Assembly (NCBI GenBank): GCA_913065025.1
Contig: CAJYAP010000010.1
Span: forward strand, 1 to 36,133
Reading direction: 5' to 3'
Origin: an uncultured Gammaproteobacteria bacterium
GTDB taxonomy: Bacteria; Pseudomonadota; Gammaproteobacteria; Poriferisulfidales; GCA-002705445
DNA: 36,133 nucleotides
A program made the position numbers and the translations under genes. The notes beneath the pieces are model-generated. The model saw only the letters and a list, made by a program, of their open reading frames with translations. It had not been told where the DNA came from and ran no database searches. Of this stretch, positions 1 through 36,133 are shown piece after piece (the first letter of the stretch is position 1; each line of letters begins with the position of its first letter).

Positions 1-107
1 ATGCCAATGACGAATCAAATGGTCTTAAATATGATAGGGATGCAATGCATATGTCGTGGAAAATTATGAAAAATTACTTTAACCGTTTTTTAGATGAAAA
101 GTTATAA
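1..107 (+). CDS. C-terminal end of a CDS, possibly dienelactone-hydrolase-like (5' truncated)
   Basis: An open frame enters from the left edge (first complete codon at 3) and stops at TAA 105-107, giving about 34 C-terminal residues. The tail contains the run NGLKYDRDAMHMSWKIM and ends in FNRFLDEKL. A tyrosine-aspartate followed by an amphipathic helix with a Trp and a final aromatic/Leu patch is the kind of ending seen in dienelactone hydrolase family proteins (alpha/beta hydrolase fold). The catalytic residues lie outside the window, so the family is a guess from the tail alone. That the frame is coding is supported by its being the only long open frame here and by the small gap to the next gene on the same strand. 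Confidence 0.4.
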   Translation, partial: ANDESNGLKYDRDAMHMSWKIMKNYFNRFLDEKL

Positions 108-154
108 TCAATAATAAAGTTGAATTTCATAAAGAAATTTTGTATATTTGAAAA

Positions 155-505
155 ATGTCTCTAAAAAAAAGTTTAAAATATCTTTTGATAATAATTTTTA
201 CATTTAATGCAAATTTAGCTTTTGCGTTAGATGAAATTTGCTATGAAATCAAAAAAACCAATATAGAACATATTTGCCACGAAAATTTAGAAACCAACAA
301 CACTAACCATATTGAAGACTCTGCGAACAAGAACGAATGCTTTGAGTGCAGTCATTGCTCAATATTGAATAAATTCACGGACTATAAGTCAACGTATTTA
401 AGTACACCGGCTACAATTATTCTTCAAAACAAAATTGAACTATCTAAACAATTTTATTCATTTTCTATAAGACCTGACGGACCGCCACCCAAATTATTTT
501 CTTAA
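155..505 (+). CDS. small Cys-rich periplasmic protein, DUF2946-like, metal cassette
   Basis: A 116-residue protein with a basic N-terminus, a hydrophobic stretch at about residues 9-23 and a likely signal-peptidase site after AFA, so it is probably exported. The mature part has five cysteines, three of them in the cluster CFECSHC near residues 62-68, plus several histidines. It ends in RPDGPPPKLFS. A Cys/His cluster followed by a proline-rich tail is reminiscent of small DUF2946-type proteins found near copper or mercury genes, but the similarity is weak. It leads a same-strand run with a predicted outer-membrane protein, an HMA-domain protein and a MerT-like protein, which supports a role in metal binding or sensing. 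No strong ribosome binding site precedes the ATG. Function unproven. Confidence 0.6.
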   Translation: MSLKKSLKYLLIIIFTFNANLAFALDEICYEIKKTNIEHICHENLETNNTNHIEDSANKNECFECSHCSILNKFTDYKSTYLSTPATIILQNKIELSKQFYSFSIRPDGPPPKLFS

Positions 506-562
506 AAATTAATCACCATTAAAGGTGATAGCTTGTATATTTTTTAATTTTTAGGAAAAGTT

Positions 563-1204
563 ATGCGATTTATATTTTATATTATAATTTTTATTACTCT
601 GTTTAATTCGGTATCTCACGCACGTCCAATATCTTATGCTGGAGGTTGGACCACTATGTTCATGAACGATGACAACAGAAATAAAATGCATGTACATTTT
701 TCGCCAACACATAAAATGTCTATAGGATTAAATATTGAATATTTTCATGACGAAGAATTATTTTTTAATTCCATTCAAGTAAATAATCTTCTTAAACGTT
801 GGAACAAAAAAAAGAGTCAGGCAAATTTATATCTTAAGTCTGGATTTGGAATTGCCTATACTGATAAAAATAAATTTGATGGAAAATCACAAGCTGCAGG
901 ATTTACAGGAATATCATTTGATTGGGAAAATCGAAGTTACTTTGTTAAGTATGAAAATCGTTATTTTGAAGCTGAAAAAATCTACAATTCTTTTTCACAA
1001 TCTGCGACTTTTGGTGTAGCTCCTTATGAAGGGAGTTATGGAGACTTGCATACTTGGTTAATGATAAAAGTAGAAAATAAGCCTGAAAAAGAAGATAACT
1101 TAACTGTAACTCCATTAGTACGCCTATTTAAGAATGTTCATTTATTTGAGTTAGGATTAAATGATAGAGGTAAATTCTTATTTAATTATGTAAAACGTTA
1201 TTAA
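563..1204 (+). CDS. predicted outer-membrane/periplasmic protein of the metal cassette
   Basis: A 213-residue protein with a clear signal peptide (hydrophobic residues 4-15, likely cleavage after SHA at about 20). The mature part is rich in alternating aromatic/polar stretches such as SYFVKYENRYF and HTWLMIKVENK, as expected for antiparallel beta strands, and it ends in an aromatic-rich strand (FNYVKRY), so a small outer-membrane barrel is plausible. I do not recognise a named family. AGGA lies about 7 bases before the ATG. It sits between the Cys-rich exported protein and the MerP/MerT-like pair, which suggests metal uptake or efflux. Arginine codons are 7 CGN and 2 AGA, whereas mreB in this window uses AGA for all 12, hinting at a different origin. 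Confidence 0.6.
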   Translation: MRFIFYIIIFITLFNSVSHARPISYAGGWTTMFMNDDNRNKMHVHFSPTHKMSIGLNIEYFHDEELFFNSIQVNNLLKRWNKKKSQANLYLKSGFGIAYTDKNKFDGKSQAAGFTGISFDWENRSYFVKYENRYFEAEKIYNSFSQSATFGVAPYEGSYGDLHTWLMIKVENKPEKEDNLTVTPLVRLFKNVHLFELGLNDRGKFLFNYVKRY

Positions 1205-1226
1205 AATATTTATGAAGGAGAAAATT

Positions 1227-1532
1227 ATGAAAAAGATTTATTTATTTATAACCGTAGTGTTATTTTGTTTTAGCTTAAATATTAATGCAAATGAAAAAAA
1301 TGATTTTAAAGAAGTCCATGTGTCAGTTAATGGATTAGTTTGTGACTTTTGCGCACAGTCTATAGCAAAATTATTTAAAAAAGAAAAAGCCGTACACGAT
1401 ATAGATGTAGATCTAAAAATGGGCATGGTCACAATACACATTAAAAGTGATGCGATTATGGATGACATTAAAATAACAGAATTAATAACACAATCTGGAT
1501 ATAGCGTTGAAGGTATTCATCGTGTTCAATAA
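1227..1532 (+). CDS. MerP-like periplasmic heavy-metal-associated (HMA) domain protein
   Basis: A 101-residue protein with a signal peptide (hydrophobic residues 5-15, likely cleavage near INA). One HMA domain follows, with the metal site GLVCDFC, equivalent to the GMTCxxC motif of MerP and copper chaperones, then the helix AQSIAKLFKK. Such proteins bind a soft metal ion through the two cysteines and hand it to a membrane partner. The start at 1227 is preferred over the in-frame ATG at 1212 because AAGGAG at 1215-1220 is correctly spaced for 1227 and would lie inside the longer version. Its 3' end overlaps the start of the MerT-like gene, so the two are probably translationally coupled. Which metal is carried cannot be told; no merA or merR is visible. 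Confidence 0.8.
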   Translation: MKKIYLFITVVLFCFSLNINANEKNDFKEVHVSVNGLVCDFCAQSIAKLFKKEKAVHDIDVDLKMGMVTIHIKSDAIMDDIKITELITQSGYSVEGIHRVQ

Positions 1533-1902
1533 TGCTAATAAACAGGCTTTATTTTCAATACTAAGCTTGTTTACAAGTATTGGAACACTTCTTTGCTGCG
1601 CTCTTCCTGCGTTACTTGTGACGCTTGGAATGGGTGCAGTTTTAGCTGGCTTAATTTCTATGTCACCTTGGATAACAAATATTTCTAATTACAAAAACTA
1701 TATATTTATAATAGCAGGAATTATGCTGGCTCTTTCTATTTTAATATTATGGCTTAATCGAAATGCTCCGTGTCCAATTGACCCGATACAGGCCAAAGCT
1801 TGTACGAAATTAAGAAAAATTAGTTTATATAGTATTATATTTTCTACATTAATTTATTTAATAGGTGTCTTCTTTACATTTTTTGCGGCTGATTTTCTTT
1901 AA
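1522..1902 (+). CDS. MerT-like inner-membrane metal transport protein
   Basis: About 126 residues with three hydrophobic segments. The first carries a vicinal cysteine pair (LLCCALPALL), the second follows a short loop, and a loop with CPIDPIQAKAC leads into the third. A Cys-Cys pair in the first helix plus a cytoplasmic Cys pair is the layout of the mercuric transporter MerT, which accepts metal from MerP. The start is uncertain. GTG at 1522, with GAAGG shortly upstream, is chosen over an in-frame TTG at 1507 that has no visible ribosome binding site. Either way it overlaps the end of the HMA gene. The residues around the motifs are not classic MerT, so another soft metal is possible. It is the last gene of the cassette and is followed by an AT-rich inverted repeat. 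Confidence 0.7.
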   Translation: MFNNANKQALFSILSLFTSIGTLLCCALPALLVTLGMGAVLAGLISMSPWITNISNYKNYIFIIAGIMLALSILILWLNRNAPCPIDPIQAKACTKLRKISLYSIIFSTLIYLIGVFFTFFAADFL

Positions 1903-1905
1903 TTT

Positions 1906-1941
1906 AAATTTATAGTTTCTGCAGTTACTGACTATAAATTT
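1906..1941. terminator. perfect 11-bp inverted repeat, possible bidirectional terminator
   Basis: AAATTTATAGT at 1906-1916 is repeated in reverse complement at 1931-1941 with a 14-base loop. It lies exactly between the end of the plus-strand metal cassette and the 3' end of the minus-strand tRNA-Met, so it could end transcription from both sides. The stem is almost all A/T and no long T run follows, so it would be a weak intrinsic terminator. Confidence 0.4.
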
Positions 1942-1942
1942 A

Positions 1943-2019
1943 TGGTGGCTATGGGTGGAATTGAACCACCGACCCCAGCGTTATGAGTGCTGTGCTCTAA
2001 CCATCTGAGCTACATAGCC
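1943..2019 (-). tRNA. tRNA-Met (anticodon CAT), elongator type
   Basis: Reading the minus strand gives a full cloverleaf of 77 bases including an encoded CCA end. The acceptor GGCTATG pairs with CATAGCC, the D arm is GCTC/GAGC, the anticodon loop is CTCATAA, and the T arm is GGTGG/CCACC with loop TTCAATT. The anticodon is the complement of 1983-1985. A paired G1-C72 marks it as elongator rather than initiator. The last pair of the anticodon stem is A-C rather than a Watson-Crick pair. A tRNA-Ile2 (lysidine-modified CAT) cannot be excluded by eye, but position next to ychF matches tRNA-Met in Pseudomonas. It starts about 20 bases after the ychF stop on the same strand and is probably processed from that transcript. 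Confidence 0.93.
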
Positions 2020-2039
2020 AATTTGATGTGATATTATAC

Positions 2040-3125
2040 TTAAACGTTGTACCTAAATACAACAATATCTCCTTCAGCAACTTGATATTCTTTTCCCTCT
2101 AAGCGCATTTTACCTTCATTTTTAGCATTCACTGATCCCTTAAGTTCCACATAATCATCAAATGCAATAACCTCAGCTCTAATAAACCCTTTTTGAAAAT
2201 CAGTATGAATCTTCCCAGCTGCTTCAGGAGCCAATGCATTTTTTTTTATAGTCCATGCTCTGGTTTCTGTTGGCCCAGATGTAAAAAATGTACCAAGATT
2301 TAAAATATCATAACCATGTTTTGCTACTCTATCTATTCCAGATTCTTCAAGATTATATAATTCAAAATATTCTTTTTTTTCTTCGTCACTCATCATAGAT
2401 AAATCGTATTCTATATTCGCTGAAATTATTATATTAGAGATATTTTTTTCTTCGCAATATTTCTCAACATCTTTTGTGAATTGGTTACCATTTATTTCGT
2501 CATCTGAGACATTTAAAATAAGAAAAAATGGTTTTGCCGTTAGAAAATTATATTGCTTAAGAAGTTCTTTGTTATCTCTATATATATTTTGTAAGAAATT
2601 ACCATTATTTAATTCTTGCTCAATTTCTTCCATGACTTTTAACTCTGGCATTATTTCTTTATTACCTGTTTTAGAAAGCTTTTTTAAACGGACTAAACTT
2701 TTTTCTACTATAGCCAAATCAGATAATAATAACTCGGTATTAATTGTTTGAATATCCGAGATTGGATCTATTTTCCCTGACACGTGAGTAATATCATCAT
2801 TTTCAAAACATCTAATTACATGTGCAATTGCATCTGTCTCTCTAATATTTGCCAAGAATTTATTACCAAGGCCCTCGCCTTCAGACGCCCCAGCAACTAA
2901 ACCCGCTATGTCTACAAATTCTATGACTGCTGGAATAACCTTTTTTGGTTCATCAATATCAGAAAGTTGCTTTAATCTTTTGTCATTAACTTCTACGATC
3001 CCAACATTCGGATCAATCGTACAGAATGGATAATTTTCGGCAGCAACTTTATTTTTTGTTAGAGCATTAAATAGAGTAGATTTACCAACATTTGGCAAAC
3101 CAACTATTCCACATTTAAATCCCAT
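2040..3125 (-). CDS. ychF: redox-regulated ATPase YchF (Obg-family)
   Basis: 361 residues, the usual YchF length. The N-terminus carries a P-loop (GLPNVGKST, residues 9-17), followed by switch-region sequences and the DIAGLVAGASEGEGLGN stretch that is diagnostic for YchF. The C-terminus has the TGS-like domain ending in VAEGDIVVFRYNV. YchF is a ribosome-associated P-loop protein of the Obg family that prefers ATP over GTP and is linked to oxidative stress and translation. It follows pth with a three-base gap on the same strand and precedes tRNA-Met, as in other gammaproteobacteria. Confidence 0.97.
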   Translation of the reverse strand: MGFKCGIVGLPNVGKSTLFNALTKNKVAAENYPFCTIDPNVGIVEVNDKRLKQLSDIDEPKKVIPAVIEFVDIAGLVAGASEGEGLGNKFLANIRETDAIAHVIRCFENDDITHVSGKIDPISDIQTINTELLLSDLAIVEKSLVRLKKLSKTGNKEIMPELKVMEEIEQELNNGNFLQNIYRDNKELLKQYNFLTAKPFFLILNVSDDEINGNQFTKDVEKYCEEKNISNIIISANIEYDLSMMSDEEKKEYFELYNLEESGIDRVAKHGYDILNLGTFFTSGPTETRAWTIKKNALAPEAAGKIHTDFQKGFIRAEVIAFDDYVELKGSVNAKNEGKMRLEGKEYQVAEGDIVVFRYNV

Positions 3126-3128
3126 ATT

Positions 3129-3725
3129 TTACCTCGTGTGCAAAATTTTTGTATACTTCTCATATTCGCCATCAAGTAAAATATTTATATTCTCAAATGA
3201 TTCGTTAATAGAGATATTGATTTCAAGTTCTTCGTCTTTCGATGGATTACTTAGAACATGGTTATGAACTAATTCCTTCCTTCCAGGATGTCCAACACCT
3301 ACTCTTAGTCGCCAATAATCTTTACCCATATGATTAATGATGTCTCTCAATCCATTATGGCCGCCATGGCCGCCGCCAAATTTCAACTTTACTTCACCAA
3401 CCTCTAAATCTATGTCGTCATGTATCACCAGCATACTTTCTGGTGTAATTTTATAATATTTAAGGAAACTCGAAATAGATTTACCGCTATCATTTATGAA
3501 AAAAGTAGGCTTTACTAAAAAAATTTGATTCTCATTGTGATCTATTTTACAAAAAAAACTGCTGAGTTTTTTATCCTCAGATAATGTTACATTATATTTC
3601 TCTAAAAATTTATCAAGATACCAATAGCCAACATTATGACGAGTTTTAAGAAGATTTTTTTCTGGATTGCCTAAACCTACGATTAATTTTATTTTTGGTG
3701 AACTTCCTTTATCATTATTAGACAT
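3129..3725 (-). CDS. pth: peptidyl-tRNA hydrolase
   Basis: 198 residues, typical for bacterial Pth. It contains the family signature GLGNPEKN near residue 17, then the catalytic-histidine region TRHNVGYWYLD, and the second signature VIHDDIDLEVGEVKLKFGGG followed by GHNGLRDI. Pth cleaves the ester bond of peptidyl-tRNAs released prematurely from ribosomes and recycles the tRNA. It lies between rplY (18-base gap) and ychF (3-base gap) on one strand, the standard gammaproteobacterial order. The highly basic and asparagine-rich tail (EKYTKILHTR) is unremarkable. Confidence 0.97.
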   Translation of the reverse strand: MSNNDKGSSPKIKLIVGLGNPEKNLLKTRHNVGYWYLDKFLEKYNVTLSEDKKLSSFFCKIDHNENQIFLVKPTFFINDSGKSISSFLKYYKITPESMLVIHDDIDLEVGEVKLKFGGGHGGHNGLRDIINHMGKDYWRLRVGVGHPGRKELVHNHVLSNPSKDEELEINISINESFENINILLDGEYEKYTKILHTR

Positions 3726-3743
3726 AGGGCTTTGAATAAATTT

Positions 3744-4433
3744 TTACTCTTCAGGTTCTTTTTCTTTATCTTTTTCATTGCTCTCATCATTCTTCTGATC
3801 AGATGCAACTTCAGATGCTTCAGGAGCTTCTGTAAGATCTTCTTCAACTTCTTCTGCCCTTGCTTTATGAATTACAACAACAGCCATATCAGAATCTTCT
3901 GCGCCATGCTGTAGCAAAGTAATTTCTACCCCTTCGGGAAGTATTAATTCACTCAGATGAATAGGTTTATCCATTGGAAGGTCTATCAAATCTACAGTTA
4001 TATTTTCTGGAATATTGGCTGGCAAACATACAATTTCTAATTCACTAATTAAATGACTAATTACCCCGCCATCAATTTTTACACCAGGAGCAACATCTTC
4101 GTTAATGAAATTAATTGGGACTGTTACGTTAATTTTTTGGTCTGCTTTGATTCTTTGAAAATCCATGTGTAAGATTTCTCTTTTCGCAGGATGTCTTTGA
4201 ATGTCCCTTAAAATTACTTGTTGTTTTTTGCCATCTAAGGAAATATCGAGAACTTGACTATAAAACGCATCAGTCTCAAGATTTTTAGCAATCTCATATT
4301 TATTAAGTGAAATAGCTTCTTCTGCTTCACCAGCACCATATATTATGCCTGGCACGAGGCCTTCTCTTCTAATATTCCTAGAATAAGATGTTCCTTTTTT
4401 ATCTCTTTTTTCTGCGTTTACTATAAATTCCAT
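3744..4433 (-). CDS. rplY: 50S ribosomal protein L25, general stress protein CTC type
   Basis: 229 residues: an N-terminal L25 5S-rRNA-binding domain (about residues 1-90, with KGTSYSRNIRREGLVPGIIYG), a C-terminal TL5/CTC domain (about 95-185), and a Lys/Glu/Asp/Ser-rich acidic tail of about 45 residues. This is the long CTC form, not the 94-residue E. coli form. It binds 5S rRNA in the central protuberance of the large subunit. It sits between prs and pth on the same strand as in Pseudomonas and relatives. The low-complexity tail is probably disordered. Confidence 0.95.
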   Translation of the reverse strand: MEFIVNAEKRDKKGTSYSRNIRREGLVPGIIYGAGEAEEAISLNKYEIAKNLETDAFYSQVLDISLDGKKQQVILRDIQRHPAKREILHMDFQRIKADQKINVTVPINFINEDVAPGVKIDGGVISHLISELEIVCLPANIPENITVDLIDLPMDKPIHLSELILPEGVEITLLQHGAEDSDMAVVVIHKARAEEVEEDLTEAPEASEVASDQKNDESNEKDKEKEPEE

Positions 4434-4497
4434 GTTATTTTCAAAATTATTTATGAGGCCGTATTATCAATTAAATTAACTATAAGAACAAGTTTTT

Positions 4498-5454
4498 TTA
4501 CTCTGTAAATAATGAACTTAGAGATTCTTCGGTATGAACCCTAATTATTGACTCAGCCAGGAGGTTAGAAACAGACAGTTGTCTGATTTTTTTACATTTT
4601 TGAGATTCGCTAGATAAGTGTATGGTGTCTGTAACCACTAATTCATCTAATTCTGACTCATTAATATTTTTAATTGCTGTTCCAGAGAGTACCGGATGCG
4701 TTGCATATGCCATAACGGCAGTAGCCCCTTGTTCTTTTAAAGCTATTGAGGCCTTACAAAGTGTTCCAGCTGTATCTACCATATCGTCCACAATTAAACA
4801 TGTTTTCGATTTTACATCACCAATAATATTCATTACCTCCGACTCATTGGCTTTTTCTCTTCTCTTATCTACTATAGCAAGATCATCAATGCCAAGTTGT
4901 TTTGCCACAGCTCTTGCCCTAACCACACCACCCGTATCTGGCGATACCACAACAATGTTTGGATATTTTTTTTTCCACATATCAGATATTAAAATTGGAG
5001 ATCCATAAATATTGTCGACAGGTATGTCAAAAAAACCTTGTTCTTGATCAGAATGCAAATCAACAGTTAAAAGTCTATCAGTTCCAACTGTGCTAATTAA
5101 ATTTGCTACAACTTTGGCTGATATTGGTACTCTCATTGAACGCACTCGTCGATCTTGTCTAGAATAACCAAAATAAGGAATCACTGTTGTTACTCTAGCT
5201 GCAGATGATCTTTTTAAAGCGTCAACTAATATTAATAACTCCATAAGATTTTCATCAGTAGGATTACAAGTTGATTGAATAACAAAAACATCTTTACCCC
5301 TAACGTCCTCATGAAGTTCAACTTGAACCTCGCCATCACTAAATCTTCCTACCAATGCTTTACCAATTGGAATTCCAATTTTTTTAACAATTTTGGCAGA
5401 AAGCTCTTTGTTTGAGTTTCCCGAAAAGACTTTTAAAGTTTCGTAATCGGACAT
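4498..5454 (-). CDS. prs: ribose-phosphate pyrophosphokinase (PRPP synthetase)
   Basis: 318 residues, close to the usual 315. Visible motifs include the N-terminal [11 protein letters not shown], the ATP-binding [10 protein letters not shown], the metal-binding VDLHSDQ region, the flexible loop [12 protein letters not shown], and the PRPP-binding loop [12 protein letters not shown]. The enzyme transfers pyrophosphate from ATP to ribose 5-phosphate, feeding purine, pyrimidine, histidine, tryptophan and NAD synthesis. It lies between tRNA-Gln and rplY on the minus strand, an arrangement conserved in many gammaproteobacteria. The 82-base gap to tRNA-Gln shows no strong regulatory structure that I can see. 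Confidence 0.97.
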
Positions 5455-5536
5455 GATTCGCCTTAAGAAATTAATATCATTTATGGTTGTAATGATAATA
5501 CAAAATGATTAAAAAAGAAGTAAAAATTAAATATAA

Positions 5537-5612
5537 TGGCTGGGCCGGTAGGGATCGAACCTACGCATGTCGGGATCAAAACCCGATGCCTTAACCGCTT
5601 GGCTACGGCCCA
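5537..5612 (-). tRNA. tRNA-Gln (anticodon TTG)
   Basis: The minus strand folds into a complete tRNA with encoded CCA. The acceptor TGGGCCG pairs with CGGCCCA, the anticodon stem is TCGGG/CCCGA around the loop TTTTGAT, and the T arm is GTAGG/CCTAC. The anticodon is the complement of 5577-5579. The weak U1-A72 first pair is typical of bacterial tRNA-Gln. Its location between ispE and prs on the same strand is the conserved gammaproteobacterial position, and it is probably cut from a longer transcript. Confidence 0.96.
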
Positions 5613-5633
5613 ATATTTGTCATTATATAGAAA

Positions 5634-6449
5634 TTATATTCTATTTAAACTATGCACAATATAGGTTTGATATTTATTTGGTATAAATTTACTCATATTT
5701 CTTGCGCTTTCTTCATTATCAAATATAGAAAATAAGCAACTTCCTGAACCTGAGATCGAACCGTTACCATTTTTTCTTAATAAGTTTAAAAGTTCCTTAA
5801 TCTCAGGATGTTCAAAGCATAATAATTCTTCAAAACTATTATATCCGATATTGTGATGCATATTATCTAAATTTATATGCTTAATACAATCTTTTATTTT
5901 ATATTTGGAATACATAATTTTTGAAGAAACATGAATCCTTGGATAAATAACAAGAAAAAATTTCTTTTCAATGCTATGTTGCACTAAAGATATACCGGTA
6001 TCAAAGCCAAATGCAGAAAACCCATTAATAAAAACTGGGACATCCGAGCCTAATTCCTTTCCTAAACTAATTAATTCAGATTTTTTAAGATTGCATTGCC
6101 ATAGATCATTTAAACCTAATAAAATTGTTGCTGCATTAGAACTTCCACCACCAAGGCCAGCCCCTATAGGAATATTTTTTATAAGTTTGATTGAAGCATT
6201 TAAACTATTTTTTGGTTTTATATAATCTTTTAATATTTCAGCGGCTTTAACACATAAGTTGCCTGAAGCAGATAAGCTTTTATTATTTGAACTAAACTCT
6301 ATTACATTGCCAGAAATAGAATTTATATGTATCTCGTCATATAGGTTAATAAACTGGAAATAAGTTTCAATATTGTGGTAGCCATCATCTCTTTTTTCTA
6401 TGATATTTAAAAATAAATTGATCTTAGCTGGAGATTTTCTGATTATCAT
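5634..6449 (-). CDS. ispE: 4-diphosphocytidyl-2-C-methyl-D-erythritol kinase
   Basis: 271 residues. GHMP-kinase fold with the N-terminal KSPAKINLFLNI, the ATP-binding IPIGAGLGGGSSNAA, and the C-terminal GSISGSGSCLFSIF motif. IspE phosphorylates CDP-methylerythritol in the non-mevalonate isoprenoid pathway, the same pathway started by dxs in this window. The chosen ATG shares an ATGA with the lolB stop, the classic coupled arrangement. An in-frame TTG five codons further up (6464) would add MGFDK and is less likely. It is followed closely by tRNA-Gln and prs. Confidence 0.95.
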   Translation of the reverse strand: MIIRKSPAKINLFLNIIEKRDDGYHNIETYFQFINLYDEIHINSISGNVIEFSSNNKSLSASGNLCVKAAEILKDYIKPKNSLNASIKLIKNIPIGAGLGGGSSNAATILLGLNDLWQCNLKKSELISLGKELGSDVPVFINGFSAFGFDTGISLVQHSIEKKFFLVIYPRIHVSSKIMYSKYKIKDCIKHINLDNMHHNIGYNSFEELLCFEHPEIKELLNLLRKNGNGSISGSGSCLFSIFDNEESARNMSKFIPNKYQTYIVHSLNRI

Positions 6450-7024
6450 TTTATCAAAACCCAATCTATAATTTTTAAGTTAAAAGTAATATTAAAAAAA
6501 TCTATTTCCATTATAGTTGGTAGTAATTCTTTATTATATCTCTTGTATTTAACTTCATAAATATCATTTTTTATAATCTTCTTTAGTCCATTACTATATT
6601 TTATTAAAAATATTGGCTTTTCAATTTCCCCCGTTATTATATTAGAAAAATTAGTTATGATTTTTTTAAAAATTTCTCGGTTCATTATTTTTGTTAAGGC
6701 ATCAGAGTTTATATCATCATTAGATTCTTTAATTTTGATACTATCTTTTTTGATTTCAAAAGTAACGATGGCATTATTAAAAATATCTAGAAAAATTATT
6801 TCTTCAATATTTTTATTTTTAATAAACTTAAATCGAGAAGATACTTTTTCATTTTTAACATTAAATTTAACTACACCTTTCGCTATAAATTTTTCATAAA
6901 TAATTTTTTCTTTAAAATATTTTTTTTCCGGGATATCTATATTATTTTCTTTTGTAAAAATATTTACAGTTGAGCAACCGGTGGGAATTAAAAATATATA
7001 AAGTATTAATAAATTATATCTCAT
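6446..7024 (-). CDS. lolB: outer-membrane lipoprotein LolB-like (divergent)
   Basis: 192 residues starting with a lipoprotein signal peptide and lipobox ending at Cys17 (LIPTGCS). The body is lysine- and isoleucine-rich with repeated short beta-like segments. LolB is the outer-membrane receptor that accepts lipoproteins from LolA and inserts them in the outer membrane. Sequence alone gives weak support, but the protein lies exactly in the lolB position: between a TPR protein and ispE, with an 11-base overlap upstream and an ATGA overlap downstream. LolB homologues are poorly conserved, so synteny carries most of the weight. Confidence 0.8.
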   Translation of the reverse strand: MRYNLLILYIFLIPTGCSTVNIFTKENNIDIPEKKYFKEKIIYEKFIAKGVVKFNVKNEKVSSRFKFIKNKNIEEIIFLDIFNNAIVTFEIKKDSIKIKESNDDINSDALTKIMNREIFKKIITNFSNIITGEIEKPIFLIKYSNGLKKIIKNDIYEVKYKRYNKELLPTIMEIDFFNITFNLKIIDWVLIK

Positions 7025-8771
7025 TTAGAATTTTCTTGAGTTCAATTAACTTTTTATCATTGGGATTCAGCTTTATATGTTTTTTATACAATTTATTTGC
7101 TTCTTTAATTTTTTTCTGTTTTACATATAACTGAATGACATGACTAACTATCTCAGTATCGCTATTCATTTTAATGGCTCGTAATAAATACTTTTCAGCT
7201 TTTTTATAATTTCCCATTCTATATAAAACCCATCCTTTACTATCTAAAATTGCAGCATCATTAGGATTTATTGCCAGAGCATCGTCTATATATTTATTTG
7301 CTTCTTTTAAGCGCATATTGTTATTAGCCCAAGTGTATCCTAAGGCATTTAATGCTTGGGCATTTTTAGGTTCAAGTTTTATCAACTTTTTTAAATCTTT
7401 TTCTAAAATATCTAAACGATTAATTTGTTCTGCAATAAGAGCTCTAGTGTATAGAAATGGGCCATTATCTTTATATTTCTCTAACCCATAATTAACTCTT
7501 TCCATCGCATAATTAAATTGATCTGCATTAAAAAAAGTTTCTACTTCAACCAAAATTAGTCTTGATTTTAAATTTGGTTTATTGTGTAATCCTTGATACT
7601 GATTTTTAAAAAATTCCTTTAACCCTGAAAAATCTTTACTATTTATTTTTATTTTAGCGACTTCATTTATCGATCTTATATAATTAATGTCATCTTTTGA
7701 TATTTTCTTAAAAAATTCTATAGCGGAATTTTTATTATTATTTTTAGCATTCATTACACCACTTAAATAATTATAGCTATTTATATCTTTTTCTTTAATA
7801 GAATTAATAAAAGTTTCTGCGTCAATAAATTTTTTGGCTTCTATATTTAATAATGCCATTTTTTTTGCTGTGTCAATATTTCCAAAACTGATTAACTTAT
7901 TCGCAGACATAAATCTATAATGCTCAATAGCTAATTGATATTTTTCTTGAAGAGTTAAAATTCCTACATAATACTCATTTAGATACAAATCTTTTGGTGA
8001 ATATTCTAGATAATCTTTTAATGTTTCTATTGCTAAATTTTCTCTTCCAATTTCATAATATGCACTTGCTAAAAATATTCCCCATCTACTTTCTTTTTTA
8101 CTAAACTCTGTAAATTTTTTGACAGAATTAACTAATTTTATAGCTTCTTCATATTCATGATTATCTAATAAAACTTGAACGTAATAGAAATTAGCAAGGT
8201 ATTGATCCTTGTATTGCTTATACACCTCATCAAATATTTTCTTTATTACATGGTCTTCAAAGACCTTGATAGTGTCATATGCTAGAGCAAATTTATCTTT
8301 GTCTTTAGAAATCTTTATTGCCAGTAATGTTTCTTTTGTTGCTAAATCTATTTTATTAAGTGCTAGTAATATTGATATTCTTACATGCCTTACTGTTATC
8401 TTATCCTCTGATAACTCTAACCATCTTTCTGAGCTTTCTAGCATCATTTCATAATTATTAGAGTACCCTGCGATTTGAGTTGCGCGTTTTGAAATTTCAG
8501 GATCTTCTGATTTTTTACTTATCTCACTATATATTTTAGCTGCTCTTTTATAATCAAGATTTTTAACCAAAAGCTCTGCCTCAAATGCTTTTTGCATAAT
8601 AATACTGTCTATTTGAGAATTACTAACACTTAAATTTTTTAATTTTTGTTCAGGAGTATTACTTAATGGATAGGCAGAAGTTATAAATAAAATATTTATA
8701 ATGATGAATTGTTTAAAAAACAACCCTATTTTATTAATATTGCTACTATATAGCCTTAAATATGTTCGCAT
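7014..8771 (-). CDS. tetratricopeptide-repeat protein of the hemA-lolB locus
   Basis: 585 residues with a hydrophobic N-terminal segment (about 21-36) that may be a signal peptide, then helical repeats through the whole chain. The C-terminal half shows clear TPR units (for example NAQALNALGYTWANN and AAILDSKGWVLYRMG, about residues 470-540). A TPR protein in this place, divergent from hemA and upstream of lolB, is conserved in gammaproteobacteria such as Pseudomonas. It is thought to be periplasmic or envelope-associated, but its exact role is not established. It overlaps lolB by 11 bases. The divergent gap to hemA is only 64 bases and must hold both promoters. Confidence 0.88.
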   Translation of the reverse strand: MRTYLRLYSSNINKIGLFFKQFIIINILFITSAYPLSNTPEQKLKNLSVSNSQIDSIIMQKAFEAELLVKNLDYKRAAKIYSEISKKSEDPEISKRATQIAGYSNNYEMMLESSERWLELSEDKITVRHVRISILLALNKIDLATKETLLAIKISKDKDKFALAYDTIKVFEDHVIKKIFDEVYKQYKDQYLANFYYVQVLLDNHEYEEAIKLVNSVKKFTEFSKKESRWGIFLASAYYEIGRENLAIETLKDYLEYSPKDLYLNEYYVGILTLQEKYQLAIEHYRFMSANKLISFGNIDTAKKMALLNIEAKKFIDAETFINSIKEKDINSYNYLSGVMNAKNNNKNSAIEFFKKISKDDINYIRSINEVAKIKINSKDFSGLKEFFKNQYQGLHNKPNLKSRLILVEVETFFNADQFNYAMERVNYGLEKYKDNGPFLYTRALIAEQINRLDILEKDLKKLIKLEPKNAQALNALGYTWANNNMRLKEANKYIDDALAINPNDAAILDSKGWVLYRMGNYKKAEKYLLRAIKMNSDTEIVSHVIQLYVKQKKIKEANKLYKKHIKLNPNDKKLIELKKILNEI

Positions 8772-8835
8772 AATTAGTTATAATATACTTTGATAGATAA
8801 TCAATCTACAAAAATGAAAAATTATTGGTGAATAA

Positions 8836-10098
8836 ATGGGTTTAGTAACTATTGGGATGAATCATAAAACAGCAGCTCTAGATATTAGAGAAAAACTCTC
8901 TGTTGATAAAGATGAGTCTCATCAAATACTCAAAAAACTTTACAGTATGCCTGTAATTGATGAAGTATTTCTACTTTCAACTTGTAATAGAACTGAACTG
9001 TATTGCGAAATCGATGACATGCAGTACGTAAATAATATTTCTAAGTGGCTTTTAAAGCAAAAAGGTTTATCTATAGAAGATTTCGAAGACAATATTTACA
9101 GCTTCTCTGATAGCTCAGTAGTAAGGCATGCATTAAATGTAGCATCTGGTTTAGACTCGATGGTAATTGGAGAGCCGCAAATACTTGGTCAGTTTAAAAA
9201 TGCGTTTAATGAAGCAAATAATGCCGGGACTATTGGTAAAAATTTAGACAGGCTATTTCAATATGCTTTTTCAACAGCAAAAGAGGTACGAACAGATACG
9301 AAGATTGGAGCTAACTCACTTTCTATAGCAAATGTTGCTGTTTCATTAACAGATCAATTTTATGATGATCTATCTGAAAAAAATGCTTTGTTAGTTGGCG
9401 CAGGAGAAACCATATATATAGCTGCTAAAAATTTACGAAAAAAAAATATAAAGAATATATTTATAGCTAATAGGACCTTAGAAAATGCAGAGATGATCGC
9501 TAAAGAAGTTTCAGGTAAAGCATTATCATTAAAAGAAATTCCAGAGCAACTTAAGTATTCTGATATTATTATAAGTGCTGTTTCTGGGAACATTCCTTTA
9601 ATAGGTAAAGGTGCTATTGAAACATCACTAAAGCATAGGAAACATAAACCAATATATATAGTTGATTTGGGTGTACCAAGAAACATAGAATCAGAGGTAA
9701 AAGATCTTCCAGATATATTTCTTTATACACTTGATAACATGCAAGATTTAATTAAAAAGAACTATAAAACTAGAAAAGAAGCTGCTATTGATGCTCAACA
9801 CATTATAAATACCAAAGTTGAAGAGTATATGAAATGGAGGAAATCTCAATCTGCATTCTCAATTATCAAACTTTATAGAGAGGATTGCGAAGATATTAGA
9901 AAAGATTGCTTAGAAAAATCACTTAATCAGCTAAAATTAGGAAAAGATCCAATAGATGTAATTGATCAATTAAGCGTGAATTTAACATCAAAACTTTCAC
10001 ACAAACCAACTCTTGCGCTTAATAAAGCAGGCCAAACGAATAATAGAAAATTAATAAATTTAGTATGTGATATTTTCTTGATAAACAAGAAAAAATGA
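8836..10098 (+). CDS. hemA: glutamyl-tRNA reductase
   Basis: 420 residues, standard length. The N-terminal domain contains the catalytic cysteine in [11 protein letters not shown] (Cys50) and [13 protein letters not shown] Rossmann NADPH domain follows ([16 protein letters not shown], about residue 190), and then a C-terminal dimerisation helix. The enzyme reduces glutamyl-tRNA to glutamate-1-semialdehyde, the first committed step of haem synthesis by the C5 route. The ATG is preceded by GGTGA. It starts the hemA-prfA-prmC operon and its stop overlaps the prfA start in ATGA. Confidence 0.97.
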
Positions 10099-11177
10099 AA
10101 AACTCCTTAAGAAAAAAACTTGAAGAAATTTCTAATAAACATTATGAAATTGAAAACCTTCTATCTGATAAAGATGTAATTAATGACATGGATAAATATA
10201 AAAATTTATCTGTTGAATACGCAAGATTAGAAATAATTGTCAAAGACTACAAAAAATATTTAATCAATGAAGGAGCCTTGAAAGAATCTGAGGAGATTGC
10301 TAAAAATGAAACAGGTGAGTTAAAAAAACTAGCTGACGAAGAAATAAAAACAACAAAAGAAGAAATTTCAATACTTGAAAAGAATTTAGAAATATCCTTA
10401 TTACCAGAAGACCCTAATGATAAGAGTAATGTCTTTCTTGAGATTAGAGCTGGAACAGGTGGCTTAGAGGCAGCGATTTTTGCTGGGGACTTATATAAAA
10501 TGTATTGTAGATTTGCTGAAAGACAAAACTGGGGAGTTGAGCTTTTATCAGAAAATGAGGGTGACAAAGGAGGTTATAAACTTGTTGTTGTCAAAATAAC
10601 AGGGGATAGAGCTTTCTCAAAATTAAAATTTGAGTCAGGCGCTCATCGCGTCCAAAGAGTTCCTGAGACAGAATCACAAGGAAGAGTGCATACCTCAGCA
10701 GCTACTGTGGCTGTGATGCCTGAAGTTGAGGAAATTCAAGATTACGATATTAATTCTGATGATTTAAGGATAGATACTTTTAGAGCAAGTGGTGCTGGCG
10801 GGCAGCACGTTAATAAAACAGACTCAGCTATTAGGGTAACCCATTTACCAACTGGTGTTGTTGTAGAGTGTCAAGATGGAAGATCACAACATAAAAATAA
10901 AGCAAAAGCCATGTCTTTACTTCACGCAAAATTACTAGATTCTGAACGCTCCAAACAAATGGATGAACAATCACAGATAAGAAAAAAACTTGTAGGCACT
11001 GGAGATAGATCTGACAGAATTAGAACATACAACTTTCCTCAAGGAAGAATAACAGATCACAGGATAAATTTAACTGTGTATAATTTGGAAGATTTTCTTG
11101 ATGGCAATATTTTAACAATTACGACACAACTGATAAATGAATATCAAGCGGATCTTTTAGCAAACAATGAAGTCTAA
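10095..11177 (+). CDS. prfA: peptide chain release factor 1
   Basis: 360 residues, exactly the E. coli length. It shows the stop-codon recognition tripeptide PxT as PET (190-192, in [10 protein letters not shown]) and the catalytic GGQ at 235-237 (SGAGGQHVN). RF1 reads UAA and UAG and releases the nascent chain. The GGQ glutamine is the normal target of PrmC, whose gene overlaps the end of prfA by 11 bases. The start overlaps the hemA stop by four bases. UAA, UAG and UGA stops all occur in this window, so the standard code is implied. Confidence 0.98.
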
Positions 11178-11787
11178 TATAATTGAATTTGAGAAGTTTA
11201 AGATAAAAACAACTAAGGATGTGTTTTCACCAAGAGACGATGTGGAAATATTTCCAAAAGCAATTGAAGCCCTTATCAAGAGAAAAAGTAAGATATTAGA
11301 GTTAGGAACTGGTACTGGGGCAATAAGTATATCAATAGCAAAATATTTTAAAGATATTACTATATTAGCAACAGATATAAATTCTTCGGCACTTAGAATT
11401 GCAAAACAAAATGCAATAATTAACAAAGTTGATCAAATAATAGATTTTAAAAAATCTAACTGGTTTTCTGATATCAAGGAAAACAAATATGACTTTATAA
11501 TATCTAATCCACCCTATCTCTCAAAACATAACTCAATTTTTTATACTGAACTTTCAGACCCTGAAAATAGCTTATATGCAAAAAATGATGGTTTAGATGA
11601 TATATATAAAATTATTAAAGATGGGGTAAATTATTTAAACGCAGATGGTCATATAATTATCGAGCATTCACATAATCAAACTTTAATTTTAAAAGACTAT
11701 GCTAAAAGATTTAAACTTGATTTAATAAAATCAGAAAAAGATAACTCTGGTTTTAATAGAGTTTCCATCTTATCAAATAGAATCTAA
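11167..11787 (+). CDS. prmC: release-factor glutamine methyltransferase PrmC, lacking the N-terminal domain
   Basis: 206 residues against about 277 for E. coli PrmC. The SAM-binding methyltransferase fold is intact: [10 protein letters not shown] corresponds to the LIPRPDTE region, ELGTGTGA (45-52) is motif I, ATDIN (68-72) binds SAM, and NPPY (114-117) binds the target glutamine. The roughly 70-residue N-terminal helical domain that contacts the release factor is missing. No frame-shifted remnant is possible downstream of the start, because the region upstream is coding for prfA. It overlaps prfA by 11 bases and its 3' end overlaps the convergent gatB by 15 bases. PrmC methylates the GGQ glutamine of RF1 and RF2. 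A different small-substrate N5-glutamine methyltransferase is possible but less likely given position. Confidence 0.88.
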
Positions 11788-13215
11788 AAGCTTAATAAGC
11801 TTTTCTTTAATATCACTAGGGTCTGCCCCTTTTGCCTCTTTAAGAACCTGTCCAACAAAAAAACCGATAATTTTAGTTTTTCCATTTTTATATTCTTTTA
11901 CCTGTTTATCATTTTTTTCTACAATGCTTTTGATTAATTTATTTATTAATTCAGCATCATCATTAGCATTTTCGTTTATGTGCTTTTCTATAATAAAAGA
12001 AATATCTTTATTATTTCCCCAAAGTTCATCGATAATAACTTTTAAGTTATTTTTTGCTATAGTCTTATTCTCAATCAACTCTATCAACATATAAAAATCT
12101 TTGGGCTTTAGATCATCCTCTAATAAATTTAAGTTTTCTTTATTTAGCTTTATATAAACTGTGGATATAAAATAATTAATTAATTTTTTTGCGCTGATTT
12201 TAGATATCGGCAATATTTTATCAATAAAATTTGTAATTTCAGAATTACTTAATATTATATTTATTTGCTCGTCTGTGAAATCATAATTAGACTTATAATT
12301 TTGTGCTTTTACTTCAGGAAGTTCTGGTAATGTTTTTTGTATCTCTAGAATATAATCATCATTTATTTCTATAGGAAGTAAATCAGGGTCTGGGAAATAC
12401 CTGTAATCGTTTGCTTCTTCTTTCGATCTCATTGATTTGGTAATATTTTTATTTTCATCATATAGTCTTGTTTCTTGTGTGACTTTTTTCCCTTCTTCAA
12501 GCAAATCAATTTGCCTTTGTACTTCATAATTAATGGCCTTTTCTACAAACTTAAAAGAATTTATATTCTTAAGTTCTGTCCTTGTCCCTAATTTTTTATC
12601 GCCAACTTTTCTTATAGATACATTTGCATCGCATCTAAAAGATCCTTCTTGCATATTCCCATCTGATATTTTTAAGTATGTCACTATGCTATGAATCTTT
12701 TTCATATAAGAAACTGCCTCATTGGCAGATTGCATCTCTGGTTCCGAAACAATTTCTAAAAGCGGTGTTCCTGACCTATTGAGATCAATATAAGTACAAT
12801 TATTTTCATCACTATGTATTGATTTTCCTGCGTCCTCTTCTAAATGTGCTCTTGTAATATTAATTTTTTTATTTTTATTATCACTATCCTTTATTTCTAT
12901 ATAGCCACCTTCAACAATCGGTAAATCCAATTGACTTATTTGATAATTTTTAGGTAAATCTGGATAGAAATAATTTTTTCTTGCAAATATAGATTTTCTA
13001 GCTATTTTGGCATCTATTGCTAACCCAAATTCTACAGCTTTTCTTATCACAGATTTATTTAAGACAGGTAAAGTGCCAGGCATTCCTAAGTCTACATAAG
13101 ATGCTTGCTTATTTGGATCCTTGCCATATGACGTAGACGACGAAGAAAAAATTTTGCTTTTAGTTAAAAGCTGAACATGAATTTCAAGGCCAATTACAGT
13201 TTCCCAATTACTCAT
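11773..13215 (-). CDS. gatB: aspartyl/glutamyl-tRNA amidotransferase subunit B
   Basis: 480 residues. It starts with WETVIGLEIHVQL and contains the GatB signature around YFYPDLPKNYQISQ and the DYRYFPDPDLLP block, with a C-terminal YqeY-like tail ending in [17 protein letters not shown]. GatB binds the mischarged tRNA and phosphorylates the carboxylate for amidation with ammonia from GatA. The start at 13215 begins at MSNWETV. A longer open frame upstream lies wholly inside gatA and was rejected. It overlaps gatA by 8 bases and converges on prmC. Confidence 0.97.
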   Translation of the reverse strand: MSNWETVIGLEIHVQLLTKSKIFSSSSTSYGKDPNKQASYVDLGMPGTLPVLNKSVIRKAVEFGLAIDAKIARKSIFARKNYFYPDLPKNYQISQLDLPIVEGGYIEIKDSDNKNKKINITRAHLEEDAGKSIHSDENNCTYIDLNRSGTPLLEIVSEPEMQSANEAVSYMKKIHSIVTYLKISDGNMQEGSFRCDANVSIRKVGDKKLGTRTELKNINSFKFVEKAINYEVQRQIDLLEEGKKVTQETRLYDENKNITKSMRSKEEANDYRYFPDPDLLPIEINDDYILEIQKTLPELPEVKAQNYKSNYDFTDEQINIILSNSEITNFIDKILPISKISAKKLINYFISTVYIKLNKENLNLLEDDLKPKDFYMLIELIENKTIAKNNLKVIIDELWGNNKDISFIIEKHINENANDDAELINKLIKSIVEKNDKQVKEYKNGKTKIIGFFVGQVLKEAKGADPSDIKEKLIKLLDSI

Positions 13216-14680
13216 GATCAAAATCCTCTGGAATTCTATTGTGCCAACCTGTTTCTTCTTGAAACAAATGAGCAATACTAAGGATATTTGCTTCTGTGAA
13301 GTAATTACCAATAATTTGCATTCCGACAGGCATGTTATTACTAAAACCTACAGGTATTGAAATTGCTGGAAGTCCAGCTAGATTTACTGGCGTTGTATAT
13401 ATATCAGAGAGGTACATTTCTAAAGCATCAGAAGATTTTTCGCCAAGATCAAAAGCTGTTGATGGGCAAGTAGGTGCAAATATGTAATCTACATCCTTAA
13501 AAGCATTTATAAAATTATCTCTAATAATTCTTCTAATCTTTAAAGCTTTCATATAATACTCATCGTAATATCCTGAAGACAAGGCATACGCTCCTATCAT
13601 TATTCTTTTTTTTACTTCTTTTCCAAAACCCTCTTTTCTTGTTCGCAAATATAAATCCTCAAGGTTTTTTGGCTTGTCGCACCTATGACCAAACTTAACA
13701 CCATCATATCTTGAAAGATTTGACGACGCTTCAGCTGAAGCAATAATATAATATGCTGGTATTGTATAATCGTGATCAGGCAAGCTAATCTCTTTAAAAT
13801 TAAAACCCAATTTCTTAAAAACTTCAATAGACTGATATATTATATCGGATATATTTCTATCCAAATCTTTTGAGAAATATTCTTTCGGTATTCCTATAGT
13901 AATATTTTTAGTATCTTGCTTTTTTAATGCCAATTTAACTTCGTCTTGGTCAGTATTGAAGTTACTGGTTGGGTCATTTTTGTCATAACCTTTAATTTTA
14001 TTAAATAATAATGCACAATCTTCCGCACTGGTTGCAATAGGTCCACCTTGGTCTAAACTCGAGGCATAGGCTATCATTCCATACCTTGAAACCGAGCCAT
14101 ATGTTGGCTTAAGTCCTGTTAAACCACAAAAAGAAGCGGGTTGTCTTATTGATCCTCCGGTATCTGAGCCAGTAGCAATAGGTATCAGCCTTGCAGCTAC
14201 TGCTGATGCTGATCCGCCCGAAGAACCGCCAGGTACTTTTTTTAAATCCCACGGATTTTTTACAACACCAAAATAACTTGATTCATTCGATGATCCCATT
14301 GCGAATTCGTCCATATTGGTTTTTCCTATATTAACCATTCCTGCTTCATTTAATTTATTAACAATCGTTGCATCAAAAGGAGGAGTATAATTCTCTAACA
14401 TTTTTGATGCGCATGTAGTCAGCATACCTTTTGTAGAAAATAAATCCTTGTGGGCAATTGGAATTCCAGTAAGTAAATTATTTTTATTATTAGCTATTAA
14501 TTCATCGGCTATTTTCGCTTGTTTTCTCGCATGATCTTCATCTATTGTAATAAATGAATTTAACTTAGAATCAAAAGATTTAATTCTATTTATAAAATAA
14601 TCCGTCATCTCTAATGATGATACTTTTTTTTTATTTAATAACTTTGACAGTTCAACAACTGACTTATTGTATATATCCAT
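13208..14680 (-). CDS. gatA: aspartyl/glutamyl-tRNA amidotransferase subunit A
   Basis: 490 residues, amidase-signature family. The catalytic triad is visible: Lys78 (IAHKDLF), cis-Ser153 (GGSSGGSASA) and nucleophile Ser177 (SDTGGSIRQPA). GatA releases ammonia from glutamine and channels it to GatB, converting Glu-tRNA-Gln or Asp-tRNA-Asn to the correct amide. It sits in a gatC-gatA-gatB operon (5-base gap to gatC, 8-base overlap with gatB). Divergence of gatCAB from mreB is also seen in Pseudomonas. Confidence 0.98.
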   Translation of the reverse strand: MDIYNKSVVELSKLLNKKKVSSLEMTDYFINRIKSFDSKLNSFITIDEDHARKQAKIADELIANNKNNLLTGIPIAHKDLFSTKGMLTTCASKMLENYTPPFDATIVNKLNEAGMVNIGKTNMDEFAMGSSNESSYFGVVKNPWDLKKVPGGSSGGSASAVAARLIPIATGSDTGGSIRQPASFCGLTGLKPTYGSVSRYGMIAYASSLDQGGPIATSAEDCALLFNKIKGYDKNDPTSNFNTDQDEVKLALKKQDTKNITIGIPKEYFSKDLDRNISDIIYQSIEVFKKLGFNFKEISLPDHDYTIPAYYIIASAEASSNLSRYDGVKFGHRCDKPKNLEDLYLRTRKEGFGKEVKKRIMIGAYALSSGYYDEYYMKALKIRRIIRDNFINAFKDVDYIFAPTCPSTAFDLGEKSSDALEMYLSDIYTTPVNLAGLPAISIPVGFSNNMPVGMQIIGNYFTEANILSIAHLFQEETGWHNRIPEDFDHE

Positions 14681-14685
14681 AATAT

Positions 14686-14967
14686 TTATTCTATAACTTT
14701 TGGAACAATAAAATGTTTTCCGTTGTGTTTAGGAGAAGAGTTAATACCATCATTTTTTGGATTTTTATCAACTTCATCCTCTCTAGCATGAAGCGAAATT
14801 TCTGGTGCATGATAAAGTGGTTCAATTTTAGAAAGCTCTAGATTATCTGTTTGGTTAACTAATTTTAAAAATTCCACAATTTCATCAGAAAAATAAATTA
14901 AATCCTCATCATCTAGTTCTATCATAGCTAGCTTAGCAACATCTTTTACTTTACTTTTATCAAACAT
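14686..14967 (-). CDS. gatC: aspartyl/glutamyl-tRNA amidotransferase subunit C
   Basis: 93 residues, normal for GatC. It starts with a helix containing VAKLAMIELDDEDL and has the typical middle section with EPLYHAPEISLHAREDEV and a C-terminal FIVPKVIE. GatC wraps around GatA and stabilises the GatA-GatB complex. It is the first gene of the gatCAB operon and is divergent from mreB across 117 bases. Confidence 0.95.
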   Translation of the reverse strand: MFDKSKVKDVAKLAMIELDDEDLIYFSDEIVEFLKLVNQTDNLELSKIEPLYHAPEISLHAREDEVDKNPKNDGINSSPKHNGKHFIVPKVIE

Positions 14968-15021
14968 TTTATGTTAAATCCGCTAAATAATTAAATTAAT
15001 TAGATATCCTTGTAGGTTTAG

Positions 15022-15049
15022 TTGTCCTCAGTTAAAATCACCTTATAAA
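15022..15049 (+). promoter_or_regulatory. candidate sigma70-type promoter for mreBCD
   Basis: TTGTCC at 15022-15027 and TATAAA at 15044-15049 are separated by 16 bases, about 40 bases before the mreB ATG. The -10 matches 5 of 6 consensus positions and the -35 matches 4 of 6. It is the best match in the gatC-mreB divergent gap. In this AT-rich genome chance matches are common. Confidence 0.4.
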
Positions 15050-15084
15050 CAATACTAAGCATATCAGAAAACTCGGGGGTTTTA

Positions 15085-16110
15085 ATGATTTTAGATTTAT
15101 TTTCTAACGATTTATCTATAGATTTAGGAACTGCAAATACAATTATATTTGTAAAAAATAAAGGTTTGGTTCTAGACGAGCCATCAGTTGTTTCTATATC
15201 TGATGAGGGAGGTAAAAAAAGAGTAAAAGCTGTTGGAATAGAAGCAAAAACCATGCTTGGAAGAACTCCTACTACTATCGAAACAATTAGACCACTAAAA
15301 GACGGTGTTATTGCTGATTTTACAACTACTGAAAAAATGCTCCAACATTTTATAAAAAAAGCTAGCAATAAAAACTTCCTTATTGGTCCAAGAGTTCTTA
15401 TATGCGTTCCTTCAGGTGCTACTCAAGTAGAAAGAAGAGCAATCAAAGAGTCTGCTGAGGGTGCAGGAGCTAGAAAAGTTTACCTAATAGAAGAACCTGT
15501 TGCAGCTGCACTAGGTGCAGGCTTGCCAATAGCTGATGCTATCGGCTCTATGGTATTTGACATAGGCGGTGGTACTACAGAAATTGCGGTTCTATCTTTA
15601 GGTGGAATAGTTTACTCCGAGTCAGTAAGAATCGGTGGAGATAAATTTAATGAAGCGATATTAAATTATATTAAATGGAATTATGGTATTTTGATTGGTG
15701 AAGCAACCGCTGAAAAGATCAAGCATACAATTGCTACAGCTTATCCAGGAAAAGAACTCCAAGAAATGGAAGTTAAAGGTAGAAACATGTCAGAAGGAAT
15801 ACCTAGAAGCTTTAGAATAAATAGCAATGAGATTTTAGAAGCTCTTCAAGAACCTTTAAAAGGTATAACTAATGCCGTTAAAACTGCGCTCGAAGCAACA
15901 CCACCTGAGCTAAGTACTGATATTGCAGAAAACGGTATTGTATTAACTGGCGGTGGAGCACTTCTAACGGGATTAAATAAACTTATACAAGAAGAAACAG
16001 GTATACCCGTTATCATAGCTGACGACCCATTAACATGTGTTGCTAGAGGGGGAGGCATGGTTTTAGAAATGATTGATAAAAAAGGAACAGATTTCATTTC
16101 GCTGGAATAA
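15085..16110 (+). CDS. mreB: rod shape-determining protein MreB
   Basis: 341 residues, actin fold. The phosphate-1 loop is [14 protein letters not shown] near the N-terminus. Phosphate-2 is [17 protein letters not shown] (about residue 153), and the adenosine motif is [11 protein letters not shown] (about residue 284). MreB forms membrane-bound filaments that guide the elongasome and keep the cell rod-shaped. It starts an mreBCD run and is preceded by a G-rich ribosome binding site (GGGGGT). All 12 arginines use AGA, a useful baseline for codon comparison in this window. Confidence 0.98.
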
Positions 16111-16131
16111 TAATTTTAGTGATTGATAATA

Positions 16132-16953
16132 GTGAAAAATAATCTACATTTTAGACAAAGTCATATAATATCTATTAAACTTATTTTGTTTTTAGTTATT
16201 TCAATATCTTTTTTATTAATAGATAAAAACTTAGAATTAAGTAATAAAATTAGAAATAATTCTTCATATTTAATTAAACCAATCTATTCAACTGCAGAAG
16301 CCCCACTAAAAATCTTTAATAAATTATCTATTTACATAGATAGTATGCAAGACCTAATTAAGAAAAATAAGATACTTGAAAAAAAAGTATTTATACAATC
16401 TGGTATTATTCAAAAAATTCCTTTACTAAAAGAAGAAAATAAAAGACTAAGAAAATTACTTAATTCATCCGAATCTATGGCAGATTCAAAAATAATTATA
16501 GCGGAATTAATAAAAGTAAATTTAAGTCCTTTTTCAAATAAAATTGTTATAGATAAAGGGGAAAAGAATAACCTATCTTTAGGCCAAACTGTAATTGATA
16601 GCCTAGGATTAATTGGTCAAGTTTCAGAAGTAAATAAAGATTTTTCTATTGTTACACTAATAACAGATCCTGGGCATGCTTTACTAGCTGTAAATACCAG
16701 AACAGAAAAAAGGGTTATGGTCTCCGGAACTGGAGATAATAGATATTTAAAAGCAGAATATGTGTCTTTAAACGAAGATGTAATAGAAGGAGATATTTTG
16801 ATAACTTCTGGATTAGATAATATATTTCCAGAAGGTTATCTTATTGGAGTTATATCTAAAATTAACAAAAAAATAAATAAAGATTTTATGGAGGTTGATG
16901 TAAGGCCAAGCTCTAGTTTATCCACTAATCAAGAAGTGATGATTTTATGGTGA
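16132..16953 (+). CDS. mreC: rod shape-determining protein MreC
   Basis: About 273 residues. A single N-terminal membrane segment (about residues 10-32) is followed by a coiled coil (about 60-110, KNKILEKKVFIQ onward) and a C-terminal beta-rich domain with VDVRPSSSLSTNQEVMIL, the typical MreC ending. MreC links cytoplasmic MreB to periplasmic PBP2/RodA. The start is uncertain. GTG at 16132 is used here; TTG at 16123 would add three residues and has no better ribosome binding site. The stop overlaps the mreD start by seven bases. Confidence 0.93.
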   Translation: MKNNLHFRQSHIISIKLILFLVISISFLLIDKNLELSNKIRNNSSYLIKPIYSTAEAPLKIFNKLSIYIDSMQDLIKKNKILEKKVFIQSGIIQKIPLLKEENKRLRKLLNSSESMADSKIIIAELIKVNLSPFSNKIVIDKGEKNNLSLGQTVIDSLGLIGQVSEVNKDFSIVTLITDPGHALLAVNTRTEKRVMVSGTGDNRYLKAEYVSLNEDVIEGDILITSGLDNIFPEGYLIGVISKINKKINKDFMEVDVRPSSSLSTNQEVMILW

Positions 16954-17429
16954 TTTTCAACAAAATACATTTGACGGCAATTACTTTATTATTTTTTGGG
17001 ACTATATTAAATATTCTACCTTTTTCTGAAGCTTTAGTTTCTAAAACACCGCCAATTCTTTTATTGATTTTAATTTATCTATCGCTAGCTTTCCCAAACC
17101 AAATAAATCTCACATATGCATTTATTTCAGGGCTAATTATGGATATACTTATGATCACACCTTTAGGTTACAACGCATTATGTTATACAATTACTATATA
17201 TTTAATATTACTATATTATCCACAAATTAGATTACAATCTAACTGGAATAAAATGTTTTCTTTATTAATCATACTTATGCCATATTTTTTTATATCCACT
17301 GTTGTTAATAGTATGTTAAATATTGAATACAATATCCTAGATGTTTGTATATCTGTGTTCATTTCTATTTTAATTTGGCCAGGATTATTTGGCATGTTAA
17401 GATTCATTCGTCAAAAATACACTTCTTAA
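16947..17429 (+). CDS. mreD: rod shape-determining protein MreD
   Basis: 160 residues, strongly hydrophobic with about five membrane segments. It includes the conserved pattern KTPPILLLILIYLSLAFP and ISGLIMDILMITPLGYNAL, the latter typical of MreD. MreD is an inner-membrane partner of MreC in the elongation complex. It overlaps mreC by seven bases and ends six bases before rnd, so mreBCD-rnd may be co-transcribed. Confidence 0.93.
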   Translation: MVIFNKIHLTAITLLFFGTILNILPFSEALVSKTPPILLLILIYLSLAFPNQINLTYAFISGLIMDILMITPLGYNALCYTITIYLILLYYPQIRLQSNWNKMFSLLIILMPYFFISTVVNSMLNIEYNILDVCISVFISILIWPGLFGMLRFIRQKYTS

Positions 17430-17435
17430 AAAAAA

Positions 17436-18554
17436 ATGATAGCTATTGATCTCCTCGTAGAAAAAAATGAAATTGAATCTTTTATATCAAAAGTTGTAAA
17501 TTCTAAAATTATATCTGTAGATATAGAGTTTATGAGAAGAAATACCTTTTTTCCAGAGCCATGTGTAATACAAATATCCGATGGAAGTAATCATGGCTGT
17601 ATAGATCTTACACTTCAGTTAAGCTACAAAAATATTTTTAAGGAAATTTTTAATACCAATAAAATTATTGTTCTTCACTCATGCAGGCAAGACTTGGAAA
17701 TTTTGTATATGATACTTGGATACATTCCTAAAAATATATTTGACACCCAATTTGCAGCATCATTTTTAGGTTACAAATATCAGATTGGCTATGCAGAGTT
17801 AATGAAGGAAGTTTACGGGGTTATTATAGATAAAACAGAAAAAATGACTAACTGGAAGAAAAGACCCTTAAGTAAAGAACAAATTAACTATGCTGTAAAT
17901 GATGTAATTCATCTTAATAAGCTTTATGAAGATTTAAACGAAGAGCTTTTGAAAACAAAAAAAATTAAATATTTTAAAGAGGAATTTGCTAATTTTATAA
18001 ATGATATTGAATGGAACCCAAAAACAGACGAGGCATGGAAAAGAATTAAATCTATTAATAATTTAAATAAAAATGTTAAAAACATTGTTAAAATAATTTC
18101 TGTCTGGAGAGAGAGACAAGCAATAAATAGAGATATTCCGAGAAATTGGATAATGAGTGAAAAAGAAATAATTGAGATCTCAAAAGACTTTATAATAAAC
18201 AAGAAAGTATCTTTACCAAAAAATAATAAGTACTTTGATTATGATATGGCCCAGTTGGAAATTCAAAATGTAATTGATAAACTTTGTGCAAATAAAATTT
18301 TTGATAAAGATGATGGAGAAAAAACAAAAATCAATTCTTACTACAAAAAGATAGCTAATGATTTATACGATTATTATAAATTAATATCCTTAGAAAATAA
18401 TATTTCTTATCAAATATTATCCCCAAAAAAAATGATTTTTAGTTATTTAAAGAATAAAGATAGTAATTCTAGGCTCATTAACGGATGGAGGAAGGAATTA
18501 ATAGATATAAAAAAAATTTCTAGTATCACGCAACCTTATTTTAATCTTGAATAG
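17436..18554 (+). CDS. rnd: ribonuclease D
   Basis: 372 residues. DEDDy 3'-5' exonuclease domain at the N-terminus: Asp29 and Glu31 (SVDIEFMRR), Asp86 (HSCRQDLEIL), Tyr152 and Asp156 (YAVNDV). An HRDC domain follows at about residues 210-290 (VWRERQAINRDIPRNWIM). RNase D trims tRNA precursors and other stable RNAs. It follows mreD by six bases. Its 3' end overlaps the convergent persulfide dioxygenase gene by 14 bases. Confidence 0.95.
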   Translation: MIAIDLLVEKNEIESFISKVVNSKIISVDIEFMRRNTFFPEPCVIQISDGSNHGCIDLTLQLSYKNIFKEIFNTNKIIVLHSCRQDLEILYMILGYIPKNIFDTQFAASFLGYKYQIGYAELMKEVYGVIIDKTEKMTNWKKRPLSKEQINYAVNDVIHLNKLYEDLNEELLKTKKIKYFKEEFANFINDIEWNPKTDEAWKRIKSINNLNKNVKNIVKIISVWRERQAINRDIPRNWIMSEKEIIEISKDFIINKKVSLPKNNKYFDYDMAQLEIQNVIDKLCANKIFDKDDGEKTKINSYYKKIANDLYDYYKLISLENNISYQILSPKKMIFSYLKNKDSNSRLINGWRKELIDIKKISSITQPYFNLE

Positions 18555-19251
18555 GAGTTCCGCAATTAATATTTCTAGGTACAGCAATATCTATTTTTTT
18601 TGGTTTATCTAAATTTAAATCATTCATTTTATAAATAAAATTTTCAATATTAATACTGTCGTTAATCAATAAATTACTTCTTTTTTGCTCAAATATTGTT
18701 GTAAAGTTATTCTTATTGTAATCGTGCGCTGGGAAAACTTTAGTAGCGTCAGGCATTTTATAAAATATATTTTTAATAGTATTATATAATTCTTTTGAAG
18801 AACCTGATTGAAAATCAGTTCTTCCACAGGTATTAATTAATAAAGCATCACCTGAAAACAGAAATTTTTCTGATTTATAGTTAATAACATATGAGAAATG
18901 AGTATCTGTGTGGCCAGGTGTATATATTGCTTCCATCTTAATACTATTGCCGATAAACATATTATCAGAGTCTTTAAAATTTATATCTCTGCATCCGAGT
19001 TTATCATTTCCTGGTCCTGCAACCTTGCATCCTAAGATCTCTCGTAATGCAGATGCGCTTGTAATATGATCTGCGTGAATATGAGTGTCTATTGCATACA
19101 TTAACTTTAAATTAAGTCTTTTAATTATGCTTAAATCTCTGTCTAAAGTTTCTAATACAGGATCTATTAGTATCGCTTCCTGTTTTTCTTGACAAGATAT
19201 CAAATAAGTATATGTTGATGATTCATTTTCAAATAATTGCTTAAATAACAT
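18541..19251 (-). CDS. ETHE1-type persulfide dioxygenase (metallo-beta-lactamase fold)
   Basis: 236 residues. Metal ligands are visible: THIHADH (57, 59, 61, 62), His114 (TPGHTDTH), Asp135 (SGDALL) and His176 (PAHDY). CGRTDFQSGSS after the Asp and IDIAVPRNINCG at the C-terminus are hallmarks of ETHE1 persulfide dioxygenases rather than glyoxalase II. The N-terminal MLFKQLFENESSTYTYLI also matches that family. The enzyme oxidises glutathione persulfide to sulfite with a mononuclear iron, linking to sulfur oxidation or sulfide detoxification. The start at 19251 removes a 46-residue upstream extension that is antisense to the BolA-like gene. It is divergent from the BolA-like gene and converges on rnd. 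Confidence 0.9.
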   Translation of the reverse strand: MLFKQLFENESSTYTYLISCQEKQEAILIDPVLETLDRDLSIIKRLNLKLMYAIDTHIHADHITSASALREILGCKVAGPGNDKLGCRDINFKDSDNMFIGNSIKMEAIYTPGHTDTHFSYVINYKSEKFLFSGDALLINTCGRTDFQSGSSKELYNTIKNIFYKMPDATKVFPAHDYNKNNFTTIFEQKRSNLLINDSINIENFIYKMNDLNLDKPKKIDIAVPRNINCGTPIQD

Positions 19252-19318
19252 AATTAATTTTTTAAGATTTAGTTGATATAAATATACATTTTTTGCTCTT
19301 AAGGATAAACATATAATA

Positions 19319-19552
19319 ATGGATAAAGATAAAATAAAGGAAATTATAGAAGCTGCTTTGGATGGTTCTATAGCAGAAGTTGATGGCAACGAAGGAAAAT
19401 TTACTGCAAGTATAATTTATAAAGGTTTTGATGGTCTTAGTACAATAAATAGACATAAAATTGTTTACAGCTCATTAAATCCGTATATTCAGTCTGGTGA
19501 ACTTCATGCAATAAGCTTGAAAACTTATGCAAATGATGATGAAGAAACTTAA
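19319..19552 (+). CDS. BolA-family protein (IbaG/YrbA-like)
   Basis: 77 residues, matching short BolA proteins. The conserved segment KFTASIIYKGFDGLSTINRHKIVYSSL contains the invariant RH of the family, and the C-terminal part reads SGELHAISLKTY. BolA/IbaG proteins bind Fe-S glutaredoxins (Grx4 type) and take part in iron-sulfur trafficking and envelope stress. Absence of a Cys in this protein is normal for the IbaG type. It is a single gene, divergent from the persulfide dioxygenase (67-base gap) and convergent with cytochrome c4 (4-base gap). Confidence 0.92.
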   Translation: MDKDKIKEIIEAALDGSIAEVDGNEGKFTASIIYKGFDGLSTINRHKIVYSSLNPYIQSGELHAISLKTYANDDEET

Positions 19553-19566
19553 AAAGTTATTTTTTT
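19546..19566 (+). terminator. weak candidate terminator at the end of the BolA-like gene
   Basis: AACTT at 19546-19550 and AAGTT at 19554-19558 can pair across a three-base loop and are followed by seven T (19560-19566). The stem is short and A/T-rich and overlaps the stop codon, so it would be weak at best. Confidence 0.25.
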
Positions 19567-20159
19567 AAAGCTACTCTGCCTTGGTTGATTTTCCCAAGCC
19601 CTATATTAGATGAAAAGTACTTTGAAAGCTTTTTCATTTGCTTTTCATTTAAAGTATTAGCAATACCACTCATAATAGCATTAGTTCTTTGGCCATTCTG
19701 ATAAGACTTTAAAGCTTGATATAAGTAGTCTTCATACTGACCTGCTATCTTAGGGAAAGACGGTATCATGCTATTGCCATCTGCACCATGACACCCAACG
19801 CAGGAATTTGCTTCGTCAATCATTTTTATATCAGAAGATTGAATTTTTTGCTCAGATAATTTAAAAGAAGAAAAATAATCTGCTATTTTAGATATTTCAA
19901 CATCACTTAAATTGACAGCATGCGCTCTCATTGTCGGATGCAATCTTTCGCCAGACCTATAAGCTTTTAACGCAGAGACTATATAATCTTTATGCTGATT
20001 TCCTAGCTTTGGAACTTTATATGTTGGGTAAATATTATTATAACTCACTACCCCATGGCACCCTAAACAAGTAGATGATAGCTCTTCTGGGGTTTTTTCT
20101 GCAAATACTTGCAAAGAACTTAATAGGAAAAAACTTGCCACATAGATAGAAAACTTCAT
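19557..20159 (-). CDS. di-haem cytochrome c4
   Basis: 200 residues with a signal peptide (cleavage near VFA at 20). Two haem-binding motifs are present, CLGCH (31-35) and CVGCH (120-124). Each is followed by a second conserved block of its domain: KLGNQHKDYIVSALKAYRSG with TMRAHA in the first, KIAGQYEDYLYQALKSYQNG with AIMSGIA in the second. The methionines of these last motifs are probably the axial ligands. Cytochrome c4 is a periplasmic electron carrier to terminal oxidases in gammaproteobacteria. It reads away from metY across 174 bases. Confidence 0.94.
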   Translation of the reverse strand: MKFSIYVASFFLLSSLQVFAEKTPEELSSTCLGCHGVVSYNNIYPTYKVPKLGNQHKDYIVSALKAYRSGERLHPTMRAHAVNLSDVEISKIADYFSSFKLSEQKIQSSDIKMIDEANSCVGCHGADGNSMIPSFPKIAGQYEDYLYQALKSYQNGQRTNAIMSGIANTLNEKQMKKLSKYFSSNIGLGKINQGRVALKK

Positions 20160-20235
20160 TGTTATTTACTTACTCCATAAAATTTATAATTGATACGTAA
20201 AATTTCGAATGCATTATAACTTTATTTATTTAAAA

Positions 20236-20266
20236 TTACACATACATTTTAAAAAAACATTATAAT
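20236..20266 (+). promoter_or_regulatory. candidate promoter for the metY-like gene
   Basis: TATAAT at 20261-20266 is a perfect -10 sequence. The best -35 is TTACAC at 20236-20241 with a long 19-base spacer. It lies about 70 bases before the ATG, in the 174-base gap (20160-20333) that otherwise shows no recognisable riboswitch. Confidence 0.35.
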
Positions 20267-20333
20267 ATAAGCTTCTTATGAGATATTATTTAATTATCGA
20301 CTTTTTAAAAATACATTATAAATTGAGGATTTT

Positions 20334-21599
20334 ATGAAAATTGAAACAATTGCAATTCATGGTGGGTACGAGCCTGAAGAGACTACTAAATCTGTAGCTG
20401 TTCCGATATATCAAACTGCATCCTACGCATTTGATGATACTCAGCATGGTGCAGACCTTTTTGACTTAAAAGTTAAAGGGAATATTTATACTAGGATAAT
20501 GAACCCTACTACTGAAGTTCTTGAAAATAGAGTTGCAGCAATGGAAAAAGGTGTTGGTGGCCTAGCTTTTTCTTCAGGAATGGCTGCTATTTCTGCTGCT
20601 ATATTAAATATTACCTCAAATGGAGATAACATTGTCTCAACAAGCTCACTGTATGGAGGAACTGTTAGCCTATTTAAGGACACATTTCCAAAAATGGGTA
20701 TCGAAACAAGATTTGGTGATGTTAAAAATTTAGAAGATCTTGAGAATAAAATTGACTCTAAAACAAAATTAATATTTTGTGAATCAATAGGAAATCCAGC
20801 TGCAAACGTTACTGATATAGGTAAAATTTCGGATTTGGCACATAAACATAATATACCGTTATTTATTGATAATACAGTTCCTAGTCCTTATGTTTGCAGG
20901 CCAATAGAACATGGGGCAGATATTGTTGTCCACTCATTAACAAAATATTTATGTGGTCATGGCACTACAATTGGTGGAATGATAATTGACTCTGGAAAAT
21001 TTGACTGGAAATCTAATTCTGACAAATTTCCACTTCTAACTTCCCCAGATCCAGCTTATCACGGAATAGTTTTTACTGAAGCATGTGGCCCAGCAGCTTT
21101 TATAACAAGAGCAAGAGTGGTTCCTTTAAGAAATATGGGTGGAGCGCTTTCCCCAATGAACAGTTTTCAAATTCTACAAGGTATTGAAAGCTTAGCTGTT
21201 AGAATGGACAGGCATTGCTCAAACGCTAAGGCTGTAGCAGAGTATTTAGAAAAACATGATGCAGTAAGCTGGGTAAATTATCCCGGTCTAAAAAGTCACC
21301 CAGATAATGAATTAGTTGATAAATATATGGGCGGCAAAGCATCTTCTGTAATGAGTTTTGGTATTAAAGGCGGAATTAAAGCAGGCGGCAAATTCATCGA
21401 TAAGTTAAAACTAATAGTTAGGCTAGTAAATATTGGAGATGCTAAGTCATTAGCTTGTCACCCAGCATCAACGACTCATAGGCAGTTAAATAAAAAAGAG
21501 TTAGATGCTGCTGGTGTGCCAGAGGATATGGTTAGATTATCAATAGGTATTGAGCATATAGATGACATTATTGAAGATCTATCTCAGGCTTTAAAATAA
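20334..21599 (+). CDS. metY: O-acetylhomoserine sulfhydrylase-type Cys/Met metabolism PLP enzyme
   Basis: 421 residues, close to MetY (about 425-430). The N-terminus IAIHGGYEPEETTKSVAVPIYQTASYAF is characteristic, the tyrosine/arginine pair is in YTRIMNPTTEVLE, and the PLP lysine is Lys204 in HSLTKYLCGHGTTIGG. The enzyme makes homocysteine from O-acetylhomoserine and sulfide, assimilating sulfide directly. Methionine gamma-lyase and cystathionine gamma-synthase are relatives; the length and the GHGTTIGG stretch favour MetY. TGAGGA precedes the ATG. It stands alone, converging on slt with four bases between stops. Confidence 0.88.
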   Translation: MKIETIAIHGGYEPEETTKSVAVPIYQTASYAFDDTQHGADLFDLKVKGNIYTRIMNPTTEVLENRVAAMEKGVGGLAFSSGMAAISAAILNITSNGDNIVSTSSLYGGTVSLFKDTFPKMGIETRFGDVKNLEDLENKIDSKTKLIFCESIGNPAANVTDIGKISDLAHKHNIPLFIDNTVPSPYVCRPIEHGADIVVHSLTKYLCGHGTTIGGMIIDSGKFDWKSNSDKFPLLTSPDPAYHGIVFTEACGPAAFITRARVVPLRNMGGALSPMNSFQILQGIESLAVRMDRHCSNAKAVAEYLEKHDAVSWVNYPGLKSHPDNELVDKYMGGKASSVMSFGIKGGIKAGGKFIDKLKLIVRLVNIGDAKSLACHPASTTHRQLNKKELDAAGVPEDMVRLSIGIEHIDDIIEDLSQALK

Positions 21600-21603
21600 T
21601 TAG

Positions 21604-23511
21604 CTAATTATTAATATTTATAAGTTGAGATATGCGTATAGTATTTTTATTATTTAAAATCCAATCATAGACTAAAGAATACTCTAAAACTAGCTTTACG
21701 TATTTTCTAGTTTCATTGTAAGGTATCGATTCAATCCAAGCGTCCTCCGAGGAATTATTTAACTTCAACCATTTCTTTACTGCGCTTGGACCAGCATTAT
21801 ATGAAGCAATAGCTTCAACGTAACTTTTTTTCTTTACGTATAAATAGTTAAAATAATAAGAACCAATAAAAATATTTATACTTTTATTATATAAATGTTT
21901 TTTTGATACTTTTTTATTTTTTGTTTTTTTTAATACCCAATATGCCGTTCTTGGCATTATTTGCATGATGCCTAGAGCACCAGCAGAAGATTTTGCATAC
22001 TGAATAAATATACTTTCTTTTCGTGCAATACCTAACAATAAACTTTTTTGAATATTAGAAGCAGAATTTTCATTAAAGTACTTTTCGTACATTATGGGAA
22101 ATCTTGCATCAACATCATCAAAGTATTTTGTTTTTCCATAACCCAAAATTGCTCCTATATTCCAGCCCCAATTTTTAAATAATATATTTAATTTATTTAG
22201 ATCATCAAAATTAGAATTTTTATAAATATAATGTAGTTCTTTTCGAGCGTCTCTTTTTTTACCCAACAAAAGAAGTTCATACATTCTTTCCACTTCGTAA
22301 CTTGAACTAATAGATTTCAAATCTGCTGCGTCTACTTCGTAAGGCTTGTTTTTTATATTTATTGGTATTCCTAGTATATGAGATGCAAGAAATCCATAAT
22401 AAGATCTATTATTACTTAAAAAACCAAGGGTATCTTTTAAACTATTACTGCTTCCTGTTCTATATAATGCTTTACCCTTCCAGTATAGCCATTTCTCTTT
22501 TTGTGCAATAATTTTAGGGAGATTATCGATATACTTTATAAGCCTTCTCCAATCAGAATTATATATTGAATAGTTAGCGCAAGCCAAAATAAAATCTGTA
22601 TTATTACTTTTTATTGATAAAAATTCATTATCATAAAAAATATTTTTTTGGTTTTCCTTTAAAGCAATAATAAATATATCTAATAATTTTATGTTAATAA
22701 ATTTATCGGATACATTATAAAAATTTTTAATTTCTAACAAGAACTTCTTAGCCAATACATAATCTTTTTTTGCAATTTTATTTAAGCCATAACTTATAAT
22801 TGTATCTCTATATCGATTATCATTTTTAAATTTATTAGATATAATATTATTTCTTGGATTTTTATGAACCTTGAGTAAGCTCTCTGCCCATACTTTGTTC
22901 TTATTTGATAAAAATCTTACGAGGTATCTTGCTAGATAATAATTATTTACGTCTAAAGACATCTTTATTCTCTGCCATACCAACTCATCTGACAATTTTT
23001 TATTTTTATAAAACCATCTAAAAACATAATCGCATGATTTAGGTTGTGACTTAGCACTTAGCCAAATTGGAATTATTTCTTTATCAATATCTGATAAATA
23101 TCTTTTTTTTATTTTTGCTCTCAAATAAAGACAATTTAGCTCAATAGAATCAATATTCTTATAATTGGATATTAATTTATCAAACTTATTTTTACTAGAT
23201 AGTCTATATATTAAGTTTATATATGCTTTTTCAGAAATATAACTTTTTTTATATTTTCTTATAAAATTAATAACAGCGTCATCATTTATATTTTTTCTTC
23301 TATGTAGATTTTTATATTCTAATTCTGCATATAGAGGATAGTGTATTAATTCTTTTTTTATATTTTCAAATTTCTTATAATTTTTATTTTTGAAATACTT
23401 AGTTGCTTTTATATATTTAATTCTCTCCTGTTTATAATTTTTCTTCTCATTTGCCTCAATGGAAATTGTAAAAAGAAGCGAGAATATTATTAATATTGCC
23501 CTATATTTCAT
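21604..23511 (-). CDS. slt: soluble lytic murein transglycosylase
   Basis: 635 residues, similar to E. coli Slt70. Signal peptide at residues 1-20, then a long lysine-rich alpha-helical U domain (about 25-470) and a C-terminal lysozyme-like domain. That domain holds the catalytic Glu499 in GIARKES, followed by AKSSAGALGIMQIMP and SYNAGPSAVKKWL. The enzyme cleaves peptidoglycan between MurNAc and GlcNAc to give 1,6-anhydro ends. It is monocistronic: convergent with metY, divergent from the ccsA-like gene over 155 bases. Confidence 0.93.
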   Translation of the reverse strand: MKYRAILIIFSLLFTISIEANEKKNYKQERIKYIKATKYFKNKNYKKFENIKKELIHYPLYAELEYKNLHRRKNINDDAVINFIRKYKKSYISEKAYINLIYRLSSKNKFDKLISNYKNIDSIELNCLYLRAKIKKRYLSDIDKEIIPIWLSAKSQPKSCDYVFRWFYKNKKLSDELVWQRIKMSLDVNNYYLARYLVRFLSNKNKVWAESLLKVHKNPRNNIISNKFKNDNRYRDTIISYGLNKIAKKDYVLAKKFLLEIKNFYNVSDKFINIKLLDIFIIALKENQKNIFYDNEFLSIKSNNTDFILACANYSIYNSDWRRLIKYIDNLPKIIAQKEKWLYWKGKALYRTGSSNSLKDTLGFLSNNRSYYGFLASHILGIPINIKNKPYEVDAADLKSISSSYEVERMYELLLLGKKRDARKELHYIYKNSNFDDLNKLNILFKNWGWNIGAILGYGKTKYFDDVDARFPIMYEKYFNENSASNIQKSLLLGIARKESIFIQYAKSSAGALGIMQIMPRTAYWVLKKTKNKKVSKKHLYNKSINIFIGSYYFNYLYVKKKSYVEAIASYNAGPSAVKKWLKLNNSSEDAWIESIPYNETRKYVKLVLEYSLVYDWILNNKNTIRISQLININN

Positions 23512-23666
23512 TTGTTGTTATTTTTTTGATTTTTTATGGTATCACTATAATGCAAATATTAATTACATGCTAATCTTATGAAATATGCATAATTTATAAA
23601 AAAATGTATAATATAATTTATGATATTTCTCATTAATACATATATTTAGATAATTCGACTTAACTA
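23512..23666. other. 155-base divergent spacer with -10-like boxes, no gene seen
   Basis: The gap between slt and the ccsA-like gene is extremely AT-rich. Two overlapping TATAAT boxes at 23607-23612 and 23612-23617 could serve the plus-strand operon, but no convincing -35 element accompanies them. No open frame, tRNA or strong hairpin was found. Confidence 0.35.
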
Positions 23667-24455
23667 ATGGATAGTTTATTAAATTACTTTATTTTTTCAT
23701 TATACATGTTTTCTGCTATTGCTATATGGCGTCTTATGAATGGCCACAATAAAAGTAAAATTCATCAAATTATTGTATGGGTATTTTGGCTTCTAGCTAT
23801 TGTTTGTCACGCATACTCACTAATGCCTATATTTGATAATGATTATAGTATTAACTTATCAATAAACTATGCATTAATTATTGTGGCGTTTATTATCTCT
23901 ATTACACTGTATATTTCTTCAATATTTGGAAATACACAGTTTCTTGGAATAATTATATTGCCTATTTTATCTTCTATTTTTTTATTTGATTTTACAAATG
24001 CTCCAGTTAGTATTCCTTTAAATAATTTTTTATTCATACACGTTATTATTTCTTTAATAAGCTACAGTATTTTATGTTTATCAGCTGCTCAGTCAGTCAT
24101 ATTAAAGATACAAGAAAAAAAATTACAATCAAATCAGCCGATTGGCCTAATAACTTCTCTGCCTTCTCTTGATGCAATGGATAATTTATTATTTAAAATA
24201 TTAGCTTTAGGTGTAATTTTTTTATCAGCAAGTCTTTTATCAGGGTTTATTTTTTTAGAAGACATTTTTGCGCAACATTTAGCACATAAAACAATACTTT
24301 CTATTTTGGCATGGATAGTTTTTTTATTTCTTATATTTGCAAGAAAGATCTATGGGTGGCGAGGAAATAATGCGGCGAATGTTACTTTAATAGGTTTCTT
24401 TATGTTATTTTTATCATATTTTGGAACAAAAGCTGTTTTAGAAGTTATTTTATAA
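23667..24455 (+). CDS. CcsA/YpjD-family cytochrome c assembly membrane protein
   Basis: 262 residues with about eight hydrophobic segments. It shows the layout of the cytochrome c assembly (CcmC/CcsA/YpjD) family, with histidines near the ends of helices (ICLAIVCHAYSL-like region near residue 50, FIHVIISLISYSILCLSA near residue 125, and a late HLAHKTILSILAWIVFL). YpjD-type proteins in gammaproteobacteria usually lie next to ffh and a corC/hlyC-like gene. Here the CorC-like gene follows 26 bases downstream but ffh is not visible upstream. It is believed to act in haem handling, though the exact role of YpjD is not settled. Confidence 0.82.
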   Translation: MDSLLNYFIFSLYMFSAIAIWRLMNGHNKSKIHQIIVWVFWLLAIVCHAYSLMPIFDNDYSINLSINYALIIVAFIISITLYISSIFGNTQFLGIIILPILSSIFLFDFTNAPVSIPLNNFLFIHVIISLISYSILCLSAAQSVILKIQEKKLQSNQPIGLITSLPSLDAMDNLLFKILALGVIFLSASLLSGFIFLEDIFAQHLAHKTILSILAWIVFLFLIFARKIYGWRGNNAANVTLIGFFMLFLSYFGTKAVLEVIL

Positions 24456-24481
24456 TTTTAAACGTTTAGTGGAAAAAAAAA

Positions 24482-25738
24482 TTGAATAATATATCAACTG
24501 AAATCTTAATAATAATTCTTGTAATTTTATTTTTACTTTCTGCCTTCTTTTCAGGATCAGAAACTGCGTTAATGTCTATTAATAAATATAAAATGAGACA
24601 TAAAGCGAAGCTAAATAACAAAGGTGCAAAAGCAGCAAAAAAATTATTAGAAAATCCAGATAAAATTATTGGAGTAATATTACTTGGAAATAATTTAACA
24701 AATATTTTAATAACGCAGATTGCCACACTTATTTCCTTAAGACTTTATGGCGATATTGGTATAGCAATTGCTACTGGATTTCTAACTATTTTCATATTGA
24801 TATTTGCTGAGCTAACACCAAAAACTATTGGAGAAATGCACTCTGAAAAAATAGCTTATTCGTCATCTTTACTATATAGACCAATGCTAATATTATTGTA
24901 TCCATTAGTTTTCATAATTAACTTAATTGCTAACAGTATTATTAGAATTTTGGGCTTAAAAGATAATATAGCAAAAAGCTCTCTTTCTTCAGAAGAATTA
25001 AAAACTGTTTTAAGTGAATCATCAATCAAATTTTCTAAACCACATCTGAAAATGTTAGAAAGCATAATTGATTTAGAAAAAGCTACTGTAGAAGATATTA
25101 TGATACCAAGGAGTGATATATATGGTATAGATATTAGTGAAGACATAGCTACAGTTGTTAATAATTTTAAAAATACACCATATACCAGAATACCTGTTTA
25201 CGAGGATAATATAGAGAATCTTTTTGGATTAATTCATATTAAAAATATTGCTCCTATGTTAGCCAGCAAAAGTATAGACGAGAACGAAATAAAAAAACTT
25301 ATAAAAAAACCATATTATATAGTCTCAGGAACATCTTTGTATAGACAACTACTTAATTTTCAGAAAGTTAAAAGAAGAATTGGTTTTATTATAGATGAAT
25401 ATGGAAATATACAAGGATTGGTAACATTAGAAGATATTCTTGAAGAAATTGTTGGTGATTTTACAAGTGATCCAAGCTCAAATGAGGAAATCATCCCAAC
25501 AAGTAACAAAAATATTTTTATAATAGATGGCGGTGTGCATATAAGAGAGATTAACCAAACTCTTGATATCAATCTTATTTCTAAAGAAGCTAAAACAATC
25601 AATGGGTTTATATTAGAACATATAGAAAACCTACCAGAAATCGATGATATAATAAATATTCAAGGGCACACTTTTAAAATCCTAGAAAATCTTGATAATG
25701 CTGTTAAAACTGTCCATCTAGAAATTAATAATGAATAA
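24482..25738 (+). CDS. HlyC/CorC-family (CNNM-type) membrane protein with CBS pair
   Basis: 418 residues. An N-terminal DUF21/CNNM membrane domain (about 1-185) opens with FLLSAFFSGSETALMSIN, the family signature. Two CBS domains follow (about 200-320, including TVEDIMIPRSDIYGI and GLVTLEDILEEIVGDF), then a C-terminal CorC/HlyC domain (about 335-415). The family is linked to magnesium or cobalt homeostasis. The start is TTG at 24482; the next ATG would cut into the first membrane helix, and the other nearby starts are out of frame. It follows the ccsA-like gene and overlaps fdhD by eight bases. Confidence 0.92.
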   Translation: MNNISTEILIIILVILFLLSAFFSGSETALMSINKYKMRHKAKLNNKGAKAAKKLLENPDKIIGVILLGNNLTNILITQIATLISLRLYGDIGIAIATGFLTIFILIFAELTPKTIGEMHSEKIAYSSSLLYRPMLILLYPLVFIINLIANSIIRILGLKDNIAKSSLSSEELKTVLSESSIKFSKPHLKMLESIIDLEKATVEDIMIPRSDIYGIDISEDIATVVNNFKNTPYTRIPVYEDNIENLFGLIHIKNIAPMLASKSIDENEIKKLIKKPYYIVSGTSLYRQLLNFQKVKRRIGFIIDEYGNIQGLVTLEDILEEIVGDFTSDPSSNEEIIPTSNKNIFIIDGGVHIREINQTLDINLISKEAKTINGFILEHIENLPEIDDIINIQGHTFKILENLDNAVKTVHLEINNE

Positions 25739-26555
25739 AAAATATAAAAATACAAAAATACAAATATCTGATAGCGGGTTATCCCCAACAAATTCTGTCA
25801 AAACATATAATCATCAGGGAGAAGAGGTTAATTCTAAAGTTGCTGGTGAATTACCATTAACTATAAAAGTTAATAATAATGAAATTATTACATTAATGAC
25901 ACTTGGTACAAAACCAGAAGAACTGACTTTAGGATATTTGAGAAATCAAGGATTTATAGAGAGTATTGACGACATAATTAGTATTGATGTTAGATGGGAT
26001 ATAGGTGTAGCCAATGTACTAACAAAACATAAAGATATAAAAGAAATAACTAACAAATTAAAAAATAAAACTGTTACTACTGGATGTGGTCAAGGAACAA
26101 TTTTTGGTGGTACTTTAGAAAAACTTTATGATAATACACTGCCTGATATAAAAATAAAAAGATCCGAGATATTTGATTTATTGGCAAAGATAACTAAATA
26201 TAATGATATATACAAAGAAGCAGGTGCTGTACATGGATGTGCACTATGTAATACTAAAGGTGTTTTAGAGTTTGTCGAAGACGTTGGTAGGCATAATGCA
26301 GCAGACACTTTATCAGGCATTATGTGGCTAAATAATATGAATGGTGAGAATATTATTTTTTATACTACTGGAAGGTTAACATCAGAAATAATTATGAAGG
26401 TAAAATATATGGGTATACCAATTATAATATCAAGGTCAGGTGTTACAAATATGGGTATTGAACTAGCTAAAGATTTGAATGTAACTATGATTGCGAGGTC
26501 AAAACAAAGGTCGTTTTTAATTTATAATAATAAATATAATATAATATTTGATTAG
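25731..26555 (+). CDS. fdhD: formate dehydrogenase sulfurtransferase FdhD
   Basis: 274 residues. Recognised by LPLTIKVNN, the active-site region TVTTGCGQGTIFGG (Cys119), GAVHGCALC, EDVGRHNAADTLSG and TTGRLTSEIIMKV. FdhD passes sulfur from IscS to the molybdenum or tungsten bis-MGD cofactor of formate dehydrogenase. The presence of fdhD implies a formate dehydrogenase elsewhere in the genome. E. coli FdhD has a CxxC pair (121/124); here only one Cys is present at that site. It overlaps the CorC-like gene by eight bases and is followed five bases later by xseB. Confidence 0.95.
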   Translation: MNKKYKNTKIQISDSGLSPTNSVKTYNHQGEEVNSKVAGELPLTIKVNNNEIITLMTLGTKPEELTLGYLRNQGFIESIDDIISIDVRWDIGVANVLTKHKDIKEITNKLKNKTVTTGCGQGTIFGGTLEKLYDNTLPDIKIKRSEIFDLLAKITKYNDIYKEAGAVHGCALCNTKGVLEFVEDVGRHNAADTLSGIMWLNNMNGENIIFYTTGRLTSEIIMKVKYMGIPIIISRSGVTNMGIELAKDLNVTMIARSKQRSFLIYNNKYNIIFD

Positions 26556-26560
26556 TTAAG

Positions 26561-26947
26561 ATGAAAAAAGAAAAAAAAAGAACATATGCTGAAATTGTTG
26601 AAGAATTAGAAATAATTATTTCTAAACTTAATTCCTCGGATATACCAATAGATAAGTCTATTAAACTTTATGAGGAAGGAATAAAGTTATCAAGTGAAGC
26701 TGATAAAGAGTTATTAGTTATAGAAAAAAACATTAACAGTCCTAAGAAAAATAATAAAAATATTACTGGTAAAATTGATATTGAAAAGTCTTTTGAAGAA
26801 ATTGAAATTATAATAGAAAATCTTGAAGATGAAGATATTTCTATTAACGATGCAGAAAATTATTATAAAAAGTCATTAGATATAATCTTTAATATTGAAT
26901 CTTATTTAAAAAAAGCTAAATCTACAATTAAAAAATATGAGCAATGA
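26561..26947 (+). CDS. xseB: exodeoxyribonuclease VII small subunit with two tandem XseB domains
   Basis: 128 residues, against about 80 for a typical XseB. Residues 8-58 are a normal XseB unit (EELEIIISKLNSSDIPIDKS then KLYEEGIKL). Residues 77-123 repeat the pattern (EEIEIIIENLEDEDISINDA, then NYYKKSLDI), offset by 65 residues, with a Lys/Asn-rich linker at 60-74. The small subunit coats the coiled-coil arm of XseA in ExoVII, which degrades single-stranded DNA from both ends. The identity is backed by context: xseB-ispA-dxs is a classic gammaproteobacterial operon, with an 11-base overlap into ispA. The second unit has lost the Gly of YEEG. Confidence 0.88.
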   Translation: MKKEKKRTYAEIVEELEIIISKLNSSDIPIDKSIKLYEEGIKLSSEADKELLVIEKNINSPKKNNKNITGKIDIEKSFEEIEIIIENLEDEDISINDAENYYKKSLDIIFNIESYLKKAKSTIKKYEQ

Positions 26948-27839
26948 TAATTCAGAATTTTCTAAATTCAAAAAAAAATTCACGTTGCGAATTCGAGATG
27001 AGTTAGAAAAAAAATTTATCCTAAATAATGATTCTAATAAGATTTTAGAATCAATGAAGTACTCATCTCTTAATGGCAGTAAATATATTAGATCATTACT
27101 AGCTTATGCTACCGGATCAGCTTTAAATATTAATCCAAAATTTATTGACCAACCAGCAATTGCTATTGAGTTAATTCATACATATTCACTTATACATGAT
27201 GATTTGCCTTGCATGGATGATGACGATATTAGAAGAGGCCTTCCCTCTTGCCATATTAAGTTCAGCGAATCCACTGCCATTCTTGCTGGTGATGCTCTCC
27301 AATCTATGGCTTTTGAAATATTAAGCGCAAATAATTATGATGAGATAAATGATAAGGTGCGTTTAGATTGGATAAACTATTTATCAAGATCTATTGGTTA
27401 CAACGGTATTGCTGGTGGGCAATTTTTAGACCTATCTATTAATAATAGAAGTACTGAGTTAGATGTTCTAAATCATATCTATGATTTAAAGACCTCAAGT
27501 TTAATAAAAGCCTGCATAGTTATGCCAGCTATGCTAAAAATAGATTTAGGAGATCAAATTTTTAAAAAATTCGAAGAGTTTGGTCGCATTTTGGGCATAT
27601 CTTTTCAAATCAAAGATGATTTATTAGGCTATACTAAGTCTTCTGAAGTTTTAGGAAAAACTCAAAATAAAGATGAGTTAAGGAATCAGCCTAATTATGT
27701 AAATATACTAGGTGTTGATAATACCAAAAAAAAATTAGAAAATAACAAAAACTGTATTAATGAGCTTTTAATAGATATGAAAATTGAAAAAAGTATGTTG
27801 TTTGAGATTTCTAACTACATATTTAACAGAAACTTTTAG
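26937..27839 (+). CDS. ispA: farnesyl diphosphate synthase (IspA-like)
   Basis: 300 residues, the usual IspA size. The first Asp-rich motif is intact (HDDLPCMDDDDIRRG, Asp88/89/94) and LAGDALQSMAFE and GGQFLDLS follow. The second motif reads DDLLG (227-231) instead of DDxxD, and the proline of the GKxxRP region near residue 49 is Ser; Lys49 and Arg52 are kept. The enzyme condenses IPP with DMAPP and GPP to farnesyl diphosphate for quinones and undecaprenyl phosphate. It overlaps xseB by 11 bases and is followed by dxs 16 bases later. Confidence 0.92.
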   Translation: MSNDNSEFSKFKKKFTLRIRDELEKKFILNNDSNKILESMKYSSLNGSKYIRSLLAYATGSALNINPKFIDQPAIAIELIHTYSLIHDDLPCMDDDDIRRGLPSCHIKFSESTAILAGDALQSMAFEILSANNYDEINDKVRLDWINYLSRSIGYNGIAGGQFLDLSINNRSTELDVLNHIYDLKTSSLIKACIVMPAMLKIDLGDQIFKKFEEFGRILGISFQIKDDLLGYTKSSEVLGKTQNKDELRNQPNYVNILGVDNTKKKLENNKNCINELLIDMKIEKSMLFEISNYIFNRNF

Positions 27840-27855
27840 TTATAAAATTAAGAAT

Positions 27856-29742
27856 ATGAAATATGAATTTCTCGATAAAATTAATAATCCTTCAGATTTA
27901 AGAATTTTATCAATAAATAATTTAGATGATGTCTCTGAAGAGCTAAGACATTTTTTAATTGACACTGTTTCTCAGTGCGGTGGTCATTTCGGCGCAAGCT
28001 TAGGGGCTGTAGAGCTTACTATTGCTCTCCATTATTCTTTTAATACCCCAGAAGACAAAATAATATGGGATGTTGGTCATCAATGCTATGGACATAAGGT
28101 TATTACTGGAAGAAAACATGAACTTCATACCATTAGACAAAAAAATGGACTACACCCTTTTCCGTCTATAGAAGAAAGCAAATATGATACATTCGGAGTA
28201 GGACATTCTAGTACATCTATTAGTGCCGCTATTGGTATTGCTATAGCTTCATCATACAAAAATGAAAATAAAAAAGTAGTTGCTGTTATTGGAGATGGAG
28301 GATTAAGTGCAGGAATGGCCTTCGAAGCATTAAATCATATGGGCTCAACTAATGAAGATGTTTTAGTTATATTAAATGATAACGAAATGTCAATTTCACC
28401 AAATGTTGGAGCAATGACAAATTATTTAACAAAAATTATATCGAGTAAGGTTTATTCGACTGTCAAAGAAGGTAGTAAAAATATTTTAAAAAAAGTGCCA
28501 CCATCAGGAATGTTTCTTACAAAAACAGAAAAACATATTAAAGGGTTGTTAGCCCCCGGAATGCTCTTTGAGGAAATGGGAATTAATTACTATGGCCCGA
28601 TAGACGGTCATGATACTCATTTCTTAGTAAAAACATTAAAAAATTTAAAAAAAATTCCTGGTCCGAAACTACTTCACGTTATTACAAAAAAAGGCAAAGG
28701 TTATTTGCCAGCAGAAACAGATCCTGTTAAATACCATGCTGTTCCAGTTTTTGATAGAGAGGTTGGTGTGGAAAAAAGCTCAAAGCAAAAAATTACATAT
28801 ACAAAGATATTTGATGACTGGCTTTGCAATATAGCAGAAAAAGATCCTAGAATTTTTGCGATAACTCCAGCTATGCGAGAAGGTTCTGGCCTTGTAAATT
28901 TCTCTGAAAAATTTCCTGAAAGGTATATTGATGTTGGTATAGCCGAGCAACATTCAGTAACTCTCGCAGCTGGATTAGCTTGTGAAGGACAAAAACCTAT
29001 AGTTTGTATATATTCAACGTTTTTACAAAGAGCTTATGATCAATTAATCCATGATGTTGCTCTGCAAAACTTGGATGTTTTATTTGCAGTTGACAGAGCT
29101 GGATTTGTTGGCGCAGATGGCGGAACTCATTGCGGTGTATACGATCTATCTTATCTAAGGTGCATACCAAATATGGTTATTATGGCTCCAAGTAATGAAG
29201 AGGAGTGTAAAAATATGCTTTATACTGGTTACTTACATAACGGTCCTGCTGTAGTTAGATATCCAAGAGGTGAAGGCTTAGGTATTCATGTTAAGGAAAG
29301 TCTTGAAAATTACGAAATTGGAGTATCAAAAAATGTCCGATCTGGAGAAAATATTGTAATTTTATGTTTTGGGTCAGTTTTAGATATTTGTTTAGACGTT
29401 GCCGCAGAAATGAACTGTTCTTTAATCGACATGAGATTTATTAAACCTATTGATCGCGAAGCAATCTTAAAGTCTGCAGAAAATCATTCTGTTATTGTAA
29501 CAGTTGAAGATAATAGCATTATGGGAGGAGCAGGAAGTGCTGTAAATGAGGTTTTAAGCGAAAATAGCATTAGCTCTAAAATCATAAATGTTGGAACACC
29601 TGATAAATTTTTTAATCATGCTACAAGAGAGCAGCAGTTGCATGAAAGTGGTATTTCCAAAGAAAATATTATAGATAAAATTCAAAATTGCATAGAAAAT
29701 AATCACTTGTATGATTTAAATCACTCGAGTAACATTGATTGA
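27856..29742 (+). CDS. dxs: 1-deoxy-D-xylulose-5-phosphate synthase
   Basis: 628 residues. Thiamine-diphosphate enzyme with CGGHFGASLGAVELTIALH near the start, IWDVGHQCYGHKVITGR, the TPP motif GDGGLSAGMAFEALNHMG, and the pyrimidine-domain DVGIAEQHSVTLAAGLA. It condenses pyruvate and glyceraldehyde 3-phosphate in the first step of the non-mevalonate isoprenoid pathway. The start at 27856 is chosen because the conserved N-terminus (KYEFLDKINNPSDLR) begins there; the open frame upstream lies inside ispA. It is the third gene of xseB-ispA-dxs. Confidence 0.97.
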   Translation: MKYEFLDKINNPSDLRILSINNLDDVSEELRHFLIDTVSQCGGHFGASLGAVELTIALHYSFNTPEDKIIWDVGHQCYGHKVITGRKHELHTIRQKNGLHPFPSIEESKYDTFGVGHSSTSISAAIGIAIASSYKNENKKVVAVIGDGGLSAGMAFEALNHMGSTNEDVLVILNDNEMSISPNVGAMTNYLTKIISSKVYSTVKEGSKNILKKVPPSGMFLTKTEKHIKGLLAPGMLFEEMGINYYGPIDGHDTHFLVKTLKNLKKIPGPKLLHVITKKGKGYLPAETDPVKYHAVPVFDREVGVEKSSKQKITYTKIFDDWLCNIAEKDPRIFAITPAMREGSGLVNFSEKFPERYIDVGIAEQHSVTLAAGLACEGQKPIVCIYSTFLQRAYDQLIHDVALQNLDVLFAVDRAGFVGADGGTHCGVYDLSYLRCIPNMVIMAPSNEEECKNMLYTGYLHNGPAVVRYPRGEGLGIHVKESLENYEIGVSKNVRSGENIVILCFGSVLDICLDVAAEMNCSLIDMRFIKPIDREAILKSAENHSVIVTVEDNSIMGGAGSAVNEVLSENSISSKIINVGTPDKFFNHATREQQLHESGISKENIIDKIQNCIENNHLYDLNHSSNID

Positions 29743-29767
29743 AACTAACACATCCAAATTCATTATC

Positions 29768-30670
29768 ATGGACAAGTTTAAAGAAGAAGGTACAAATAAG
29801 AGTGAAGTCTCTTCAAGAGAGCTTCAAGATACTCAAAATAAAGTTGATGTCAGAAATATTCCAATAAGTAGAGTTGGAATAAAAGATATAAAATATCCTT
29901 TTAAAATATCTGATAGAGATGGTATTTCTCAATCAACAATTGGCAGGTTTACGATGTCAGTTGGTCTTGCTGATAACGTAAAAGGCACCCATATGTCGAG
30001 ATTTGTTAAGATATTAGAAGACCAAGAAAATTCTGTCAGTATCGAAAATTTTGATGATCTTGTAAAAAATACAACAAAGATTCTAGAATCAAACTCAGCA
30101 TACATATCTGTAGATTTTACATACTTTAAGAAAAAATGCGCTCCTGTATCTAAAGTTGAAAGCCTTTTAGATTACTCTATAAATTATACTTGTGAAGTTA
30201 AAAATAATATTATTAATAAATATTTGAAAGTTGTTGTTCCTGTAACAAGCCTTTGCCCTTGTTCAAAAAATATTTCTGATTATGGGGCTCATAATCAAAG
30301 ATCGCATATATCAGCACATATTAGAACAGAAAAAACTGTATGGATAGATGATGTAATTGAGATGCTTGAGGATCAGGCATCATGCCAAATTTATGGATTG
30401 CTTAAAAGACCAGATGAAAAATATGTTACTGAAAAAGCATATGAAAATCCTAAGTTTACGGAGGATATCATTAGAGATGTTGCTGTAACTCTAAATAAAG
30501 ATGATAGAATTACTGCGTATAAAATTGAATCCGAAAATTTTGAATCAATTCATAACCATTCTGCATATGCTTATATAGAAAAAGATAAAAAGAAAGATAT
30601 TCACAATAATAAAAAAAGCAAAATATCTTATTTAAAGTTTTCTCAACTTCATTCAAATTTTCCAGGATAA
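29768..30670 (+). CDS. folE2: GTP cyclohydrolase FolE2 (type IB)
   Basis: 300 residues from the ATG at 29768. An in-frame TTG at 29735, overlapping the dxs stop, would add 11 residues and cannot be excluded. Signatures include VGIKDIKYPF, KGTHMSRFV, and VTSLCPCSKNISDYGAHNQRSH with the metal-binding Cys163. FolE2 converts GTP to dihydroneopterin triphosphate for folate and queuosine-type pathways. Unlike FolE it does not need zinc specifically, and in many bacteria it is used when zinc is scarce. Here it sits next to dxs with no sign of its own zinc-responsive promoter. It converges on bamC with one base between. Confidence 0.95.
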   Translation: MDKFKEEGTNKSEVSSRELQDTQNKVDVRNIPISRVGIKDIKYPFKISDRDGISQSTIGRFTMSVGLADNVKGTHMSRFVKILEDQENSVSIENFDDLVKNTTKILESNSAYISVDFTYFKKKCAPVSKVESLLDYSINYTCEVKNNIINKYLKVVVPVTSLCPCSKNISDYGAHNQRSHISAHIRTEKTVWIDDVIEMLEDQASCQIYGLLKRPDEKYVTEKAYENPKFTEDIIRDVAVTLNKDDRITAYKIESENFESIHNHSAYAYIEKDKKKDIHNNKKSKISYLKFSQLHSNFPG

Positions 30671-30671
30671 A

Positions 30672-31766
30672 TTAATTTTTCGCTATATTAGAACTATAGG
30701 AATATAAAATATATTTTAAAATTTTTCTAGCATTTTTATAAGAAATTTTCTGGGTTTTACCAATTTTATGTGCAGTAATAATATATCTATTACCTCTTTT
30801 AGTTAACTTAATCTCGTAAGCAGTTTCTTTTCCTTCAATAATGTCAGTTGATATTTCATATATAGCTTTATCTCTATTTTGATCATTAACTAACAAACCA
30901 CTTCTATCTAATGATAAGCCAACCTCTCTCCACATTTTACTAAATGAATCTTGAATTACGATTGCAGGTACGCCATAAAAATCAATCAGGTCTATAAAAA
31001 ATTTATTCGTATTATTATTCTTTTCGCTGTCATTCAAAGATTCTATTGCAATATCTCTAGAGATTCCAAAGTATTCCATCATTCTAACCAGCATCTCGGC
31101 CTCTCTAGAGATATCCGATTCCTTCTTCTTCCATATTATCTTATTTTTACTTACAATATCGTCAGCTTCCAAAATATGGTTTGACAAGTATATATTGCTA
31201 TAACCGTTAGGCTGCCTTTCTAATCTAACTCTAAATTTTTCTTTAGAGGCATTATAATTAAAATCTTTATTATCAATTAAGTTGCTTTCTGCATTAAAAC
31301 TTATTTCATTTTTTTTCCATTCTGTCTCTAAAATACCGTTCACTGGCTCATTAATTTTTATTTCATAGCCTTGGGATTTCCAAAATTGTCCAATATACGG
31401 CCATAAGGATACTGGGTCAGACTGAATCTCTAGCCATCTTGCAACTCCTTGCTTAATAATTTTCATATCCATATAAGTTGGGAGAACTGGAGCATCTGAC
31501 ATTTCTAATATTTCTCCTGTAGAGTCAATTGACTTGGGAACCTTAAGCGCATTAGAGTAGTTAGGATTGTCTAATGATGGAGGTATTTCTAACATAGCTA
31601 TACTCTCGCTAGCGCCATAATTATCAGAATCATCTTTACCTAAAACTTCTGATATATCATCACCTATGCCAACTAGGTCATCTATTGTTATCGGTTTATC
31701 AGAACATCCAAATAAAAATACGGATAACAGAAAAAATACAGAATGCATTCTTTTTTTTTGTAACAT
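30672..31766 (-). CDS. bamC: BamC-like outer-membrane assembly lipoprotein
   Basis: 364 residues. Lipoprotein signal peptide with lipobox ending at Cys21 (FLFGCSD). An acidic, flexible N-terminal stretch runs to about residue 75, followed by LEIPPSLDNPNYSNALKVP, like the BamD-binding segment of BamC, and two later helix-grip-type domains. BamC is a lipoprotein of the beta-barrel assembly machine. Assignment rests on the lipobox, the PPSLDNP-type motif and location immediately downstream of dapA (2-base gap), the position of bamC/nlpB in many gammaproteobacteria. Confidence 0.88.
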   Translation of the reverse strand: MLQKKRMHSVFFLLSVFLFGCSDKPITIDDLVGIGDDISEVLGKDDSDNYGASESIAMLEIPPSLDNPNYSNALKVPKSIDSTGEILEMSDAPVLPTYMDMKIIKQGVARWLEIQSDPVSLWPYIGQFWKSQGYEIKINEPVNGILETEWKKNEISFNAESNLIDNKDFNYNASKEKFRVRLERQPNGYSNIYLSNHILEADDIVSKNKIIWKKKESDISREAEMLVRMMEYFGISRDIAIESLNDSEKNNNTNKFFIDLIDFYGVPAIVIQDSFSKMWREVGLSLDRSGLLVNDQNRDKAIYEISTDIIEGKETAYEIKLTKRGNRYIITAHKIGKTQKISYKNARKILKYILYSYSSNIAKN

Positions 31767-31768
31767 TA

Positions 31769-32641
31769 TTATACCTCTGCTAATTTCATGGACTTTAAAA
31801 GTTTTTCATGGTGTTCTTCTGAGAAAAGAGTAAGTGGCAAGCGTATACCACTTTTTATTAACCCCATCTTATAAAGTGCCCATTTAGTAGGAATTGGGTT
31901 TGATTCTAAAAACAAATCTTTGTGTAAGCCAGCTATTTTTTTGTCGTACTCTTCAGCAAGCTTTCTATCGCCTTCGATAGCGGCTTTACACATTAGGTGC
32001 ATGTACTTAGGTGCTATATTACCTGTAACAGTAATCACTCCTTTGCCGCCAAGAAGTAATGCTTCCATCGCAGTAAAATCATCGCCGCTTAAAATATTTA
32101 TTTTGTCTCCGCATATATCTACCAGCTTTTTGATTCTTTTTAAATCACCGATTGCTTCCTTTACAGCAACAATATTATTAATTTTTAAAAATCTTTTTAC
32201 AGTTTCAGGCAACATGTCGCATGATGTTCTACCCGGGACATTATAAGGTATTAAAGGAACCGGAACTGATTCAGCTATAGCTTTATAATGCCGGTAAAGC
32301 CCCTCTTGTGTTGGTTTGTTATAATAAGGTGTAACCGATAAACAGCCATCTACACCTGCTTCATATGCATATTTTGTAAGAGCTATAGCTTCAGAAGTTG
32401 AATTTGCTCCAGTACCTGCTATTACAGGTATTCTATTAGCTACTTTATTAACCACGAAACTTACGATTTCACAATGTTCTTTATGATCAATTGTTGCTGA
32501 TTCACCAGTAGTACCAACAGGGACAATTGCATCTGTTTTATTTTCAATATGAAATTCTATTAAATTATCATAACTTTCAAAGTCTATAGATCCATCTTCA
32601 TTCATAGGTGTTGCTACTGCAACCATACTACCTGTAAACAT
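31769..32641 (-). CDS. dapA: 4-hydroxy-tetrahydrodipicolinate synthase
   Basis: 290 residues. All key DapA residues fall at the E. coli numbers: Thr44/Thr45 (GTTGES), Tyr133 (PYNVPGRTS), Arg138 and Schiff-base Lys161 (VAVKEAIGD). The enzyme condenses pyruvate with aspartate semialdehyde in the lysine/diaminopimelate pathway. It starts the dapA-bamC operon and is divergent from bcp over 81 bases. Confidence 0.98.
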   Translation of the reverse strand: MFTGSMVAVATPMNEDGSIDFESYDNLIEFHIENKTDAIVPVGTTGESATIDHKEHCEIVSFVVNKVANRIPVIAGTGANSTSEAIALTKYAYEAGVDGCLSVTPYYNKPTQEGLYRHYKAIAESVPVPLIPYNVPGRTSCDMLPETVKRFLKINNIVAVKEAIGDLKRIKKLVDICGDKINILSGDDFTAMEALLLGGKGVITVTGNIAPKYMHLMCKAAIEGDRKLAEEYDKKIAGLHKDLFLESNPIPTKWALYKMGLIKSGIRLPLTLFSEEHHEKLLKSMKLAEV

Positions 32642-32722
32642 AAATATTGCCCTAGGTTTTTTTATTAATACTGTATAATCTAATTCTAACTTATTTAGAA
32701 TAAACTTGTAGAGGATTATTAT

Positions 32723-33199
32723 ATGAAAAAGATAGAAATTGGCAAAAAAATTAAAAATTTTACAGCAGAATCAACAAATAAAGATGAATTCAATTTAAAA
32801 AACTATTTAGGTAGTCATATCGTGCTATTTTTTTATCCAAAAGATAATACGCCAGGCTGCACTCAAGAGGGTATAGAATTCTCAGAAAATTTTAGGAAAT
32901 TTAAAAATTCAAATGCATTTATATTTGGAATATCAAGAGACAGCATCAAGTCTCATAATAATTTTAAAGAAAAATTTAAGTATAAATTTGATTTAATTAG
33001 CGATGCGGATGAATATATTTGTAATTTATTTGACGTTATAAAAGAAAAAAATATGTACGGAAAAAAATATATGGGAATTGAAAGAAGTACTTTTATTTTG
33101 AACGAAAAAGGAATTTTAATTAAAGAGTGGAGAAAAGTTAAAGTTAACGGTCATGCTGAAGAAGTTTTAAAGTTCATTAAAGAATTAAATAAAAATTAA
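32723..33199 (+). CDS. bcp: thioredoxin-dependent peroxiredoxin Bcp/PrxQ, lacking the usual resolving Cys
   Basis: 158 residues. The peroxidatic cysteine is Cys46 in FFYPKDNTPGCTQEGIEF and the supporting Arg lies in GIERSTFIL. E. coli Bcp has a resolving Cys five residues later (Cys50); here that position is Ile or Glu and only Cys101 remains as a second cysteine. It may therefore act as a 1-Cys type or use another resolving partner. The enzyme reduces hydrogen peroxide and lipid peroxides. The ATG has GAGGA upstream (AGAGGATTATT). Its stop codon shares the bases TTAA with the stop of the convergent lysR. Confidence 0.93.
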   Translation: MKKIEIGKKIKNFTAESTNKDEFNLKNYLGSHIVLFFYPKDNTPGCTQEGIEFSENFRKFKNSNAFIFGISRDSIKSHNNFKEKFKYKFDLISDADEYICNLFDVIKEKNMYGKKYMGIERSTFILNEKGILIKEWRKVKVNGHAEEVLKFIKELNKN

Positions 33200-34083
33200 T
33201 TACAGCTTCTTGCATAATCGATAAGTTCATCAGTAACTTTTAATCTAAACTTATGGCGTTTTTTTACGAAATAAAAATTTCGCGTTAATTTTGGACTTAA
33301 AGGTACATACGACAATCTATTTAATTCTATCTCTTTTTCAATAGTTGTTTTTGATAGTATGGATACACCAATACCAGTTTCGACTGCACCTTTAACTGAT
33401 TCTGAATTTCCTAATTCCATACATACTTTGATACTATTTTTTTCTATTTTTTGTTTTGAAAAATAATCAAATATTACAGATTTTGTTCCTGAGCCCTCTT
33501 CTCTAATAATAAATGGGAGATCTATTATTTCCATTGGTTTCACTGAACTACGTCCAGCTAATTCATGTTGTGGGTGTGTAATCAAAACTAGTTCGTCTGC
33601 TCTAAAAATATCAACATCTAAATCTTGATTTAAAACTGGGGCTTCTACAATTCCTAAATCAATCATAGAGCTTTCAACTTTAGCAACAATTCCATCTGTA
33701 TTTGCCTCACAAATTCTAATACTTAGATCAGGATATTTTTCTCTAAAGCCTTTCAAAAGTGATGGTAAAGTATACTGTGCGATTGTCGTACTCCCACCTA
33801 TTGATAACGTTCCAGACGTATCCTCAGATAAAGCTCTTAATGAATGCTCCATCTCAGCATTAAGCTCAAAAATTTTTTCTGCATAAAAGTATACTTTCTG
33901 ACCAGCATCAGTAAGTAAAATTTTATTATGCGTTCTGTCAAAAAGTCTAGTATTAAAATGATCTTCAAGCTGTCTAACCTGAAATGTTACTGCTGGCTGA
34001 GTCATATGCAAAGTTTCAGCAGCTTTTGTAAAACTTAAAAGTTTAGCCACAGTATAAAAAACTTGTAATCTCCTATCCGACAT
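33196..34083 (-). CDS. LysR-family transcriptional regulator (CbbR/CysB-like group)
   Basis: 295 residues. N-terminal winged helix-turn-helix (about 1-60) with LLSFTKAAETLHMTQPAVTFQVRQLE, the standard LysR recognition region, then a two-lobed effector domain starting near residue 90 (GTLSIGGSTTIAQYTLP). The effector lobe resembles LysR proteins of carbon fixation or sulfur metabolism, but the ligand cannot be told. AGGA is spaced about five bases from the ATG. It is divergent from proS over 93 bases that contain a perfect 10-bp inverted repeat, a plausible own binding site. It may only regulate itself or act on distant genes. Confidence 0.92.
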   Translation of the reverse strand: MSDRRLQVFYTVAKLLSFTKAAETLHMTQPAVTFQVRQLEDHFNTRLFDRTHNKILLTDAGQKVYFYAEKIFELNAEMEHSLRALSEDTSGTLSIGGSTTIAQYTLPSLLKGFREKYPDLSIRICEANTDGIVAKVESSMIDLGIVEAPVLNQDLDVDIFRADELVLITHPQHELAGRSSVKPMEIIDLPFIIREEGSGTKSVIFDYFSKQKIEKNSIKVCMELGNSESVKGAVETGIGVSILSKTTIEKEIELNRLSYVPLSPKLTRNFYFVKKRHKFRLKVTDELIDYARSCN

Positions 34084-34115
34084 TTTTCCTCGCTTTTATG
34101 GGAGTATTCTCCTCT

Positions 34116-34121
34116 TATAAT
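34116..34121 (+). promoter_or_regulatory. candidate -10 box for proS
   Basis: TATAAT at 34116-34121 is a perfect -10 match about 55 bases before the proS ATG and directly next to the inverted repeat at 34123-34161. No good -35 is seen 16-18 bases upstream, so the promoter may need an activator or be a chance match in AT-rich sequence. Confidence 0.35.
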
Positions 34122-34122
34122 A

Positions 34123-34161
34123 TTAAGTTATATCATATATCATATAAACTTTATAACTTAA
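34123..34161. promoter_or_regulatory. perfect 10-bp inverted repeat between lysR and proS, possible operator
   Basis: TTAAGTTATA at 34123-34132 and TATAACTTAA at 34152-34161 are exact reverse complements with a 19-base spacer that contains ATATCAT-like direct repeats. Location in a LysR divergent promoter region and a size near that of LysR-bound regions suggest an operator. The sequence is A/T-rich, so a chance hairpin is possible. Confidence 0.45.
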
Positions 34162-34176
34162 ATTGATTGTCGAAAT

Positions 34177-35469
34177 ATGAGATACACTAAATCCGGTATT
34201 ACAACAACAAAAAATACTCCTAAAGATGCAGAGATTATTAGTCATAAACTAATGATTAGATCAGGCATGGTAAAAAAATTGGCGTCTGGTTTGTATACTT
34301 GGATGCCTCTAGGTTTAAAGGTTTTAAAGAAAATTGAAAATATAATAAGAGAAGAAATGAATAGAGCTGACGCTCTTGAGATCTTAATGCCTGCAGTGCA
34401 ACCTTCGGAACTTTGGAAAGAGTCAGGAAGGTGGGATAAATACGGGCCAGAACTACTTAGAATAACTGACAGACATGAAAGAGAGTTTTGTTTTGGACCA
34501 ACTCACGAAGAAATTATTACTGACATAGCTAGAAAAGATATAAATAGTTACAAACAATTGCCAATTATATATTATCAAATACAAACTAAGTTTAGAGACG
34601 AAATTAGACCGAGGTTCGGAGTAATGCGAGCACGAGAATTTTTAATGAAAGACGCTTATTCATTTCATGAAAATGAAGAATGCTTAAATAAAACTTATAA
34701 AATTATGTTTGAAGCATATAAGAATTGTTTTAATAAAATTGGATTTGAGTATAAAGTAGTTAATGCTGATAATGGGCAAATTGGTGGTAGTGAATCTCAT
34801 GAATTTCACGTAATTGCAGATAACGGAGAAGATGAGTTAATTTTCTCAGACTCTTCTGATTACGCTATAAATGCAGAATTATTTACTAGACCTCCAAAAG
34901 AAGGTGATGCATGCCCAGATGGTTCTGGAAAAGTAAAAATTAAGAGAGGAATTGAAGTCGGTCACATTTTTAAGCTTGGTAAAAATTACTCTGAGGCGAT
35001 GAATGCCAGCATTTCTAACAAAGAAAATAAAAATATAAAAATGACTATGGGTTGTTATGGTATTGGCGTATCAAGAATTGCTGCTGCGGCAATTGAGCAA
35101 TCAAATGATGAAAAAGGAATTATTTGGCCAAAATCAATCGCGCCTTATTTAATTACAATAATATCTATTGGTTATACAAAAAACGATATTGTAAAAAATT
35201 ATACAGACAGTCTTTATGAAGAATTAGAGAATAATAATATAGAAGTTTTGTTGGATGATAGAGACATAAGCCCGGGAAATATGTTTTCAGATTCTGAGCT
35301 AATTGGAATACCTTATAGTGTAATTATTGGAAAGCAATTTATAGAAAATAATAATTTTGAATTCAAAGATCGAAAGTTTGATAAAACCTCTACAATTAAT
35401 GAAAATAATAATACTGAAAAACCAACAAAAGAAGCCTTAAAGTCTATTTTAAAACTTATTAATGGATAA
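34177..35469 (+). CDS. proS: prolyl-tRNA synthetase without the editing (INS) domain
   Basis: 430 residues, against 572 in E. coli. Class II core present: SGLYTWMPLGLKVLKK, motif 2 region FRDEIRPRFGVMRAREFLMKD, the GSESHEFHV substrate loop, and motif 3 in GCYGIGVSRIAAAAIEQ, then an anticodon-binding domain. The roughly 180-residue insertion between motifs 2 and 3 that clears Ala-tRNA-Pro is replaced by a short linker (about residues 230-270). Such short bacterial enzymes are known from alphaproteobacteria, where a separate ProXp-ala often does the editing. The ATG matches the conserved N-terminus. It is monocistronic as far as seen. Confidence 0.96.
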   Translation: MRYTKSGITTTKNTPKDAEIISHKLMIRSGMVKKLASGLYTWMPLGLKVLKKIENIIREEMNRADALEILMPAVQPSELWKESGRWDKYGPELLRITDRHEREFCFGPTHEEIITDIARKDINSYKQLPIIYYQIQTKFRDEIRPRFGVMRAREFLMKDAYSFHENEECLNKTYKIMFEAYKNCFNKIGFEYKVVNADNGQIGGSESHEFHVIADNGEDELIFSDSSDYAINAELFTRPPKEGDACPDGSGKVKIKRGIEVGHIFKLGKNYSEAMNASISNKENKNIKMTMGCYGIGVSRIAAAAIEQSNDEKGIIWPKSIAPYLITIISIGYTKNDIVKNYTDSLYEELENNNIEVLLDDRDISPGNMFSDSELIGIPYSVIIGKQFIENNNFEFKDRKFDKTSTINENNNTEKPTKEALKSILKLING

Positions 35470-35544
35470 TAATCAAAGACTAATACGTACATCATTTCTC
35501 GTTAATATCATAATATAATCAAATACTTAAATATACATAAACAC

Positions 35545-35572
35545 TTGACGGAACACTTATTTCTAGTAAATT
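35545..35572 (+). promoter_or_regulatory. candidate promoter of the substrate-binding protein gene
   Basis: TTGACG at 35545-35550 (5 of 6 to the -35 consensus) is followed after 16 bases by TAAATT at 35567-35572 (4 of 6 to the -10 consensus). A start near 35580 would give a leader of about 170 bases. This is the best -35 match in the 279-base gap. Confidence 0.5.
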
Positions 35573-35579
35573 AGATAGT

Positions 35580-35741
35580 CCACCTTTAAGTTATTTTAAT
35601 AATTTTTTGGTGGCTCAGGTAATCAGGAGGATCAGAGAAATACTGAGTTTTGAAATAGGCCTGAGTTTAAGTAAGTAGGATGAAAACAATAATAAAATTG
35701 TTCATTCTGCAGTTAACTGCAACATGAACCTCTTAAGGAGG
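35580..35741 (+). ncRNA. structured 5' leader of the substrate-binding protein mRNA, class unknown
   Basis: Several helices can be drawn. CCACC at 35580-35584 pairs with GGTGG at 35609-35613. CTCAGG at 35614-35619 pairs with CCTGAG at 35660-35665, or alternatively with CTGAG at 35643-35647. TCAG 35632-35635 pairs with CTGA 35643-35646. GTTCAT 35700-35705 pairs with ATGAAC 35724-35729, with GCAG/CTGC (35709-35712/35717-35720) inside. CCTC 35729-35732 can pair with the ribosome-binding GAGG 35738-35741. The last helix would hide the ribosome binding site, and the helices share bases, as in a switch. No T run follows, so control would be on translation or mRNA stability. It matches no riboswitch consensus I know. 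Confidence 0.5.
35680..35727 (+). CDS. possible 15-residue leader peptide upstream of the substrate-binding protein
   Basis: ATG at 35680 opens a frame that ends in TGA at 35725-35727, encoding MKTIIKLFILQLTAT. A purine-rich AGTAGG directly precedes the ATG but is closer than a normal ribosome binding site. The frame runs through the hairpin at 35700-35729, so ribosomes translating it would disrupt that helix and could change exposure of the downstream ribosome binding site. A short frame can occur by chance, so this is tentative. Confidence 0.3.
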   Translation: MKTIIKLFILQLTAT

Positions 35742-35748
35742 AGTACAA

Positions 35749-36133
35749 ATGAAAATAAAAGCAATAATTACTAGTATAGCGCTTTTGACTTCACTCGCTT
35801 TTACAGCACCTGTAGTACAGGCTGCCGATGGCGAATTATACGTACCAATCCCTAGTTACCGTGTCGGCCCATATGCTGTGGGTGGAACTGGTTACTTTGG
35901 TGGGATTTTAGACTATTACAATCTATTAAACATGCGTGATGGTGGTGTTAATGGAATGAAATTAGTTTGGTCGGAATGTGAAACAGAGTATTCTGTGGAA
36001 CGTGGCGTTGAGTGTTATAAACGTTTAAAAGATAACAAAGGTGGAGCTGTATTCTTTGACCCATTAAGTGTGGGTATATCTACTGCTTTGATTGAAACTG
36101 GTCGTAAAGACAAGATGCCAATCATTGCTGTAA
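35749..36133 (+). CDS. periplasmic substrate-binding protein of a branched-chain amino-acid-type ABC transporter (3' truncated)
   Basis: At least 128 residues, cut by the window end. Signal peptide with cleavage after VQA at about 24. The mature protein begins ADGELYVPIPSYRVGPYAVG and continues with YFGGILDYYNLLNMRDGGVNG, the LivK/UrtA-like type I fold in which the first strand is followed by a ligand loop. It then has two Cys (in SECETEY and VECYKRL) that may form a disulfide. The substrate is unknown; amino acids, urea-like amides or aromatic compounds are all possible for this group. Strong ribosome binding site GGAGG seven bases before the ATG. All five Arg codons are CGT, unlike the AGA used elsewhere, which suggests very high expression. 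Confidence 0.88.
   Translation, partial: MKIKAIITSIALLTSLAFTAPVVQAADGELYVPIPSYRVGPYAVGGTGYFGGILDYYNLLNMRDGGVNGMKLVWSECETEYSVERGVECYKRLKDNKGGAVFFDPLSVGISTALIETGRKDKMPIIAV

Follow-up and report, generated by a model that had tools for sequence, protein, structure and literature searches.

A periplasmic binding protein gene with a long folded leader

The window analysed here is a stretch of 36,133 nucleotides from an uncultured gammaproteobacterium (contig CAJYAP010000010.1), and its 3' end carries a gene for a periplasmic substrate-binding protein with the Pfam domain Peripla_BP_6, resembling 4ru0, an uncharacterised branched-chain-type binding protein. The contig end cuts the gene, leaving the first 128 residues of a protein that in relatives has about 450 amino acids. 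The gene stands alone, 3' of proS; its homologues, whether in the order's second family or in other proteobacteria, lie mostly inside livG-livH-livM-SBP-livF-like operons. A LysR regulator, proS and the orphan gene adjoin in the window (33196-36132), and the same arrangement was seen in L037, from a distant clade. In the genus, three assemblies have contigs that end within the binding protein gene (window 36072-36133; contig ends G006:C4 and G008:C4) and overlap by about 60 bp, which suggests a stretch common to co-occurring strains or species.

A preliminary description of the locus had called the protein highly expressed, and codon usage agrees with this. C-ending twofold codons make up 40% in the binding protein gene vs 8-29% in its neighbours, and CGT accounts for 75% of its arginine codons vs 0-17% in most other genes of the window, a bias that supports very high expression. 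Within the genus the fourfold sites of the gene are 83% identical, compared with 40% for those of proS, which we read as a strong sign of translational selection.

Upstream of the gene we found a predicted sigma-70 promoter (Table 1), whose TTGAC and TAAATT boxes are kept in the genus while the spacer between them is only about 60% identical (61% mean pairwise, nine genomes). Judging from these boxes, the RNA is expected to start near 35577-35580, just before a hairpin that we call P1. The predicted leader of about 170 nt (35578-35748) had a minimum free energy of -44.9 kcal/mol compared with a mean of -32.3 kcal/mol for shuffled sequences (sd 3.75, z -3.37), none of the 200 shuffles was as stable, and the complementary helices previously noted were all present. 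The leaders of relatives were likewise more stable than their shuffles in every case (z -2.3 to -5.8). The proposal that a terminal pairing covers the ribosome binding site was also borne out, since the anti-SD/SD hairpin is conserved and the partition function leaves the SD core (35739-35741) 97-99% paired. No intrinsic terminator with a U tract was present in the leader ahead of the gene.

P2 contains a copy of the SD, AGGAGGA (window 35625-35631), which offers a conceivable partner for the anti-SD strand. A decoy of this kind, between AGGAGG of P2 and CCUCUU, is allowed by the sequence; we rejected it on finding it about 9 kcal/mol worse and missing in the sister genus. A leader peptide starting from the ATG of P3 or from the ATG at 35724 was also rejected, the frames of the small ORFs differing among genomes.

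Rfam 15 gave no match in the leader region at the gathering cut-off, and a permissive scan of 35540-35760 returned nothing but unrelated matches that scored far under their cut-offs, so that the earlier statement that the leader fits no known consensus holds even at permissive thresholds. The fetched loci of eight relatives also gave no Rfam match to the leader. A search of the literature turned up analogues and did not find the leader element itself.

Table 1. Features of the leader and the controlled gene (window coordinates), and leaders of homologues elsewhere (coordinates of their own loci)
Feature	Position	Strand	Elements	Remarks
Predicted sigma-70 promoter	35545-35572	+	-35 TTGACG (35545-35550), 16-nt spacer, -10 TAAATT (35567-35572)	Boxes conserved in genus
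P1	35580-35613	+	Hairpin at predicted 5' end; CCACC/GGTGG (35580-35584/35609-35613) and inner stem	Pairing kept despite drift
P2	35614-35665	+	CTCAGGT/GCCTGAG (35614-35620/35659-35665); inner stems P2b and P2c, TCAGGA/TTTTGA and CAG/CTG	86% identical in genus
P3	35675-35710	+	GTAGGATGAA-aa-CAAT / ATTGTTCATTCTGC (35675-35690/35697-35710)	98% of cells paired
P4 (alternative to P3)	35700-35729	+	GTTCAT/ATGAAC around palindrome TGCAGTTAACTGCA (35708-35721)	Invariant in nine genomes, kept in L010
Anti-SD/SD hairpin	35729-35743	+	35729-35733/35737-35741; CCTCT/GGAGG with P3, or CTCTT/AGGAG with P4	100% identical in genus
Orphan PF13458 periplasmic substrate-binding protein gene (controlled gene)	35749-36132	+		Pfam 1.4e-10; 4ru0 relative 1.5e-115
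Unrelated folded leaders of orphan homologues	L031, L032, L033, L037: about 2780-3000; L034: about 2400-2624			

Conservation of sequence and pairing within the genus

We compared the window genome with eight congeners (nine close genomes) and with L010 of the sister genus. The leader recurs once per genome, 5' of the same gene, in all eight congeners. Mean pairwise identity among the nine genomes was 50% in P1, 86% in P2 and 94% in the P3 5' strand; it reached 100% over the 46 nt that begin at 35698 and include the SD. The P1 hairpin was more stable than shuffled sequences in eight of the nine genomes (p <= 0.024; the exception was L003, p 0.098). Three of its pairs have changed on both sides, and its covariation score exceeded those of all shuffles and all slid registers. 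By sequence comparison P1 is thus the clearest case, in which the sequence drifts in an approximately neutral-looking manner while the pairing is retained through compensatory changes.

P2 showed consistent changes (G-C/G-U and U-G/C-G), and all changes in P2 and P3 were one-sided and compatible. The unpaired bases of P2 at 35654-35658 (AATAG) are conserved in the genus, and 11 of 20 unpaired positions are invariant. With P3, P4 and the SD hairpin nearly invariant and P2 showing one-sided changes only, these helices can be neither proved nor refuted by covariation; the covariation check proposed for orthologous leaders was informative in P1 and found the other helices too conserved to show any. 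Conserved pairing in the orthologous leaders nevertheless exceeds the neutral expectation, with compensatory changes in P1 only, and by its conserved pairing we take the leader to be probably a genuine structured cis element.

Two mutually exclusive folds of the 3' half

The sequence TTCAT can pair either with GGATGAA on its 5' side, forming P3, or with ATGAAC on its 3' side, forming P4, so that the two helices are mutually exclusive, and this alternative is conserved. The preliminary description had also proposed an either/or pairing and had assigned it to CTCAGG. A conserved choice does exist, between P3 and P4, which were not named there; the CTCAGG version did not hold up, as its second partner, CTGAG at 35643-35647, is retained by just two of the nine genomes and costs about 9 kcal/mol.

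The P4 state was calculated to lie above the P3 state by 3.0 kcal/mol in the window and by 1.4-2.4 kcal/mol in three relatives (four genomes computed), and in the window it is rare at equilibrium (about 0.4%). When P3 is formed, the anti-SD/SD pairing is CCTCT/GGAGG; when P4 is formed, the register shifts to CTCTT/AGGAG, directly abutting P4. By prediction the SD is thus covered whichever helix forms, and its opening would require a factor. The csrA gene was found in five of five genera of the order, though not in the incomplete window genome, and the genus has an Hfq gene; CsrA and Hfq are therefore candidate trans-factors, both being encoded in the genus. The conserved GGA motifs of the leader are mostly paired, and the CsrA consensus (ANGGA in hairpin loops) fits only partly.

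Occurrence of the leader outside the genus

In L010 we found a diverged version of the leader, in which other hairpins take the place of P1 and P2, the one at P2 being unrelated. The 10-nt GUAGGAUGAA is displaced upstream there and is still able to pair with UUCAUUCUGC, and the covariance model pairs the displaced P3 5' strand GTAGGATGAA with the invariant TTCATTCTGC. Such independent retention of this strand is good support for P3. A further SD-like sequence, UAGGAG, lies outside the hairpin in L010, whose ribosome site may therefore be exposed.

The second family of the order keeps only the 14-mer GCAGTTAACTGCAA, which is invariant there too, and the SD hairpin (CCTCTTA-TAGGAGG), apparently in a shorter leader; P2 is absent although the protein is retained. 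The leaders with GCAGTTAACTGCAA in this family (L011-L016) could form either of two exclusive hairpins, UGCU-GAAA-AGCA or GCUUGC/GCAAGC, just 3' of TTGCTA-N17-TACAAA, which was read by eye as a possible promoter. The joint pattern GCAGTTAACTGC...CCTCTNA occurred once each in 16 genomes of the order, which belong to two families and have it 5' of the binding protein gene; it was missing in the third family and in two genomes with contigs broken inside the gene. A class-wide pattern search outside the order gave isolated, chance-like matches, comparable in number with the reversed-pattern control. When the full covariance model was run with strict filters on 143 Gammaproteobacteria genomes, it matched in the genus only, with no extra copies, the window's own genome included, and none on other genes. 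Orphan homologues from other clades of Gammaproteobacteria (L031/L032 and L033/L034/L037) are preceded by long folded leaders whose sequences are unrelated, and all of these close with an anti-SD/SD pairing (Table 1).

The leader is therefore confined to one order, P2 has given way to another hairpin in the sister genus, and the leaders of close orthologues elsewhere are unrelated, which means that protein and RNA do not travel together. This argues against a widespread riboswitch, and the idea that the leader is an element for the solute bound by the protein finds no backing in it. Leaders of this kind can show rapid turnover although the gene itself is retained.

A proposed role for the leader

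With moderate confidence we propose that the leader is a cis-acting, lineage-specific RNA, about 170 nt long, by which the translation, and perhaps the stability, of the mRNA of an abundant binding protein is set and probably regulated. A lineage-specific translational or stability element fits the data better than a widespread metabolite riboswitch. Transcription would start just before P1, and this stable hairpin would shield the RNA 5' end. The 3' half would adopt one of two exclusive folds, as deduced from sequence and energetics only. In the P3 state UUCAUUCUGC would pair back to GUAGGAUGAA; in the P4 state GUUCAU would pair forward with AUGAAC around GCAGUUAACUGC, and the anti-SD/SD register would be moved onto AGGAG. 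A trans-acting factor would recognise the invariant 3' core and shift the balance between P3 and P4 or open the SD. CsrA, a cold-shock protein or another protein could act in this way, as could an Hfq-assisted sRNA; a small molecule is less likely. What points to a two-state regulated leader is the identity of 46 nt vs 40% at the proS fourfold sites, the pairing kept in P1, the displaced strand of L010, the anti-SD/SD hairpin in two families, the gap of 1.4-3 kcal/mol between P3 and P4, and the codon-optimised orphan gene with its own promoter boxes. The regulatory reading of the preliminary description can accordingly be kept as far as a structured leader, conserved in orthologues and with its own predicted promoter, is concerned, without its CTCAGG switch and its solute element.

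The main rival, rather unlikely in our judgement, is an unregulated aid to expression, in which no signal is sensed: 5'-end-dependent decay of an abundant mRNA would be held off by the 5' hairpins, which would also insulate its start region. The location of P1 at the predicted 5' end and its conservation in pairing only would suit such an aid, as would the codon-optimised gene and the different yet folded leaders of orthologues in other clades. It leaves unexplained, however, why 46 nt, loops among them, are invariant, why an anti-SD strand covering the SD is conserved, and why P3 and P4 exclude each other. The leader could also belong to an undescribed class of regulatory RNA, a solute or stress sensor that would toggle P3 and P4 to set the translation of a dominant marine binding protein, and in which GCAGUUAACUGCAA and the anti-SD hairpin would be the ancestral core and lineage-specific sensor domains would have been added upstream; this we consider unlikely. 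Quite improbable is a metabolite riboswitch with P2 as a small aptamer that binds the transported solute and with P3/P4 and the SD hairpin as its expression platform. The invariant unpaired bases of P2 within the genus, a transporter gene with an SD hairpin downstream of P2 and the lack of an Rfam family are what such a riboswitch would show, but P2 does not follow the protein into the sister genus or the second family, no copies were found on other genes or in the 143 Gammaproteobacteria genomes, so that conservation of an aptamer across clades was not seen, and known aptamers are usually more conserved than P2. Very improbable is a DNA operator, with TGCAGTTAACTGCA as a repressor site and RNA folding incidental, since this palindrome, though perfect, invariant across two families and just downstream of the promoter read by eye in the second family, lies about 130 nt beyond the predicted start in the window, has no other sites with 0-1 mismatch in four genomes (2-mismatch sites are not shared) and does not account for the conserved flanks, P1 or the displaced P3 strand of L010. 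A multi-site transcription-factor regulon for the palindrome was rejected, no shared second site being found in the four genomes.

The proposed regulated leader can be compared with several known systems. The ompA leader of Escherichia coli carries a stabilising hairpin at the 5' end of the mRNA of a very abundant envelope protein. The leader described here shares a (predicted) hairpin at this position, and differs in its paired SD and in a 3' core that is invariant in sequence. Leaders controlled by ribosomal proteins or CsrA combine alternative helices, a sequestered SD and a lineage-restricted RNA. The window leader shares the restricted range and, by prediction, the alternative helices and the covered SD, and csrA is present in the genus; in contrast to those systems, the product of the window gene is periplasmic, so there is no obvious autoregulation, and the GGA motifs are mostly paired. 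The rhtB element of Pelagibacter is a candidate structured RNA of streamlined marine bacteria that precedes a locus also holding livM/livK and is often followed by a poly-U tract (PMC2704228). It resembles our leader as a candidate conserved leader RNA of a small-genome plankton bacterium, but comes from another clade, and the window leader has neither a terminator nor an Rfam match. For sfuC of SAR11, post-transcriptional control has been proposed to involve CspE/CspL (PMC2864753). In that case too the translation of a marine binding protein is taken to be under the control of mRNA structure, although no leader element was defined there and both solute and organism are different.

Small-genome ocean bacteria count binding proteins among their most abundant proteins, and little is known about how the synthesis of these is controlled. 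An uncatalogued conserved leader with a hidden ribosome site on such a gene offers a concrete and testable case of control at the RNA level in an uncultured marine lineage.
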